A program made the translations under genes and the position numbers. A stretch of DNA of 64,000 bases from PVC group bacterium (GTDB lineage Bacteria; Verrucomicrobiota; Kiritimatiellia; CAIKKV01; CAITUY01), in assembly GCA_945870225.1 (NCBI GenBank), contig CAMBRF010000003.1, positions 62,001-126,000 on the forward strand, in the 5' to 3' direction. The stretch's first letter is position 1. Every line of letters begins with the position of its first letter. Positions 1 to 64,000 of this stretch are shown one piece after another. The notes beneath the pieces were generated by a model. The model ran no database searches, had not been told where the DNA came from, and worked only from the letters and a program-made list of their open reading frames with translations.

Positions 1-186
1 GTCCTGGGTGATAAAACCTACGGAACGCGCCAGGCGCTCCCCCCTGAATTACGCCAGATCGAGCGGCAGATGCTGCACGCTGCCACCCTGCAGTTTGAAT
101 CGCCCTATGACGGGGAGAGGATTCGCGTGACAGCCCCCCTGCCCGGGGATTTCGCCGCCTGCCTGAGGAAACTGGGGCTGAAATGA
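1..186 (+). CDS. RluA-family pseudouridine synthase, C-terminal fragment
   Basis: Only the last 61 codons lie in the window; the gene enters from the left in frame 1 and stops at TGA 184-186. The visible segment reads R-Q-M-L-H-A-A-T-L-x-F, then a proline-rich A-P-L-P-G-D-F and a closing K-L-G-L-K. This is the usual C-terminal signature of RluA/RluC/RluD-type 23S rRNA pseudouridine synthases (RQxLHAxxLxFxHP...PLPxDFxxxL). The catalytic HRLD-type motif would lie upstream, outside the window, so the exact target uridine cannot be judged. It points towards infA on the opposite strand, so the two genes converge. Confidence 0.75.
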   Translation, partial: VLGDKTYGTRQALPPELRQIERQMLHAATLQFESPYDGERIRVTAPLPGDFAACLRKLGLK

Positions 187-204
187 AGAAGGAACGGGAC
201 CTGA

Positions 205-435
205 TCAGGTCTTGTGCCGGTAGGTGATCCGCCCCTTGGTGAGATCGTAGGGCGAGATTTCCACGGTAACCTTGTCGCCGGAGGTGATCCTGATGAAATG
301 CTTACGCATTTTACCCGAGATATGCGCCAGAAGTTCATGACCATTGTCGAGTTTGACGCGATACATGGTTGCCGGCAACACCTTTACCACCGTGCCGTCA
401 ATACGAATCACATCATCTTTAATTTCTTCCGGCAT
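205..435 (-). CDS. infA: Translation initiation factor IF-1
   Basis: This is a 76-aa S1/OB-fold protein of the normal family length. IF-1 binds the 30S A site and helps IF-2 and IF-3 select the start codon. The diagnostic core is present: G-T-V-V-K-V-L-P, the [15 protein letters not shown] segment and the terminal [13 protein letters not shown]. The ATG at 435 is preceded by an AGAGGAG ribosome-binding sequence, and a plausible promoter lies at 475-502. It stands alone on the minus strand, divergent from smc. Confidence 0.97.
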
Positions 436-474
436 AGTCTTTATTGAACTCCTCTGAATGAATCAGTTATGTCA

Positions 475-502
475 AATATCATACTCGGCCCAGCCCTGTC
501 AA
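475..502 (-). promoter_or_regulatory. Putative sigma70-type promoter of infA
   Basis: Read on the minus strand there is a consensus -35 TTGACA (497-502), a 16-nt spacer and a -10-like GATATT (475-480). It lies about 40 nt upstream of the infA start codon. The -35 is perfect and the -10 matches only 4 of 6, so this is inference from position and sequence. Confidence 0.45.
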
Positions 503-525
503 TGTCACCCTATGCACAATTCTGG

Positions 526-559
526 TTGATGGTAACAGGCGGTGATGGTATGTGTTACC
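526..559 (+). promoter_or_regulatory. Putative smc promoter with an overlapping inverted repeat
   Basis: There is a -35-like TTGATG at 526-531, a 17-nt spacer and a -10-like TATGTG at 549-554. Superimposed is an exact 7-bp inverted repeat, GGTAACA (531-537) and TGTTACC (553-559), separated by 15 nt. A dyad covering the spacer and -10 could be an operator, but no regulator can be named. A transcription start just after it fits translation from the GTG at 606. Confidence 0.3.
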
Positions 560-605
560 GCTCGTTTTCCGGCTCACGGAGAAGCTGGTTAGCAGGAGCA
601 AGCCT

Positions 606-3600
606 GTGTATTTAAAATCAATTCAAATGGTCGGGTTCAAGAGTTTCGCCAATTCGACCACAATGGCATTTGAACCCGGCATGACCGCCATCGTCGGACC
701 GAACGGTTGCGGGAAAAGCAATGTTTCCGATGCCGTGCGCTGGGTGCTGGGGGAAACCAGCGCCAAGGCGCTGCGCGGTTCCAAGATGGAAGACTGCATT
801 TTCAACGGAACCGACACCCGTAAACCCGTCGGCATGGCCGAGGTCAGCATCACCTTCGCGGACTGCGAGAAAACCCTGGGGACGGACTATCACGAGGTCA
901 CCGTGACCCGCCGCGTCTTCCGTTCGGGCGAAGGCCAGTACTTCATGAACAAAACGGCCTGCCGCCTGAAGGACATCCAGCGGCTTTTCATGGATACCGG
1001 CATCGGCACGTCCTCCTACTCCCTGATGGAACAGGGCCGCATCGACCAGGTGTTGAGTTCCCGACCCGAGGATCGCCGCGAGATTTTCGAAGAAGCGAGC
1101 GGCATCACGCGCTTCAAGGCCGACAAGAAGGAAGCCCTCCGCAAACTCGACCAGACCGAGGCCAACCTCCTGCGCCTGGATGACGTTGTACGCGAGGTCA
1201 AGCGGCAGATCGGCTCCCTGCAGCGTCAGGCCGGAAAAGCCCGCCGGTACAAGGAACTCCGCGACCAGTTGCGCTCGTTCGACACCTTCTGGACGGCCCG
1301 CAAACTGCAACAGATGGACATCGATCTCCAGCAGGTCGAAACCCGGGTGACCGAATATGGAACCCGTCTCCAGTCGCTGCATGAGGAGGTCCAGAAGAGT
1401 GAGTCCCGCAGTGCTGAATGGCGGAATACGGTCAGCGAACTCGAAACGCAGATCGGCGAAACCACCGAAGAGCGTGCCGCCGCCCAAACGCGTCTGGAGC
1501 ATAACCACGAGTTGATTCGCATCAACGGCGAGCGTATCCAGGAGTTGCAGAATCTGACCGAACGCGACCAGCAGGACAGCGGCCTGGCCACCGCCCAGGC
1601 CGAGCAGCAGCGCCGGGCCCTTGAAGAACTCACCGCGGGGCTCACCCAGGCCGAATCCGCCCGGGATCAGCTGGCCAGGGAATCCCAGGACCGGAGTGAA
1701 GCCCTTGCCGCCCATGAGGCCGAGGTTGAGAGCAGCCGCCGTCAGATCCAGGAGTTGCGCACCACCTCGATGCAGCTCGACCACTCCATCGCCCAGCTTC
1801 AGAATCAACTGACCCAGCTTGAAGCCCGCCAACAGGCCACCATCATGCGGCGTGAGCGGCTCGCCGCTGAACACGCCCAGATTGCCCGGGTGGCCAATGA
1901 AAACGAAATTCAGCTCGGCGGCATTGCCGAACATCTCGGCTCCCTCCAGCAGGAACTGGGGCGGCGCGAGGCCCGCCTGGAAGAATTACAGGACGCCCGC
2001 CAGCAGCGGCAAACCGAGATTGAAGCACTCCGGAAAGCCTGCGGGGAGATTCAATCCCTTCTGGCGGTCAAGAAGGCCCAAATTGAGATCCTCGAGGCGG
2101 ACGATAGTTCGGCCAAGGATTTCCCGGAAGGCGCCCGGCTGATTCTGGATGGCGCCAATCCGCTCGGTCTGAACACCCAGGCGGTTCTGGGTGCACTGGC
2201 CAATCACATCCAGATCGAGCCGGCTTATCGTACGGCGCTGGAGGCGGTCCTGCGCGCCTGGCTCGATGCGGTGGTGATCACCGACGCCCCGGGAGCACTG
2301 GCCATCCTGAAGGAACTCCAGTCACGCAAGGCCGGGTCGGCCCGGCTGGTCACCGACACCGGCACCCCCATTCCCGAATGCATTCCCGCCCCTGCCGGGG
2401 CCAGGCGTCTCCATGATCTGGCCACCTGTACGCCGTTCGCCAAAACCACCATCGCCCGCTTGCTGGCCAACATCTTCGTCGTGGAAACGCTGGAGCAGAT
2501 CCCCTCCCCGATGCCGGACGGAACGGTCTTTGTCACACTCTCCGGGGTTGTGGCCCGCGCCACCGGCGCCTTTGAATACTGGACTGCCGATGCCCGCGCC
2601 AGTAATCCCCTGACACGCCGGCACCAGTTGGCCGATCTTCACGAGGGGTTGGAAGCGCAGGAGGTCAGTCTTGCCTCACAGTCCCAATCCGTGGGCCGCC
2701 TCACCGAGGAACTCGCCGAACTAGGCCGGGCGGTTCAGGAAGCCACCACCCTCCTCACGGAACAACGCCGGGCGGTAGCCTTGAAGGAAGGCGAATTCCA
2801 GATCGTGTCCAACGAAGCCCGCCAGGCCAAGGGCCGGCTGGAGGTCGTCAGCGCCGAGATCGAGGAACTCCGGAAACAGGATGGAGGCGATGAGGAGCGA
2901 CAGGGGTTTGCCCGACGGATCGCCGAATCACGGACCCAACAGGCCGCGGCCCATGACCGTCTGGAAACCCTGACCCACACGCTTCAGGAAATGGAAAGCC
3001 GCCGCGGATCCCTGCAGGCGGAGGCGACCGAATCGCGCGTGAAATACTCCGAGGCCCGCCAGAAACTCGAACATATGGCGTCCCAATTGGACCCCATACG
3101 CCGACGGATGGAGGAGTTGACGAACGTCATTAAGTCCCGCTCGGAGGGCCTCACACAATACGCCCGAACGATCGAGCAGCTCACACTGGCCACCGCCGGT
3201 GCTGAAAGCCAGCTTTCGACGCTGCAGGCCAGCGTGGCGGCCCTTACCGAGAAACTTGATCTACTACGGCGGGACCGGACAGAAAAAGGCCGTGAATTAA
3301 CGGCTTTTGAAACCGAAATGGCCGCCAAACGCGGGGCAATGGAGGAGATCCGCGACCAGAAATCATCGCTCGAGATCAAAAACGCTGAAGGTCGGATGCG
3401 ACGCCAGAACCTGATCGACCGCTCCACCTCGGAATGGGGCCTGAACCTGGAGGGCCTCATGCAGTCCCCGGCTCCCGTCTGGGAAGGCGACGTTCCGCCG
3501 GGCGGAGAACCGCCTTACGAGGCGACCATCAATGAATTGCGCACCAAGATCGAGGCCATGGGCCCGGTCAATCTGGTGGCCATCGAGGAATATCAGGAAC

Positions 3601-4211
3601 ACGAGGAACGTTATGCCTTCCTCACGGGCCAGCAGCAGGATCTGGTTGCCGCCAAGACCCAACTGGTCGAGATGATCAAGAAAATCAACGGCACCACTGC
3701 CGAGTTGTTCGCGGCCACCTTTGCGCGCATTAACGAGAATTTCCAGATCATGTTCGAGCGCCTTTTCAACGGTGGCTCGGCGAAACTGGTGATGGTCACC
3801 GAGGACGACGTCCTGGAGAGCGGCATCGATATCATCGCCCGTCCGCCCGGCAAGCGCCTGCAAAGCGTCTCGCTGATGTCGGGTGGCGAGCGCACCATGA
3901 CCGCCGTGGCCCTGTTGTTCGCCATCTACATGATCAAGCCGAGCCCGTTCTGCCTGCTGGACGAACTGGATGCCGCGCTCGACGAGTCGAACATCGGGCG
4001 GTTCGTGAAAGTGCTGGCGGATTTCCTCGCCCAGTCGCAGTTCATTGTCATCACCCACAATCGGCGCACCATCGCCGCCGCCAACGTGATCTACGGCGTC
4101 ACCATGCAGGAAACCGGCATCTCCCGGGTCGTCTCGATGAAGTTCGCCGAATATGAGCAGAACAAGGCGTTTCAGCAAGGCACCAGCAAGATCGCGATCC
4201 CGGTCAAGTAA
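606..4211 (+). CDS. smc: Chromosome segregation protein SMC
   Basis: This is a 1201-aa SMC ATPase, which forms with ScpA/ScpB the condensin that compacts and segregates the chromosome. The N-terminal head carries the Walker A G-P-N-G-C-G-K-S at about residues 31-38. Long Glu/Gln/Arg-rich coiled coils flank a hinge at roughly residues 515-665. The C-terminal head has the signature L-M-S-G-G-E-R (about residue 1090) and the Walker B C-L-L-D-E-L-D-A-A-L-D. I chose the GTG at 606 because the family begins with M-Y-L-K-x-I-x-x-x-G-F-K-S-F and an AGGAG sits 7 nt upstream. The frame stays open to a GTG at 552, but that extension has no family resemblance. It is followed after 10 nt by the phosphatase gene. 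Confidence 0.97.
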   Translation: MYLKSIQMVGFKSFANSTTMAFEPGMTAIVGPNGCGKSNVSDAVRWVLGETSAKALRGSKMEDCIFNGTDTRKPVGMAEVSITFADCEKTLGTDYHEVTVTRRVFRSGEGQYFMNKTACRLKDIQRLFMDTGIGTSSYSLMEQGRIDQVLSSRPEDRREIFEEASGITRFKADKKEALRKLDQTEANLLRLDDVVREVKRQIGSLQRQAGKARRYKELRDQLRSFDTFWTARKLQQMDIDLQQVETRVTEYGTRLQSLHEEVQKSESRSAEWRNTVSELETQIGETTEERAAAQTRLEHNHELIRINGERIQELQNLTERDQQDSGLATAQAEQQRRALEELTAGLTQAESARDQLARESQDRSEALAAHEAEVESSRRQIQELRTTSMQLDHSIAQLQNQLTQLEARQQATIMRRERLAAEHAQIARVANENEIQLGGIAEHLGSLQQELGRREARLEELQDARQQRQTEIEALRKACGEIQSLLAVKKAQIEILEADDSSAKDFPEGARLILDGANPLGLNTQAVLGALANHIQIEPAYRTALEAVLRAWLDAVVITDAPGALAILKELQSRKAGSARLVTDTGTPIPECIPAPAGARRLHDLATCTPFAKTTIARLLANIFVVETLEQIPSPMPDGTVFVTLSGVVARATGAFEYWTADARASNPLTRRHQLADLHEGLEAQEVSLASQSQSVGRLTEELAELGRAVQEATTLLTEQRRAVALKEGEFQIVSNEARQAKGRLEVVSAEIEELRKQDGGDEERQGFARRIAESRTQQAAAHDRLETLTHTLQEMESRRGSLQAEATESRVKYSEARQKLEHMASQLDPIRRRMEELTNVIKSRSEGLTQYARTIEQLTLATAGAESQLSTLQASVAALTEKLDLLRRDRTEKGRELTAFETEMAAKRGAMEEIRDQKSSLEIKNAEGRMRRQNLIDRSTSEWGLNLEGLMQSPAPVWEGDVPPGGEPPYEATINELRTKIEAMGPVNLVAIEEYQEHEERYAFLTGQQQDLVAAKTQLVEMIKKINGTTAELFAATFARINENFQIMFERLFNGGSAKLVMVTEDDVLESGIDIIARPPGKRLQSVSLMSGGERTMTAVALLFAIYMIKPSPFCLLDELDAALDESNIGRFVKVLADFLAQSQFIVITHNRRTIAAANVIYGVTMQETGISRVVSMKFAEYEQNKAFQQGTSKIAIPVK

Positions 4212-4221
4212 GGTGAACGCC

Positions 4222-5049
4222 ATGCCCAACGATTCCGCATCACCGGTCCTGTCACCCGCCCGTCTTCTCGAGGTGGCGGTCGCTGCGGCGCGAACCGCCG
4301 GCACCCATGCCTTGACGCATCTGGCCCGGCGGATGGATGTCGCCCAGGGGTTTGCCCATGACGTCAAACTGAAGCTGGATATGGAGTGTCAGGCCATCGC
4401 GGAACAGACCATCCTGGCCCAGTTCCCCGACCACACCCTCCTCGGTGAGGAAACCGCCGACAACGGGGAGCCCGCGGCCCCCTCCTCGCCCTATCTCTGG
4501 ATCATCGACCCGATCGACGGCACGGTGAATTTTTCACACGGCCTGCCGTTCTGGTGTTGTTCCGTGGCGGTGCGCCACCACGGCACAACCCTGGCCGGAG
4601 CGGTCTTTGCCCCGGCCCTCGGGGAACTCTACACGGCCGCCGCCGGTCAGCCGGCGGAATGCAATGGACGGCCACTCCACGTTTCATCGGTACCGATCCT
4701 CAGCCAGGCCCTCGTCATGACCGGCCTGGACCAGAAGGCCCAGCCCAAAATGGAACGCCTGGAACTCTTTCGCGCCATCGCCGAGGCGACCCAGAAAACG
4801 AGGGTGATGGGCGTCGCGGCACTGGATATGTGCCGGGTGGCCGCCGGTCAGGCGGACGGTTATTTTGAGGCGGCGATCTACACCTGGGACATTGCCGCGG
4901 CCGCCCTCATCGTCGAAAATGCCGGAGGCCGGGCAGAAGCCCTGGGCAATCCAGCGCCTCATCGCCTCCTCTTTCTGGCCACCAACGGCCATGTTCATGG
5001 CGAGCTGAAGAGCCTGATCCTCAGGCACCTCGCGGCGGAAAGAATGTAG
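4222..5049 (+). CDS. Inositol-monophosphatase family phosphatase
   Basis: This is a 275-aa Mg-dependent, Li-sensitive-type sugar phosphatase of the SuhB/IMPase family. The metal-binding motifs are in order: G-E-E-T-A at about residue 76, W-I-I-D-P-I-D-G-T-V-N-F around residues 91-101, and the C-terminal W-D-I-A-A-A near residue 223. The last replaces the usual W-D-x-A-A-G, a mild deviation. The ATG at 4222 follows smc by 10 nt with AAGGTG upstream; longer in-frame starts would run back into smc. Substrate (inositol-1-P, histidinol-P, fructose bisphosphate or another) cannot be decided from sequence. Confidence 0.88.
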   Translation: MPNDSASPVLSPARLLEVAVAAARTAGTHALTHLARRMDVAQGFAHDVKLKLDMECQAIAEQTILAQFPDHTLLGEETADNGEPAAPSSPYLWIIDPIDGTVNFSHGLPFWCCSVAVRHHGTTLAGAVFAPALGELYTAAAGQPAECNGRPLHVSSVPILSQALVMTGLDQKAQPKMERLELFRAIAEATQKTRVMGVAALDMCRVAAGQADGYFEAAIYTWDIAAAALIVENAGGRAEALGNPAPHRLLFLATNGHVHGELKSLILRHLAAERM

Positions 5050-5189
5050 CGGGGAATTTGTATTCGACTTTTGAAGGGCGATTGACGATAGTAACGCGCT
5101 TTTTCGGGAAGCACTCGCTGACGACGGAGGCGGCATGAAGCCCCCCTTCAGGAGAGAAGTCAACCGCTTCGAAACGGAGGAATCATCCG

Positions 5190-6410
5190 ATGAAAATAGA
5201 TCTTAAAGTGCTTGAAGGCGGCATCACGGCACCCAAGGGATACCGAGCGGCCTCGGTCCGGGCCGGCATCAAGGAAAGCCGAAAACGCGACGATCTGACG
5301 CTGATCACCTCCGACACCCCGGCCACCGTGGCCGGAACTTTCACCAGCAACCGCGTCAAGGCCGCCTGCGTGCGTCTCTGCGAGCGGCACCTGATCTGGG
5401 GCCAGGCTCAGGCCATTTTGATCAACGCCGGGAACGCCAATGCCTGCACAGGTGATCAGGGGATCGCCGATGCCGAACGCATGGCGGAGCTCACAGCGGA
5501 ACTTATGGGCCTCGGCAAGAACAGTATCTTCGTCTGTTCCACCGGGACTATCGGCATTCCCCTCCCCATGGGCAAGATCGAGGCCGCCCTGCCCGAGCTC
5601 GTCAAAAAGGTCGCCCCGGACGGCGGTGCCCAGGCGGCCGAAGCCATCCTGACCACCGATCTCGTCAAAAAGGAAATCGCCATCACGCTGACCATTGGAG
5701 GCTGCCCTGTCACCATCGGCGGCATTGCCAAGGGTTCGGGCATGATCGCCCCTAACATGGCCACCATGCTGGCGTTCATGACCACGGATGCCAGCGTGGA
5801 CCAGCGTTCGCTTCAGGATTGCCTTTCCCATGCCGTTGAGCACAGTTTCAATCATATCGTCGTGGATGGCGACGAGAGCACCAATGACACGGTTCTCATG
5901 CTGGCCAATAGCGCCGCCGGAAACCCATCCCTGAACAAAAATAACCCTGACTGGCGGAAATTCTGCCATGCCGTCGAGTATGTGGCCCATGCTCTGGCGA
6001 TCATGATCGTCAAGGATGGCGAAGGCGCGACCAAGTTTGTCACGGTTACCGTCTCCGGCGCCGCGTCCCGCCAGGCGGCCCGGGCTGCCGCGCGGGCGAT
6101 TGCCAAGTCCCCCCTGGTCAAAACGTCCTGGAATGGCGGCGACCCGAACTGGGGCCGCATCCTGTGCGCGATCGGCTACTCGGGGGCCCGCATCGAGCAA
6201 AACCGCGTGGACGTCACCTTTGACAAAGTCCTCGCCGTCCAGAACGGTCAGGCGGCCACCGGGGCTGTGCTAAAGGAACTGGAGCAGGTCTACGCGAAAA
6301 AAGAATTCAAAATCAACGTCAACCTGAATTCCGGCAAGGCGGAGTATACGGTCTACACGTGTGACCTCAGCAAGGAATACGTGGCCATCAATGCGGAGTA
6401 CATGACCTGA
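5190..6410 (+). CDS. argJ: Glutamate N-acetyltransferase / amino-acid acetyltransferase
   Basis: This is a 406-aa ArgJ, which transfers acetyl from N-acetylornithine to glutamate in the cyclic arginine pathway. The self-cleavage site is visible as K-G-S-G-M-I-A-P-N-M-A-T-M-L-A-F, with the nucleophilic Thr at about residue 192, so the product should mature into alpha and beta chains. The C-terminal substrate-binding stretch N-G-G-D-P-N-W-G-R-I is intact. GGAGG lies 9 nt before the ATG. Its stop overlaps the argB start (TGATG), indicating translational coupling. Whether it also accepts acetyl-CoA (bifunctional type) cannot be told here. Confidence 0.97.
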   Translation: MKIDLKVLEGGITAPKGYRAASVRAGIKESRKRDDLTLITSDTPATVAGTFTSNRVKAACVRLCERHLIWGQAQAILINAGNANACTGDQGIADAERMAELTAELMGLGKNSIFVCSTGTIGIPLPMGKIEAALPELVKKVAPDGGAQAAEAILTTDLVKKEIAITLTIGGCPVTIGGIAKGSGMIAPNMATMLAFMTTDASVDQRSLQDCLSHAVEHSFNHIVVDGDESTNDTVLMLANSAAGNPSLNKNNPDWRKFCHAVEYVAHALAIMIVKDGEGATKFVTVTVSGAASRQAARAAARAIAKSPLVKTSWNGGDPNWGRILCAIGYSGARIEQNRVDVTFDKVLAVQNGQAATGAVLKELEQVYAKKEFKINVNLNSGKAEYTVYTCDLSKEYVAINAEYMT

Positions 6411-7282
6411 TGCAGAAGGTGATCGCCAAGGCCGAAGTTCTCATTGAGGCCCTGCCGTATATTCAGGACTTCCGCGGTGATACGATCGTCGTGAAGTTCG
6501 GCGGCAGCGCCATGGAGGACAAGCGCCAGGTAGAGAGCATCCTGACGGATGTGGCCTTCATGGAGTGCGTGGGGATGCGGCCCGTTCTGGTACACGGTGG
6601 CGGCAAGGCCATTTCACGGGCCATGACGGAGGCCGGTCTTCAGGCCCGGTTCGTCAAGGGTCTGCGCGTGACCGACGAGGCCACCATCACCGTGGTCGAG
6701 AACACGATCAAGAACACCGTCAACGCCGCCCTGCTCGCCATCCTGGCTACGAAGGGGGCCAAGGCCCGGCGGGTGGATGGTCAGTCCATTTTCAAGGTCG
6801 AGAAGCGCATCGGCAAGGATGCGGACACCGGCGAAAAGCTGGATTGGGGTTATGTGGGCGAAATCCGGCACGTCGACACCACGCCCCTGCTGGAATGCCT
6901 GGAGACCATGACCATCCCCGTCATTACCCCGCTCGGACTGGGGCCGGATGGCAAGCTTTACAACCTGAATGCCGATGATGCGGCGGCGGCCGTGGCGCGG
7001 GCGTTGCGGGCCCGCAAACTGGCCTTTCTTTCGGATGTGCCCGGCCTGCTGCGAGACCGCCAGGATGAAAGCACGCTGCTCTCCACCCTTCACATCAAGG
7101 AGGTTGAGGAGTTGATCCGGAACGGCGTGATTGACGGCGGCATGCTGCCCAAGATCAAAAGTTGTGTGGAAGCGCTTGAATCCGGCGTAAAGAAAATCCA
7201 CATTATCGACGGTCGGCTGCCGCACTCGCTGTTGCTTGAGATTTTTACAGACAAAGGAGTAGGAACGGAGATTATAGAATGA
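6410..7282 (+). CDS. argB: Acetylglutamate kinase
   Basis: This 290-aa amino-acid kinase phosphorylates N-acetylglutamate. Seen are the N-terminal K-F-G-G-S-A-M phosphate loop (about residue 30), V-H-G-G-G-K-A-I near residue 64, and the C-terminal I-D-G-G-M-L-P-K-I nucleotide/substrate segment followed by H-I-I-D-G-R. The N-terminal helix preceding the kinase fold (K-A-E-V-L-I-E-A-L-P-Y-I) is of the kind found in arginine-feedback-inhibited hexameric enzymes, so feedback control is likely but inferred. The start overlaps the argJ stop, and the end overlaps the argD start by ATGA. Confidence 0.97.
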   Translation: MQKVIAKAEVLIEALPYIQDFRGDTIVVKFGGSAMEDKRQVESILTDVAFMECVGMRPVLVHGGGKAISRAMTEAGLQARFVKGLRVTDEATITVVENTIKNTVNAALLAILATKGAKARRVDGQSIFKVEKRIGKDADTGEKLDWGYVGEIRHVDTTPLLECLETMTIPVITPLGLGPDGKLYNLNADDAAAAVARALRARKLAFLSDVPGLLRDRQDESTLLSTLHIKEVEELIRNGVIDGGMLPKIKSCVEALESGVKKIHIIDGRLPHSLLLEIFTDKGVGTEIIE

Positions 7283-8490
7283 TGAACAGCACCGAAATTA
7301 AAGAAAAATACCATAATTACGTCATGTCGAATTACTATCCCCCGAGCCTTGTATTGGTCAAGGGGAAGGGAACCCGCGTGTGGGATATCGACGGCAAGGT
7401 CTATCTCGACTTCGTCGGCGGTATCGCCTGCCAGAACGTCGGACACTGCCACCCCAAGGTCACCGAGGCCATCCAGCAACAGGCCGCCAAACTGGTTCAT
7501 GTGTCGAATCTCTACCACAACGAATACCATGGCCTGCTGGCCGAAAAGCTCTCCTCCCTGTCCCTGGGCGGAAAATGCTTTTTCTGCAACTCCGGCGCCG
7601 AGGCCAACGAAGCCCTGATCAAGCTGGCGCGCCTGTGGGGCAGCGATCTGGGCAAGTACGAGGTCATCTCGATGAAGAACTCGTTCCATGGCCGCACCCT
7701 GGCCAGCCTGGCCGCCACGGGACAGACGAAGTATCAGGACGGCTTTGAGCCGCTGCCCGATGGCTTCCTGTACGCCGAACTCAACAACCTCGACTCGATC
7801 AAGAGCCTGATCAGCGGGCGCACCGCCGCCGTGTTGGTTGAGGCGGTGCAGGGCGAAGGCGGCGTGATCCCGGCCACCCTGGAATTCATGCAGGGGCTCC
7901 GCACGCTCTGCGACGAAAAGAACATCCTGATGTTCTGCGACGAAGTCCAGTGCGGCATGGGCCGGACCGGAAAATGGTTCGGCTTCCAAAAGTCCGGGGT
8001 CAAGCCGGATGCCTTCTCGCTCGCGAAGTCGTTGGGCAGCGGTTATCCGATCGGCGCCATCGTGACCGGCCCGAAAGTGGCCGATGTCTTCCATCCGGGC
8101 CACCACGCCAGCACCTTCGGGGCCTCGCCCCTTGCCTGCTCGGCGGCGCTCGCCACCCTCCGCGTGATCGAAGAGGAAAACCTCGTCGAGCGCGCTTCCG
8201 AGGCGGGGCGTCGGTTCCGGACCGGGCTCGAGAAGTTTGTCGGGCAGTACGAGAACGTCAAGGGCGTGCGCCACTCCGGCCTGATGCTCGGGTTGGTCGT
8301 GGATAAACCCGCGAAGGAACTGACCAAGATCCTGACGGAAATGAACCTCCTGGCCATTCCCACCGGGGATACGGTCGTGCGGTTCCTCCCGCCGCTGACG
8401 GTCAAGGACAGTGAAATCGATGAGGCGTTGGAAATCCTGGATGACGCTCTGGCCCAATGGCATGGCGTGACCAAGGAAGACGCCGAATAA
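7279..8490 (+). CDS. argD: Acetylornithine aminotransferase
   Basis: This is a 403-aa class III PLP aminotransferase that converts N-acetylglutamate semialdehyde to N-acetylornithine; some members also serve lysine synthesis. It has C-N-S-G-A-E-A-N-E-A, F-H-G-R-T, the F-C-D-E-V-Q cofactor-ring motif and the Schiff-base Lys at about residue 250 in S-L-A-K-S-L-G-S-G-Y. The ATG overlaps the argB stop as ATGA; a second ATG follows immediately. Position in the argJBDG run supports the ArgD call over other class III members such as ornithine or GABA aminotransferases. Confidence 0.95.
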   Translation: MMNSTEIKEKYHNYVMSNYYPPSLVLVKGKGTRVWDIDGKVYLDFVGGIACQNVGHCHPKVTEAIQQQAAKLVHVSNLYHNEYHGLLAEKLSSLSLGGKCFFCNSGAEANEALIKLARLWGSDLGKYEVISMKNSFHGRTLASLAATGQTKYQDGFEPLPDGFLYAELNNLDSIKSLISGRTAAVLVEAVQGEGGVIPATLEFMQGLRTLCDEKNILMFCDEVQCGMGRTGKWFGFQKSGVKPDAFSLAKSLGSGYPIGAIVTGPKVADVFHPGHHASTFGASPLACSAALATLRVIEEENLVERASEAGRRFRTGLEKFVGQYENVKGVRHSGLMLGLVVDKPAKELTKILTEMNLLAIPTGDTVVRFLPPLTVKDSEIDEALEILDDALAQWHGVTKEDAE

Positions 8491-8511
8491 CCCAGCAACG
8501 GGCACCATAAC

Positions 8512-9744
8512 ATGGTCATCACCGAACTTAAGAAGCAAACGGTTGGCATCTGCGTTTCTGGGGGTCTGGACAGCCGGACCATTACCAAGAAACTGGTCGA
8601 GATGGGAGTCAACGTCAGGTGTTTTTCGGCGGATCTCGGTCAACCCGACGAAAAAGACATCAACGACATCAAGACCAAGATGGCCCCGTGCGGGGTGGAG
8701 ACCACGATTGTCGACCTGAAACAGGCCATGGCCGAGGCCTGTTTCGAGGTCATCAAGGCGCAAGCCATGTACGATGGCGGATACTGGAATTCCACCGGCA
8801 TCGCGCGGGCCGTCACCGTCCGGGGGCTGATCCCGGAGATGAAGAAGCAGGGCTGCACCGTGCTCGCTCATGGCGCCACCGGGCGCGGGAACGACCAGAT
8901 GCGGTTCGAGCGCTATACCAATGTGCTCGCCCCGGAAATGAAGGTGTATGCCCCCTGGCGCGATCCGTCCCTGCTCAAGGAGTTCGCCGGCCGCACCCAG
9001 ATGGCGGCTTACCTCGCCAAGTTCGGGATCGAGGCCACCGTCGGCAGCAAAAAGCATTATTCCACGGACGCCAACCTCGCGGGATTGTCGCACGAGGCCG
9101 AGGACTTGGAGAGCCTGCAAACCCCCTGCACCATCGTCCAGACAACCATGGGCGTCTGGCCCGACAAGGCGCCGGATAAGGTTGAACCCGTGACCCTGCG
9201 TTTTGAACGCGCCCGGTGCGTGGCGATCAACGGCCACCCCGTCACCCCGCTTGAGGCCATGCGCGAAGCCAACCTCATCGGCGGACGCAACGGCATCGGC
9301 ATGAAGAACGCCCTCGAAAACCGCGTGGTGGGAACCAAGAGCCGCGGCGTCTACGAGGCCCCCGGCATGGAAGTGCTGGGCGTCGGACTGCGTCAGGTCT
9401 ACCAGGCCGTGACCGACCGCCGAGCCACGCTTCTTTTTCAGCATTTATCCAAGGTGATCGCGGACCAGATCTACGATGGACGCTATTTCGACCCGGTCAC
9501 ACGGGCCGCCATGGCGGGTATCGACGTCATGGCCGAATCCGCCACCGCCACGGTCAAACTCGGACTTTACAAGGGTAACCTGCACTTCATGAGCCTGACG
9601 GATTGCGCCGCCTCACTCTACAATGAAGCGGACTCGTCCATGGAAGCCAGTGAAGGACTTAACCCGGTCAGTTCGCAGGGTTTTGCCGAAATCCAAAGCG
9701 TGGAAGCCCGCTCCCTGGCCAAAGCCGGTCAGATCAGGTCGTGA
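8512..9744 (+). CDS. argG: Argininosuccinate synthase
   Basis: This 410-aa enzyme ligates citrulline and aspartate using ATP. The N-terminal PP-loop reads V-S-G-G-L-D-S-R-T rather than the commoner Y-S-G-G-L-D-T-S, so it belongs to a less usual subgroup. The A-H-G-A-T-G-R-G-N-D-Q-x-R-F-E segment and G-S-K-K-H-Y-S-T-D-A-N-L follow the family pattern. It lies 21 nt after argD in the same operon. argC, argF and argH are not in the window, so the pathway must be completed elsewhere. Confidence 0.93.
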   Translation: MVITELKKQTVGICVSGGLDSRTITKKLVEMGVNVRCFSADLGQPDEKDINDIKTKMAPCGVETTIVDLKQAMAEACFEVIKAQAMYDGGYWNSTGIARAVTVRGLIPEMKKQGCTVLAHGATGRGNDQMRFERYTNVLAPEMKVYAPWRDPSLLKEFAGRTQMAAYLAKFGIEATVGSKKHYSTDANLAGLSHEAEDLESLQTPCTIVQTTMGVWPDKAPDKVEPVTLRFERARCVAINGHPVTPLEAMREANLIGGRNGIGMKNALENRVVGTKSRGVYEAPGMEVLGVGLRQVYQAVTDRRATLLFQHLSKVIADQIYDGRYFDPVTRAAMAGIDVMAESATATVKLGLYKGNLHFMSLTDCAASLYNEADSSMEASEGLNPVSSQGFAEIQSVEARSLAKAGQIRS

Positions 9745-9755
9745 AGAGGATGTAG

Positions 9756-9782
9756 GAATCCAGAATCCAGAAGTCAGAATCC
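9756..9782. repeat. Short tandem CAGAATC-type repeat
   Basis: Just before thiD the leader contains AGAATCC repeated three times with one AGAAGTC variant, occupying most of the argG-thiD gap. Such degenerate heptamer runs occur between genes in many large bacterial genomes. It replaces any clear Shine-Dalgarno sequence for thiD. Confidence 0.5.
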
Positions 9783-10580
9783 ATGCCTATTCCTCGTTCC
9801 ATACCGGTTGCACTGACCATCGCGGGCTCGGATAGCGGCGGGGGTGCCGGTATTCAGGCCGATCTGAAGACGTTCATGGCCCTGGGCGTCTTCGGAACCT
9901 CCGCTATCACCTGCATCACCGCCCAGAATCCTGACGCCGTCACCGGCATTGAAGCCGTGTCGACCAAACTGATTACCCGGCAAATCAAGGCCGTGACCGC
10001 CGGGTTTCCGGTGGCCGCCGCCAAGACCGGAATGCTTTTCTCAGCTGACATCATCCGGACCGTGGTCCGTGCACTGAAGCAGGGGCCCCGGTTCCCACTG
10101 GTTGTCGATCCCGTCATGATCGCCACCTCCGGTGCCCGGCTGCTGCGTGACGACGCCCTGTCTGCACTTTGCCGCGACCTGCTCCCCCTGGCCACGGTGA
10201 TCACACCAAACCTGAATGAAGCGGAACTGCTCGCAGCCTGTCGGATCCATAAGCTTGACGATCTCAAGAAGGCGGCCCTGCTGATCTCAAAACGGTTCGG
10301 AACCGCCTGCATGGCCAAGGGCGGCCACCTGGCCGGACGGGAAGTGGTCGATGTCCTTTGCGTCGATGGGGAGATTTCACTCTTCAGCTCCCCTCGCCTC
10401 CGCGTCCGGGAAACCCACGGCACAGGCTGCACCTTCTCGGCCGCGCTCACGGCAGCCCTGGCCCATGGTACCGACCTGCATGAATCCGTCGCTGTCGCCA
10501 AATGCTTTGTTACCCAGGCCCTGCGCCATGCCGTCGCGGCAGGAAAACACACCCCGCTGAATTTCGCCTGGCAAACATGA
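9783..10580 (+). CDS. thiD: Hydroxymethylpyrimidine / phosphomethylpyrimidine kinase
   Basis: This 265-aa ribokinase-fold enzyme phosphorylates HMP and HMP-P for thiamine synthesis. The N-terminus has the family signature T-I-A-G-S-D-S-G-G-G-A-G-I-Q-A-D. Residues T-P-N-L-N-E-A-E occur mid-protein, and the C-terminal anion hole is G-T-G-C-T-F-S-A with the expected catalytic Cys variant of ThiD. It sits in the arg run without another thi gene, so it may salvage pyrimidine. Pyridoxal kinase is the main alternative, but the N-terminal motif favours ThiD. Its TGA overlaps the comEC ATG (ATGA). Confidence 0.92.
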   Translation: MPIPRSIPVALTIAGSDSGGGAGIQADLKTFMALGVFGTSAITCITAQNPDAVTGIEAVSTKLITRQIKAVTAGFPVAAAKTGMLFSADIIRTVVRALKQGPRFPLVVDPVMIATSGARLLRDDALSALCRDLLPLATVITPNLNEAELLAACRIHKLDDLKKAALLISKRFGTACMAKGGHLAGREVVDVLCVDGEISLFSSPRLRVRETHGTGCTFSAALTAALAHGTDLHESVAVAKCFVTQALRHAVAAGKHTPLNFAWQT

Positions 10581-12223
10581 CAAGACTGCCCCGGCGCCCT
10601 CTGGTCGGAGTGGCTCTCTGTTTCATGATCGGCATCTCCCTCGGCCTCATCCACCCGGCCCCGCCCGCCATCCTCTTGCCGGCCACAACGATCTGCCTGG
10701 CATTCGCCGTTGTCCTGAATGGGGCCAGGCGTCCTGCTGTTTCACAGCTCGCCACGCTGCTCATCCTTGCGGCCGTTCTGGGGCTGGGCTGGACCCATGC
10801 CTCACTGGATCACCCCTTGGCGCCCGAAATCACGATCTCTGCCGCCAACTCCAAAGCCGGGTTGATCGGCGTGATCGCCGATGAACCTGTCCGCGTGGAA
10901 CAGCCCGGGAAACGGCCAGCCTGGTCGTTCCCTCTCGACGTCGCGCGGTCCCGTGAGGATGCCTCGGCGGCCTGGCGGGATGCCAGCGGCACCGTACGCG
11001 TCCGCTTATTCTCCGGCCCGACCACACGTGTCCCCGCTTACGGGGAACGCTGGTCCGTATCAGGCCGCCTTGATCAGCCGGCCTTCAAACAGGGCCGGAT
11101 GGCCGGAAAACCCGCCGGACTCTACCTCACGACCTCCGACCGACAATCCCATTTTCTTTCTGGTGGACACGGGAATGCGATCACCCGGCAATGCCTGGCC
11201 GCCCGGGCATGGGCGGCTCTTCTCTTGAAAAAGGGAATTGAGGATTTTCCCGAGCAGGTGACCATTCTCAATTCGCTCCTGCTGGGGTACTACAGCCGGA
11301 TCCCGCGCGAACTCTACCAGGCCTTTGCCGCGACCGGCACGCTGCATGTTTTCGCGATCAGCGGCTCACACGTTGTCATCGTTTCCGGGGTCATTATTTT
11401 CGCGCTAGCCGCCTGCGGGATTCCGAGGACGCGCTGGATTCTCTTCCTGGGGCCCCTGTTGCTGGGCTATACGATCATGACGGGCCTTCAATCCAGCGCG
11501 GTCCGGGCCTGCATCATGGCACTGCTCTTCTGGGCGGCCCCCTTTCTCGGCCGCAAGGCCGACATTTACACCGCCCTCGCCGCCGCGGCCATTCTCATTT
11601 TGATTGTTGCACCGGCGGAACTGTTCGGAATCGGGTTTGTCCTGTCCTTCGTGGCGGTTATCGGACTGATGTTGTTCTTTCCGGTTTTCGCGGCACCGTT
11701 GCGGCGCCGCTTTCAAGCCGATCCGCTTCAGATTGAGCCCGAACCCCGTTGGGTCAGACTCGCACGCCAGACGTGGCTGTCTATCGCCGACCTGCTGGCC
11801 ATGTCGTTGGCGGCCTGCCTGGTCTCGGCACCGCTGACAGCCTGGTACTTCGAGACCTTCTCGCCCATCGGGGTGCTCGGCAATCTACTGGCTGTACCGC
11901 TGTCGTCGCTCATCATCGTCACAGGCTTTCTCGCCCTGGTCTTCGGTGCCGGCGCGGGGTTTCTGGCCGACCTATTCAACCACGCAAATCTGGTTTTGAT
12001 CAACCTGCTGACCGGCACCATCCGCTTCTTCGCGGCCATCCCCGGTGGCCACATGCCGGTATCGCCCCCGCCCGTCTGGTTCCTGCCGGCGTTTTATGGA
12101 CTTCTGGCCAGCCTCCGGTTCAGCCTGTGGCTAAACCAGCCGGCCAGGGACGATGAATCCTCGAGACAGAGCCACAACTCCGTCAGCCCAGCAGCTCCGA
12201 TCCGTGATCAGGGCCTTTTATGA
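10577..12223 (+). CDS. ComEC/Rec2-family membrane protein lacking the metallo-beta-lactamase domain
   Basis: This is a 548-aa polytopic protein. An N-terminal DUF4131 region is followed by the competence domain with its hallmark L-H-V-F-A-I-S-G-S-H-V (around residues 254-264) and a long set of membrane helices. In DNA-uptake systems ComEC is the inner-membrane channel for single-stranded DNA. The C-terminal metallo-beta-lactamase-like domain of full ComEC (about 700-800 aa) is absent, so this is the short ComEC form. Start at 10577 is chosen because it overlaps the thiD stop as ATGA; the frame is open further upstream inside thiD. The last 20 residues are Ser/Pro-rich and polar. Confidence 0.85.
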   Translation: MTRLPRRPLVGVALCFMIGISLGLIHPAPPAILLPATTICLAFAVVLNGARRPAVSQLATLLILAAVLGLGWTHASLDHPLAPEITISAANSKAGLIGVIADEPVRVEQPGKRPAWSFPLDVARSREDASAAWRDASGTVRVRLFSGPTTRVPAYGERWSVSGRLDQPAFKQGRMAGKPAGLYLTTSDRQSHFLSGGHGNAITRQCLAARAWAALLLKKGIEDFPEQVTILNSLLLGYYSRIPRELYQAFAATGTLHVFAISGSHVVIVSGVIIFALAACGIPRTRWILFLGPLLLGYTIMTGLQSSAVRACIMALLFWAAPFLGRKADIYTALAAAAILILIVAPAELFGIGFVLSFVAVIGLMLFFPVFAAPLRRRFQADPLQIEPEPRWVRLARQTWLSIADLLAMSLAACLVSAPLTAWYFETFSPIGVLGNLLAVPLSSLIIVTGFLALVFGAGAGFLADLFNHANLVLINLLTGTIRFFAAIPGGHMPVSPPPVWFLPAFYGLLASLRFSLWLNQPARDDESSRQSHNSVSPAAPIRDQGLL

Positions 12224-12346
12224 CAGGCACCCGACTAACCTCGCGCCCCCGGCTGACAGCTCATTCTCCGGCTTGCAGTTTCTGATAAATTAAGATTGAA
12301 TCCCGACGCACTTGAAACAGAAACCATTATCGCAGGCAACAACATC

Positions 12347-14101
12347 ATGATACCGAACCTTGAATCACTCGCTGTCATCCGTAAGAACCGCCGCGCCGGC
12401 CGCGTCTCCTCCTGGGACAAGACAGGCCGCAATAGCGATTGGTGGACCCTTGCGCCCGGCGAGACCCGGGTGCTGGCCGACATTCGCGGGCCGGGTCAGA
12501 TCACGCATATCTGGTTCGCCCAGCCGTCGCACTTCCGCGAGGTCCTGCTGAAAATCACCTGGGACGACGAAAAGAAGCCGAGCGTGTTGTGCCCGGTCGG
12601 TGATTTCTTCGGGCTCGGCAACGGAATCGCCAACTCCTACGAGTCAGCCCTGTTCAGCGCGTCGGCCGTGAATAACAATGTCATGGGCTACGATCCCGCC
12701 ACCGGCCGCGCACGAGCCTCCAACGTGGGGCTGAATTGCTATGCGCCGATGCCGTTCCGCAAGCGGGCCAAGATCGAGCTGATCAACGAGAGTGACGAGC
12801 CGCACGCGAAGTGGTTCTACATCGATTACGAGACGTTCACGGATGGCTGGAACAAGGACCTCGGGTATTTCCATGCGGAGTTTCGCCGGGCTAATCCGTT
12901 TGGCGGCTGGGCCCCGGAGACCCCCGTCAACACCCCTGATGTGGACATTAATAACACCGGTCGCTTCGCTTACAACTCCAACTACGTCATTGCGGAAACC
13001 AAGGGCCGCGGCCAGTACATCGGTTGCAACCTCAGTGTTGCCAATATCTGCGGCGGCTGGTGGGGCGAAGGCGACGACATGATCTGGGTGGACGGTTACA
13101 AGTGGCCGCCCGATCTCCACGGCACCGGCAGCGAGGACTATCTCGGCCACGCCTGGGGCATGCAGCCCAATGCATTCCTCCGCAATGGCTCCTCCATCTT
13201 TGAGATGCAGACCCAGGGCTATCAGACGAGCTACGTCTTCCACCTCGAAAACCCCGTCTATTTCCAGCGCGAACTCAAGGTCAGCATCGAAGTCGGTCAT
13301 GGCAACCACCTCGGGAACGACGTGAGCAGTGTCGGCTACTGGTACGCCGTGAAGCCGGCCGCCGTCCTCGCCCCGCCGCCGGTCAAACAACGCCGGCCGG
13401 CCCTCCGCGACGCCTACGGCGTCTGGCGGAACGATGCCGCCTGCCAATGCCCCGGCCCGCGCGTCATCCTGCCGAAGAATGTCTACCCCGCCAGCAAGAC
13501 CGTTCCCGCCCCCAGTCGTCCGTTCAAGAAGGTCCTCTGGACCATTCCGGCGTTGCCGGAGGATCTGCAGCCGGCACAGGTCGAACGCGCCCTCGTTAAG
13601 GCGCCCCGCCTCTCAACCGGTCCGGAAAAGACGCCGCTGGCTGAGTTCCGAATCGGTCGTAGCGGCAATGCGCTAGCCGTGTGCATGTTTGTCCACGACA
13701 AGCATCCGTCCCGGGGTGTACCAAATTTCTGGGTGGGTTCATCGATCGAAATTTTCGGCGCGATCGACCATGATGCCGCCCACACGGGACAGATTGTATT
13801 CCTGCCCCAGGTCGCGGGTCATGCCGGGAACGCGCTCCTGTACCGGGCCGCACAGGTCCAGCCCAATGCCCCGACGTTCCCCTGGCAGATACGCCTTGAA
13901 CAGGGAGGCTACCAACTGACCGCCTTGATTCCGTTCGCCTGCCTGAACATCGACCCTGAAGCGAAAATATTCCGACTCGAAGTCGCGGTTAATGTTCCCC
14001 AGCGCGGAACCTCCACCCTGCGTGCCGCCGCCGTGGGCGCTTCCAACGAGGCATACCGCATCGCCAGACATTTTGCCTGCGTCACCACCCGTAAAAAGTG
14101 A
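12347..14101 (+). CDS. DUF2961 (GH172) glycoside hydrolase with a C-terminal CBM9/DOMON-like domain
   Basis: This is a 584-aa protein without an obvious signal peptide. The first 340 residues match DUF2961, now family GH172, whose characterised members act on difructose dianhydride or arabinofuranosides. Recognisable segments are G-P-G-Q-I-T-H-I-W, G-D-F-F-G-L-G-N-G, the N-x-Y-A-P-M-P-F strand and G-T-G-S-E-D-Y-L. The last 190 residues (W-V-G-S-S-I-E-I-F, then L-T-A-L-I-P-F) resemble the sugar-binding family-9 or DOMON fold. Start at the ATG 12347 uses AGG ten nt upstream; a TTG at 12296 is the in-frame alternative. The substrate is unknown. Confidence 0.83.
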   Translation: MIPNLESLAVIRKNRRAGRVSSWDKTGRNSDWWTLAPGETRVLADIRGPGQITHIWFAQPSHFREVLLKITWDDEKKPSVLCPVGDFFGLGNGIANSYESALFSASAVNNNVMGYDPATGRARASNVGLNCYAPMPFRKRAKIELINESDEPHAKWFYIDYETFTDGWNKDLGYFHAEFRRANPFGGWAPETPVNTPDVDINNTGRFAYNSNYVIAETKGRGQYIGCNLSVANICGGWWGEGDDMIWVDGYKWPPDLHGTGSEDYLGHAWGMQPNAFLRNGSSIFEMQTQGYQTSYVFHLENPVYFQRELKVSIEVGHGNHLGNDVSSVGYWYAVKPAAVLAPPPVKQRRPALRDAYGVWRNDAACQCPGPRVILPKNVYPASKTVPAPSRPFKKVLWTIPALPEDLQPAQVERALVKAPRLSTGPEKTPLAEFRIGRSGNALAVCMFVHDKHPSRGVPNFWVGSSIEIFGAIDHDAAHTGQIVFLPQVAGHAGNALLYRAAQVQPNAPTFPWQIRLEQGGYQLTALIPFACLNIDPEAKIFRLEVAVNVPQRGTSTLRAAAVGASNEAYRIARHFACVTTRKK

Positions 14102-14200
14102 TGTGCCTCAGGCCGAAAGGCAAAGGGAGAACGCGTCTTTATAAATGTATACAGGCCGTGATTATTGGCGTATTGTCTTTGGCCACACCAAAGGAGCCTG

Positions 14201-14419
14201 ATGAACAAGACCAATGACCCGCAAGTGTCCGAAGCCTCACCCGCCGCCACCGCCACGACCAATAGAGCCCGGGCCCTTGCCGCTCAGGCCGCCACCATCG
14301 ACGCCGCCAGCACGGGCAGCGCCATCTACCACACAGCGGCCTCCTATCTTGCGGCGCATCCCAAGGTGAAGGTGTACCAGAAGGAAACCGTTTCCACGCC
14401 TGTTCCTGCAAAGAAGTGA
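14201..14419 (+). CDS. Small Ala/Thr-rich hypothetical protein
   Basis: This 72-aa ORF starts with ATG directly after a strong AAAGGAG ribosome-binding sequence, which is the main reason to treat it as real. The product is rich in Ala, Thr, Ser and Pro, has no membrane segment, and ends in a basic K-V-K-V-Y-Q-K-E-T-V-S-T-P-V-P-A-K-K tail. I recognise no family. It lies between the GH172 gene and the convergent murJ. A 24-aa in-frame N-terminal extension is possible but lacks a ribosome-binding site. Confidence 0.5.
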   Translation: MNKTNDPQVSEASPAATATTNRARALAAQAATIDAASTGSAIYHTAASYLAAHPKVKVYQKETVSTPVPAKK

Positions 14420-14485
14420 TTTGCTTTCAGCCGCATCCCCCGGGGTGCAGTCAGATTGGCTGATCGACTGTAGAAAAAAGGCCGC

Positions 14486-16078
14486 CTACTCTGTGAACCG
14501 GCGGAGCTTGGCGAGCAGAAAGCGCGTTTCGTCGATCCCAAGCATGGTTGCGGCAACCAGATACGCCACACCACCGGCCCCGATGGCCAGTCCCAGAGTG
14601 ACCACCTCCCAGATCAATCCGGGATGTTGATAGCCCCCCAGCACCTCCCGCGCGCCCCAGGCGGCACCGCCGCAGGCCACGGCTGCCAGAGCAATGGCGC
14701 CGCCATACCGCAGCCACATGCCCGCACTCCCATAGGCGATATCACGCCGCAAATACACCGCCAACTGGATGAAATTCACCAGCGCCAGACAGCCCGTCGT
14801 CAGGGCCAGTCCGACATGCCCCATGTGATACACCTTAACCAGAATCAGGTTCATCACCAGGTTGAGGCCGATTCCCGCCAGACTGACCATCAGGGGCGTG
14901 CGGGGTCGATCCAGCGCGTAGAAGCACGGCGCCAGCACCTTGATGGCCGCATATCCGGATAACCCGATCGCATAGACACGGAGGGCGGCCGCCGTCTGGC
15001 CCGTGTCCCACGCTGTGAACTTGCCATGCTGATAGATCAAGCCAATGATATCCGGCGCCAGGACCATTAACCCGACCGTGGCGGGAACCGTCAGGAAAAA
15101 AGCCAGCCGGAGCGCTTCCTCAATTGTCTTTCCCACAGACGCCAATTCGGCCCGGGCATGATGGCGCGCCACCGCCGGCAGGGTCACGGTGGCAATCGCC
15201 ACGCCAAAGACACCGATCGGGAACTGCATTAGCCGGAACGCGCAGTTCAGCCAGGAACGGGCGCCATCGATCTCGGAGGCGAACATGCCGTTGATGAGGA
15301 CGTTGACCTGCACCGCTGAGCCCGCAATCATGCTCGGCCAGGCCAGCGCCCAAACCCGCCGCAACCGCGGATCGCTGAAATCCAGGGTCCACTGGAAATG
15401 GTAGCCCAGCCGCCAGAGGGACGGCAGTTGCATGCCCAATTGGGCCATTCCCCCCAACAGCACACCCACACTCACGCCATAAAGCGCCTTTTCCGTAAAG
15501 TCAGGATGAAGCCAGTCCTTCTGGGGATCAAACACACACGCCAGCCCCACCCCGGCCACGATGGACACGATATTGAACACCGTGGAGGCAGAGGCCGGCA
15601 GGCCGAAAATCATCCGCGCATTAAGAATGCCCATCACCACGGCCGCCAGCGAGACCATCATGATAAAGGGAAACAGAATCCGGGTCAGACTCACGGTCAG
15701 CTCAAACTTTCCCGGCACCTGATGGAAACCAAAGTTCGTGACCTGCACCAGTAGGGGGCTGGCGGCAATCCCCACCAGACAGATCGCCCCCATGATCAGA
15801 ATCAGCGCCGTGAACAGTAAACTTGCCAATCGCCAGGCCGGGGCCGTTCCTTCCTTTTCCAGAGTCTTGGTGAAGGTGGTGGTGAACGCCGTGGATAAAG
15901 CCCCTTCAGCAAACAGATCCCGCAGGAGATTGGGAATCTGAAAGGCGGCCAGAAAGGAGTCGAGGTATTTCCCCGCCCCGAACATCGCGGCAAAAACCAA
16001 TTCCCGCACCAACCCCAGTACGCGTGATCCCATGACCGCCAGACTCACAATTCCTGCGGCTTTGCGGCGACTCTTCAT
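14486..16078 (-). CDS. murJ: Lipid II flippase MurJ
   Basis: This is a 530-aa MOP-superfamily transporter that flips lipid II to the periplasmic side for peptidoglycan synthesis. The N-terminus S-R-V-L-G-L-V-R-E, followed by D-S-F-L-A-A-F-Q-I-P-N-L-L-R-D-L-F-A-E-G-A-L-S, is characteristic of MurJ. About 14 membrane helices run through the sequence, which has the normal length. The ATG at 16078 has no clear Shine-Dalgarno. It is divergent from the rnf operon, with a 127-nt shared upstream region. Confidence 0.95.
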   Translation of the reverse strand: MKSRRKAAGIVSLAVMGSRVLGLVRELVFAAMFGAGKYLDSFLAAFQIPNLLRDLFAEGALSTAFTTTFTKTLEKEGTAPAWRLASLLFTALILIMGAICLVGIAASPLLVQVTNFGFHQVPGKFELTVSLTRILFPFIMMVSLAAVVMGILNARMIFGLPASASTVFNIVSIVAGVGLACVFDPQKDWLHPDFTEKALYGVSVGVLLGGMAQLGMQLPSLWRLGYHFQWTLDFSDPRLRRVWALAWPSMIAGSAVQVNVLINGMFASEIDGARSWLNCAFRLMQFPIGVFGVAIATVTLPAVARHHARAELASVGKTIEEALRLAFFLTVPATVGLMVLAPDIIGLIYQHGKFTAWDTGQTAAALRVYAIGLSGYAAIKVLAPCFYALDRPRTPLMVSLAGIGLNLVMNLILVKVYHMGHVGLALTTGCLALVNFIQLAVYLRRDIAYGSAGMWLRYGGAIALAAVACGGAAWGAREVLGGYQHPGLIWEVVTLGLAIGAGGVAYLVAATMLGIDETRFLLAKLRRFTE

Positions 16079-16145
16079 GGCTGGACATTAAACAGGCGAA
16101 CCCGTAACAGCGTCAAGCCGTCAAAATATTAACGCATTAAGCGGT

Positions 16146-16174
16146 TTGAATTGCCGTTCCCCGAATGCTACTTT
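16146..16174 (+). promoter_or_regulatory. Putative promoter of the rnf operon
   Basis: A -35-like TTGAAT (16146-16151), a 17-nt spacer and a -10-like TACTTT (16169-16174) lie 32 nt upstream of the rnfA start. Spacing is ideal; hexamers match 5/6 and 4/6. Inference only. Confidence 0.4.
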
Positions 16175-16205
16175 CTGGGCGCTCATTGTTGGGGGAGATT
16201 TGCCC

Positions 16206-16784
16206 ATGGAATACATTCTTCTGATTATCAGCGCCGTACTGGTCAACAACTTCGTCCTGACCCAGTTTCTCGGCATTTGCCCCTTTCTCGGGGTATCCAA
16301 GGACTTGCACACCGCCGCCGGAATGGGCGCGGCCGTCATCTTTGTCATCACCTGCGCCTCAGCCGTGACATGGGCGCTCCAGCATCTCATCCTCGTCCCC
16401 CTGCATGCCGACTTTCTCCAGACCATTGCCTTCATTCTCGTCATCGCCACCTTTGTCCAGTTTGTTGAGCTGGTCCTGAAGAAAACAAGTCCCGCCCTGC
16501 ATAAGGGGTTGGGTATTTTCCTCCCCCTGATCACCACCAACTGCGCCGTGCTTGGCGTGGCCGTGTTGAACATCAAAAAGGACTATCCCTTTCTCAAAAG
16601 TGTGGCCTTCGGCTTTGGCGCGGCGGTCGGGTTCGCCCTGGCCCTGATCATCTTCACAGGCCTTCGCGAAAAGATCGCCCGCTCCAATCCGCCCAAATGC
16701 TTCCAAGGCACGGCCATCGCGCTGGTAACAGCCGGGTTGCTGAGCCTGGCTTTCATGGGTTTTTCGGGTTTGGTCAAGATGTAG
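16206..16784 (+). CDS. rnfA: Rnf complex subunit A (RnfA/RsxA)
   Basis: This 192-aa six-helix membrane protein opens with the conserved [16 protein letters not shown] and contains T-N-C-A-V-L-G-V-A mid-protein. The Cys residues in these half-membrane motifs bind an intramembrane iron-sulfur cluster with RnfE. Together the six subunits oxidise reduced ferredoxin, reduce NAD and pump Na+ or H+. GGGGAG lies 9 nt before the ATG at 16206; upstream in-frame starts were rejected because they add unrelated residues. It is first in the operon order A-B-C-D-G-E. Confidence 0.96.
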
Positions 16785-16798
16785 GATACAAGGGCACT

Positions 16799-17626
16799 AT
16801 GGACCTATTAACAGGCAACCCCATTCTGTTGCAGACCGTCATCATCGGCGGTACCGGCCTGATTTGCGCGGCGATACTGGCCATCGCTGCCCGTTTCCTG
16901 CACGTGCACGAGGACCCCCGGATCGAGGCGGTCACAGCCCTTCTACCGGGCGTCAACTGCGGTGCCTGCGGCTACGCGGGATGCAGTGATTACGCGAAGC
17001 ATATTATTCTGGACGCCCTTCCCGTCAACCTCTGCAGCCCCGGCGGCGAGGCAACGGTCCGCAAGATCGCAGCCTTCATGGGCGTCACCGCCACCCTCAC
17101 CGAGCGGCAGGTGGCCGTTATTCTCTGCAAGGGTGACGACGCCCTAGCCACCCGGACAACCCTTTACAACGGGATTGCGGACTGCGGTGCCGCGCAACAA
17201 ATCGGGGGCAACGGTAAAGCCTGCCGTTACGGCTGCATGGGGCTGGGGAGTTGTGCCCGCATCTGCCCGGTCGGCGCCATTGAACTGGTCAACGGCCTGG
17301 CGGTGGTGCATCCGGACCTGTGCATCAGTTGCGGCCGGTGCGTGGGGACCTGTCCCCGCCGCCTGATCAAGATGGTTCCCGAAAGCCGGTTCATCCACAT
17401 TCTCTGTTCCTCCCAGGATGCCGGCCCCGACGTCCGCAAGATCTGCAAGGTCGGCTGTATCGCCTGCACGCTCTGCGCGAAGGTTGTCAACGGCGTCGGG
17501 ATCACCATGCGCAACAATCTGGCCGTCATGGACTACAGTGTGCCCGTCACCAATGAGGAGACGATCACCAAGTGCCCTCAACTGACCATCGTGAAACGAT
17601 CGGGCACGAAAGAAGGTGCGGCATGA
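16799..17626 (+). CDS. rnfB: Rnf complex iron-sulfur subunit B
   Basis: This 275-aa protein has one N-terminal membrane helix and then the Fe-S domain G-V-N-C-G-A-C-G-Y-A-G-C with a fourth Cys downstream. Two ferredoxin-like [4Fe-4S] motifs follow (C-R-Y-G-C-M-G-L-G-S-C-A-R-I-C-P and C-I-S-C-G-R-C-V-G-T-C-P). A further cluster C-K-V-G-C-I-A-C-T-L-C has no closing C-P. It takes electrons from ferredoxin. Start at 16799, 14 nt after rnfA; its stop overlaps the rnfC ATG. Confidence 0.95.
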   Translation: MDLLTGNPILLQTVIIGGTGLICAAILAIAARFLHVHEDPRIEAVTALLPGVNCGACGYAGCSDYAKHIILDALPVNLCSPGGEATVRKIAAFMGVTATLTERQVAVILCKGDDALATRTTLYNGIADCGAAQQIGGNGKACRYGCMGLGSCARICPVGAIELVNGLAVVHPDLCISCGRCVGTCPRRLIKMVPESRFIHILCSSQDAGPDVRKICKVGCIACTLCAKVVNGVGITMRNNLAVMDYSVPVTNEETITKCPQLTIVKRSGTKEGAA

Positions 17627-18990
17627 AAACACTACGCGCCCTGTTCACCCCCCGCGGCGGCATTCATCCCCGGTATTTCAAGGAGCCATCCGCCGGGCTG
17701 GCCATTGAGACCCTGCCTCTGCCCAAACTGTTCCTGGTTTCCCTGTCCCAGCACCTCGGGGCCCCGTCACGGCCTTTGGTCAAGAAAGGGGACCTCGTGC
17801 TCCGTGGCCAGCCCATCGCGGAGCCGGCCGGCTACGTTTCGGCCTGGGTCCATGCCCCCACCTCCGGGGTGGTGAAGTCGGTGGACTCACGCCTGACCGC
17901 CAACGGCCAGCTGGCTGGAGTGGTAACGATTGAGGCGGATGGACTGGACAAGGCTGTTGAAAGCGATCCGGTGAACGGCGACTGGACAACCCGGCCCGTG
18001 CGCGAACTGGTGGATGAAGTCCTGAAGGCGGGCATTGTCGGCATGGGCGGCGCCGGGTTCCCGACCCAGGTCAAGTTGCTGCCGCCGCCGGGCAAGACGA
18101 TTCAGACCCTCATCGTCAATGGCGCCGAATGCGAGCCTTATCTGACCGCCGATCACCGGCTCATGCTCGAACAGGCCGACCGTATCTGGCAGGGCGTGCT
18201 GATTCTCAAGCGCATTCTGGGAGCCGGTCAGGTGCGGGTAGTGATTGAAGACAACAAGCCGGATGCCGTGGCGGCCATGGAGCAGGCCATGAAAGGAACG
18301 GACGGCGATGTGGAACTGGTGATTGTCAAAACCAAGTATCCGCAGGGCGCCGAGAAACAACTGATCTATTCCGTCACCCGGCGGGAGGTCCCGAGCGGCG
18401 GGCTTCCCATGGATGTGGGCGCCCTTGTGGAGAACGTCGGGACCGCCGCCGCCATCCAGGCCGCCATTGTGGATCGCCGCCCGCTCACCGAACGGGTTGT
18501 CTCCGTCAGCGGCGACGCCCTCCGGACGCCCCGGAATGTGCTCGCCCGCATCGGCACACCCTTCAGCGACCTCATCGCCTTCTGTGGCGGACTGACCGAG
18601 GCCACCGCCAAGATCCTCAATGGCGGACCGATGATGGGGATCGCCCAGAGCTCAATCACGGTGGGCATCAATAAAACCACTTCCGGCCTGCTGGCCCTGT
18701 CACAAGCCCGCGTCCCCCTCTTCACCTCCATGCCCTGCATCAGTTGCGGACGGTGCGTCACCGCCTGCCCGTCCGGGTTGCTCCCCTGTACCCTGAGCGA
18801 AAACATGGAGGCGGAGAACCTTGAGGCCGCCGAGGATCTGAACATTCTGGACTGTATTGAGTGCGGGGCCTGCGCCTTTGAATGTCCGTCGCACCGTCCC
18901 CTGGTCCAGCACATGCGCCAGGGCAAGACCAAGGTCATGCAACGCCGCAAACAGCGGGAAGCTGAGGCGAAGAAAGCAACACCCACATGA
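17623..18990 (+). CDS. rnfC: Rnf complex subunit C (NADH-binding)
   Basis: This 455-aa peripheral subunit carries FMN and NAD(H) sites. It begins with G-G-I-H-P-R-Y-F-K-E, has the N-G-A-E-C-E-P-Y-L-T-A-D motif of the NuoF-like domain, and ends with two ferredoxin motifs, C-I-S-C-G-R-C-V-T-A-C-P and C-I-E-C-G-A-C-A-F-E-C-P. A short Lys/Arg/Gln/Glu-rich C-terminal tail follows. The ATG overlaps the rnfB stop (ATGA) and the end overlaps rnfD the same way, so translation is coupled. Confidence 0.96.
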   Translation: MKTLRALFTPRGGIHPRYFKEPSAGLAIETLPLPKLFLVSLSQHLGAPSRPLVKKGDLVLRGQPIAEPAGYVSAWVHAPTSGVVKSVDSRLTANGQLAGVVTIEADGLDKAVESDPVNGDWTTRPVRELVDEVLKAGIVGMGGAGFPTQVKLLPPPGKTIQTLIVNGAECEPYLTADHRLMLEQADRIWQGVLILKRILGAGQVRVVIEDNKPDAVAAMEQAMKGTDGDVELVIVKTKYPQGAEKQLIYSVTRREVPSGGLPMDVGALVENVGTAAAIQAAIVDRRPLTERVVSVSGDALRTPRNVLARIGTPFSDLIAFCGGLTEATAKILNGGPMMGIAQSSITVGINKTTSGLLALSQARVPLFTSMPCISCGRCVTACPSGLLPCTLSENMEAENLEAAEDLNILDCIECGACAFECPSHRPLVQHMRQGKTKVMQRRKQREAEAKKATPT

Positions 18991-19994
18991 GCGAAAATCC
19001 TTCCACCTGGGTGATCAGCCCCTCACCGCACGCCCATTCCGGGGACTCGGTCCAGCGGATCATGCTGACCGTGATCCTGGCCCTGATGCCGGCCCTGGCG
19101 GCGTCGGTCCTCTTCTTTGGCCTCGACTCCCTCCGGTTGACGGCAACCTGTGTCGTCACCTGCATCCTGGCCGAGGCGGCCGTCCGACGGCTGATGAAAC
19201 GCGACAGCGGCATTGCGGATCTCAGCGCGGTGGTAACCGGCCTGCTTCTGGCTTTTAACCTGCCGCCCACCCTGCCCACCTGGATGGCTGTTGTGGGTTC
19301 GCTCTTCGCCATTGTGATCGCCAAGCAACTTTACGGCGGCATCGGGTACAACCTTTTCAATCCCGCCCTGGTCGGACGCTGCGTGCTCCTGGTCTCCTTC
19401 CCGGTCGCCATGACCACCTGGGCCACGCCCCACTATTTCACGGGCCCGATGGATGCGGTGACTATGGCGACCCCGCTGGGGGCGTGGAAGACCGCTTGGG
19501 CATCCGGACAGGCACCGGCTGGCTTCTTCGACCTCTTCACGACAACCTCGCTACTTCTGGGCAATCGCCCGGGTTGTCTGGGGGAGACATCGGTGATCGC
19601 GCTGGTGCTGGGCGGAGTCATCCTCTTATGGCGTCGCTGCATCACGTGGCATATTCCGCTCGCCTACTTTGGCACCGTCGCCGTAATGGCATTCGGTTTC
19701 CATAAACTGGACCCCGTCCATAATCTGCCGCCGGTCTATCACCTCTTGAGCGGGGGTCTTTTTCTGGGGGCGATCTTCATGGCGACCGATATGGTCACCA
19801 CCCCGGTCACCCGGTCCGGCATGTTCATCTTCGGTGCGGGCTGCGGACTAATCACCATGCTGATCCGCAAATGGGGCGGGTATCCGGAGGGGGTCAGCTT
19901 TGCCATTCTCATCATGAATTCACTCACTCCGCTGATCAACCGTTTTACCCGTCCTCGGGTATTCGGGCATGTGCGCAAGGAGACCCCGGCATGA
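18987..19994 (+). CDS. rnfD: Rnf complex membrane subunit D
   Basis: This 335-aa polytopic protein of the NqrB/RnfD family starts with a soluble S-P-x-P-H-x-H-S-G-D-S-V-Q segment. G-G-I-G-Y-N-L-F-N-P-A-L-V-G-R and D-A-V-T-M-A-T-P-L-G-A follow. The Thr in the latter is the expected covalent FMN site, although the usual S-G-A-T-P-L is altered to T-M-A-T-P-L. About nine membrane segments. It overlaps rnfC and rnfG by ATGA junctions. Confidence 0.95.
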   Translation: MSENPSTWVISPSPHAHSGDSVQRIMLTVILALMPALAASVLFFGLDSLRLTATCVVTCILAEAAVRRLMKRDSGIADLSAVVTGLLLAFNLPPTLPTWMAVVGSLFAIVIAKQLYGGIGYNLFNPALVGRCVLLVSFPVAMTTWATPHYFTGPMDAVTMATPLGAWKTAWASGQAPAGFFDLFTTTSLLLGNRPGCLGETSVIALVLGGVILLWRRCITWHIPLAYFGTVAVMAFGFHKLDPVHNLPPVYHLLSGGLFLGAIFMATDMVTTPVTRSGMFIFGAGCGLITMLIRKWGGYPEGVSFAILIMNSLTPLINRFTRPRVFGHVRKETPA

Positions 19995-20569
19995 AGGATA
20001 TTCTTCGTTTGATCATCGCGCTCACCGTGATCAGTTCCGCGGCTGGCATCATTCTGGCCGTGACCAACAAGGTGACGACCGCCCCGATCACAACGGCGGC
20101 CCAGAAGGAAACGGTAGAGGCCCTTGCCGCCGTCCTGCCGCCGTTCGATAACGATCCCAACACGTGCGCCGCCACATTCACCGAGAACGGCCAAACCTGG
20201 ACTTTTCATGTGGGCCGCAAGGCCGGAGTCTTCACGGGTGCCGCCTTCGAAGCAATCGCCCCCAATGGATACGGCGGAGAGATCAGGATGATGATCGGGA
20301 TCACCGCCTCCAATGAAATACAGCGGATCAAGATTCTCGCCCAAAAGGAAACCCCGGGCCTCGGCACCAAGATAGCGGAAGCGCCGTTCATCTCCCAATT
20401 CGACGGTAAGCGCATCCAGAGCACCGTCTGGGCGGTTAAAAAGGACCAGGGCGACTTCGATGCCGTCACCGGAGCCACCATCTCGTCACGGGCGGTTCTG
20501 GGGGCCGTCAAAGCCGGGCTGGACGTCTACGGCAAGCATGCCGGGGAAATCGCTCGAACAGGGGAATAA
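19991..20569 (+). CDS. rnfG: Rnf complex FMN subunit G
   Basis: This 192-aa protein has a single N-terminal membrane helix and an FMN-binding domain outside the membrane. The covalent FMN attachment motif is T-G-A-T-I-S-S, the equivalent of S-G-A-T-x-[ST]. The preceding E-T-P-G-L-G-T-K-I segment is typical of the FMN-bind domain. The start at 19991 overlaps the rnfD stop; rnfE begins 2 nt after its stop. Confidence 0.95.
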   Translation: MKDILRLIIALTVISSAAGIILAVTNKVTTAPITTAAQKETVEALAAVLPPFDNDPNTCAATFTENGQTWTFHVGRKAGVFTGAAFEAIAPNGYGGEIRMMIGITASNEIQRIKILAQKETPGLGTKIAEAPFISQFDGKRIQSTVWAVKKDQGDFDAVTGATISSRAVLGAVKAGLDVYGKHAGEIARTGE

Positions 20570-20571
20570 CC

Positions 20572-21276
20572 ATGGGATTTATCAAAGAGCTTAAAAAGGG
20601 ATTATGGGATGAGATCCCGGTGTTTCGCGTGGTTCTGGGCATGTGCCCCACCCTGGCGGTGACAACCTCGCTGATGAACGGCATCGGGATGGGGATCGCG
20701 GCCACCTTTGTTCTGATTTGCTCGAATGTCATGGTGGCGGCCCTGCGTAACGTCATTCCCGACAAGGTTCGCATTCCGGCCTTTATCGTTATTGCCGCCA
20801 CCTTTACAACCGTCACGGACCTCGGAATGAACGGATTCGCCCACGAACTGCATCGGAACCTGGGGATTTTCATTCCTTTGATCGTGGTGAATTGCATCAT
20901 TCTGGGTCGGGCGGAAGCTTTTGCCGCGAAAAACACCGTGTGGCTGTCGCTCGCCGACGCCATTGGGATGGGGATAGGATTTACCATCGCACTCATGGTG
21001 CTCGGCAGTATCCGTGAAGTCATTGGCAACGGCACGCTGACGCTTTGGACGGGAATCGCGTGGAACGTCCCCGGAATGCATCCCATGCTGCTGTTGATTC
21101 TGGCCCCCGGCGGCTTTGTCACGCTGGGCCTTGTGCTGGCCCTCATGAACCGGATCGAAATGAAGCTTGCCGCCGGCAAAGGCAAAGCCTACAGCCCGCC
21201 ACTGGAACTGGATTGCCGCCATTGCGTCATCTGCAAGTGGGGATCACCGACAACAAGCAAGACTGACGCTCTATAG
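20572..21276 (+). CDS. rnfE: Rnf complex subunit E with a Cys-rich C-terminal tail
   Basis: This 234-aa membrane protein is paralogous to RnfA: N-terminal K-K-G-L-W-D-E-I-P-V-F-R-V-V-L-G-M-C-P-T-L-A-V-T and V-V-N-C-I-I-L-G-R-A-E-A-F-A. The first half-helix Cys is in the expected place for the shared intramembrane cluster. The last 35 residues form a soluble tail containing D-C-R-H-C-V-I-C-K-W, a C-x2-C-x2-C arrangement that could bind metal and is not needed for the six-helix core. Last gene of the operon, 2 nt behind rnfG. Confidence 0.93.
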   Translation: MGFIKELKKGLWDEIPVFRVVLGMCPTLAVTTSLMNGIGMGIAATFVLICSNVMVAALRNVIPDKVRIPAFIVIAATFTTVTDLGMNGFAHELHRNLGIFIPLIVVNCIILGRAEAFAAKNTVWLSLADAIGMGIGFTIALMVLGSIREVIGNGTLTLWTGIAWNVPGMHPMLLLILAPGGFVTLGLVLALMNRIEMKLAAGKGKAYSPPLELDCRHCVICKWGSPTTSKTDAL

Positions 21277-21325
21277 GGAGGGAACGCATGATGTGCGCCG
21301 CGGACGGCGACACGCCGTCCCTCCC
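21276..21325. repeat. Palindromic element, family A, intergenic copy
   Basis: This 50-nt element is bounded by GGGAGGG and CCCTCCC and contains a second perfect hairpin, GGACGGCG-ACA-CGCCGTCC (21302-21320). It starts at the last base of rnfE. A second 50-nt copy, differing at about four positions, is at 52972-53021 inside a gene. It could fold after the rnf transcript, but there is no T run for intrinsic termination. Confidence 0.8.
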
Positions 21326-21345
21326 AAAGACTGGCAAATCCAATC

Positions 21346-21696
21346 ATGGCCTCACTTTATCATAATGGCGCGCAGCTCATTCCTGATCTGGTCGTGGCGC
21401 AACGTTTCCACGAGCGACTGTTGGGTCTGATGGGGCGCGCTCCCCTTGGCCCCGGCCGGGGCCTTCATCTTCACCGTTGCCGCGCCATCCACACCTGCTT
21501 CATGCGCTTCCCCCTGGAAGTGATCTTTCTGGATGCCCGGAACGTTGTGGTGCGCAGGTTGCGTTATGTCCGCCCGTGGAGCCTGGCTTGGGGTGGCCGT
21601 CAGGCGGCCAGTGTGATCGAATTGGAAGCGGGCTGGCTGACCCCGGATGCCGTCGCGGCCGGGGACCGGCTTACTTTTTCTCTCCAGCCACAATAG
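21346..21696 (+). CDS. DUF192 family protein
   Basis: This 116-aa protein has the DUF192 pattern: early L-L-G-L-M-G-R and then C-R-A-I-H-T-C-F-M-R-F-P-L-E-V-I-F-L-D, and a late V-I-E-L-E-A-G-W. Family members are small globular proteins of unknown function, often exported, but no signal peptide is visible here. No good ribosome-binding site precedes the ATG. The 3' end overlaps the convergent PEGA gene by 26 nt. Confidence 0.85.
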   Translation: MASLYHNGAQLIPDLVVAQRFHERLLGLMGRAPLGPGRGLHLHRCRAIHTCFMRFPLEVIFLDARNVVVRRLRYVRPWSLAWGGRQAASVIELEAGWLTPDAVAAGDRLTFSLQPQ

Positions 21697-22987
21697 GCTC
21701 GACCGCGAGAATATCAATCGCCTTGACGGTCCTGAAGATGCCCGGTTTGGTTTCGATTTCAATATCACCCTCAGGAAGTTTGCGGCTCAGGCATCCCACC
21801 AGAACCTCCTTGGAATGCAGCCGCAGGGTTGTATCGGGAACAAAATGACGGCGCATCGCTTCGCGCAGGACCGCCGTTTCGCCACGCTTGATGCTGACGA
21901 TCCGCTCAATCACATTGAAACCCTTCTTGGAGAGCACCACCTTGTGTTCCCCCACCGGCAGGTCCATCCGTAAAGGCTCAACAGGCTTCCCCGCACTGTC
22001 GGGCATGGTTCCTTTGTCTTTTCCGTCCACCATGACTTGCGCGCCGGCCTGATCCGTCATCACTTCCAACGTCCCGACAAGCTGCACCAGTTGGAATTCT
22101 TCAGCCCGGCTGTCCTGCTGTTTCAGTTCGATCGTACGGCTTTCCGCCTCATACCCGGGACTCTCCACCCGCACGGAGTAGGTTCCCGGAAGGATCGCTT
22201 CAAGGCGCAGGGGCGTCTGCCCTGACAGTTTATCATCCACAAAAACCCGGGCGCCCGCCGGGGTGGAAAGAATGGACAACGCCGCAGGCAACGGAGACAG
22301 GGTGACATCGATCTTTTGCTCGTCGCCGACCTGCAACTTGACTTTCTGGACAAAAAGAGCGTGCCCCGCCAAGCTGAGCGAAACCGTATTCTCGCCGGCG
22401 GTAAGACGATCCACGACGCAAGGGGTCACTCCTTTCGTCAAACCGTTTACCACCACGGAGGCGCCCGCCGGGGAGGAATGCACCACCAGTTTCGCGGAAT
22501 CGGAGACCAAATCCACGGAAACTAGCTGCGGCGTCCTGTTCTCGACCGTCACCTCGACGCTCTTGGACACAAAACCGGCGGCACTGACGGAAAGGCGATA
22601 CTTGCCGACCGGCAAATCCGTCAGGAGCAGTGGGGTTTTCCCCCGATCCATGCCCTCCACCTGAAGCTCCGCTCCGTCCGGTGTGGACCGCACCAGAATC
22701 AACCCCTGAACGGGCTCCAGTTTGATTTCCAAGGCCGCTTTCTGGTTCGCGGAGAGCGTTACGGTGCGCCGGGCATCGAGGAATCCCGGCTTCTTAAGCA
22801 ACACAAGATGGTCGCCGAGGCTGAGATCCTGCAGGGTTAGGGGTGTAACGTTGCGCAGCACCCCGTCACATGTAACCATGGCACCCTCAGGAAGGGTCGA
22901 AATCCGCAATTGGGCCGTCGGCGTTTGAGCCCCTGCCCACCCCGCCCAAGCCACCAGCAATCCGATTATGCCCGCGATTGTTTTCAC
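21671..22987 (-). CDS. Secreted five-repeat PEGA-domain protein
   Basis: This 438-aa protein has an N-terminal signal peptide (about residues 1-20). Five consecutive PEGA beta-sandwich repeats follow, each about 70 residues with P-x-G-A-x-V-x-V-x-G near the start and a closing G-Y/F motif. The last 60 residues form a different C-terminal part. PEGA modules are extracytoplasmic and are often linked to surface structures. A GTG start at 22987 follows the FHA gene stop by 6 nt, so the two genes form an operon. Enzymatic function is not apparent. Confidence 0.82.
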   Translation of the reverse strand: MKTIAGIIGLLVAWAGWAGAQTPTAQLRISTLPEGAMVTCDGVLRNVTPLTLQDLSLGDHLVLLKKPGFLDARRTVTLSANQKAALEIKLEPVQGLILVRSTPDGAELQVEGMDRGKTPLLLTDLPVGKYRLSVSAAGFVSKSVEVTVENRTPQLVSVDLVSDSAKLVVHSSPAGASVVVNGLTKGVTPCVVDRLTAGENTVSLSLAGHALFVQKVKLQVGDEQKIDVTLSPLPAALSILSTPAGARVFVDDKLSGQTPLRLEAILPGTYSVRVESPGYEAESRTIELKQQDSRAEEFQLVQLVGTLEVMTDQAGAQVMVDGKDKGTMPDSAGKPVEPLRMDLPVGEHKVVLSKKGFNVIERIVSIKRGETAVLREAMRRHFVPDTTLRLHSKEVLVGCLSRKLPEGDIEIETKPGIFRTVKAIDILAVEPIVAGEKK

Positions 22988-22993
22988 AAAAAT

Positions 22994-24328
22994 CTACTTT
23001 TCTGTCGCCAGATGCCGCTCGACATCCACCAATTTCTTGTAAGCGTTACGGTTCCGGTCATCAGACCGGTCGGGAATGGACTCGCTGACAATCCGTAAAT
23101 ACCGGGCCGCCTCTTTCCAGTCGCGCAATTTAACCGCCCGTTCCGCCATAAACCAGACATCATCGTAGCGTCGCTGAAGGTCCCGCTCGCAATCGGTCTT
23201 GCGGCTCAACACCTCGCCGTAAAAATCGGGTTTGGGTTCAATCGTCTCGAGATACCACTCTGACTCGGTAAGGGCTCGGATGGCGGAGTACAGGTTCCCA
23301 TGGCTGACCTCACGTTCGTCATAGAGCTTCTGACCCAGCAGCAATGCCTGCCGGGCGCGGTTTATGAGTTCAGTCGGCTCGATGGCCAGCGCGGCCAATC
23401 CCAGCTCATTTTTACCGAACTCCTCGATGGCCGTGCGGGCATTCACCAACCCCTCGGGCTCAATATGGTTCAGCACCTTGACCCGGTGCGTTCGCGCGGC
23501 GAGCGTCATCGTAATGTCGGTCGTCTCATGCACGCCTGGGGCCATGCCGGAATAATCCCCGGACAAGTCAAAAAAGCCGGTTGCCTCGATCGCCCGGCCC
23601 AGGTCCGCGATCAATTCCGGTGCGACGTTCTTTTCCCGGCGCACATGCCGATCGCGCAACAGGTCATCGACCTGTACATTCAACCGGCCGCCGGAAATCT
23701 CCAGCACATAGCGGAAGATATTCGAAGCCGAGCCCTCGACGCGTTCAAAGGAGATTTCGATTTCCGGCAGCTCAGCCTGTACCGGCGGCGGAGCGGGTGG
23801 CGTAGTATAGGCCTTCACTTTCTCAACCAGTTTGGGAAGCCAGGCTAGCAGAACCACCAGGATCATCCCCAGCGCCAGCCATAGCAGGCGCCGCCGGGCC
23901 GCAGGTATGGCCGCCTTATCCGCACCGGGCTTGCTGAGCCCGAGATCGACGGCGGGCACGCCCGCACCTGGCCCGTCCTTCCCGGTCGGCGGGAGGGCAG
24001 CGTCCGGACTGGAGGCGGGTTCGGCATCCAGATCGACAACAACGCGCAGCATGGTTTCCCCGAGGACAATCTCGTCGCCGGCCCGGACGCGTTGTTCCTG
24101 GACTTCGCGACCGTTGACCAGTGTTCCGTTGGCGCTGCCCAGGTCCGACAGCCAGAGGCCATCGCCCGGCTTGAAGAACAAACGGCAATGAAAGCGGGAC
24201 AGAGCGGCATCGTCGATGGAGATGTCATTCCGCGAGGATCGACCGATCCGCACTCCCTCAACGGAGACGGTGATCTCCCGCCCTTTGAACGGTCCGCGTT
24301 CGACAATAAGATGCACGTGCTTGGCCAT
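22994..24328 (-). CDS. FHA-domain membrane protein
   Basis: This is a 444-aa protein. Residues 1-95 are a forkhead-associated domain (G-R-S-S-R-N-D-I-S-I-D-D, then S-R-F-H-C-R-L and D-L-G-S-A-N-G-T-L-V-N-G), which binds phosphothreonine. A Pro/Ala-rich linker and one membrane helix near residues 150-170 follow. The remaining 270 residues, beyond the membrane, are of unknown fold. I chose the ATG at 24328 because the FHA strand begins there; 16 more codons are open upstream. It precedes the PEGA gene and may relay kinase signals to the envelope. Confidence 0.8.
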   Translation of the reverse strand: MAKHVHLIVERGPFKGREITVSVEGVRIGRSSRNDISIDDAALSRFHCRLFFKPGDGLWLSDLGSANGTLVNGREVQEQRVRAGDEIVLGETMLRVVVDLDAEPASSPDAALPPTGKDGPGAGVPAVDLGLSKPGADKAAIPAARRRLLWLALGMILVVLLAWLPKLVEKVKAYTTPPAPPPVQAELPEIEISFERVEGSASNIFRYVLEISGGRLNVQVDDLLRDRHVRREKNVAPELIADLGRAIEATGFFDLSGDYSGMAPGVHETTDITMTLAARTHRVKVLNHIEPEGLVNARTAIEEFGKNELGLAALAIEPTELINRARQALLLGQKLYDEREVSHGNLYSAIRALTESEWYLETIEPKPDFYGEVLSRKTDCERDLQRRYDDVWFMAERAVKLRDWKEAARYLRIVSESIPDRSDDRNRNAYKKLVDVERHLATEK

Positions 24329-24725
24329 ACCTAGCAGTCTGAAAAGATTTACCGCAGCATAGGAACCGCACCCCACCCTGTCAACACCGGAGCCAAGGCC
24401 AAAGCATCAAAAAGATGTGGCAGACCGGGGGGTGAAAGGATTAACAGGGTGTTCAGAACGGCGGGACAGGATACAGGTTGAAGGCTGTTAGACTGTGAAC
24501 CCAAACCGGCCATTCCAACCGCAGGTGACGCGGATGACACTGATAAATAACGCTCATCCGTCCCATCCTCGCTATCCGCGGTCCAGATGACGATTCTTTT
24601 GCGATGGCCTCCAGCCTAATAGCTTCAGCCTCCGCATCTCCGTGTGATGCCAGTGACCAATATTGACAAGCTTTAGCAAGACATCGGCAGCAATAGGTTA
24701 GCTGCCCCTCCGAAACCTGAGCCGC
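24329..24725. other. Intergenic region with a weak degenerate inverted repeat
   Basis: No ORF with a ribosome-binding site is seen. The only structure noticed is a degenerate pair around 24528-24576: GACGCGGATGA, and a later CTATCCGCGGTC, enclosing ATCCGTCC. This resembles 'CGCGGAT...ATCCGCG' interspersed sequences. The region carries the upstream sequence of the FHA gene and the 3' end of the DUF475 gene. Confidence 0.4.
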
Positions 24726-25763
24726 CTATTTGAGAGGCGCTGTGACGATGCCGCGCTTTTTCTCGCGGATTGAGCTGATCACGGCGACCGTGATCAGAAT
24801 CGCTCCACTCAGGCCGGTGATCCACTCAGGGATGCGCATGCCGGGCAGGGCGCCGATCAACATCATGCCAGCCAAGGCACCGATCGCCCACATGGCCCCG
24901 TGCTCCAGATACTGGAGCTGGTCCAAGGTGCCCTTTTCCACCATGTAGATGGTCAGCGAGCGCACGAACATGGCGCCGATGGCCAGCCCGATCATGATCA
25001 CCAGCACATTTTTGCTCAGGGCAAAAGCACCGACGACGCCATCGAGGGAGAAGGAGGCATCGAGCACTTCCAGATAAATGAAGCCGCCTAGGCCGGCACG
25101 CATGGCACTCTTGGCAACGGAGGCCCCGCCAGCCGCTGAACCCGTATTGGCGGCAAGGGATTTGATGCCATCGAGCAACAGAAAACCGATCACACCGATG
25201 GCTCCGGCCACAAGACAGGTGAATTTCTTTTCTACGGGCACATAACTGACATAGACCAGCAGGCAACAAAGAGCCACTACCACCTCCACGGTGTCCAACT
25301 TGCCAGCCTTACACAACCGGCTCTCAATCGGCTTCAGCCAGTGGATGTTGCGCTCGTGATCGAAGATGAACTGCAGAAAGACCAACAAAAGAAACATGCC
25401 CCCGAAGGAGGCAATACTCAGCTCGCAGGCATGCAATGCCTGACCATACTCCTCCGGCCGGTTCAGCGCCATGTCCACCGTCGCCGTTAGTTTGGATCCC
25501 AATGCCATCGCCACAATCCAGATCGGCAGTATCAGACGCATGCCGAACACCGCAATCAGCATTCCCAGCGTCAGAAACATCTTCCGCCAGAATTGATCCA
25601 TGTTCTTCAGCACGGCTGCATTGACCACTGCGTTGTCCAGCGAAATGCTCACTTCCATGACGGCCAGTACGACGCAGATGAAAAAGGGCTCCCATCCGCC
25701 TTTATAGAAAACAATACCCAATCCAAGAACCGTCACCAGTATAGAACCCAAAAAATTGCGCAT
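24726..25763 (-). CDS. DUF475 / TerC-like integral membrane protein
   Basis: This is a 345-aa polytopic protein of roughly nine membrane helices. Two related halves carry the acidic motifs M-E-V-S-I-S-L-D-N-A-V-V-N-A and E-V-L-D-A-S-F-S-L-D-G-V-V-G-A-F-A. These E/D-containing helices define the DUF475 branch of the TerC superfamily, which is associated with metal-ion export or resistance. The transported ion cannot be named. A GGAGG is 12 nt before the ATG. It lies downstream of the Tad operon on the same strand, separated by 281 nt. Confidence 0.88.
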   Translation of the reverse strand: MRNFLGSILVTVLGLGIVFYKGGWEPFFICVVLAVMEVSISLDNAVVNAAVLKNMDQFWRKMFLTLGMLIAVFGMRLILPIWIVAMALGSKLTATVDMALNRPEEYGQALHACELSIASFGGMFLLLVFLQFIFDHERNIHWLKPIESRLCKAGKLDTVEVVVALCCLLVYVSYVPVEKKFTCLVAGAIGVIGFLLLDGIKSLAANTGSAAGGASVAKSAMRAGLGGFIYLEVLDASFSLDGVVGAFALSKNVLVIMIGLAIGAMFVRSLTIYMVEKGTLDQLQYLEHGAMWAIGALAGMMLIGALPGMRIPEWITGLSGAILITVAVISSIREKKRGIVTAPLK

Positions 25764-25981
25764 ATGGCGTATTATCCTCCACGTCCTCCGGCCCTTAGTT
25801 CGGGTATTAGGGCTGTTCGGATTCTGTCTTTAGATCGTCCTCAATACCATTTACCGGCCAGGCAAGTCGACGATCATTCTCCAGTTCGTCCGCTCGATCA
25901 CCGAAGCGCGCCGGTGACAGCACGATCCACCTCAAGAACAGTCCATTGGGGAAAGGAAAGGCAGAAAGGCCGAGGGGCCAC

Positions 25982-26035
25982 GTGAGCCGCGTTGGCTACG
26001 TAACCTCACGCGGCGGTCACCCCGGCTCCAGAAGA
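25982..26035. repeat. Hairpin plus half-copy of palindromic family B after the Tad operon
   Basis: GTGA-GCCGCGT (25982-25992) pairs with ACGCGGC-gg-TCAC (26008-26020), giving an 11-bp stem. The right arm runs straight into GGTCACCCCGGCTCCAGAA, one half of the family B palindrome found at 52091, 55182 and 58369. It lies 25 nt after the tadC stop and may end or stabilise the pilus transcript, but no T tract follows on the minus strand. The rest of the 281-nt gap shows no gene. Confidence 0.6.
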
Positions 26036-26044
26036 TCTCCCCCT

Positions 26045-26974
26045 CTATAGCTGCCGGAGAATCTGGAGGATGATGGGACCTAACAGCACCAGGAAGACGG
26101 CGGGGAAAATAAAGGCCACCAGGGGGAAGAGCATCTTGACGGGGGCCTCGTTCGCCTGTTTTTCGGCGCGTTCAAACCGGCGGAGCCGCATCTGGTCGGC
26201 CTGGATCCGCAGAATCGCCGAAATCCCCACACCCAGCTCGTCGGCCTGTACCAGCGAGTTCACCACCATCCGGATATCCGGATGATCAACCCGGTCGGCC
26301 ATATCCTTCAGCGCCACGCGCCTTGTCTTGCCGAGCTGGATCTCACGGAGCACCCGGACAAATTCTTCACCGAGGGCATCCAGCCGGCGGCGTTCGACGA
26401 TCCGCTGCATGGCACTCATGAAATCCAGGCCCGCCTCAACCGAAAGCGTCAACAGGTCCAGCATGAAGGGCAGTGAACGCTGGATGTCTCGATGCCGTGC
26501 GGCTAATGTGCTCCTGAGCCACAGGCCCGGCTGCACATAAAACGCGAGCACCATCACCAGGCACAGAACGCCCTGATGGCCCCGCAGAACCAGTCCCGCC
26601 CGGCCGGGGATCATGGCGAGAAAGGCCCACACCGCCGCTGCCGTTAACACGCCCAGAACCGAGGGAATAAGCAGTTTGAGCGCTAGGAATTCCTCCGAGG
26701 TCAATGCCCCTGAATATCCCGCCGCCACCAGTTTACGCGTGAGTTGGCTGTTGGCTTTTTCAAAATAGGCACGTCGGAAGAAGGGAACAACGTTCGGTGC
26801 CAACGGCAAAAGAAGCCTGAAGGCGAAGGGAAGCCGCCGTTCCTGCCGCCGCCCGTCGGCCAGCGTCACATAGGTGGCCTGCCTGAGGATCTGGCCGCAA
26901 TACCAGGTCGCGCAGCCGGCAAAAACCGCCCATAACAGGCTCAGAAGGATAACACTTAATGAGGTTCCATTCAT
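26045..26974 (-). CDS. tadC: Tad pilus inner-membrane platform protein TadC
   Basis: This is a 309-aa type II secretion F-domain (T2SSF) protein, one of the paired platform proteins under the Tad/Flp pilus assembly ATPase. The F-domain core L-D-L-L-T-L-S-V-E-A-G-L-D-F, followed by V-L-R-E-I-Q-L-G and A-D-E-L-G-V-G-I-S, is intact. Hydrophobic helices lie at both ends. It is the last gene of the operon, 2 nt after tadB. Confidence 0.92.
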   Translation of the reverse strand: MNGTSLSVILLSLLWAVFAGCATWYCGQILRQATYVTLADGRRQERRLPFAFRLLLPLAPNVVPFFRRAYFEKANSQLTRKLVAAGYSGALTSEEFLALKLLIPSVLGVLTAAAVWAFLAMIPGRAGLVLRGHQGVLCLVMVLAFYVQPGLWLRSTLAARHRDIQRSLPFMLDLLTLSVEAGLDFMSAMQRIVERRRLDALGEEFVRVLREIQLGKTRRVALKDMADRVDHPDIRMVVNSLVQADELGVGISAILRIQADQMRLRRFERAEKQANEAPVKMLFPLVAFIFPAVFLVLLGPIILQILRQL

Positions 26975-26976
26975 GA

Positions 26977-27864
26977 TCAGACGTCAATGTGAATAATCTT
27001 ACGAATTACCAGGATGCCCAGAACCTCCAACACGCCCACGGCAATCATCACCGATATCCCCAGCCAGGAACGAAAGAAAGCCACCATCATGGCGGGATCG
27101 AGGAAGAACATGGCCACCCCCAGCAGAAGCGGCATGAGCCCGACCACAATGCCCTGAAGACGTCCCTGGGCCGTCAGCGTACGGATCCGCTGTTCGATGC
27201 GCATGCGCTCGCGGATCGTATGGGCGATCTTCTCGAACACTTCCGTCAGGTTGCCGCCGGTCTGCCGGGCAATCTCGACAGCCGAGACCATCAGGGCCAG
27301 GTCTTCGCTCCCCACCCTCGACTGCAAACTCTCCAATCCATCCTCCATGCTCATCCCCACGCGCATCTGATGCAGGAACGTTGAAAACTCCTGTGAAATA
27401 GGGTTTTGTCCCTCCCTCACAATGAGTTCGAGGGCCTGCTGAATGCTGAACCCCGCCTTGAGGGCGTTGCTCATATTGACTAGGCAGTCGACGAGTTGGA
27501 GGTTGAATCGCTGCAACCGCCGCTTTTTCATGATCTTGAGGATGGTCCGGGGAATGTTCCATCCGATAACGGCACAAAGGAGCCCGAAGAACACTCCGGC
27601 CAGAAAGGCCCAACGGCTCACCCCACCCACAAGCAAAAAGCCCAGCATGAAACATACGGCCGAGGAGGCGTAAGCCAACTCCAAAATCCGTCGCGCCGGA
27701 ATAAAGAGGAACAAATCCTCCATCTGGCGCGTCGCGCTCTCCGCGTAGGCGGAAGCGTACTCCTGCGCCGTGGACTGGAACGACTGAAGAATGAAATACG
27801 TCAATCCGCCCAGGCTGAGCATGTACAGCGACGGAATCATCCATAAAGCTATTGTCGTATCCAT
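26977..27864 (-). CDS. tadB: Tad pilus inner-membrane platform protein TadB
   Basis: This 295-aa T2SSF protein has L-V-D-C-L-V-N-M-S-N-A-L-K-A-G-F-S-I-Q-Q-A and A-R-Q-T-G-G-N-L-T-E-V-F-E-K-I-A, the standard TadB F-domain signature, with several membrane helices. It pairs with TadC around the CpaF ATPase. The start is 6 nt after the cpaF stop with TAGGA upstream. Confidence 0.93.
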   Translation of the reverse strand: MDTTIALWMIPSLYMLSLGGLTYFILQSFQSTAQEYASAYAESATRQMEDLFLFIPARRILELAYASSAVCFMLGFLLVGGVSRWAFLAGVFFGLLCAVIGWNIPRTILKIMKKRRLQRFNLQLVDCLVNMSNALKAGFSIQQALELIVREGQNPISQEFSTFLHQMRVGMSMEDGLESLQSRVGSEDLALMVSAVEIARQTGGNLTEVFEKIAHTIRERMRIEQRIRTLTAQGRLQGIVVGLMPLLLGVAMFFLDPAMMVAFFRSWLGISVMIAVGVLEVLGILVIRKIIHIDV

Positions 27865-27870
27865 ATCGTC

Positions 27871-29577
27871 CTACCGTTGCGGATCGAACATTGTTTGATC
27901 CACCTTCACCCCGCGGGCGCGCATGCCATCCAGGAAGGTCGGCACCGCACCTGTCGGCGAGAACTTCCCCACCAGCTTGCCCGCGGCATCGACCCCTTTT
28001 TGCTCATACACAAAAATATCCTGCATGGTCGTCCGGTCCCCTTCCAGGCCGACCACTTCGGTAATGTTGACGACCTTGCGCGATCCATCGCCAAAGCGCG
28101 ATTCCTGCACGATGAGGTCCACGGCCGAGGAGATCTGTTCGCGGATGGCCCGAACGGGTAGATCCATGCCCGACATGAGCACCAGCGTCTCCAGGCGGGA
28201 AATACTGTCCCGCGGCGAATTTGCATGGACCGTGGTCAGGGAGCCATCGTGCCCGGTATTCATGGCCTGCAACATGTCCAGCGCCTCGCCGCCGCGGCAC
28301 TCACCCACCAGAATGCGATCGGGCCGCATGCGCAGGGCGTTACGGACAAGATCCCGGATGGAGATGGCGCCCTTGCCTTCGATATTGGGCGGACGGGCCT
28401 CCAGCGACACCACGTGTTCCTGCTTCAATTGCAATTCCGCGGCATCCTCGATCGTGATAATCCGGTCGGACTCCGGCACAAACCCGCCCAGCACATTCAG
28501 CAGCGTGGTTTTACCCGAACCCGTCCCGCCCGACACCACGATGTTCTTGCGGGCCAACACGGCGGCCTTAAGAAAATCACGCATGGGTGCCGTCCAGGTT
28601 CCCAACCGAATGAGATCATCATCGGTTAAGGGCACCTTGGAAAACTTGCGGATCGTAATGCAGGGGCCGGTCAGGGAAAGGGGATGAATAACGGCGTTGA
28701 CCCGGGACCCGTCGCGCAGGCGGGCATCGACATAAGGCTGGCTTTCGTCGATACGCCGCCCCAGCGGCGAAACAATCCGCTCGATAACCGCCAGGACCGA
28801 CTTGTCATCGAGAAAGGTTTTATCCGTGAGTTCGATTTTGCCCTTCCGCTCGACATACACACGGGTAGGACCATTCACCATGATTTCCGTGACAGTCGTG
28901 TCGGCTAACAAGTCTTCGAGAGGTCCCAACCCGACCGCCTCGTCATAAATTTCCTTGATCAAAACCTGCGCGGGAATCGCCAGGGGAAGCCGGGGTCCCA
29001 CCTCGCTCACAATCCCCTCCAAGGTCGACAGGACGCGCTGATGTAAAGCGCTTTCCTCCATATGGGACGCGGTCAGCCGCTTGATATCCAACCGTTCGAG
29101 CAACTCCTTGAGAATCTGCTGTTTGATCGTCTGCTTGAGCGTCAGCAGGCGCTCATCCCGCACGCCGCGTTCCGGCCGGGAGGACGATGCATCCACTTCG
29201 GGGACCACCGGAGCCGGAGCCGGCACCGGAAGGGAAACCGGAGCAGGATGAGACTCCTTGGGCGGACTGACCGACTGGGCCGGTTCGGGTTTATCCCGGA
29301 AGAGTCTCAGCGTATAACCATCGACCCTGATATCCTGACCTTCGAGCACCTCGGCACGACCATGGACGGTCGTCCCGCTCAACAACGTTCCGCCCAGGGT
29401 GAGGTCCTCGACCCAGCAACTACCCGGCCGCAAACACAGGATGGCATGCCGTCCCGCCACCTTCGGACCGGCCAGAACAATTTGGTTCTCAAGATCGGAG
29501 CCCAGCGAATAAATGCCGGGCCGCAGTTCGCGGATCTGCTTCGAGCCCTCCGCTTTGCCGATCTCCAGATACATCAT
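27871..29577 (-). CDS. cpaF: FHA-CpaF fusion: Tad pilus assembly ATPase
   Basis: This is a 568-aa protein. Residues 1-95 form an FHA-like domain (G-S-D-L-E-N-Q-I-V-L, G-R-H-A-I-L, then V-E-D-L-T-L-G-G-T-L-L-S-G), followed by a Pro-rich linker to about residue 135. A complete CpaF/TadA-type secretion ATPase follows: Walker A S-G-G-T-G-S-G-K-T-T near residue 350, D-R-I-L-V-G-E-C-R-G-G-E and T-V-H-A-N-S-P. The ATPase powers pilin assembly through TadB/TadC. Ordinary CpaF proteins have no FHA domain, so regulation by a phosphothreonine partner is suggested, not shown. GGAGAAGC precedes tandem ATGs. Confidence 0.92.
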   Translation of the reverse strand: MMYLEIGKAEGSKQIRELRPGIYSLGSDLENQIVLAGPKVAGRHAILCLRPGSCWVEDLTLGGTLLSGTTVHGRAEVLEGQDIRVDGYTLRLFRDKPEPAQSVSPPKESHPAPVSLPVPAPAPVVPEVDASSSRPERGVRDERLLTLKQTIKQQILKELLERLDIKRLTASHMEESALHQRVLSTLEGIVSEVGPRLPLAIPAQVLIKEIYDEAVGLGPLEDLLADTTVTEIMVNGPTRVYVERKGKIELTDKTFLDDKSVLAVIERIVSPLGRRIDESQPYVDARLRDGSRVNAVIHPLSLTGPCITIRKFSKVPLTDDDLIRLGTWTAPMRDFLKAAVLARKNIVVSGGTGSGKTTLLNVLGGFVPESDRIITIEDAAELQLKQEHVVSLEARPPNIEGKGAISIRDLVRNALRMRPDRILVGECRGGEALDMLQAMNTGHDGSLTTVHANSPRDSISRLETLVLMSGMDLPVRAIREQISSAVDLIVQESRFGDGSRKVVNITEVVGLEGDRTTMQDIFVYEQKGVDAAGKLVGKFSPTGAVPTFLDGMRARGVKVDQTMFDPQR

Positions 29578-29619
29578 GCTTCTCCAAATGAGACGATCAG
29601 GTTCCCGTTTCGCCCTTCA

Positions 29620-30444
29620 TCAATAACCGACTTTGCGGCGGATCTTCTCCTGACGGTGGGCATTGAGTTCGGGAAGCTCCTTTTCCAACATATCGAAATT
29701 GATCTCGGGCAGATCGCGTTCAAACGTTACATCGGAGGGGTTACGCAACGATAGGGTCAGATGGCCCCTTATATTTTCCACAAACACCAGCAGCTCGGCT
29801 TCGCGCGGGGTTACCTCAACCGTAATCGTACTGTATCCGGCGGACGAACGAACCCGGTCGTTGCCCTCCCCGATCTGCTTGCCGAGCGTCTGACCCGTGG
29901 CGAGAACGGTTACATCCTGGAGGACCGTCAGGGTGACCCATTCCATCTGCTGGGGATTCTTGCGGGAGGGGAACGAAAACGAACCCAGTACATCAACACG
30001 GTCGTTCGGCTGGACGAGGCCACTCACGCCCGCAGAACCGCCGATCGACATGGAGATGGCCCGCATTCCGGGGGCAATCGTCGGGGCCAACCCCGACCCT
30101 GGGCGGAAGGGAACGTCAACGTACGACCACAGCAAGGTTTCCTCGGCATCCATGCTGTACTTGAGTTTTTTGCCCAACAACTGATCCAGGTTCTCAGGGA
30201 GGACGGTATTCTTGCCGACTTCGCGGGCCAGCGTGCTTTTGACGGCCAGATCTTTCTTCAGAAGGACCGTCCCCTCGGGCAGGGCGCGTTTGGCTGCCAC
30301 CACATCGGCACGGCGCTCACTAAGCAGCAGGCGTTCCCTCTCTTTTTCGATATCGCCAAGTCTGGCCTGGAAATATTCCCTCGTGAGCCAAAACGCCAGC
30401 AGAGCGACAACTACCGAGACAATCAGGACTATGCGTTGTTTCAT
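29620..30444 (-). CDS. cpaB: Flp pilus assembly protein CpaB/RcpC
   Basis: This 274-aa protein has an N-terminal membrane anchor. A SAF-domain segment is visible in V-V-A-A-K-R-A-L-P-E-G-T-V-L and the R-A-I-S-M-S-I-G-G-S-A-G-V-S-G-L-V-Q-P-N-D-R-V-D-V stretch typical of CpaB. Members are periplasmic and contact the secretin and peptidoglycan. GGGGAAGG lies before the ATG. Its usual neighbour, the secretin CpaC/RcpA, is not in this operon. Confidence 0.9.
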   Translation of the reverse strand: MKQRIVLIVSVVVALLAFWLTREYFQARLGDIEKERERLLLSERRADVVAAKRALPEGTVLLKKDLAVKSTLAREVGKNTVLPENLDQLLGKKLKYSMDAEETLLWSYVDVPFRPGSGLAPTIAPGMRAISMSIGGSAGVSGLVQPNDRVDVLGSFSFPSRKNPQQMEWVTLTVLQDVTVLATGQTLGKQIGEGNDRVRSSAGYSTITVEVTPREAELLVFVENIRGHLTLSLRNPSDVTFERDLPEINFDMLEKELPELNAHRQEKIRRKVGY

Positions 30445-30463
30445 AAAGGCCTTCCCCTGTCAT

Positions 30464-31195
30464 TCACTTCAAAGCGCCCTGCTTATGTAGCAGGGCCACC
30501 CGCGTTTCACCATCCGAATCTGCACGTTTAACCTGAACACAACAAATATCCGCCCCCCTCATAAAAAAGAATATCCCGTCCCCTGCCCCGGGGCGGGATG
30601 GCATAACCGATGTCCAACCGGCCTGTTTCAGGGCCGTTTCATAATAAGCAACTACATCGGCGATCTGGGCGGGGGCGATCAACGTCTCCCATCCCACCCG
30701 CGTGTCTTCATTCTTCATATACCCTGTGACCCGGCTTCCGGATGGAGCGGGAAGCTCTTTCAGCTCATGATTCAGAACCCGGGAGCGACCGGCGGCGGTC
30801 TCCGCCTGCGCCTGCTCCGTGACCACCATGACTCCGGTGGCCGGATTTCCCCCGGGAACAAGCGCCAGCAGCCGCACCTTCTTCCCCATCCCGGTTATCT
30901 CGCCCAGGCCCAGGGTCTCTCCGGCCTCAAAGCGCACGGAATCGCCCTGACTGGACAGAACCCGCCGCCGCAGGTCATCCAGTCCCTCGCGCAGGGAGAC
31001 CACGCTCACGTCAGCCTGTCCGCCGTTGATGCGCATCAGGGTTTTATAGAGGCGTTTACCGAATTCCTCCGCCGCGAAAACGGAATGCCCCGACGTCCGC
31101 CCCATAAAACGAGACACCCGGGCCTGCAACAGGGTGGCAGGCAGGCAGATGGCCAGAATGACAAGGCCGACCAGATATGGGCGACTTCTTCGCAT
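30464..31195 (-). CDS. Tad-operon protein of unknown function with one membrane anchor
   Basis: This 243-aa protein has an N-terminal hydrophobic helix (Y-L-V-G-L-V-I-L-A-I-C-L-P-A-T-L-L) and a soluble remainder with no family I recognise. The C-terminal part includes I-A-P-A-Q-I-A-D-V-V-A-Y-Y-E-T-A-L-K-Q-A-G-W. That arrangement occurs in small alpha/beta domains that face the periplasm. An in-frame start 24 nt earlier overlaps the upstream gene; I prefer the ATG two nt after that stop. Its place between pilin-like genes and cpaB suggests a pilus assembly accessory role. Confidence 0.6.
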   Translation of the reverse strand: MRRSRPYLVGLVILAICLPATLLQARVSRFMGRTSGHSVFAAEEFGKRLYKTLMRINGGQADVSVVSLREGLDDLRRRVLSSQGDSVRFEAGETLGLGEITGMGKKVRLLALVPGGNPATGVMVVTEQAQAETAAGRSRVLNHELKELPAPSGSRVTGYMKNEDTRVGWETLIAPAQIADVVAYYETALKQAGWTSVMPSRPGAGDGIFFFMRGADICCVQVKRADSDGETRVALLHKQGALK

Positions 31196-31197
31196 CG

Positions 31198-31776
31198 TCA
31201 ATAAATTCCCTTGGTCCACGTCAACCAGGCCTTCCCCTCGACCTCAACCTCATCGGAATGATAGAGAAGCGTCCGGATGATAGGCAAAAGCGGCAGCGTG
31301 GCTCGGGATTCGCCCTCCACCAACCCGAACTGCAAGCAAGGGAAGGAACTGCCGTTGAGTTCGCTAAACGCATTGCCTGACCGCTTCCATTCAAGATCGG
31401 CAGGGCGGGAGTACCCGACGATTCGTGACTGAAAGGCCCCACTATCCCCTCGGAGAAACCCATCATCACGTGAGTAACGGGCATCATCTTCACCCAGTTC
31501 CCGATCGGCGATGAACTCGGGGCCGGAGAACGAGGACACCTCCAACATGGCCTTTGCCCCGGCCTGTCTTCGTGCGTCCGTCATGGCCCGCGTACGCAAA
31601 AGTCCCAACAAGGATATCTGGATGATCCCAGCCACCAGCACCAGTAGCACCACCAGGGCCACGATCAGTTCCGTCAACGCCTGACCACTCCGGCTCGCGC
31701 GCCAGGGCTGCCTGACCTTCTGGACCGAAGCAGAGACTTCTGCCTTGTTCCTGTTATCATTGTGGTCCTTGCTCAT
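31198..31776 (-). CDS. TadE-like minor pseudopilin
   Basis: This 192-aa protein has a basic leader of about 30 residues. It is followed by S-G-Q-A-L-T-E-L and a hydrophobic helix, the TadE-type arrangement with Glu at position +5-like of the mature helix. The rest is a soluble domain with no motif. TadE/F proteins are minor pilins processed by the prepilin peptidase. AAAGG lies 9 nt before the ATG. Confidence 0.72.
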   Translation of the reverse strand: MSKDHNDNRNKAEVSASVQKVRQPWRASRSGQALTELIVALVVLLVLVAGIIQISLLGLLRTRAMTDARRQAGAKAMLEVSSFSGPEFIADRELGEDDARYSRDDGFLRGDSGAFQSRIVGYSRPADLEWKRSGNAFSELNGSSFPCLQFGLVEGESRATLPLLPIIRTLLYHSDEVEVEGKAWLTWTKGIY

Positions 31777-31800
31777 GGTTAATAACCTTTCAGCTGGGGT

Positions 31801-33204
31801 TCAATGCCCCCGCCGACTTCCCCCGCCCCTGCTGCCTGGCCCGCCCCCGTAGGTTCGGCAGGTACTGCTGAACTTCTTCAGCCAGTCGATGCCGGTCAAC
31901 CGGAAATCCGCATTTTCCCACACAACCAACTGCTGGCAATACCAGCAGTATTTCGGCAGACCAAAAGGGCCCTTTTCCTGGTAATCCGGAAGATGACCCT
32001 CAATATGCTCGCGCCAGTCCAGATCGAAGGCGCCCCCCGCAGGGGCGGACGACGCGTCCACCGGGATCAGACGCACCTCATGAAAAGCCGGCAGAACCAA
32101 TTCGTAGGCATTGGGCCGTTCATCCCCCTCAAGGTAACCAAAAGGCTTCGCCGCAGCCGTCCACGTGATCTGGCTCGTCCGGGAGCCGGGAGTCACGCGC
32201 GTGGCCTGAGTCTCCACCCGTGCGGCGGCATCTGCCCCGGCATAATCGTACTGCGGCTTAACGGGTCCCGTCGCGGGGAACTGCACCTCGCCAAACGGCG
32301 ATATTGCCGTCCAAGGGCCCCACGCCCCCCCCTCGTAACAATACCAGGACGATGTGACGGCCGTCACCGTATTGGAGATGACCTGATCGCTTAGTCGACG
32401 GTCCTCCCGCAAGGCATTCATCAAAGTCACCACCGATGTATCACTAATAACAGTCCTCTTTGTCAGTCCCAGCCCGAAATACTCGCTGTTCATCGGATCA
32501 ACATGGGGCAATTTTCCCGGCAGCGGAGGCCACCATGAAAAGTCCGTATAGTTCAACAAAACCTCATAGGCGTTGTGGAAGAACCAGCACCACTCTGCCC
32601 CGGCGATGGCATCGTAAAAACTAACATCAAGAAGCAGATGTCCCCCGGCAAAGTCGGAGTAGAGCCGTGCATTATCGGGCCCTGCCGCCACCCCGTTATC
32701 CGCCACAACGGTGATCATGTCCGCATATTCCTCCCAGCAATTGGAATAGGGCTCTTGAAAAAGCATGAGGCCGTCCGGACCTAAGGCCGTGTATTCAAAT
32801 CGTACGGTATCCGCATGTTGTCGGATCCGCCTGGTAAAACGTTCATTAACGAAAACGCCGTTGTTCTTGGCCGCCTGCTGGGCGGCTACAAGTCCGACCA
32901 TGGGCCCCACATAACACAGGCGCGCCTGCATGTCGTTAATGTCCGACGCCATGCTGGCATCACCCTGCGTTAATGCCACCGCCTGCATGATATTCAAATC
33001 GCCAATGAGATTCAGGGTGATTCCCTGCCATCGTGCACCAACCAAGGCCGCCGCATCCCCCGCATTCTGGCTAAGCGATTTTACATAGACGATTTTATGA
33101 AGATCGAAGTTCCAAAACGCCACAAACGCCAGGATCAGCAGCGCCATGATCAGAAAAATCATGACCTGCCCTCCGCGTTTGTCGTTTATACCACCGGCCA
33201 TCAT
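31801..33204 (-). CDS. TadG-like pilus protein
   Basis: This 467-aa protein opens with K-R-G-G-Q-V-M-I-F and a hydrophobic helix, then S-Q-N-A-G-D-A-A-A-L-V-G-A-R, the usual N-terminus of Flp-assembly TadE/G-like proteins. The long C-terminal part is predicted to be extracytoplasmic; it has many aromatic residues, several Cys, and a Gly/Arg-rich tail. The start overlaps the upstream TadE stop (ATGA region); GTG 33207 and ATG 33201 are alternatives. No von Willebrand motif is evident, unlike some TadG. Confidence 0.7.
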   Translation of the reverse strand: MMAGGINDKRGGQVMIFLIMALLILAFVAFWNFDLHKIVYVKSLSQNAGDAAALVGARWQGITLNLIGDLNIMQAVALTQGDASMASDINDMQARLCYVGPMVGLVAAQQAAKNNGVFVNERFTRRIRQHADTVRFEYTALGPDGLMLFQEPYSNCWEEYADMITVVADNGVAAGPDNARLYSDFAGGHLLLDVSFYDAIAGAEWCWFFHNAYEVLLNYTDFSWWPPLPGKLPHVDPMNSEYFGLGLTKRTVISDTSVVTLMNALREDRRLSDQVISNTVTAVTSSWYCYEGGAWGPWTAISPFGEVQFPATGPVKPQYDYAGADAAARVETQATRVTPGSRTSQITWTAAAKPFGYLEGDERPNAYELVLPAFHEVRLIPVDASSAPAGGAFDLDWREHIEGHLPDYQEKGPFGLPKYCWYCQQLVVWENADFRLTGIDWLKKFSSTCRTYGGGPGSRGGGSRRGH

Positions 33205-33791
33205 CACCAGCCCCGATCATCAAGGTAAAGCGTGTAGTGATTATCCAGACAGGACTCCCCCGTCATATCCACCGAATCTGCAGCATAGAAAGTTCGATGA
33301 AAAGGATAACGCAGAGGCACCTCTTGTCTGATTTTCAGCCGCAACGTCCCGTCCACCAACGCCGCCGTCGAAAGCAGGTGAACGTCTTGCGGAGTACCCC
33401 AATCCTCATATTTGAGGATAGGATCCAGGTCTCCAAAATCCTCGGCCCCCATATAGAGCGGAATCCGAGCCGCCTCAAGGGTCTGCTGAACAGCGGGACC
33501 TTTTTCGTGAACCGGGTTGATCAACCGCCCGGCATTGGGAATGGATCCCACGCGAATGGTCTTAAAAACCATGAACCGGTTAAACCCGACCACACTGGCA
33601 CGAGCCCCTCGGGCGGCCGCATAGTGGAGGACTTCCTGTCGGGCAAAAAGCTGCGAGATCTGAAACACACCGAAGAAGGCAATGCAGACAATAATCAGAA
33701 CGAGGCAGGACTCGATTAACGACTGCCCCGACCGGCTCACTGTGGAGCGCCGGGGACCCCCGAAAACGCCCCTGTGAGGGAAAACGGGCAC
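33204..33791 (-). CDS. TadE-like minor pseudopilin
   Basis: This 195-aa protein starts at a GTG preceded by a full AGGAGGT Shine-Dalgarno. It has a basic leader, then R-S-G-Q-S-L-I-E-S and a hydrophobic helix (C-L-V-L-I-I-V-C-I-A-F-F-G-V-F-Q), the TadE signature. The soluble remainder has no named motif. Its stop overlaps the next gene's start. Confidence 0.75.
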   Translation of the reverse strand: MPVFPHRGVFGGPRRSTVSRSGQSLIESCLVLIIVCIAFFGVFQISQLFARQEVLHYAAARGARASVVGFNRFMVFKTIRVGSIPNAGRLINPVHEKGPAVQQTLEAARIPLYMGAEDFGDLDPILKYEDWGTPQDVHLLSTAALVDGTLRLKIRQEVPLRYPFHRTFYAADSVDMTGESCLDNHYTLYLDDRGW

Positions 33792-33817
33792 CGCGACACC
33801 TCCTGCCAGGCTCTAGC

Positions 33818-34030
33818 CTACTTCAAAGCCTTCATGTAATCAGCGGACTTTGTGTCCAATGCGGCATCCTTCTCGGTCGTGTCGCCGCCCAATTCCGTCA
33901 CGGCCCCGCCCAGTTTGGCGCGGATGGTATCACCGAACACGCCGAAGATGGCAATCGCCGCCAAGGCGATAATCGCCACGATGATGATGTATTCGACCAT
34001 TCCCTGTCCGCTCTTGCTGTTCTTCTTCAT
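33818..34030 (-). CDS. Flp-type major pilin
   Basis: This 70-aa pre-pilin has a short basic leader, then G-Q-G-M-V-E-Y-I-I-I-V-A-I-I-A-L-A-A-I-A, the class IVb Flp pattern with the G-x-x-x-x-E-Y processing and assembly residues. The ATG is preceded by GGAAGG. Flp pilins are processed by a TadV-type peptidase and polymerised by CpaF/TadB/TadC. The C-terminal 25 residues are charged. Confidence 0.88.
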   Translation of the reverse strand: MKKNSKSGQGMVEYIIIVAIIALAAIAIFGVFGDTIRAKLGGAVTELGGDTTEKDAALDTKSADYMKALK

Positions 34031-34047
34031 GCTCTGATTTCCTTCCC

Positions 34048-34212
34048 TTACGGGTACTCCGACCCCACCAGATCCAAAACACGTGTTCCGTACTCACGGA
34101 ACGTCACCAATAGCACCGTCAAGACCGCCAACGAGGCCAATACCATTCCGGCCACCACCACGAACTCAACCATGGCCTGACCGCTCTTCCGGTAGTCCCC
34201 GTTCCCCGGCAT
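34048..34212 (-). CDS. Second small Flp/TadE-like pilin
   Basis: This 54-aa gene begins at an ATG with GGGGAG six nt upstream and is the first gene of the operon. The product has a K-S-G-Q-A-M-V-E-F prepilin motif followed by a 19-residue hydrophobic helix and a short charged tail (F-R-E-Y-G-T-R-V-L). It ends 17 nt before the Flp pilin gene. The phenylalanine after the Glu and the shorter tail distinguish it from the neighbouring Flp; it may be a minor pilin or an assembly initiator. Confidence 0.75.
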   Translation of the reverse strand: MPGNGDYRKSGQAMVEFVVVAGMVLASLAVLTVLLVTFREYGTRVLDLVGSEYP

Positions 34213-34260
34213 GATGACTCCCCTTTATCTAACAAACGGAATGGTATCTCTAATATTGTG

Positions 34261-34289
34261 ATTGTAAACACCAGAAATCAGTGTCTCAA
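34261..34289 (-). promoter_or_regulatory. Promoter of the Tad pilus operon
   Basis: On the minus strand TTGAGA (34284-34289), a 17-nt spacer and TACAAT (34261-34266) form a close sigma70 consensus (5/6 and 5/6). It overlaps the last codons of the ROK kinase gene and lies about 50 nt before the first pilin start, implying a leader of roughly 40 nt. It is the best-matching promoter in the window. Confidence 0.6.
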
Positions 34290-35254
34290 CCGCCTGACGG
34301 CTTCAGTCCGGTTGCCGCGACGGCGAGAGCGGACAATTCACCGATCTTGCCACCCAATGAGCTGGGCACCACTTTACAGGCCCGACGCGGCCACTCCCAA
34401 GCATATTTCGGAAGTTTGTCGAGAATCGGTCCCATCACAAAATCCCCAGCATGAATCCCAATGGTTCCCATGAGGATGACCTCGGGGTTCAGGATCATGA
34501 TCAGGTTGCCGACGCCCTGTGCCAAGCGATCGGTGAAGATATCCCACTCGGCCAGGGCGAAACGATCACCTTCACGGGCCGCCGCTTCGAAAGCCTGAAG
34601 GTTGATTTTATCGAGGCCTCCAGCCTTGTTCACGATGCTGGTGGAGATATTACCGGCCTTGATCTTCGCCTTGAGTTGCTCCGCCACGTTGCGGCCGCCG
34701 ACGTAAGCCTCCCAGCATCCCCTCTGACCGCAGCCACACAGGGGCCCCTCAGGATCCAGAACATGATGTCCCACCTCCCCCCCCGTATCGGTAACCCCTT
34801 GGATCAACTGGCCGTTGACAATGATGCCACCACCCATGCCCGTGCTGAAGGTCAGGTAGACCAGGCTGCGCACCCCTCGGTACGCCCCGAACAACAACTC
34901 GGCCAAAGCGCAGGCATTGGCGTCATTGTTGACAAAAACAGGCGCCTTAAAGGTCTTTTGCACCATGGCTTGGATGGGAACATCCTTCCAACCGGGATTA
35001 TTGGGCGGGGCAATCAGAACGCCCCGCTTGCAGTCCAACGGGCCCGGAGCAGAGATCCCGATGCCGTCCAGATCCTCCGGCCTCAAATTCGCCTTCTCGA
35101 CCACATGGTGGCACAATTCTATCAACTGATGCCGGTAAGCTTCCACGGATTCACTGGTGGTGGGGATCCGCTTTGAATAAAGGATTTTCCCGTCGGCGTG
35201 TCCGATACAGACCGCCGTCTTGGTTCCCCCGATGTCAATTCCAAGTAGGTTCAT
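34286..35254 (-). CDS. ROK-family sugar kinase (glucokinase-like)
   Basis: This 322-aa ROK protein has the N-terminal ATP site G-I-D-I-G-G-T-K-T, the catalytic N-N-D-A-N-A-C-A-L-A-E, the E-V-G-H-H sugar motif and the zinc motif C-G-C-G-Q-R-G-C-W-E. There is no DNA-binding N-terminal domain, so it is a kinase rather than a NagC-type repressor. The likely substrate is glucose or another hexose. It is upstream of and co-directional with the Tad operon, but that operon appears to have its own promoter. Confidence 0.88.
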   Translation of the reverse strand: MNLLGIDIGGTKTAVCIGHADGKILYSKRIPTTSESVEAYRHQLIELCHHVVEKANLRPEDLDGIGISAPGPLDCKRGVLIAPPNNPGWKDVPIQAMVQKTFKAPVFVNNDANACALAELLFGAYRGVRSLVYLTFSTGMGGGIIVNGQLIQGVTDTGGEVGHHVLDPEGPLCGCGQRGCWEAYVGGRNVAEQLKAKIKAGNISTSIVNKAGGLDKINLQAFEAAAREGDRFALAEWDIFTDRLAQGVGNLIMILNPEVILMGTIGIHAGDFVMGPILDKLPKYAWEWPRRACKVVPSSLGGKIGELSALAVAATGLKPSGG

Positions 35255-35541
35255 ACTCGCCCTGTCCCGCCTCTAGCTCGTTTATGATTGATGGGTCAAA
35301 CAAAACGCCTGAATGTAGCAGAATGCGCCGCCGTCCCGCACCAAGAAACGACCCTCGCCGAACAAAAACACCATTCTGAATATCCCGTTAATCCTGTCAT
35401 AATCCCCTGGGCTCTGCTGACTCTTTTGATGCGTTGACCCTGATTCAGACAACTCATCTTGACAAATATCCTGAAAATGGCCTGAATACTACGGATTCGG
35501 GGGGCGATCCGCCCGTCGAGCGCAAGGAAGAGGGGGGACTC
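35255..35541. other. Divergent intergenic region between the ROK kinase and aldolase genes
   Basis: 287 nt without a supported gene. It contains a TTGACA at 35459-35464 without a convincing -10. A small GGGCG-ATC-CGCCC hairpin (35502-35514) lies 28 nt upstream of the aldolase GTG. A CGTTAATCCTGTCAT-like stretch near 35385 resembles dispersed intergenic sequence. Promoters for both flanking genes must be here but cannot be pinned down. Confidence 0.4.
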
Positions 35542-36534
35542 GTGGCAAATAAGGAATTAAACGTGGGCACCAAGGGTTGGGTGTCTTACCGGCCTGAAAT
35601 CAAAGTGATGGATGTCACCATCCGTGACGGCGGCCTGATGAACAATCATCAGTTCAGCCCTGAGTTGGTCCGGGCGGTGTACCGCACAGCCTGCGAGGCG
35701 GGCATCGACTATGTCGAGCTTGGGTATAAAAGCTCACACAAAATATTCTCATCGGCCGAGCATGGCCCGTGGAAATTCTGCGACGAAGAGGTTTTGCGCG
35801 ATGTCATCGGAGAAAAAAATCCAGCCGTCAAACTGGCGGCCATGGCGGATGCAGACCGGTGCGACTACCAGCACGATATTCTTCCCCGTGAAAAAAGCGC
35901 CTTGGACATGATCCGTGTGGCCACCTACATCCACCAGATCCCGACCGCCATGGAAATGATCAAGGATGCCCACGCCAAGGGTTATGAGACCTGTGTCAAC
36001 CTGATGGCCGTTTCAACGGTTCAGGAAAGCGAATTGGACGGCGCGTTGGATGCCCTGGCCCAATCCGAGGTGGATGTGCTTTACCTCGTGGACAGCTTCG
36101 GAACGATGTATTGCGAGGAAGTCCGCGCCCTGCTGGAAAAGTTCAAGCGCGTGGCCTCGGCGGCGGGCAAACAGGTTGGCATCCATACCCATAATAATTG
36201 CCAACTGGCCTACGCCAACACGATTGAGGCCATCATCGGAGGCGCCAATTATCTCGATGCCAGCCTGGCCGGATTGGGCCGCGGCGCGGGCAATTGCCAG
36301 ATGGAACTGCTGCTCGGTTTCCTGCACAACCCCAAGTTCAAGTTGCGCCCCGTGCTGCAATGCATCCGGGATCATATCGAGCCTCTCCGTAAAGATTTCT
36401 TCTGGGGCTACAGCATTCCCTACATGATCACCGGCATTCTTAACCAGCATCCCCGTGACGCCATCAAGTTCATGGAAAGCGGCAAAGCCGAGGATATCGT
36501 CAAGTTCTACGATGACATGTGCGAGGAAGAGTGA
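35542..36534 (+). CDS. DRE-TIM (HMGL-like) aldolase
   Basis: This is a 330-aa DRE-TIM barrel protein. V-M-D-V-T-I-R-D-G-G carries the catalytic Arg-Asp pair, and H-T-H-N-N-C-Q-L-A supplies the metal-binding His-x-His. Relatives include 4-hydroxy-2-oxovalerate aldolase and HMG-CoA lyase, but the true substrate is unclear. The GTG at 35542 with AGAGGGGGGA before it is chosen; the frame is open 36 codons further upstream with no family similarity. Its stop overlaps the tadA start (GTGA), so the two are coupled. Confidence 0.75.
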   Translation: MANKELNVGTKGWVSYRPEIKVMDVTIRDGGLMNNHQFSPELVRAVYRTACEAGIDYVELGYKSSHKIFSSAEHGPWKFCDEEVLRDVIGEKNPAVKLAAMADADRCDYQHDILPREKSALDMIRVATYIHQIPTAMEMIKDAHAKGYETCVNLMAVSTVQESELDGALDALAQSEVDVLYLVDSFGTMYCEEVRALLEKFKRVASAAGKQVGIHTHNNCQLAYANTIEAIIGGANYLDASLAGLGRGAGNCQMELLLGFLHNPKFKLRPVLQCIRDHIEPLRKDFFWGYSIPYMITGILNQHPRDAIKFMESGKAEDIVKFYDDMCEEE

Positions 36535-37040
36535 TCGGGAAAGACCACGACTATTACATGCAGCTGGCCCTGCGGGAGGCGCAGATTTCGGCAGAGCATG
36601 ATGAAGTACCCGTAGGGGCCATCGTGGTCCGGCATGGCACCGTGATCGGTCGCGCTCACAACCAGACCGAACTCCTCAAGGATCCGACCGCCCACGCCGA
36701 AATGATCGCCATCACCCAGGCCGCCGCCGCCATCGGGGACTGGCGGTTGACCGAGACCACGCTCTACGTTACGAAAGAACCGTGTCCCATGTGTGCGGGG
36801 GCGATCATTCTTGGCCGGATTCCGGAGGTGGTTTTCGGGGTCACCGACCCGATGCGGGGGGGGGCGGTCTCCGTTTTCAACATCCTCAATCACCCCCAGC
36901 TCAACCACCACCCCACGGTAATTTCAGGGATTCTGGAGGAGCCCTGTCGGGCCCTGCTTCAGGAATTCTTCCTCAGGAAACGTGCCGCCGCCAAGCGGAA
37001 CTCCACCCCGCCGCCGACGAGTCCCATGACCACGGCGTAG
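36531..37040 (+). CDS. tadA: tRNA-specific adenosine deaminase
   Basis: This 169-aa deaminase converts wobble A34 to inosine in tRNA-Arg. The zinc site is present: T-A-H-A-E-M-I-A and P-C-P-M-C-A-G-A-I, with the catalytic Glu in H-A-E. The GTG at 36531 overlaps the aldolase stop as GTGA with GAGGAAG upstream. The last 20 residues (N-S-T-P-P-P-T-S-P) extend beyond the usual C-terminus and overlap the convergent O-antigen-ligase-like gene by 82 nt. Confidence 0.93.
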   Translation: MIGKDHDYYMQLALREAQISAEHDEVPVGAIVVRHGTVIGRAHNQTELLKDPTAHAEMIAITQAAAAIGDWRLTETTLYVTKEPCPMCAGAIILGRIPEVVFGVTDPMRGGAVSVFNILNHPQLNHHPTVISGILEEPCRALLQEFFLRKRAAAKRNSTPPPTSPMTTA

Positions 37041-38182
37041 ATGAACATCAGTTCGGTATCGCCGAAGTTGTACTCGACCAGGCCGTTCAGCAACAGGCCC
37101 GCCAGCATCAAGAACACCGCTGTCGCCGCCAGGCGTTCCCCGGACGGGCCAGCCCGGGTCAAGCCAACCCACCTGACCCCGTCGACCAGCGCCTTCCCCA
37201 TCCATAAGAGGTAGATGGCCAGACCGAGCCAACCGGTCTCCACCAGCACTTGGGCCCAGTTCGCGTGCAGATGGTTGCGGTTCGCTTCAACCTTCCGGCA
37301 GGCGTATCGCATCATCCGGTTCGTCAGGCACCCATACCCGACCCCCTCGGGGCGCTCATGGATCAGGAACGGAGCCACCCGACACCACATCGTCAACCGT
37401 CCGCCGCCATCCATATTCAGTTCCCGCTTCAACTGCCCCATCCGGGTTTGAACGGGCGGCAGGGAAAAGAACGCCGCCGTGATCACCACCAGCATCAGCC
37501 AGGCCCGCCAGCGAAAATTCGTCAAAAGGACAGCCCCCACCAACAACATGGCGCAAAACCAGGAACCACGCTTGAACCCGATCAACAGCCCCGCTCCTAC
37601 GGTCACCAGCAGCCCCACCGTCCACCCCGCCGGCCGTCGCCCCTCCTTTAGCGGGCCCAGCACGAACCAAACGCCGACTACGAGACCCAGCATCAGCATC
37701 TGTCCATCGGTCATGGATCCTTTATCAATCAGGGAGGTGAGAAAGTCCGGCTGCGGGTTCCTCCAGGCCTGAAACGGGTTGCGAACAAGGTCTTTCACCG
37801 CCAGCACGAGACAACCGAAAAGGAAGGCCCAAATCGCTTTCCCAGCCCGGGTCGGCCGGTCGGCCAGGGAGGCGGTAACGGGAATCAACACAAACCAAAG
37901 CAGTTTTCCGGTGCGCCCGAGCAGTCCACTCCCGCCCCCGCCCCTCCATGACGTGGCCACCGCCACCACGACAAAAGCCACGACCAGCCAGAGGACGGCA
38001 GGAACACAGAGAGCAATCCGCCCCCTGACCCAGCCAACGAGAAAAAGCAGGAAGGTAATTCCTGCGAACAGTTGACCCAGTGCAATTGAAAAGGTGATGG
38101 AGAAAATCGTTGCCAGCAGGGTAATGAACGCCCATTGATCGATATCAAGGCCACGCAAGGAGCTGATTGAAATGGCACGCAT
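36959..38182 (-). CDS. O-antigen ligase-like (WaaL/PglL-type) membrane protein
   Basis: This is a 407-aa protein with about ten hydrophobic segments. A large periplasmic loop contains E-R-P-E-G-V-G-Y-G-C and H-L-H-A-N-W-A-Q-V-L-V-E-T-G-W-L-G-L, the Wzy_C pattern of O-antigen ligases and polymerases. It would join polysaccharide to lipid A-core, or chain repeat units. The start is uncertain: the ATG at 38182 or one 20 codons upstream. It is divergent from the acyltransferase gene and convergent with tadA. Confidence 0.8.
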   Translation of the reverse strand: MRAISISSLRGLDIDQWAFITLLATIFSITFSIALGQLFAGITFLLFLVGWVRGRIALCVPAVLWLVVAFVVVAVATSWRGGGGSGLLGRTGKLLWFVLIPVTASLADRPTRAGKAIWAFLFGCLVLAVKDLVRNPFQAWRNPQPDFLTSLIDKGSMTDGQMLMLGLVVGVWFVLGPLKEGRRPAGWTVGLLVTVGAGLLIGFKRGSWFCAMLLVGAVLLTNFRWRAWLMLVVITAAFFSLPPVQTRMGQLKRELNMDGGGRLTMWCRVAPFLIHERPEGVGYGCLTNRMMRYACRKVEANRNHLHANWAQVLVETGWLGLAIYLLWMGKALVDGVRWVGLTRAGPSGERLAATAVFLMLAGLLLNGLVEYNFGDTELMFIYAVVMGLVGGGVEFRLAAARFLRKNS

Positions 38183-38298
38183 AAGTGGCACGAAACTTAG
38201 TGCAAGCGTCTGCCGGATGCAATACCGTTTCCGGCGTGGCACCGGGCTTGACCGTCGCCTCCATTCTGAATAACGTGTGGACCGTTTTGGAGTACTCC

Positions 38299-39222
38299 AT
38301 GTTGATTCTTATTGTCAGGGGAATATCCCGCATCATCAGCGCTCTACCGTTGGCAGCGGCACTCGCCCTCGGCCGGCGCCTGGGCTGGATCTTCGGCTAT
38401 GTCATCCGCTACCACCGCCGGGATGCGATCGAGGCCCTGCGATTCAGTCTCCCTGAAAAGACGGTGACTGAACGCCGGCAGATCCTGAAGCGAATGTACC
38501 TGAATCTGGGAATGACGCTGATTGAGGAATTACGCATGAGTCGCGTGAGCGATCAGTATTTGCGTGACCATATATCCTGGGAAAACGAGTCTTATGCCCA
38601 CGATGTCCTGAAGGAAGGCAAAGGCGTTCTCGTGCTCTCCGCGCACATGGGCAACTGGGATCTTCTCTGCAGCATCGCCCCGCATTTCAATTACCCGGTC
38701 ACCATCATCACAAAAAACATCAAGAACAAAGGCATTAATGAGTTCTGGATGGAATCCCGCAGACGGTTCGGCTTGAAATTCGTTCCCGCCCACAACTCCT
38801 ACCGCCAATGCCTGGCGGCACTTCGGAAAAACGAAATTGTGGGATTCATCCTCGATCAGAACATGATCTGGCAGGAAGGAATCTTTGTTGAATTCTTCGG
38901 CAAGCTGGCCTGCACGACGCCCGGGCTGGCGTTCATGGCGGCCCAGTCGGGAGCCTCCGTACTCCCCGTCTTCATGCTGCGCCAACCGAATGGCCGGCAT
39001 CTGGTCAAGGCGTTCCCCCCGATTCCGCCGCCGCCTGACCGGAAGCCGGAAACGATACGCGCGTATACCCAACTCTATACCAAAACCATCGAGGACATGG
39101 TCCGCCAGTATCCCGATCAATGGATCTGGATTCACCGCCGATGGCACACCACCACCTCGGAGCCGGATATGCCTGAAAGCATGAAAATTCCGCCCCGGGC
39201 CGAAACTCAACAATCGGCATAG
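38299..39222 (+). CDS. LpxL/HtrB-family lipid A acyltransferase (first)
   Basis: This 307-aa protein of the lauroyl/myristoyl acyltransferase family has an N-terminal membrane helix. The H-x4-D catalytic motif is H-M-G-N-W-D, preceded by L-V-L-S-A, and G-F-I-L-D-Q-N and F-F-G-K-L-A follow. It adds secondary acyl chains to the lipid A precursor at the inner membrane. GGAG lies 8 nt before the ATG at 38299; 38 further open codons upstream lack such support. It converges with a second family member, overlapping by 16 nt. Confidence 0.87.
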   Translation: MLILIVRGISRIISALPLAAALALGRRLGWIFGYVIRYHRRDAIEALRFSLPEKTVTERRQILKRMYLNLGMTLIEELRMSRVSDQYLRDHISWENESYAHDVLKEGKGVLVLSAHMGNWDLLCSIAPHFNYPVTIITKNIKNKGINEFWMESRRRFGLKFVPAHNSYRQCLAALRKNEIVGFILDQNMIWQEGIFVEFFGKLACTTPGLAFMAAQSGASVLPVFMLRQPNGRHLVKAFPPIPPPPDRKPETIRAYTQLYTKTIEDMVRQYPDQWIWIHRRWHTTTSEPDMPESMKIPPRAETQQSA

Positions 39223-40157
39223 AACGGATAGCGCGAAGCCTCCACGCCCGGCATACGCCGTTTCCAGCGCTTGTAAGTCCAAAGCCACTGGGAGGGATCC
39301 CGCCTGATTTCGGCCTCCAGGGACCTTGTAATCCTGGCGGTAATCTCCACCGGCGACAAACCGCTCATCTCCGCCGGAGTCAGCACCTCAGGTGAATAGC
39401 ACCGGTACGTACCATCTCGTTCATTCCGACAATAGACCATGAGGATCGGAACGTTCATCTTCTGAGCCAACCCCGCCGCCGCACTGGCGATGGGCACAGG
39501 GACCCCGAAGAATTCCACGAAGACGCCCCCATCCGCCACGCGGGTATCCTGATCCAATAGCAATCCCACTATGCCATGATCCCGAAGAACACGCAGCATG
39601 CCTTTGAGCGCTCCCTCACGGGGAATGATACGCTGGCCAGAATGCTCGCGTATCCGGTTGATGACGGCATCGACCCTCGGGTTTTTTATCGGCTTGGCTA
39701 CACTGGAGACTTTACCCCCTCGAGTGGCGATGGCCTGCCCAATAACCTCCCAATTCCCGAAATGAGCACTGACCGCAACCAGCGGCCCCTTCTCGATCCA
39801 CTTACTAGTGGACGCATCAATTGACACATAGCGATCAACTCGAGCCTTGGTGTCCCGTGAAAACCAGAAATAGTCCAGAGTAGTCAAAGTGAAATTCTGA
39901 AAAACTTGCGTGATAATCTGACGTTTCCGCGCATCCGTAAGTGATGAACCAAACGCCAGGTCGAGATTGGCCAAGGCCACCCGCCGGTCACGCCGGTCCA
40001 CACAATAGCCGAACCAGCCCAAGCCATTGGCCAGGGCGACGACCAAACGCCGTGGAAACCGTGGGATCAGCCACGCAGCCCCATCAACAAGCTGCGCCTC
40101 AATCCAGAAACGGAAGCGGCGCAAACCTTGATTAACCCTGTTCCGATCACGAGCCAT
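39207..40157 (-). CDS. LpxL/HtrB-family lipid A acyltransferase (second)
   Basis: This 316-aa paralogue has H-F-G-N-W-E in place of H-x4-D, with Glu rather than Asp as the acidic partner. G-L-L-L-D-Q-D and V-E-F-F-G-V-P follow, and Q-W-L-W-T-Y-K-R-W-K is near the C-terminus. It likely attaches a second acyl chain to lipid A. I prefer the ATG at 40157 with AAGG upstream. Two family members tail to tail fit a hexa-acylated-type lipid A pathway. Confidence 0.85.
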   Translation of the reverse strand: MARDRNRVNQGLRRFRFWIEAQLVDGAAWLIPRFPRRLVVALANGLGWFGYCVDRRDRRVALANLDLAFGSSLTDARKRQIITQVFQNFTLTTLDYFWFSRDTKARVDRYVSIDASTSKWIEKGPLVAVSAHFGNWEVIGQAIATRGGKVSSVAKPIKNPRVDAVINRIREHSGQRIIPREGALKGMLRVLRDHGIVGLLLDQDTRVADGGVFVEFFGVPVPIASAAAGLAQKMNVPILMVYCRNERDGTYRCYSPEVLTPAEMSGLSPVEITARITRSLEAEIRRDPSQWLWTYKRWKRRMPGVEASRYPFYADC

Positions 40158-40180
40158 ACAAGCCTTAAAGCGCACTCATC

Positions 40181-40220
40181 AAAAAAGTAAAAAGGCCCGA
40201 AACATCTCTGTTCCGGGCCT
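40181..40220 (-). terminator. Rho-independent terminator of the OmpA gene
   Basis: On the minus strand AGGCCCG (40214-40220 read reversed) pairs with CGGGCCT (40193-40199) around a short loop. The U-rich TTTTACTTTTTT follows immediately. It lies 20 nt after the stop of the OmpA-like gene. A strong and directionally clear intrinsic terminator. Confidence 0.85.
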
Positions 40221-40239
40221 CTCATCATTCACGCACGAA

Positions 40240-41580
40240 TCATTTCGCCGGACTGGCCGCCGGACCGGTCGCCGGGGGCAACTCCACCGCCTTGATGGGC
40301 GTGACAGGAGCCGGCGGCATGCCGCTCTTACGAATGTAGACTTCCACGCGACGATTGGCCGGGGTGCCGTTGATCAGATCGGGCTTAACCTTGGGACGGC
40401 TGAACCCGTATCCGACCGGGGTCAGGCGACTCCGCTCGATCCCGGCCTTTTCAACCAGATAATCCACACAGGCCTTGGCGCGCCGTTCAGACAGTTGATC
40501 ATTGTAAACCTTGTTTGATTTCTTCAACTGATCGGCGTGCCCTTCAATACGCGCGGACGCCCCTGAATCGCGTTGCAGCACCTTGCCAATGATATCCAGA
40601 TCCTTGAAGTACTCCGCCTTGATGACAGACTTGTCGTAATCGAATTGGATGTTCAGCTCGAAGAGCTGTAGATCATCGGATCCATCCTTGGGGTTCGTCC
40701 CATCCTCGATCACTTCATGACCATCGGCCACGCCACCCTTGTCCGTGTCCCGCTGATTGGGATCGGTCAGGTAATGGAACACTTCCGGACCATCCTTCAG
40801 CGCATCAAAATCCGTATCGGGATTCAGGGGATTGGTCTTGTGCACCTTGACTTCATCGTAGTCGCCCAGACCATCCTTATCGGTGTCGACATGATGCGGA
40901 TCGGTGCCGAGCTGCATTTCCTCATCATCCGTCAACCCGTCGGCATCGCTGTCCTTCGGTCCGCCGTCAGCCGTAAAGCTGGGAGGGACATGGGCACCGA
41001 ACACATATCTGACGCCCGCCTCGACGGTGGAGTTGACCGTTCCCTTATCGCTGACTCCAACCAGGGCGCCCCGGAAATCCGTCCGCACGGACCACTCATC
41101 ATTGAAGTTATAAATGACGCCCGCCCCGACGCGCGGACCGAAATCGGAAGAATCGCGATCTTCAAAATCATCGGTGAAAGCGATGACCATTGCTCCCACG
41201 GTCAGATAGGGATCGATCCGCTTCCAGGGGGTGAAATGGAAAAGAGCGTCGGCGGTCGCGCCATACCCTGTCGTTTCATCGGCTTCCAGCGGCTTGGTCG
41301 GCCCGTCGCGATAGATCGTCTGCGCCTTCAGGACCGGCGCGATGAACACACCCGCTTCAAGCGTCCACCATGTATTCAGGTCATACCCGAACCGGACCTG
41401 GCCGAACAAGCCATCCTTGGTCGGAAAATCGCCTTCCATATCGATTCGTCCGATCGTGACGGACGTGTTAAAGGGGTGCTCATTGCCCTTCTCCTCCGCA
41501 CGGGCCACACCTGCACGCGCGAGATAGCCAAAGGTCAATCCAATGGTCACAATCAATCCCAGGAATCTGCTGTATTTCAT
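40240..41580 (-). CDS. OmpA-like outer-membrane protein with thrombospondin type-3 repeats
   Basis: This is a 446-aa protein. A signal peptide (about residues 1-28) and an eight-strand-type beta barrel (to about 215) come first. A Ca-binding region of D-x-D-x-D-G repeats follows, beginning with D-S-D-A-D-G-L-T-D-D-E-E and including D-T-D-K-D-G-L-G-D-Y-D-E. The OmpA C-terminal domain that binds peptidoglycan (Q-F-D-Y-D-K-S-V-I-K, then N-R-R-V-E-V-Y-I) comes before a Pro/Ala tail. GGAGAG is 9 nt before the ATG at 41580; the frame is open for 113 more codons but without signal. It anchors the outer membrane to the wall. Confidence 0.92.
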   Translation of the reverse strand: MKYSRFLGLIVTIGLTFGYLARAGVARAEEKGNEHPFNTSVTIGRIDMEGDFPTKDGLFGQVRFGYDLNTWWTLEAGVFIAPVLKAQTIYRDGPTKPLEADETTGYGATADALFHFTPWKRIDPYLTVGAMVIAFTDDFEDRDSSDFGPRVGAGVIYNFNDEWSVRTDFRGALVGVSDKGTVNSTVEAGVRYVFGAHVPPSFTADGGPKDSDADGLTDDEEMQLGTDPHHVDTDKDGLGDYDEVKVHKTNPLNPDTDFDALKDGPEVFHYLTDPNQRDTDKGGVADGHEVIEDGTNPKDGSDDLQLFELNIQFDYDKSVIKAEYFKDLDIIGKVLQRDSGASARIEGHADQLKKSNKVYNDQLSERRAKACVDYLVEKAGIERSRLTPVGYGFSRPKVKPDLINGTPANRRVEVYIRKSGMPPAPVTPIKAVELPPATGPAASPAK

Positions 41581-41644
41581 TTTCTTTTCTCTCCGATGGA
41601 TACTCCGGCCGATAAAGGGCAATACGCCCAAACTGATCCGTCTT

Positions 41645-41672
41645 CTCATATCAAAACTTACCCCGCCCGCAA
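41645..41672 (-). promoter_or_regulatory. Possible promoter of the OmpA gene
   Basis: On the minus strand TTGCGG (41667-41672), a 16-nt spacer and TATGAG (41645-41650) precede the gene by about 65 nt. Four of six matches in each hexamer; weak support. Confidence 0.3.
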
Positions 41673-41683
41673 ATGAAAAAAGA

Positions 41684-43438
41684 TCAGTCGGAGAACTGCA
41701 GGTCATACAAACGCTTATAAACGCCGCCCTTGGCCAGAAGTTCGTCATGGGACCCCTGTTCCACGATCCGCCCTTTATCCAGGACAATGATCCGGTCACA
41801 GCTGGCAATCGTCGAGAGCCGGTGCGCGATGGCAAAAACCGTCCGTCCAACCATAAGATCCTGCAGGGCGGTCTGGACCAGGCGTTCCGATTCCGTATCC
41901 AAGGCACTGGTGGCCTCATCCAGAATCATAACGGGTGGATTCCGCAAAATCGCCCGGGCGATAGCCAGCCGCTGCTTCTGCCCGCCGGATAATCGCACCC
42001 CGAGATCGCCGATCACCGTTTCATACTGTTGCGGCAACTCCATGATGAAATCATGCGCATGAGCCCGCCGGGCCGCCGCTATCACATCTTCGCGCCCCGC
42101 CTCGCCTGATCCATAACTGATGTTATTCGCCACGCTGTCATTGAACAAAACGGTGTCCTGCGTGACAATTCCCATCAGCCGCCGGAGCGAGACAACCGTC
42201 ATGTCACGCACATCCTGTCCGTTCAGACGTACCGCGCCGCCCGTCACATCATAAAATCGCGGAACCAGACTCACGAGAGTGGTCTTCCCGGCGCCGGACC
42301 CCCCCACAATGGCGATGCGTTGTCCGGCTTTCGCCTCCAACGTGACACCATCCAGGATGTTCTTATCGCCGTAAGAAAACACCACATTATCGAAAAGAAT
42401 GGTGTCCACCGGGCCCTTGAAATCGATGGCATGCGGTCGGTCCCGGACGTCCACCGGGGCATCGAGCACCTCGAAAATACGATCGGCGGAGGAGACCGCC
42501 TGCTGCACCTGCATATGGACCCGGCTGAGTTTCTTAACCGGTTCATACATCATGAACAGCGCCGTGGCATACATCAGGAAGTCCTCGAAAGGCATGTGGC
42601 GCGCCCGCACATAAATCAGGACCAGGCTCACTCCGATGGTCGAGATAAACACAATCAAGGGTTCCACCGCCGAATTGGCCCGCGCCACCCGCATCACACG
42701 CCCGAAAAAGGCGTGGTTCTGTTTGGCAAACCGCCCAATTTCATATTCCTCCATCCCGAAGGCCTTAACCACGCGCACACCGGTGATCATCTCCTGCAGG
42801 ATTGAAACCAGATCCGCAACGCGCTGCTGGGCTTCCCGCGTGAATCGCCGCACCCGCCGTCCGAACAAAGCCACCGGGATAATGCAGATCGGAAAGAGAA
42901 CCAGACTGATCAGGGCCAGCCAGGGGTCCAGCCAGATGAGCGCCCCCACCGCGACAATCAACGTCAACGGCTGCTTGGCCATATCCTCAACCACCATCGA
43001 GACGGCACTCTCGGCCGCCGTCGTGTCATTGGTGGTCCGGGAAATCAACTCCCCCGCCCGACTGCTGACGAAATAGGAGAGGGAGAGTTCGTTTAAACGA
43101 CGAAACATGGCATTGCGTAAATCCATCACCACCCGTGCGCCCACCCACCTGATCTGATAGCGGCTGATATAGTCAGCAATACCGCGAATAAGCCCGACCA
43201 GGGGAAGGGCCAGGGCCGTCAACGCCACAATCCGCAGGGAGACGTTGGGGTCGTAAAATTTCGGCAACCCCTTCTTCATGAAGGCTAGAAGTCCTCCATT
43301 GGCCCCCGCATAGAGCGCCCCGAAAAGCAAACCGATCAGAAGCCGCCGGTAGTATGGCCTCGTGAACTGAAGCAAGCGCCGGTAGGTCCCCATGTCCCGG
43401 CGATAATTGTCATCCATTTTTTGCGGGATTCCTGTCAT
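41684..43438 (-). CDS. MsbA/LmrA-like ABC exporter
   Basis: This 584-aa half-transporter has six membrane helices followed by an ATPase domain. The ATPase shows Walker A G-G-S-G-A-G-K-T-T, the signature L-S-G-G-Q-K-Q-R, Walker B V-M-I-L-D-E-A-T-S-A-L-D and the H-loop I-A-H-R-L-S-T-I. The nearest familiar members are MsbA lipid A flippases; the neighbouring lipid A and O-antigen genes fit that role, though drug export is possible. AAGGGAGAAGG is just before the ATG. It is downstream of the beta-galactosidase gene by 12 nt. Confidence 0.9.
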   Translation of the reverse strand: MTGIPQKMDDNYRRDMGTYRRLLQFTRPYYRRLLIGLLFGALYAGANGGLLAFMKKGLPKFYDPNVSLRIVALTALALPLVGLIRGIADYISRYQIRWVGARVVMDLRNAMFRRLNELSLSYFVSSRAGELISRTTNDTTAAESAVSMVVEDMAKQPLTLIVAVGALIWLDPWLALISLVLFPICIIPVALFGRRVRRFTREAQQRVADLVSILQEMITGVRVVKAFGMEEYEIGRFAKQNHAFFGRVMRVARANSAVEPLIVFISTIGVSLVLIYVRARHMPFEDFLMYATALFMMYEPVKKLSRVHMQVQQAVSSADRIFEVLDAPVDVRDRPHAIDFKGPVDTILFDNVVFSYGDKNILDGVTLEAKAGQRIAIVGGSGAGKTTLVSLVPRFYDVTGGAVRLNGQDVRDMTVVSLRRLMGIVTQDTVLFNDSVANNISYGSGEAGREDVIAAARRAHAHDFIMELPQQYETVIGDLGVRLSGGQKQRLAIARAILRNPPVMILDEATSALDTESERLVQTALQDLMVGRTVFAIAHRLSTIASCDRIIVLDKGRIVEQGSHDELLAKGGVYKRLYDLQFSD

Positions 43439-43450
43439 GCCTTCTCCCTT

Positions 43451-46615
<3,165 letters not shown>

Positions 46616-46669
46616 CTATACCCCGACGTCACCAGAAGGCAATCCCGATCCACCAAGGAGGGGCGATTC

Positions 46670-46798
46670 TAATGATGGGCTTCTTGACCCCCGCGCCCTT
46701 GTGTCGCGGGTGAACAGATTGCGGGGAAAAGCTCCGCCTTTCCCCAACAATCTCTCGCCCCTGCCGCGCAAGGCGGCAGGAGGCGTGAACCATCATTA
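46670..46798. repeat. Three-armed cloverleaf-forming element
   Basis: The 129-nt element is closed by a 9-bp inverted repeat TAATGATGG...CCATCATTA. Inside are three hairpins. The first is CCCGCG/CGCGGG (46690-46710). The second is a long stem AGATTG-c-GGGGAAA pairing with TTTCCCC-aa-CAATCT (46716-46753). The third is CGCC-CCTGCCGC pairing with GCGGCAGG-a-GGCG (46756-46785). It lies between two sugar-operon genes on the minus strand and is symmetrical enough to fold on either strand. It could be a mobile palindromic element or an RNA structure. Confidence 0.7.
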
Positions 46799-46821
46799 TA
46801 ATTGCCGACCAGAGTGCCCCT

Positions 46822-50668
<3,847 letters not shown>

Positions 50669-51829
50669 TTACCTCTTGGCGCCTAACTCCTGACACAGGG
50701 ACAGGAGGAAATCCCGGTTATCGGCACAGATATAACGCATCACTCCGCCCATGCGGCTGAAGGTCTTGCAGTATCTCAAATAATAGGCGGGGTTATCCAT
50801 GGGGGGCTCACCGGACTTTTGCCAGTCCCACCGCGACTCAGCCAGATCCACCACCGCGATAAAATGCCGGTCGATTTTCCGGCCCGCCTGAATCTCGAGG
50901 TTCTGTGCCATCGAGAGCGCTTTTTCGAAAATCATCGGCGACATCACCGCCGAGCCCACCGACAGGTAAACGCCGTCCTGCAGCCCGCTGACCGATTGGG
51001 TGAAAGCGAGAAAATCACGCAATGCCGTCCGACCAAGAGCAGCTCCATGATTCATCGGATGATTATAGATAATGTCGTGACCGATCATGGGATGTCCGGT
51101 GAACGGGATATTCAGGCGGAAGGCCGCCGCCTGCGCACTGTATTTCTTGAATGGATGCGGAATCGCCATCCATCCCGGCTTGAGGCCAAACCGCCGGATC
51201 ACGCCCAGCAAATCAACCGCTGCGGCAACCCGCTCGAAATCTCCCTCGCCCTTCAGGGGAGAGGGTTGGGGTGAGGGTGCTTCTGACCGCGGCCTCCCAA
51301 CCTCAGCCACACACTTCATTAGCTCGTCATCACCCGGGATCGTGAGCCCCTCCCGTTCGATCATCCGGCCGACCGACTCACCGTACCCGAGGCCCTCATA
51401 CGCCCCCACAACGAGCGCCAGATTGATGTTGAAACCCGTCTCCTGCCAGATACCGAACTCACCGCGCGCCACGTTCCCCTTCACATCCTCACTACTGGCC
51501 CCTTGAAAAGCGAATTCCCAGTCATGGATAATTCCCGCCCCATTGGTCGCCAGATGCGTTACCCACCCCTCCTCCATCAGGCGGATCAAGACGGGGGCCA
51601 GTCCATTCTTGATCGTATGGGCGCCGAACGTCAGCACCACCGGCCGGCCAGCCTGGCGGGCAGCCCGAATGCGGGTAACACATTCACAGATTGTCTGCCT
51701 TGTATCCGGGGACAAATCTCTCGTCCGATCATTCGCGCCTACATGGTCGCGTTCGATGGACAATTTGTTATGACGAACAGTCAGCGGCTTGATCTGCAAT
51801 TGATGACGATCCAGTTGTGGGTATGACAT
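50669..51829 (-). CDS. Deoxyhypusine-synthase-like protein with a palindromic repeat insertion
   Basis: This 386-aa protein recalls the deoxyhypusine synthase fold. V-V-L-T-F-G-A-H-T-I-K-N-G-L and L-A-T-N-G-A-G-I-I-H-D-W-E correspond to its NAD-binding region. Bacteria lack eIF5A, so the true substrate is unknown; related bacterial proteins are often called DHS-like or homospermidine-type. Residues about 182-197 read A-P-S-P-Q-P-S-P-L-K-G-E-G and are coded by a palindromic repeat (51241-51285), an apparent in-frame insertion. It heads the sugar operon. Confidence 0.5.
   Translation of the reverse strand: MSYPQLDRHQLQIKPLTVRHNKLSIERDHVGANDRTRDLSPDTRQTICECVTRIRAARQAGRPVVLTFGAHTIKNGLAPVLIRLMEEGWVTHLATNGAGIIHDWEFAFQGASSEDVKGNVARGEFGIWQETGFNINLALVVGAYEGLGYGESVGRMIEREGLTIPGDDELMKCVAEVGRPRSEAPSPQPSPLKGEGDFERVAAAVDLLGVIRRFGLKPGWMAIPHPFKKYSAQAAAFRLNIPFTGHPMIGHDIIYNHPMNHGAALGRTALRDFLAFTQSVSGLQDGVYLSVGSAVMSPMIFEKALSMAQNLEIQAGRKIDRHFIAVVDLAESRWDWQKSGEPPMDNPAYYLRYCKTFSRMGGVMRYICADNRDFLLSLCQELGAKR
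51241..51285. repeat. In-frame palindromic repeat (CCCTC-type) inside the DHS-like gene
   Basis: CCCTCGCCC (51243-51251) pairs with GGGGAGAGGG (51256-51265), and GTTGGGGTGAGGG follows. This is the widely dispersed bacterial sequence whose translation reads P-S-P-Q-P-S-P-L-K-G-E-G. Here it is read in frame, adding about 15 residues to the protein. Confidence 0.8.
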
Positions 51830-51841
51830 GTTCTCTTTCTT

Positions 51842-52066
51842 TTAAATCTGCTCGATTTTAATTTCACATCCGGACTTCAGCCCGATCAAGTCAAAGTGTG
51901 CATCGCGGCACAACCAAACCAAGCGATGTTCGGAGGCAACCGTGGCCACCAATACATCGTCGCGCGGGACCGTAACGCCGCACTGTCGCAAGGACCGTTC
52001 GATATGAGCCGAACGTTCCCAAAATTCCGGCTGATCAACAATCTTCTTGAAGATGTTTCTAGTCAA
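51842..52066 (-). pseudogene. Truncated PIN-domain (VapC-like) toxin remnant
   Basis: This 74-codon ORF has only the C-terminal half of a PIN domain: G-V-T-V-P-R-D-D-V-L-V-A-T-V-A-S-E-H and C-R-D-A-H-F-D-L-I, the last two acidic clusters of the nuclease. The N-terminal L-D-T-N/D-xx motif is missing. The reading frame runs open upstream for about 20 codons (F-Y-S-I-V-L-T) into a family B palindrome at 52091, where similarity ends. A partner antitoxin is not seen. A stand-alone short PIN protein is a less likely reading. Confidence 0.6.
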
Positions 52067-52090
52067 TACAATAGAATAAAACCGTAAATC

Positions 52091-52122
52091 AAGACCGGGG
52101 TGAGGTCACCCCCGCTCCAGAA
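52091..52122. repeat. Palindromic element, family B copy
   Basis: Reads AAGACCGGGGTGAGGTCACC-type on the plus strand; the centre is GGTGA/TCACC and the arms extend to CTCCAGAA. It is the same family as 55182, 58369 and the half-copy at 26016, and the in-gene copy at 53501. It sits immediately beyond the broken 5' end of the PIN remnant. Confidence 0.75.
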
Positions 52123-52185
52123 AAGGTCTAATAACCTTCAACCTGCATTCTGTTTCTTCTCAGCAATTCTCATTATGCCGTTCTG

Positions 52186-52269
52186 AAGGTAGGGCGGCCA
52201 GTCCCTTGGCCGCCGTCTGCGCACCAATTTGACCGAAAACGGCGCGCAAGGGACTGCGCGCCCTACCTT
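52186..52269. repeat. 31-bp inverted repeat element
   Basis: The left arm (52186-52216) and the reverse complement of the right arm (52239-52269) match at 27 of 31 positions and begin AAGGTAGGGCG. The four mismatches are GGCC on the left opposite GCGC on the right, so each arm also contains its own small palindrome around AGTCCCTT. The loop is 22 nt. The arrangement looks like a small non-autonomous palindromic mobile element; no T run follows, so a terminator is less likely. The rest of 52067-52339 shows no gene. Confidence 0.75.
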
Positions 52270-52339
52270 GAAAATCCATCATGACGATAGCTGGTTGCCA
52301 CTACTGAATCCTTGACAATACCACCGTCGGATTCCAAGA

Positions 52340-55156
52340 ATGCCGCCCATGAATCTACGCACCAAGAAATGGTTATGGGTTTCCGGTTTATTCCTGTTTC
52401 TTTCCCTGCTGTCCGCCGCATCTTTCTGGGACGTCCTTTCGGACCCCGACCAGGTTCTGGCCTTCAACGACGGCAACATTGAATTTGCCCTATCACCCGC
52501 CTATCGCTTCCCTGACTGCTTGTTCAGCGCCTGGGACAACCAGTTCTTTTTGGGAACCGGCGGAGGGGCGGTTCCTTTGACCGTGACCGCCATCGGCGAA
52601 ACGGTGGGAGCCCTCTTCGCCCGCCGTGAGGGGCAGGCCCTTATTCTCGCCCTCTGTGGTCTGGCGCTCTACTGGACCATGCGGCAATACGGATTTGGAC
52701 GATCTTCATCAGCCTTGACGGCCGCCATCGGCATCTCAGCCGGCTGGTCCCATAATTTTGCCGTCACTGGACTGGCGGTCCGCCCCATTGCGCTGGCGTT
52801 TACGGCACTCGCGCTGGGCTTCGCGGAACGCGGCCGACAAACGCACGGCTGGCTGGCCTACGCCATCGCGGGGGCGTGCCTGGGCCTGGCGATTTCCGAG
52901 GTGCCCGACGTGGGAGCCATTCTCGCCATCGCCTCAGCCGTTGTTTTCTGGTGGACGCATGTGACGGGAACGGGAGGGCGCGCATGCTGCGCGCCGCGGA
53001 CGGCGACACGCCGTCCCTCCCACGATGACGCCCCTGCATGGGCAGGAGAACTTGCCCCGGCCGAACTTAGCCCCGAGTCTGCCGTCTCAGGTCTTCATGC
53101 CATGGCCCGCCGTCTGCCGTCGGTCTTCCTCCGATTCGCCCTCTATGTCGCGTTCAGCGTTCTTCTAGCCTGGCAAATGATCAGCGTGATGTTCGCCACC
53201 CAAATTCAGGGCGTCACCCAGGGGGTCGGGGAAAGCCCCGAAGCCCGATATGCATGGGCTACTCAGTGGAGCATTCCTCCTGCCGAAAGCTGGAACATCG
53301 TCTCGGGAAATTACTTTGGAAGTTCCATGCGTTCGGAAACATCACCCTACTGGGGCCGACTGGGTCGTAGCGAGGGATGGGAGCAGACCAAACCAGGAAC
53401 CAGAAACTTCAGCATGACAGGATGGCACCTGGGCACTGTAGCCTGCATTTTATTGCTCGGCCTGTTTGTCTTCACGTTGCGCGGGGGGTTTAAAAACGCC
53501 AACTGGAGCCGGGGCGAGGTCTCCCCTGTTCAAACGCCCTATCCCTTTGCCCATCCAAAAGCGTTCACCTTGATGATCTTCCTGGGTTGTGCCTTCTCCA
53601 TGATGCTCATGTGGGGCAAGTACTTCCCGCTTTACAGACTTTTCTGGTCGTTGCCCTATATCAATACCATCCGCAACCCCGAAAAATGGAACGGGCCTTT
53701 CACCCTCTTTGCCATTCTCGGAATCGCCTTCATCCTGGACCTTCTATTCCGCAGTCTGGCCGGAAAAAAAACCGCGGCCGGTTCATGGCTGACAGGAGAC
53801 AACAATGAAGAACCATCAACCCTAACACAGGCTTTCTCTTCTTCCCTCTTCTGGTCCGGCATTGGGATGGCAATGCTTGCTTTGCTGATTCTTTTGGGAA
53901 CGGCTGCCAATCAAACCTCGTTTCTTGAAAAGCTGACCAGCGAGGGCTATGGAGCGGGAGCGGGGATTGCCTATGACAATGCCATGGCCGCCTGTGTAAA
54001 GGTTCTTATTATCAGCGGACTGTTTTCGGCTCTTGTGGTGTTTTTTTTCAGGGCCCGGCCTGCCCATAAAAACGTCCAGGCCCGGACCAAGAAAGCACTG
54101 AAAGGCAAGTCCAGCCCTCCCGATTCATCTGCCCGTCTTTCAACGTCGACGATCACCTGTTTATTGGCCGTCCTGGCCATCCTCGCCCTTGGCGACCTTT
54201 TCTCGGACAACCGGCCCTATGTGGCAGGGCACAAATACAAACAATCCCTGGCGCCTAACCCTCTGACCGATTTTCTCGACACCCACACCACCGGAGGCCG
54301 ACTGAAATTGATGCCGCCCCAACATCCGCTACTCAACAACTTGAGGATGACTCAATTGCAGGTCAAGGGATACGACCTCTTTGACCCCGTCAGTGTCTCG
54401 CGGATGCCGGCTGACTACGATGCGTTCTTCAAATCCATGGAGAAGAAACCCCTTCGTCTTTGGGAACTTGGATCCATCAGGTATTTTCTTACTCTTCCCG
54501 GTGCAGTCGACGAGTTGAACAAAACGGATGGCAGGCGCGGCCGGTTTGTCGAACGGCTGGCTCTCGGGGTGGGCGTGGTCAACAACACCTATGTGCCAAC
54601 TCTTTCAGCCCCGGCCAATCAACGCTATCTCCGCGTGGTTGAGTTTACGGGCGCCATGCCGAAGTATCGTCTCGTCACCAATATCACCACCGTCGCCGAC
54701 ACGCCAGCAGGCAATGAGAACGTTCTAAAACAACTGGCAGACTCAAGTTTTGAGCCATCTTTGGAGATAATCCTCCAATCACCAATCACCAATCTCCAGT
54801 CACCCATCCCCCCCTCCCCCTCGCCCCCCTCTTCTATCACAGTCCTCCGTGAGACCCCGATGGAGGTGCGCCTGCACGTCACAGCGAACCAGCCCTGTGT
54901 CTTGGTACGTTCAACCAAATACGACCCCAACTGGATGGCGGTTCTGGACAACCAGCCTATTCCGCTTCTCCGAGCCAACTATCTCTTTCAAGCCGTTCAG
55001 GTTCCGGGAGGAAGCCATGAAATTGCACTCTCATATCGTCCCAGCCTCAAGGCCTTGAAGGTATCAGTCACCACCCGGATTGCCTTGATTCTTATGCTGG
55101 TTATCTGGGGCTTGAAGGAGAAGTTCTGGGGTGCAAAGCACATGGAGCCGGCCTGA
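52340..55156 (+). CDS. Large YfhO-like multi-pass membrane protein
   Basis: This is a 938-aa membrane protein with about 12-14 helices and a C-terminal soluble domain. The arrangement resembles the YfhO/glycosyltransferase-C family of polyprenyl-phosphate-sugar transferases. The late L-V-R-S-T-K-Y-D-P-N-W-M-A and L-S-Y-R-P-S-L-K segments are of the YfhO C-terminal type. It contains at least three unusual inserts: family A (residues about 211-228), family B (388-398) and a proline-rich low-complexity tract (811-834). Function in surface glycan or lipoprotein decoration is inferred from neighbours. Confidence 0.65.
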   Translation: MPPMNLRTKKWLWVSGLFLFLSLLSAASFWDVLSDPDQVLAFNDGNIEFALSPAYRFPDCLFSAWDNQFFLGTGGGAVPLTVTAIGETVGALFARREGQALILALCGLALYWTMRQYGFGRSSSALTAAIGISAGWSHNFAVTGLAVRPIALAFTALALGFAERGRQTHGWLAYAIAGACLGLAISEVPDVGAILAIASAVVFWWTHVTGTGGRACCAPRTATRRPSHDDAPAWAGELAPAELSPESAVSGLHAMARRLPSVFLRFALYVAFSVLLAWQMISVMFATQIQGVTQGVGESPEARYAWATQWSIPPAESWNIVSGNYFGSSMRSETSPYWGRLGRSEGWEQTKPGTRNFSMTGWHLGTVACILLLGLFVFTLRGGFKNANWSRGEVSPVQTPYPFAHPKAFTLMIFLGCAFSMMLMWGKYFPLYRLFWSLPYINTIRNPEKWNGPFTLFAILGIAFILDLLFRSLAGKKTAAGSWLTGDNNEEPSTLTQAFSSSLFWSGIGMAMLALLILLGTAANQTSFLEKLTSEGYGAGAGIAYDNAMAACVKVLIISGLFSALVVFFFRARPAHKNVQARTKKALKGKSSPPDSSARLSTSTITCLLAVLAILALGDLFSDNRPYVAGHKYKQSLAPNPLTDFLDTHTTGGRLKLMPPQHPLLNNLRMTQLQVKGYDLFDPVSVSRMPADYDAFFKSMEKKPLRLWELGSIRYFLTLPGAVDELNKTDGRRGRFVERLALGVGVVNNTYVPTLSAPANQRYLRVVEFTGAMPKYRLVTNITTVADTPAGNENVLKQLADSSFEPSLEIILQSPITNLQSPIPPSPSPPSSITVLRETPMEVRLHVTANQPCVLVRSTKYDPNWMAVLDNQPIPLLRANYLFQAVQVPGGSHEIALSYRPSLKALKVSVTTRIALILMLVIWGLKEKFWGAKHMEPA
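52972..53021. repeat. Palindromic element, family A, in-gene copy
   Basis: This 50-nt copy, 46/50 identical to 21276-21325, has outer GGGAGGG/CCCTCCC arms, an inner CGCGCATGCTGCGCG and GGACGGCG-ACA-CGCCGTCC. It is read in frame inside the YfhO-like gene as G-R-A-C-C-A-P-R-T-A-T-R-R-P-S, a Cys/Arg-rich insert in an extramembrane loop. Confidence 0.85.
53501..53531. repeat. Palindromic element, family B, in-gene copy
   Basis: AACTGGAGCCGGGGCGAGGT and TCTCCCCTGTT correspond to family B with an inverted centre. It is read in frame in the YfhO-like gene as N-W-S-R-G-E-V-S-P-V-Q, lying just after a membrane helix. Confidence 0.65.
54772..54837. repeat. CACCAAT/C-rich low-complexity tract in the YfhO-like gene
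   Basis: Repeated CACCAATC units pass into a run of C and CCCCCTC blocks. It is read as S-P-I-T-N-L-Q-S-P-I-P-P-S-P-S-P-P-S-S. It divides the protein's C-terminal domain and is unlike the surrounding codon use. Confidence 0.7.
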
Positions 55157-55181
55157 CCCAAGGCCGGTATGCACGCAAAGA

Positions 55182-55212
55182 AAGATCGGGGAGAGGTCAC
55201 CCCGGCTCCAAA
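55182..55212. repeat. Palindromic element, family B copy
   Basis: In the 91-nt gap after the YfhO-like gene: AAGATCGGGGAGAGGTCACC continuing CCGGCTCCA. Same orientation as the copy at 52091 and opposite to that at 58369. It precedes the methyltransferase ribosome-binding site by about 25 nt. Confidence 0.75.
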
Positions 55213-55247
55213 AACGGTAAATCGCGAAAGAAACAGGAAAACCAATA

Positions 55248-56084
55248 ATGCCCCCATCAACACACAACACCACCGCACTCACCCGAGACAAGTTCAACGC
55301 GGATATCCAGGCCTTCTTGCGCACTCTGGAAGAAGTCATCCAAACGACTCCTCATGCCTGCCCGTTTCTTGAGAGCACCGTGGGTTCGGTTCTTTCCCTT
55401 CGCTACCACGACCGCATCTATCTCGATCTTTGCGCCTTCTCTCAGCACCTCACGCCGGGATCAAGAGTCCTTGATCTCGGCACCGGCTCAGGAATCCTCG
55501 GTTATCTGCTCGCGGCACAAGGACACTCGGTGGAAGCTATTGATATCGATGATTTCAACGAAGTTCAATCCGTTCACTCACAAATGGGTTCAGAACAACA
55601 AATCCTTTGGAAAGCTCTCGCAACACGCCGAACTGGAATCCGTTTCCAGCACTATTTCAACAGTATAATCCCTTTCGACGCCTCAACCTTTGACGCCGTG
55701 ATCGCCTACGGCGTCATCGAGCATATTCCGGAGAGCGTTCTTCCCGGGGTCATGAAGGACGTCGCCCGCGTCACCAAGCCGGGTGGCAAACTCATGATTT
55801 CCTACTTACCGAGAAAATGGGCACTTCTGGAGATCGTGCTTGGCATGATGGGTCGTCTGCACCATTTGCGCCGTTGGGGCGATGGCGAACTGCGCCGGTT
55901 TCTGAACGATTTCGGCTACGATATCGTCCTTCTGGAACGAATCATTTTTGCTCCCCAGTTCCCGGCGTCATCGACCAACAGGTACAAAGCCATTCTGGAT
56001 GCCATCGACCTGCTGGCCAAGATTCCGCCATTTTCGTTCTTTGCCCGCGACCTCATGGGGGTCGCCCGGAAAAGAGAAAATTGA
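55248..56084 (+). CDS. Class I SAM-dependent methyltransferase
   Basis: This 278-aa protein has the SAM site V-L-D-L-G-T-G-S-G-I-L-G, the acidic E-A-I-D-I-D loop and F-D-A-V-I-A-Y-G-V-I-E-H-I-P of motif IV/V. A T-K-P-G-G-K-L-M-I-S-Y strand follows. It belongs to the family-11/UbiE-type small-molecule methyltransferases; the acceptor, perhaps a sugar, is unknown. AGGA lies 9 nt before the ATG. Confidence 0.85.
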   Translation: MPPSTHNTTALTRDKFNADIQAFLRTLEEVIQTTPHACPFLESTVGSVLSLRYHDRIYLDLCAFSQHLTPGSRVLDLGTGSGILGYLLAAQGHSVEAIDIDDFNEVQSVHSQMGSEQQILWKALATRRTGIRFQHYFNSIIPFDASTFDAVIAYGVIEHIPESVLPGVMKDVARVTKPGGKLMISYLPRKWALLEIVLGMMGRLHHLRRWGDGELRRFLNDFGYDIVLLERIIFAPQFPASSTNRYKAILDAIDLLAKIPPFSFFARDLMGVARKREN

Positions 56085-56136
56085 ACCCCTAGTGTCCTGT
56101 AAGACAAAACATTTTATAAAGAATGGGGAGTTTGAA

Positions 56137-56314
56137 CAGAAGCCCGCAAAGATCGCAAAGAAGATGGATTTAAACACTTATTGAGGAAATCAGGAAAAGT
56201 CAGATAATGTTTACTTCAATGTAAAAAGCATCATGGCGGAATTATTATTCGGGAGTTCCCGAACAATAATTCTGCCATTTTATTTTGATTCTTCGCGGCC
56301 TTTGCGAGCTTCTG
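56137..56314. repeat. Nested inverted repeats with a terminator-like core
   Basis: An outer pair of 26-nt arms (56137-56162 and 56289-56314) matches at about 22 positions (CAGAAGC-CGCAAAG...). It encloses a 22-nt palindrome ATGGCGGAATTATTATTCGG (56233-56254) with TCCCGAACAATAATTCTGCC (56257-56278), which is followed by TTTTATTTT. The core stem plus T tract could terminate the methyltransferase transcript. The remainder of 56085-56363 holds no gene. Confidence 0.7.
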
Positions 56315-56363
56315 TTGAAATCCGGATTTCCTGAATTTCTTAAATTAGTGGTGAACTCCAGCG

Positions 56364-57392
56364 TTACTTCAACAGCAACTCTTCCGGGATCTCACCTACC
56401 CACTTCCAGAGCTTACGGAAACCCTCTTCGATCCCAACCTTGGGCCGCCAGCCGAAATCCCGCAACGCCTTGCCGTTGTCGCTGACAAATATCGGCTGAT
56501 CGCCGGGTCGCCAGTCAGCCTGCCGGATGGGCGGCAGTTTCCCGCACAACTCCACCAGCCTCGGTTGAAGTTCTTTCCAGATCGAAAGGGAATTCTCCGG
56601 TCCGCCGCCGATGTTATAGACCTGTCCCACCGTCACATCGATATGCGAGGCCGCGGCATCGTAGGCGGCCGTCAAGTCATCAATCCACAAAATATCGCGC
56701 ACCTGTTTCCCGTTACCATAGACGACGATCGGTCGGCCCATCCGGGCGGCAATAAAGAAATGGGCAATCCACCCCTGATCTTCGACCCCGAACTGCCGCT
56801 TGCCATAGATACAGGACTGACGGAACACAACGGTCTTGAGCCCATACATGCGGGCATAGTCCCGTACATACTGGTCCGCGCACCCCTTAGAGCAACCATA
56901 CGGCGAATGAAAATCCAACGGCTGTAGTTCCGAGACCCCAGCTGGTAACGTGGCAAAGCGATACCGCTGCTCGTCCTCGGCCACCGGGACATCCTCCATG
57001 CCGCCATAGACCTTATTCGTAGATGAATAGAAGAAGACCGCCTCAGGAGCTTTCTCCCTCAACGCCTCCAGGACATTGAATGTGCCCGCCGCGTTGATTT
57101 CGAAATCCTCCCTCGGATTCACCACCGAGGTTGTCACCGCCACCTGGGCCGCAAAATGGTACACCCGATCGAATGTCCCGGCGAAAACACTTCTCACCGC
57201 TTCAGAGTTCCGGATATCGCCGCTTACAAACGTGACCTGACGAGGGAATCTATCCTGTAACCATTGAAGATTAAGGGCTGTCCCCTTCCTGGAAAGGTTG
57301 TCAAAGACGATCACCTGATCGCCCCGGCCCAGATGGCAATCAGCCACATTGCAGCCAATGAATCCCGCCCCGCCAGTGATAAGAACTCTCAT
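56364..57392 (-). CDS. NAD-dependent SDR epimerase (CDP-tyvelose 2-epimerase-like)
   Basis: This 342-aa extended SDR has G-G-A-G-F-I-G-C-N near the N-terminus, Y-S-S-T-N-K-V-Y-G, and the catalytic Y-x3-K as Y-G-C-S-K. R-Q-S-C-I-Y-G-K-R-Q-F-G-x-E-D-Q-G-W is closest to the CDP-paratose/tyvelose 2-epimerases that make 3,6-dideoxyhexoses. GDP/UDP-sugar substrates remain possible. The ATG at 57392 follows AAAGG by 9 nt. It converges with the methyltransferase. Confidence 0.85.
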   Translation of the reverse strand: MRVLITGGAGFIGCNVADCHLGRGDQVIVFDNLSRKGTALNLQWLQDRFPRQVTFVSGDIRNSEAVRSVFAGTFDRVYHFAAQVAVTTSVVNPREDFEINAAGTFNVLEALREKAPEAVFFYSSTNKVYGGMEDVPVAEDEQRYRFATLPAGVSELQPLDFHSPYGCSKGCADQYVRDYARMYGLKTVVFRQSCIYGKRQFGVEDQGWIAHFFIAARMGRPIVVYGNGKQVRDILWIDDLTAAYDAAASHIDVTVGQVYNIGGGPENSLSIWKELQPRLVELCGKLPPIRQADWRPGDQPIFVSDNGKALRDFGWRPKVGIEEGFRKLWKWVGEIPEELLLK

Positions 57393-57450
57393 AAAAGGCA
57401 ACCTTTCTCACGTCTGCGCACAAGAGCCAGAAAACGAGGTTGTCGACACT

Positions 57451-57476
57451 GTAGCACCGATCTGTGATCGGCTCTC
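57451..57476. repeat. CCGATC-TGT-GATCGG hairpin element
   Basis: CACCGATC-TGT-GATCGGCTC is a short, perfect hairpin in the 276-nt divergent gap upstream of the epimerase and pentapeptide genes. It resembles dispersed small palindromes; no second copy was noticed in this window. Confidence 0.55.
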
Positions 57477-57596
57477 TTCCATGGCCCCGACTTAACAAAA
57501 CCAAACTACCACTTCAGAACGTCGTTGACAACGAATCTCCCCTTGTGGAGAGTGTCACGGGCTTGTACAAGTTCTGCAGGAGATGAAAACACTTCA

Positions 57597-57637
57597 TAAT
57601 CGTAATCTTAATCTTAATCGTAATCCTGATCTTGATA
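57597..57637. repeat. Degenerate TAATCG/TAATCT tandem repeat
   Basis: About seven hexamer units of the form TAATC[GT] or TGATCT run between 57597 and 57637, 32 nt ahead of the pentapeptide gene. Hexamer slippage could alter spacing. The rest of the gap contains the hairpin at 57451 and no gene. Confidence 0.65.
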
Positions 57638-57668
57638 TACCCTCCAAAGGCCGCAACGCAGGTACAGA

Positions 57669-58304
57669 ATGAGACTTGTCGCAGTTGTTTTTTTTCTAAT
57701 GTTAGGGGCCTGGGCGACAACATCGCTGGCTTACGACAAAGCTGATCTCGCACGTTTCCTCGCCACCCGGGAGTGCGAGGGTGGCGATCTTTCCGGCAGC
57801 AAGCTTTGGACCAACGACCTGCACGGCGCACGTCTCCGTGGTGCCAATTTAAGAGGGATCGACTGGCGTGGCAGCAATCTGGCGGGAGCTGATTTATCCT
57901 CAGCACAAGCTGAGAAAGCCAATCTCTCAACCTGCAATCTACGGAACGCCAACCTGAGCAAAGCCAAACTCAGCAAGGCTGTTCTCTTCAACGCCGACCT
58001 TCGGAACGCCAATTTTTCTGACGCCATCATGCACAAGGTGGATATTTACAGGATGTTCGCTTTCGATGACGACCGCAGCATGGTGTATAAATACATCTCC
58101 ATGAACAACACAGCCGATCTCTCAGGTGCCGATCTCTCCCGGGCTATTTTGACCCAAGCCTACCTGCGGGGCGCCAATTTTCGCGGGGCAAAACTCCGTG
58201 ATGCAGATCTCAGGAAGGCGAATCTGGAACGTGCCATTCTGAGCGAAGCCGACATGACGGGCGCAAAGCTCGAAGGCGCCAAAATGCAGGATACAGAGAG
58301 ATAA
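57669..58304 (+). CDS. Secreted pentapeptide-repeat protein
   Basis: This 211-aa protein has a signal peptide (about residues 1-21). The repeats read A-[DN]-L-xx, for example G-A-N-L-R-G-I-D-W-R, G-A-D-L-S-S-A and N-A-N-L-S-K-A. They run in two blocks separated by a non-repetitive stretch (about residues 125-150) with D-I-Y-R-M-F. These form a right-handed quadrilateral helix. AGGT lies 6 nt before the ATG. Export distinguishes it from cytoplasmic gyrase-protecting homologues; role unknown. Confidence 0.85.
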   Translation: MRLVAVVFFLMLGAWATTSLAYDKADLARFLATRECEGGDLSGSKLWTNDLHGARLRGANLRGIDWRGSNLAGADLSSAQAEKANLSTCNLRNANLSKAKLSKAVLFNADLRNANFSDAIMHKVDIYRMFAFDDDRSMVYKYISMNNTADLSGADLSRAILTQAYLRGANFRGAKLRDADLRKANLERAILSEADMTGAKLEGAKMQDTER

Positions 58305-58368
58305 ACTAGGAAAGAACCATGGGCTGCTGGACCTTTTTCAGATAAACACAGACGTATTTGACTATTTC

Positions 58369-58400
58369 TTCTGGAGCCGGGGTGACCTCACCCCGGTCTT
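58369..58400. repeat. Palindromic element, family B copy
   Basis: TTCTGGAGCCGGGGTGACCT continues CACCCCGGTCTT. This is the best-preserved copy, with nine-base arms CCGGGGTGA/TCACCCCGG around CC. It lies upstream of the 604-aa membrane protein start in a 152-nt gap without a gene. Confidence 0.8.
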
Positions 58401-58456
58401 CCGTCCGGATGAACCTCTGATTGCCTAACAGTCTACAACCTAATCCCCTCTTCAAA

Positions 58457-60271
58457 ATGAAGAACCGCCCCCATAAAAATCAAAACCGCCGCCCCAGTGA
58501 GCCAGCCCGGTCACCCCTGACAGCACCAGATCCCAATGCCAAGCCAAAATGGCTCGACGGTCAGACGCTTTTTTTCGTCATTCTGATTGCCCTGATCGGG
58601 CTCACAAGCATTTTATTTCCGCTCAATTTCTATCTTTTCGCCATCAATTCGCAATCCAGCCTCCCTGTGCCTGTTCAGATCCTATGGACGCTAGCAGCGA
58701 TTGGCGCCGTGCTACTGGTGGCGAGAAAACCCATCCAGCGCATTCCCAACGCCACCCTTTTCGTCGTGGCCGCCCTCAGTATCACCTCATTTTTCGTGCT
58801 GCGCACAACCTACCCAACCCTCGGGGGTGATGGCCTGCCTCCTGCTAAAGGCTTTATTCTTTACTGGAACATAATCCCACGTCTCCAAGAGTTTCTCTGC
58901 CTCAAACTCTCTGCGTTCATACCTCGGGGTGTGGATTTTGCCTACCACCGCACAATGATTTTCGACAACCAACTCATGAGCAACACGGTTATCATCGTGA
59001 CGTTGGCATTCGCAACGGCGACAACAGTGTCGATGCTCGGCATGGTCCAACACCTGAAAACCCTCCCCACTAGCGAAAAAGTTGGACTGCTCATTCTCCT
59101 CACATGTTCCGCGCCCATGTTGAATGGGTACGGCGACTTCACGAACTACATGGTTCCTATCTTTGTCGTTTTCCTTTGGTTTGTCTGTCTGTGGCGACTT
59201 TACAGAAACCCGACATCTTGGCGAATCTACGCAGTATTACCTGTTGTTTTCGTCCTTTGCGCATTTTCTCATCCTGCTCTCTGGCCCCTGCCAGGGTTGC
59301 TTCTCATGATGCTGGGAGTCATCTATCTAAAATCGAGAAAGATTATCGTCCCGCTTTGGCTGACAAACCTCTGCGCCGTAGGGCTCGGCTGCGCGCCACT
59401 GATCCTATTACGTTCACGGGCCGACCCATATCTCTCCACCCTCAGATTCGACAACACATTTGGACTGCACATTTACACGCGGTTCTCGTGCTGCATGGAG
59501 GTCTCGCTCCCCGCTCTCATTCTCGCCGGCCTTGTTATCTGGCACAACCGGAAAACGCTCAAGCAACCTACGCCCATACAGGCGATTGCATTTGTGATGC
59601 TTATCTCCAGCGTCTTGTTGTTTTTTACGTCACAAATCGAAATGGCCATATGCACTAATCTTCAATATGCCCAGTTTGGAGCCATGATCTACGGCTCAAC
59701 CGCACTGCTTTACTTCACGACCCGGAAAGATCCAAGTCCCCTTTTCTACTCAGCCATCCTGGGTTGTTTTCTTTTTGCACCAGCTATATATGTCCATTCG
59801 AACAGTCTTCTTCTTGAAAGGCAGCTCAGGCTCCTTCCCTATGATCGCTCTTCAACGACTTATCAGGCTTGGGGCCCCTACCTTAAGCTGGGATTAGGCG
59901 CTCCGCTGGACACCCCGGAAAACCGCCGCTGCAAACTCGAGATATTCAAGGCGGGCGTAACAACTACTATTCCTGACTGGCAGCAATTCCGCGGGTTATA
60001 CATTATGTATTATACCGCATGGTGTTTCGAGTTCGGCGAATATGCTGAAGGAAATAAATACCTCATTCACTTGTTTAATCAGCCCCAGGCCCTACAGTCC
60101 CTTTGGCAAACGGGAACTCAGTTCACGATCTGGAATGAAAACAAGGCGCATAAACGTATCCGCCAAGCCTCGCAACAGATCATCAGGAATAATCTCGCAA
60201 CGAACCCATCCAATCTCTATCTTCAGCGACTTTCGAGATTACTGACCATGTACGAAGAAAGAGGCCTATGA
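58457..60271 (+). CDS. Multi-pass membrane protein, unknown function
   Basis: This 604-aa protein has a 30-residue basic/Pro-rich N-terminus, about ten to twelve membrane helices and a C-terminal soluble region of about 150 residues. No motif was recognised. The W-x-L-Y-R-N-P and long aromatic loops recall glycosyltransferase family C proteins, but catalytic acidic residues could not be assigned. The ATG at 58457 is weakly supported; a TTG twelve codons earlier is open. Its stop overlaps a small coupled ORF. It lies in the surface-glycan cluster. Confidence 0.6.
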   Translation: MKNRPHKNQNRRPSEPARSPLTAPDPNAKPKWLDGQTLFFVILIALIGLTSILFPLNFYLFAINSQSSLPVPVQILWTLAAIGAVLLVARKPIQRIPNATLFVVAALSITSFFVLRTTYPTLGGDGLPPAKGFILYWNIIPRLQEFLCLKLSAFIPRGVDFAYHRTMIFDNQLMSNTVIIVTLAFATATTVSMLGMVQHLKTLPTSEKVGLLILLTCSAPMLNGYGDFTNYMVPIFVVFLWFVCLWRLYRNPTSWRIYAVLPVVFVLCAFSHPALWPLPGLLLMMLGVIYLKSRKIIVPLWLTNLCAVGLGCAPLILLRSRADPYLSTLRFDNTFGLHIYTRFSCCMEVSLPALILAGLVIWHNRKTLKQPTPIQAIAFVMLISSVLLFFTSQIEMAICTNLQYAQFGAMIYGSTALLYFTTRKDPSPLFYSAILGCFLFAPAIYVHSNSLLLERQLRLLPYDRSSTTYQAWGPYLKLGLGAPLDTPENRRCKLEIFKAGVTTTIPDWQQFRGLYIMYYTAWCFEFGEYAEGNKYLIHLFNQPQALQSLWQTGTQFTIWNENKAHKRIRQASQQIIRNNLATNPSNLYLQRLSRLLTMYEERGL

Positions 60272-60402
60272 ACATAGCACGAACCTCTATGGCGAAGAAT
60301 CTCGACATATTTACTATTGTTGACCATAACGTAAAGGTATCATCTATTCTCCAGACTTACTCTGGAACTGAGCGTTGGAAGGTTGGAGGGCGTGATGTAT
60401 AA
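60268..60402 (+). CDS. Small 44-aa ORF coupled between two genes
   Basis: An ATG at 60268 overlaps the upstream stop as ATGA, and the TAA at 60400 lies 5 nt after the downstream GT ATG, so the ORF fills the gap exactly. The product has N-L-D-I-F-T-I-V-D-H-N-V-K-V-S-S-I and R-W-K-V-G-G-R-D-V. No family was recognised. It may be a real small protein, a truncated gene or a coupling leader; the junctions are the main evidence. Confidence 0.4.
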   Translation: MNIARTSMAKNLDIFTIVDHNVKVSSILQTYSGTERWKVGGRDV

Positions 60403-61135
60403 GGGCAAATTCGTTTCGATTGTTATGTCCACTTATAACGAGAAGGATTCTATCCGCAAATGCATCGAGGATTTTTTTGCGACCCAATTGGTGGACGAAG
60501 TAGTCGTGGTAAACAATAACGCTGCGGCTGGCACAAGTGACGAGGTACGCAAGACAAAAGCAAAACTCATTCACGAATCCAGACAGGGATATGGTTATGG
60601 TTTTCAGCGCGCACTGGCTGAATCAACCGGAGACCTCTTGGTTATGTGCGAACCCGACGGAACCTTCTGGGCGAATGACCTTGAGAAACTTCTTGTTTAT
60701 GCCAACGACATGCAGGTGGTCCAGGGCTCGCGCACCAACGCGACGACCATCCTGGACAAAGCCAACATGGGACTCTTCCTGAAATACGGCAACTATTTTG
60801 TCGCCAAGTTTGCCGAGCTTTCTTTCTTCAAAAAAGCGCCCAACCTGAGCGATTGTGGCTGTACCTATCGTTTGCTGACCCGAGAAGCATATGTAAGGCT
60901 GAGACCGCATTTTCGCCAAGGCGGATCGGCCTTTGGTTTCGAACTGTCTTTGCTTATCCTCAGATTGGGCCTGCCAATGTGTCAGATTCCAATTCATTAC
61001 GACAAACGGGTCGGCATCAGTTCGGTAACCGGAAACTTCTGGAAAACACTGCGGCTTGGGTTCATGATGATGGGCATGGTCCTTCAGCATCGCTGGGAAG
61101 AATTCGTACGACCACTAGAGAAGAAGATCAACTGA
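60395..61135 (+). CDS. Family 2 glycosyltransferase
   Basis: This 246-aa GT-A enzyme has the N-terminal V-S-I-V-M-S-T-Y-N-E-K-D, the nucleotide-binding V-V-V-N-N-N-A-A and an M-C-E-P-D-G-T-F acid motif (C-E-P-D-G in place of D-x-D). A later G-C-T-Y-R-L-L and G-F-E-L-S segment follows. Family members of this type extend polyprenyl-linked glycans. GGAGGG lies 4 nt before the ATG at 60395. Its stop overlaps the next start. Confidence 0.88.
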   Translation: MYKGKFVSIVMSTYNEKDSIRKCIEDFFATQLVDEVVVVNNNAAAGTSDEVRKTKAKLIHESRQGYGYGFQRALAESTGDLLVMCEPDGTFWANDLEKLLVYANDMQVVQGSRTNATTILDKANMGLFLKYGNYFVAKFAELSFFKKAPNLSDCGCTYRLLTREAYVRLRPHFRQGGSAFGFELSLLILRLGLPMCQIPIHYDKRVGISSVTGNFWKTLRLGFMMMGMVLQHRWEEFVRPLEKKIN

Positions 61136-61779
61136 TGTCAACAGGTTATCACACTACACGTTACAATTATTCCCCCAAACGCGTGGTTGTTTGGAAGGAG
61201 ATTTGCCGTTGGCTTAATCATCGTTGGATAGCCCCATCAGCACGAATACTCGAACTGGGCTGCGGGTACGGCGATTTTATCGGCAACGTAAACGGCAAAC
61301 AAAAGGCAGCCATTGAAGCGGGGCCCCATTTCGCCGGTTATCTTGCGCACTATCCAGACGTTGCGGTGCACTGGGAGGATATTCATGTTGCATTGCCGCA
61401 GATGCCAGACGGTTCTTTTGATGTAGTATTTGCGAGTAATTTCTTTGAGCATTTCCTCGTTGATGATGTGCAAGGTCTTCTTCATAACGTTCGAAGAGTC
61501 CTCACCTCGACCGGGCGCATTATCGTCATGCAACCAAACTACGCATTATGTTCAGCCAATTATTTCGACGACTGGACACATCGTTCAGTTTTCTCAGCAA
61601 CCTCATTTGTAGACCTGTTAACTGCTTCGGGATTCCGCGTTGAGCGTAGCTACCCGCGATTCATTCCTTTTTCTCTCAAATCGAGACTGCCGGTCCATCG
61701 ATTGTTAATTAGATTGTATCTTGCCTCACCTTTCAGACCGTTGGCTGCACAGTTTCTAATTATTGCAACAGTAGATTGA
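61135..61779 (+). CDS. SAM-dependent methyltransferase (second)
   Basis: This 214-aa protein has the SAM motif I-L-E-L-G-C-G-Y-G-D-F-I, the later D-V-V-F-A-S-N-F-F-E-H-F and G-R-I-I-V-M-Q-P-N-Y. It starts at the ATG that overlaps the GT stop. An upstream open frame within the GT gene is a shadow. Together with the GT and radical SAM protein it likely modifies a sugar on a glycan or lipid carrier. Confidence 0.85.
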   Translation: MSTGYHTTRYNYSPKRVVVWKEICRWLNHRWIAPSARILELGCGYGDFIGNVNGKQKAAIEAGPHFAGYLAHYPDVAVHWEDIHVALPQMPDGSFDVVFASNFFEHFLVDDVQGLLHNVRRVLTSTGRIIVMQPNYALCSANYFDDWTHRSVFSATSFVDLLTASGFRVERSYPRFIPFSLKSRLPVHRLLIRLYLASPFRPLAAQFLIIATVD

Positions 61780-61796
61780 ACGGAACAAACATTCCT

Positions 61797-63347
61797 ATGA
61801 ACATTGTATTGTTTTATCCCCGTTTGGGCTGGATGGATACGTTTATCCTTGATCTCCCGCTTTCCATCATTTACGCCGCACACAAATGCCAACAGCATGG
61901 CATCGAAGTGCGTTATATTGACCAGCGCATCGTCGGGTCTGAATGGCGCGAAAAGCTGGCAGGGGCAATTGATGACAAAACTGTGCTGATTGGTTTCTCG
62001 GTGATGAGTGGAAGTCCATTGCGTTTCGCACTCGATGCAACAAGGTATTGCAAAACCAAGTACCCCCATCTGCCGACCGTATGGGGCGGCATGCATGTGA
62101 CGATTCGCCCGGAAGAGGCGGCTCGCGATGCTGATATTGACTACATTGTTCGCGGGCTCGGCAGCAATTCGCTTTATCTGCTTACGTTATTGATCGGTCA
62201 GGGGAAAGGTAAAGCATCTGAGATTCCGGGCCTGGGATGGAAAGAAGATACTCTCTACCGCGAAAATGGCATGCAGGAAACAGCTGACTATCCGCCTTTA
62301 GCTGAGTTATCATATTCAGGACTCGACTGGGATCGTTACACACGATTTAATTACAAAGAACGCGTCTACTCGCTTTTCACCTCTTTTGGCTGCCCGCACA
62401 AGTGCAAGTTCTGCTTCGCGCCGATTTTCTGGAAATCAATCAAAGGACGGAAGTGGTTCCCTTATGCGGCGGAAGATGTCATTGACCATGTTGCGTTAAC
62501 CGTCTCGCAACATAACATAGGCTACATTTCGATGCTCGATGAGAATTTTCTCCTCGACTTACCTCGTGCAACGATAATATTTCGCGGACTATTAGCGCGA
62601 AATGTCAAAGTGCACTGGGGTATTCGTGGCGCTCGAATTGATGATTTAGATCGGGCCGACGATGAGTTCATGCGATTATTGGTTGAAGTGGGCGTTCGGC
62701 AGATCATGATCGGAGCGGAGTCCGGGTCACCGCGCATGCTGGAAGCAATGAAAAAAGGGATCACCGTCCAGCAGATTATACGCGTCAATAAGAAGCTCGC
62801 CCGCTATCCACAACTAAATCCTTCTTATAATTTCCTTTCCGGACTTCCGGGTGAAGAAATCGAGGATTTATTCAAATCTGTTGACCTGATACTGACCATG
62901 ATTCAGGATAATCCAAGTGCTACCTTTTCTGGCTTAAATCAACTCATCCCTTTCCCTGGATCTGACCTGTTTGATCAATGCGTAGCGCATGGATATCGGA
63001 TGCCTACAACTCTCGAAGGCTGGGCAGGCGTTGACACACATTATAACGACATGAAGTCACCTTGGCTGGACCAAAAGTTCGAAAAGACTCTTCACGCAAT
63101 TCAAGCGGCACTGATGTTCGTCGATTACAAGGCTGAACGAGAGTTGACAGGAAGTGGACAGTCTTGTTCTCGCGGCATAATGATGGATCTAATCTATTCA
63201 TGTATCGGCTGGATCACCCGCCTATATCGACCTATCGCACGTTGGCGATTACGCAACCACTGCTTTGCTGTTCCAATTGATTACGGGCTAATCAAAGTCG
63301 GCGTGAAACTCATGCACTGGATGACTTTGCTCCGCAAGGCTTCATGA
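61797..63347 (+). CDS. B12-binding-domain radical SAM protein
   Basis: This 516-aa protein has an N-terminal cobalamin-type Rossmann domain with F-S-V-M-S-G-S-P and V-W-G-G-M-H-V-T. The radical SAM cluster C-P-H-K-C-K-F-C (C-x3-C-x2-C) is at about residue 205. G-A-E-S-G-S-P-R-M-L follows, and a helical C-terminal region completes it. The canonical D-x-H-x-x-G cobalamin lower ligand is not obvious. The ATG at 61797 is after the preceding stop by 17 nt. It likely performs methylation or rearrangement during glycan synthesis. Confidence 0.85.
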   Translation: MNIVLFYPRLGWMDTFILDLPLSIIYAAHKCQQHGIEVRYIDQRIVGSEWREKLAGAIDDKTVLIGFSVMSGSPLRFALDATRYCKTKYPHLPTVWGGMHVTIRPEEAARDADIDYIVRGLGSNSLYLLTLLIGQGKGKASEIPGLGWKEDTLYRENGMQETADYPPLAELSYSGLDWDRYTRFNYKERVYSLFTSFGCPHKCKFCFAPIFWKSIKGRKWFPYAAEDVIDHVALTVSQHNIGYISMLDENFLLDLPRATIIFRGLLARNVKVHWGIRGARIDDLDRADDEFMRLLVEVGVRQIMIGAESGSPRMLEAMKKGITVQQIIRVNKKLARYPQLNPSYNFLSGLPGEEIEDLFKSVDLILTMIQDNPSATFSGLNQLIPFPGSDLFDQCVAHGYRMPTTLEGWAGVDTHYNDMKSPWLDQKFEKTLHAIQAALMFVDYKAERELTGSGQSCSRGIMMDLIYSCIGWITRLYRPIARWRLRNHCFAVPIDYGLIKVGVKLMHWMTLLRKAS

Positions 63348-63373
63348 CAAGCATTGCACCGTTGCTCGTCACA

Positions 63374-64000
63374 TCACGGGCGGAACGCAGGAGGGACGCG
63401 GGGCAACATGCGTTCAGCTCTTTCATCTATTACGATATCTGGTGAAAATTGTTTGACTAAAGGCTCCAATATACCCATCTCGAGATCGCGCCACACATAG
63501 AGGCACTTTGAGAAATACTGCGAAGTGTACGGTGCGACCGCCATAAAAAAAGAGTCCCGAAAAATAATAGCCCGTGGAGCACCACGTGGCCCGCTCGTCA
63601 AAAACGTTGCAGATAAATTTGGCTGCCCAAAGTACTGTGTACTATATTGACGAAGCGGTCGCTGCAATATCGGATACATCTCTTCTTTCAACACATGCGC
63701 CAGATTGAGCATGTTCGCGATGTCGCCTGCTCTGTTGTCTGTCCAAAAGAACATAGCTCCAGCGGCGACTGCGTCACCCTCACGCATCCACGCAAAATCC
63801 TCCGGCCCGTACCGGATCGGCTGAACACTGGGAAAGCGATCAGAAAAGCACTGCATGATCTCATACTGCGCAATAGCGCCACCATAACTATTCCAGTGGG
63901 TGTCGGTCTTGAAGTACAACTGCCCCTTAGCCTTGGCAGAGATCATCGCCCCACGCAAGTCAAGAATCTGCACCGCCGAACCCTTCATATTCGTCAATAG
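63374..64000 (-). CDS. AlgJ/AlgX-like SGNH-family protein, partial
   Basis: This 208-residue C-terminal part enters from the right edge. It has the Y-F-K-T-D-T-H-W-N motif in which Asp-His supply the catalytic dyad of AlgJ/AlgX/DltD-like acetyltransferases, and a later R-D-S-F-F that carries the Ser of the SGNH fold. The N-terminal part, with the signal anchor, is beyond the window. Such proteins O-acetylate polysaccharides. It converges with the radical SAM gene. Confidence 0.78.
   Translation of the reverse strand, partial: LLTNMKGSAVQILDLRGAMISAKAKGQLYFKTDTHWNSYGGAIAQYEIMQCFSDRFPSVQPIRYGPEDFAWMREGDAVAAGAMFFWTDNRAGDIANMLNLAHVLKEEMYPILQRPLRQYSTQYFGQPNLSATFLTSGPRGAPRAIIFRDSFFMAVAPYTSQYFSKCLYVWRDLEMGILEPLVKQFSPDIVIDERAERMLPRVPPAFRP

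Follow-up and report, generated by a model that had tools for sequence, protein, structure and literature searches.

A probable REPIN-like palindromic element, located mainly behind genes, is inserted in frame in a YfhO-like gene of a PVC group bacterium

A 50-nt palindromic repeat is present inside the gene for a large YfhO-like membrane protein in a 64,000-nt stretch of DNA from a PVC group bacterium. This whole stretch is referred to as the window. A second copy in the window is intergenic. The locus raises the question of what kind of element can be spacer DNA at one site and protein-coding sequence at another. The features are as follows.

20572..21276, plus strand: gene 5' of the second copy; its TAG stop codon ends in the G with which the element begins
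21276..21325, plus strand: second window copy, intergenic; 46/50 identical to 52972-53021 (4 positions differ)
52340..55156, plus strand: host gene, YfhO-like membrane protein of 938 aa (Pfam YfhO); the reading frame is open across the element
52972..53021, plus strand: probable REPIN-like element of 50 nt, within the YfhO-like gene and in its frame; codes for GGRACCAPRTATRRPS and, with two part codons, covers residues 211-228
52972..52976, plus strand: 5' tag GGGAG, paired with 53017-53021
52977..52995, plus strand: hairpin B, GGCGCGCA-TGC-TGCGCGCC; 8-bp stem and 3-nt loop, compensatory changes in one pair (C-G to G-C)
52996..52997, plus strand: spacer GC of 2 nt, from the fold
52998..53016, plus strand: hairpin A, GGACGGCG-ACA-CGCCGTCC; 8-bp stem and 3-nt loop, compensatory changes in two pairs (G-C to A-U)
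53017..53021, plus strand: 3' tag CTCCC, complement of the 5' tag

The sequence at 52972-53021 is the 50-mer GGGAGGGCGCGCATGCTGCGCGCCGCGGACGGCGACACGCCGTCCCTCCC. A 30-nt core is identical between the two window copies, while the chance expectation is 0. The earlier note had described a nested palindrome. The palindromy and the match between the two copies were confirmed, but the fold is not nested. It is a symmetric three-way junction, in which a 5-bp outer stem (GGGAG/CTCCC) closes two adjacent hairpins. As single-stranded DNA, the element is predicted to fold at -24 kcal/mol (z = -4.8), which none of the shuffled sequences equals. When element copies are arranged by the geometry 5+(8-3-8)+2+(8-3-8)+5, 95.7% of the cells are paired, versus 37-56% with the partners slid. 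Both hairpins show compensatory changes, contributed by same-design copies in other genera (G058 and G067) and by variant copies in the own genome. Changes on both sides of a pair occupy 11 cells, versus 2.3 in shuffles and 0-4 with the partners slid. This covariation comes from a small, related set of copies and is supportive of the fold, short of decisive. G-U changes are few among the copies. The tag is GGAG (GGGAG) in nearly all of them. Rfam gave no match around the element.

The own genome (G000) is a 2.70-Mb draft of 54 contigs, 83.6% complete. A genome-wide search revealed that the two window copies belong to a dispersed family. BLAST returned at least 48 element matches (40 scored among 54 candidates), and the core hairpin was found with two mismatches or fewer at 45 sites, against 9 for the reversed control. 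The draft contains at least 45 copies or pieces of the element. Near-identical copies are spread over many contigs. In aligned copies the flanks are unrelated and the ends are sharp at GGGAG and CTCCC. No element copy was found in the viral contigs and plasmids searched.

The placement of the copies was judged with a simple home-made gene caller based on codon usage. Among 46 copies or pieces, 26 are in unidirectional spacers, 13 in convergent spacers, none in divergent spacers, 2 at contig edges and 5 inside predicted ORFs. Spacers between genes therefore hold 39 of the 46. Divergent spacers make up 38% of the intergenic bases in the window, and the absence of all 39 copies from them has a probability of about 1e-8. 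Copies crowd the 3' ends of genes, within tens of bases. This placement agrees with that published for REPs (PMC3733652). The supply of stop codons by REPs is also described (PMC3733652), and the TAG stop at 21276 overlaps the second window copy by one base. A gene for a DNA topoisomerase VI subunit A-like protein (Pfam TOP6A; L010:1440-2738, contig C13) lies directly downstream of another copy.

The flanks are mildly biased, toward CC.A. on the left and AARA on the right. No target duplication of 2 bp or more rises above shuffles in the aligned copies. A 1-bp duplication is in weak excess (11/28, p about 0.02), and we do not claim it.

The copy in the YfhO-like gene is an in-frame, translatable insertion, as the earlier note proposed, and the frame of 938 aa stays open. 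Residues 211-228 are TGGRACCAPRTATRRPSH. They are located in a loop that is about 40 residues shorter in six YfhO-like homologues from relatives (identity 42-52% across the full alignment). The element supplies 16 whole codons and two part codons of this difference, and the remainder is variable loop. No homologue carries these residues without the palindrome. Neither of the two outcomes that the earlier note named as refutations occurred, since the genome also has many other copies. In the predicted structure, residues 212-244 are unstructured (pLDDT < 50) between confident helices at 189-212 and 245-290. A second loop of the same protein, encoded at about 54800-54870 of the window, contains short repeats LQSPITNLQSPIPPSPSPPSS and is slightly longer than in homologues.

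Only three copies are convincingly intragenic. They are in the genes for the YfhO-like protein, PriA and a 374-aa membrane protein, the last of which has matches in 28 of the 58 genomes searched, the own genome counted. The three copies share strand and frame, and each yields GGRACCAPRTATRRPS. If the six frames were equal, the chance of this agreement would be 1/36. At the variable loop position the genic copies have C or T, whereas A, which is common elsewhere, would give TGA in that frame. Since a bare insertion of 50 nt shifts the frame, keeping it open would take one extra base or the loss of two. In PriA, the copy follows the Pfam 3'BD domain (residues 6-101) and precedes the DEAD domain. 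The shared peptide is absent from homologues of PriA and of the membrane protein, and in both alignments, as in that of YfhO, the insertion falls at a loop.

Several other candidates were rejected. Two copies called inside genes by the simple gene caller were set aside, as the element is upstream of the Pfam domain in one (L056) and at the end of a weak ORF without Pfam match in the other (L002). Long ORFs over the copies in L005, L006, L007, L010 (minus strand), L011, L016, L017, L020 and L026 are not considered real genes, as they have no Pfam match and codon usage favours their neighbours.

The loops of PriA and of the membrane protein contain other palindromes in related genomes. In an alignment of PriA from 30 genomes, the insert falls in the linker that joins the 3'-DNA-binding part to the winged-helix part, and this linker is short in most of the others. 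With the insert it has 61 residues, versus about 27 in E. coli PriA. The PriA linker carries an in-frame 91-nt palindrome of the CCCTCACCCCAACCCTCTCCC type in G004 and G001, and an in-frame AT-rich palindrome in G005. Another PriA site, shortly ahead of Walker A by a few residues, is occupied by in-frame palindromes of the CCCTCACCCCAACCCTCTCCC-type and AT-rich kinds in G005 and G001. The PriA proteins of G005 (L183) and G001 (L185) are 877 and 835 residues long, and each has palindromic inserts in frame at two separate places. In G009 and G014, the loop of the membrane protein is occupied by a further, different palindrome. Each of these palindromes is multicopy in its own genome.

PriA was at first suspected to be a unique hotspot. 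Further apparent in-frame captures, judged by eye, were found in an RHS-repeat protein (L255) and an uncharacterised 614-aa ORF (L251) of G005, on contigs C122 and C149, and in an O-antigen-polymerase-like protein of G004 (L245, contig C55). They point to permissive loops in general. Since other genes of G004 and G005 hold such captures, PriA is probably one permissive host among several. A stronger claim would be that in this lineage certain loops, above all the two sites in PriA, the replication-restart helicase, repeatedly capture unrelated translatable palindromes in frame and that at least some of these are kept for altering the protein or the mRNA, beyond mere tolerance. We regard this as improbable.

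The own genome also offers a canonical REPIN with its RAYT for comparison. A RAYT gene is present on contig C7 (G000:C7:26699-27691), with an NCBIfam REP_Tyr_transpos match below the curated cut-off. GGTAG-tagged inverted hairpins with 8-bp stems and 3-nt loops flank this gene on either side and also occur within its frame. This GTAG REPIN has 12 matches in the genome, mostly at its RAYT locus. At the same locus, a single ORF of 469 aa (L123:2118-3524; G000:C7:26117-27523) joins a shikimate kinase and the RAYT transposase via in-frame GTAG REPINs KVDGASRPVSSTDTSRDGSS, and another REPIN is in frame within the RAYT domain. On contig C29, a RAYT-like gene (L121:2534-3652) lies between 24-nt inverted repeats starting GGGGTCAC, which fit the GGGGWSAS consensus of "TIRtrons" (PMC3733652). 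An IS200-like Y1 ORF on C7 (L122:3584-4763) has at its borders 26-nt inverted repeats and a 28-nt tandem repeat CGGGCAAGCCGGCAGGTGGATAATCAAG.

The three Y1 genes of the own genome have ends other than those of the element. No element copy lies within about 1.5 kb of any Y1 or RAYT gene in the draft assemblies of G000 (83.6% complete) and of G013, G016, G058 and G067, the four relatives with the full element. In G016, GGAG-tagged palindromes flank a RAYT match on both sides, with longer hairpin loops. These palindromes suggest that GGAG can serve as a RAYT tag.

It is likely that the 50-mer is a REPIN-like miniature mobile element, spread as single-stranded DNA by a Y1 transposase acting in trans, with genic strays tolerated in protein loops. 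The observations behind this explanation are the copy number, the anatomy, the covariation, the placement, the in-frame insertion, the absence from homologues and the different palindromes at the same loops in relatives. Points against it are the GGAG tag, the failure to find a RAYT next to the element in the incomplete drafts, and the frame shift expected of a bare 50-nt insertion. The element would be composed of two REP-type hairpins, each preceded by the GGGAG tag and inverted to one another. We infer from this anatomy that it most likely moved as single-stranded DNA under a Y1 (HUH, RAYT-type) transposase, inserting without target duplication of 2 bp or more. Surviving copies would be mostly just 3' of genes, where they do least harm. 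A genic copy would persist only if its net length kept the frame and the loop was permissive. It would then be translated, as the open and conserved frame suggests, into a short, probably unstructured and presumably near-neutral insert. The YfhO-like copy in the window would be one of three such genic survivors.

Dispersed, near-identical copies with terminal inverted repeats of 5-7 bp could also represent a MITE, mobilised by an ordinary DDE transposase through the short repeats GGGAGGG/CCCTCCC. However, the repeats are shorter than the 15-30 bp given for MITEs (PMC3733652), no target-site duplication of 2 bp or more rises above shuffles, and both the internal double hairpin with its covariation and the REP-like placement speak against such an origin, which we consider improbable. 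Somewhat more probable, though still unlikely, is a selected RNA element kept behind genes for protection of transcript 3' ends or for attenuation, with the genic copies as rare strays. The strong fold and the concentration of copies near gene 3' ends, with none in divergent spacers, are consistent with this. Nevertheless, avoidance of promoters and genes yields the same pattern without function, and the scarcity of G-U changes and the lack of an Rfam match argue against a selected RNA. Such a role is compatible with the REPIN-like explanation.

The earlier note saw a resemblance to Rickettsia palindromic elements but assigned the repeat to a different sequence family. The likeness holds for the in-frame, stop-free insertion in unrelated proteins (YfhO-like, PriA and the 374-aa membrane protein), and priA is a target in Wolbachia as well. 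It does not extend to habit or anatomy, as the copies are mostly outside genes and the structure is that of a REPIN. The separate family is also upheld. In RPE-4 and RPE-6, which are CGTC-tagged REPs, the terminal tag CGTC (or TGTC/CCTC) is next to a stem that begins with A-T pairs, and there is a CCA tail, whereas the stems here begin with G-C, have no CGTC next to them and are unrelated in sequence. Actual membership in the RPE/WPE group is thus very improbable. An ordinary protein sequence that is palindromic by chance, or an assembly artefact, has a negligible probability, given many near-identical copies on many contigs with 0 expected and one peptide, missing from homologues, that recurs in PriA and a membrane protein.

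Translated palindromes are already known from Rickettsia (RPE), Wolbachia (WPE) and Opitutus (intragenic REPs). Less familiar is the repeated capture of unrelated palindromes by one permissive loop. As far as the searched literature goes, three things are new: a REPIN-like family with a GGAG tag, the occurrence of its strays in one shared frame in three proteins, and the fact that the same loops of PriA and of a membrane protein have captured unrelated palindromes more than once. Mobile palindromes are usually treated as spacer DNA, while here a spacer population and translated strays are present in one genome. Where orthologous genes of relatives have different palindromes at one loop, nature provides a replicated test of the way in which mobile non-coding DNA turns into protein sequence. 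The family also raises the question of whether a tag other than GT(A/G)G is acceptable to RAYT transposases.

Compared with known systems, the element is best classified as a REPIN-like variant, and we file it neither as a REP nor as a Rickettsia palindromic element. The RPE and WPE elements (PMC4224334) are likewise palindromes that lie in unrelated genes without a frame shift or a stop codon, and the priA of Wolbachia is among the genes with in-frame palindromes (PMC4224334). They differ in sequence and in the CGTC tag, and the present element is predominantly extragenic in a host not known as an endosymbiont. The GTAG REPIN of the same genome shares the 5-nt tag, 8-bp stems, 3-nt loops, inverted doublets and in-frame occurrence in coding sequence, while its stem sequences are different and its spacer is 13 nt.

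The REPIN/REP and RAYT (TnpA-REP) systems (PMC3116915, PMC3733652, PMC3686654, PMC8266576) have two close inverted hairpins with 8-bp stems, each behind a G-rich tag. They too occur in multiple copies, most of them outside genes near 3' ends and none in divergent spacers, and show compensatory changes. The strict REP tag is GT(A/G)G (PMC3686654), in contrast to GGAG here; REPs number hundreds of copies rather than tens, and they have a cognate RAYT, while none was found adjoining the element. Because of the tag and the lack of a RAYT beside it, the element is called only REPIN-like. In recB, two Xanthomonas species have REPs at roughly matching positions (PMC3733652). The richest case of intragenic GTAG repeats is Opitutus terrae, a PVC bacterium (PMC3733652). 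Although the tag and sequence are different there, and here just 3 of about 46 copies lie within genes, the intragenic REPs of Opitutus terrae and others (PMC3733652) are similar in their PVC-group host, in REP dimers that add about 20-30 residues to ORFs, and in the presence of replication and repair genes among the targets.
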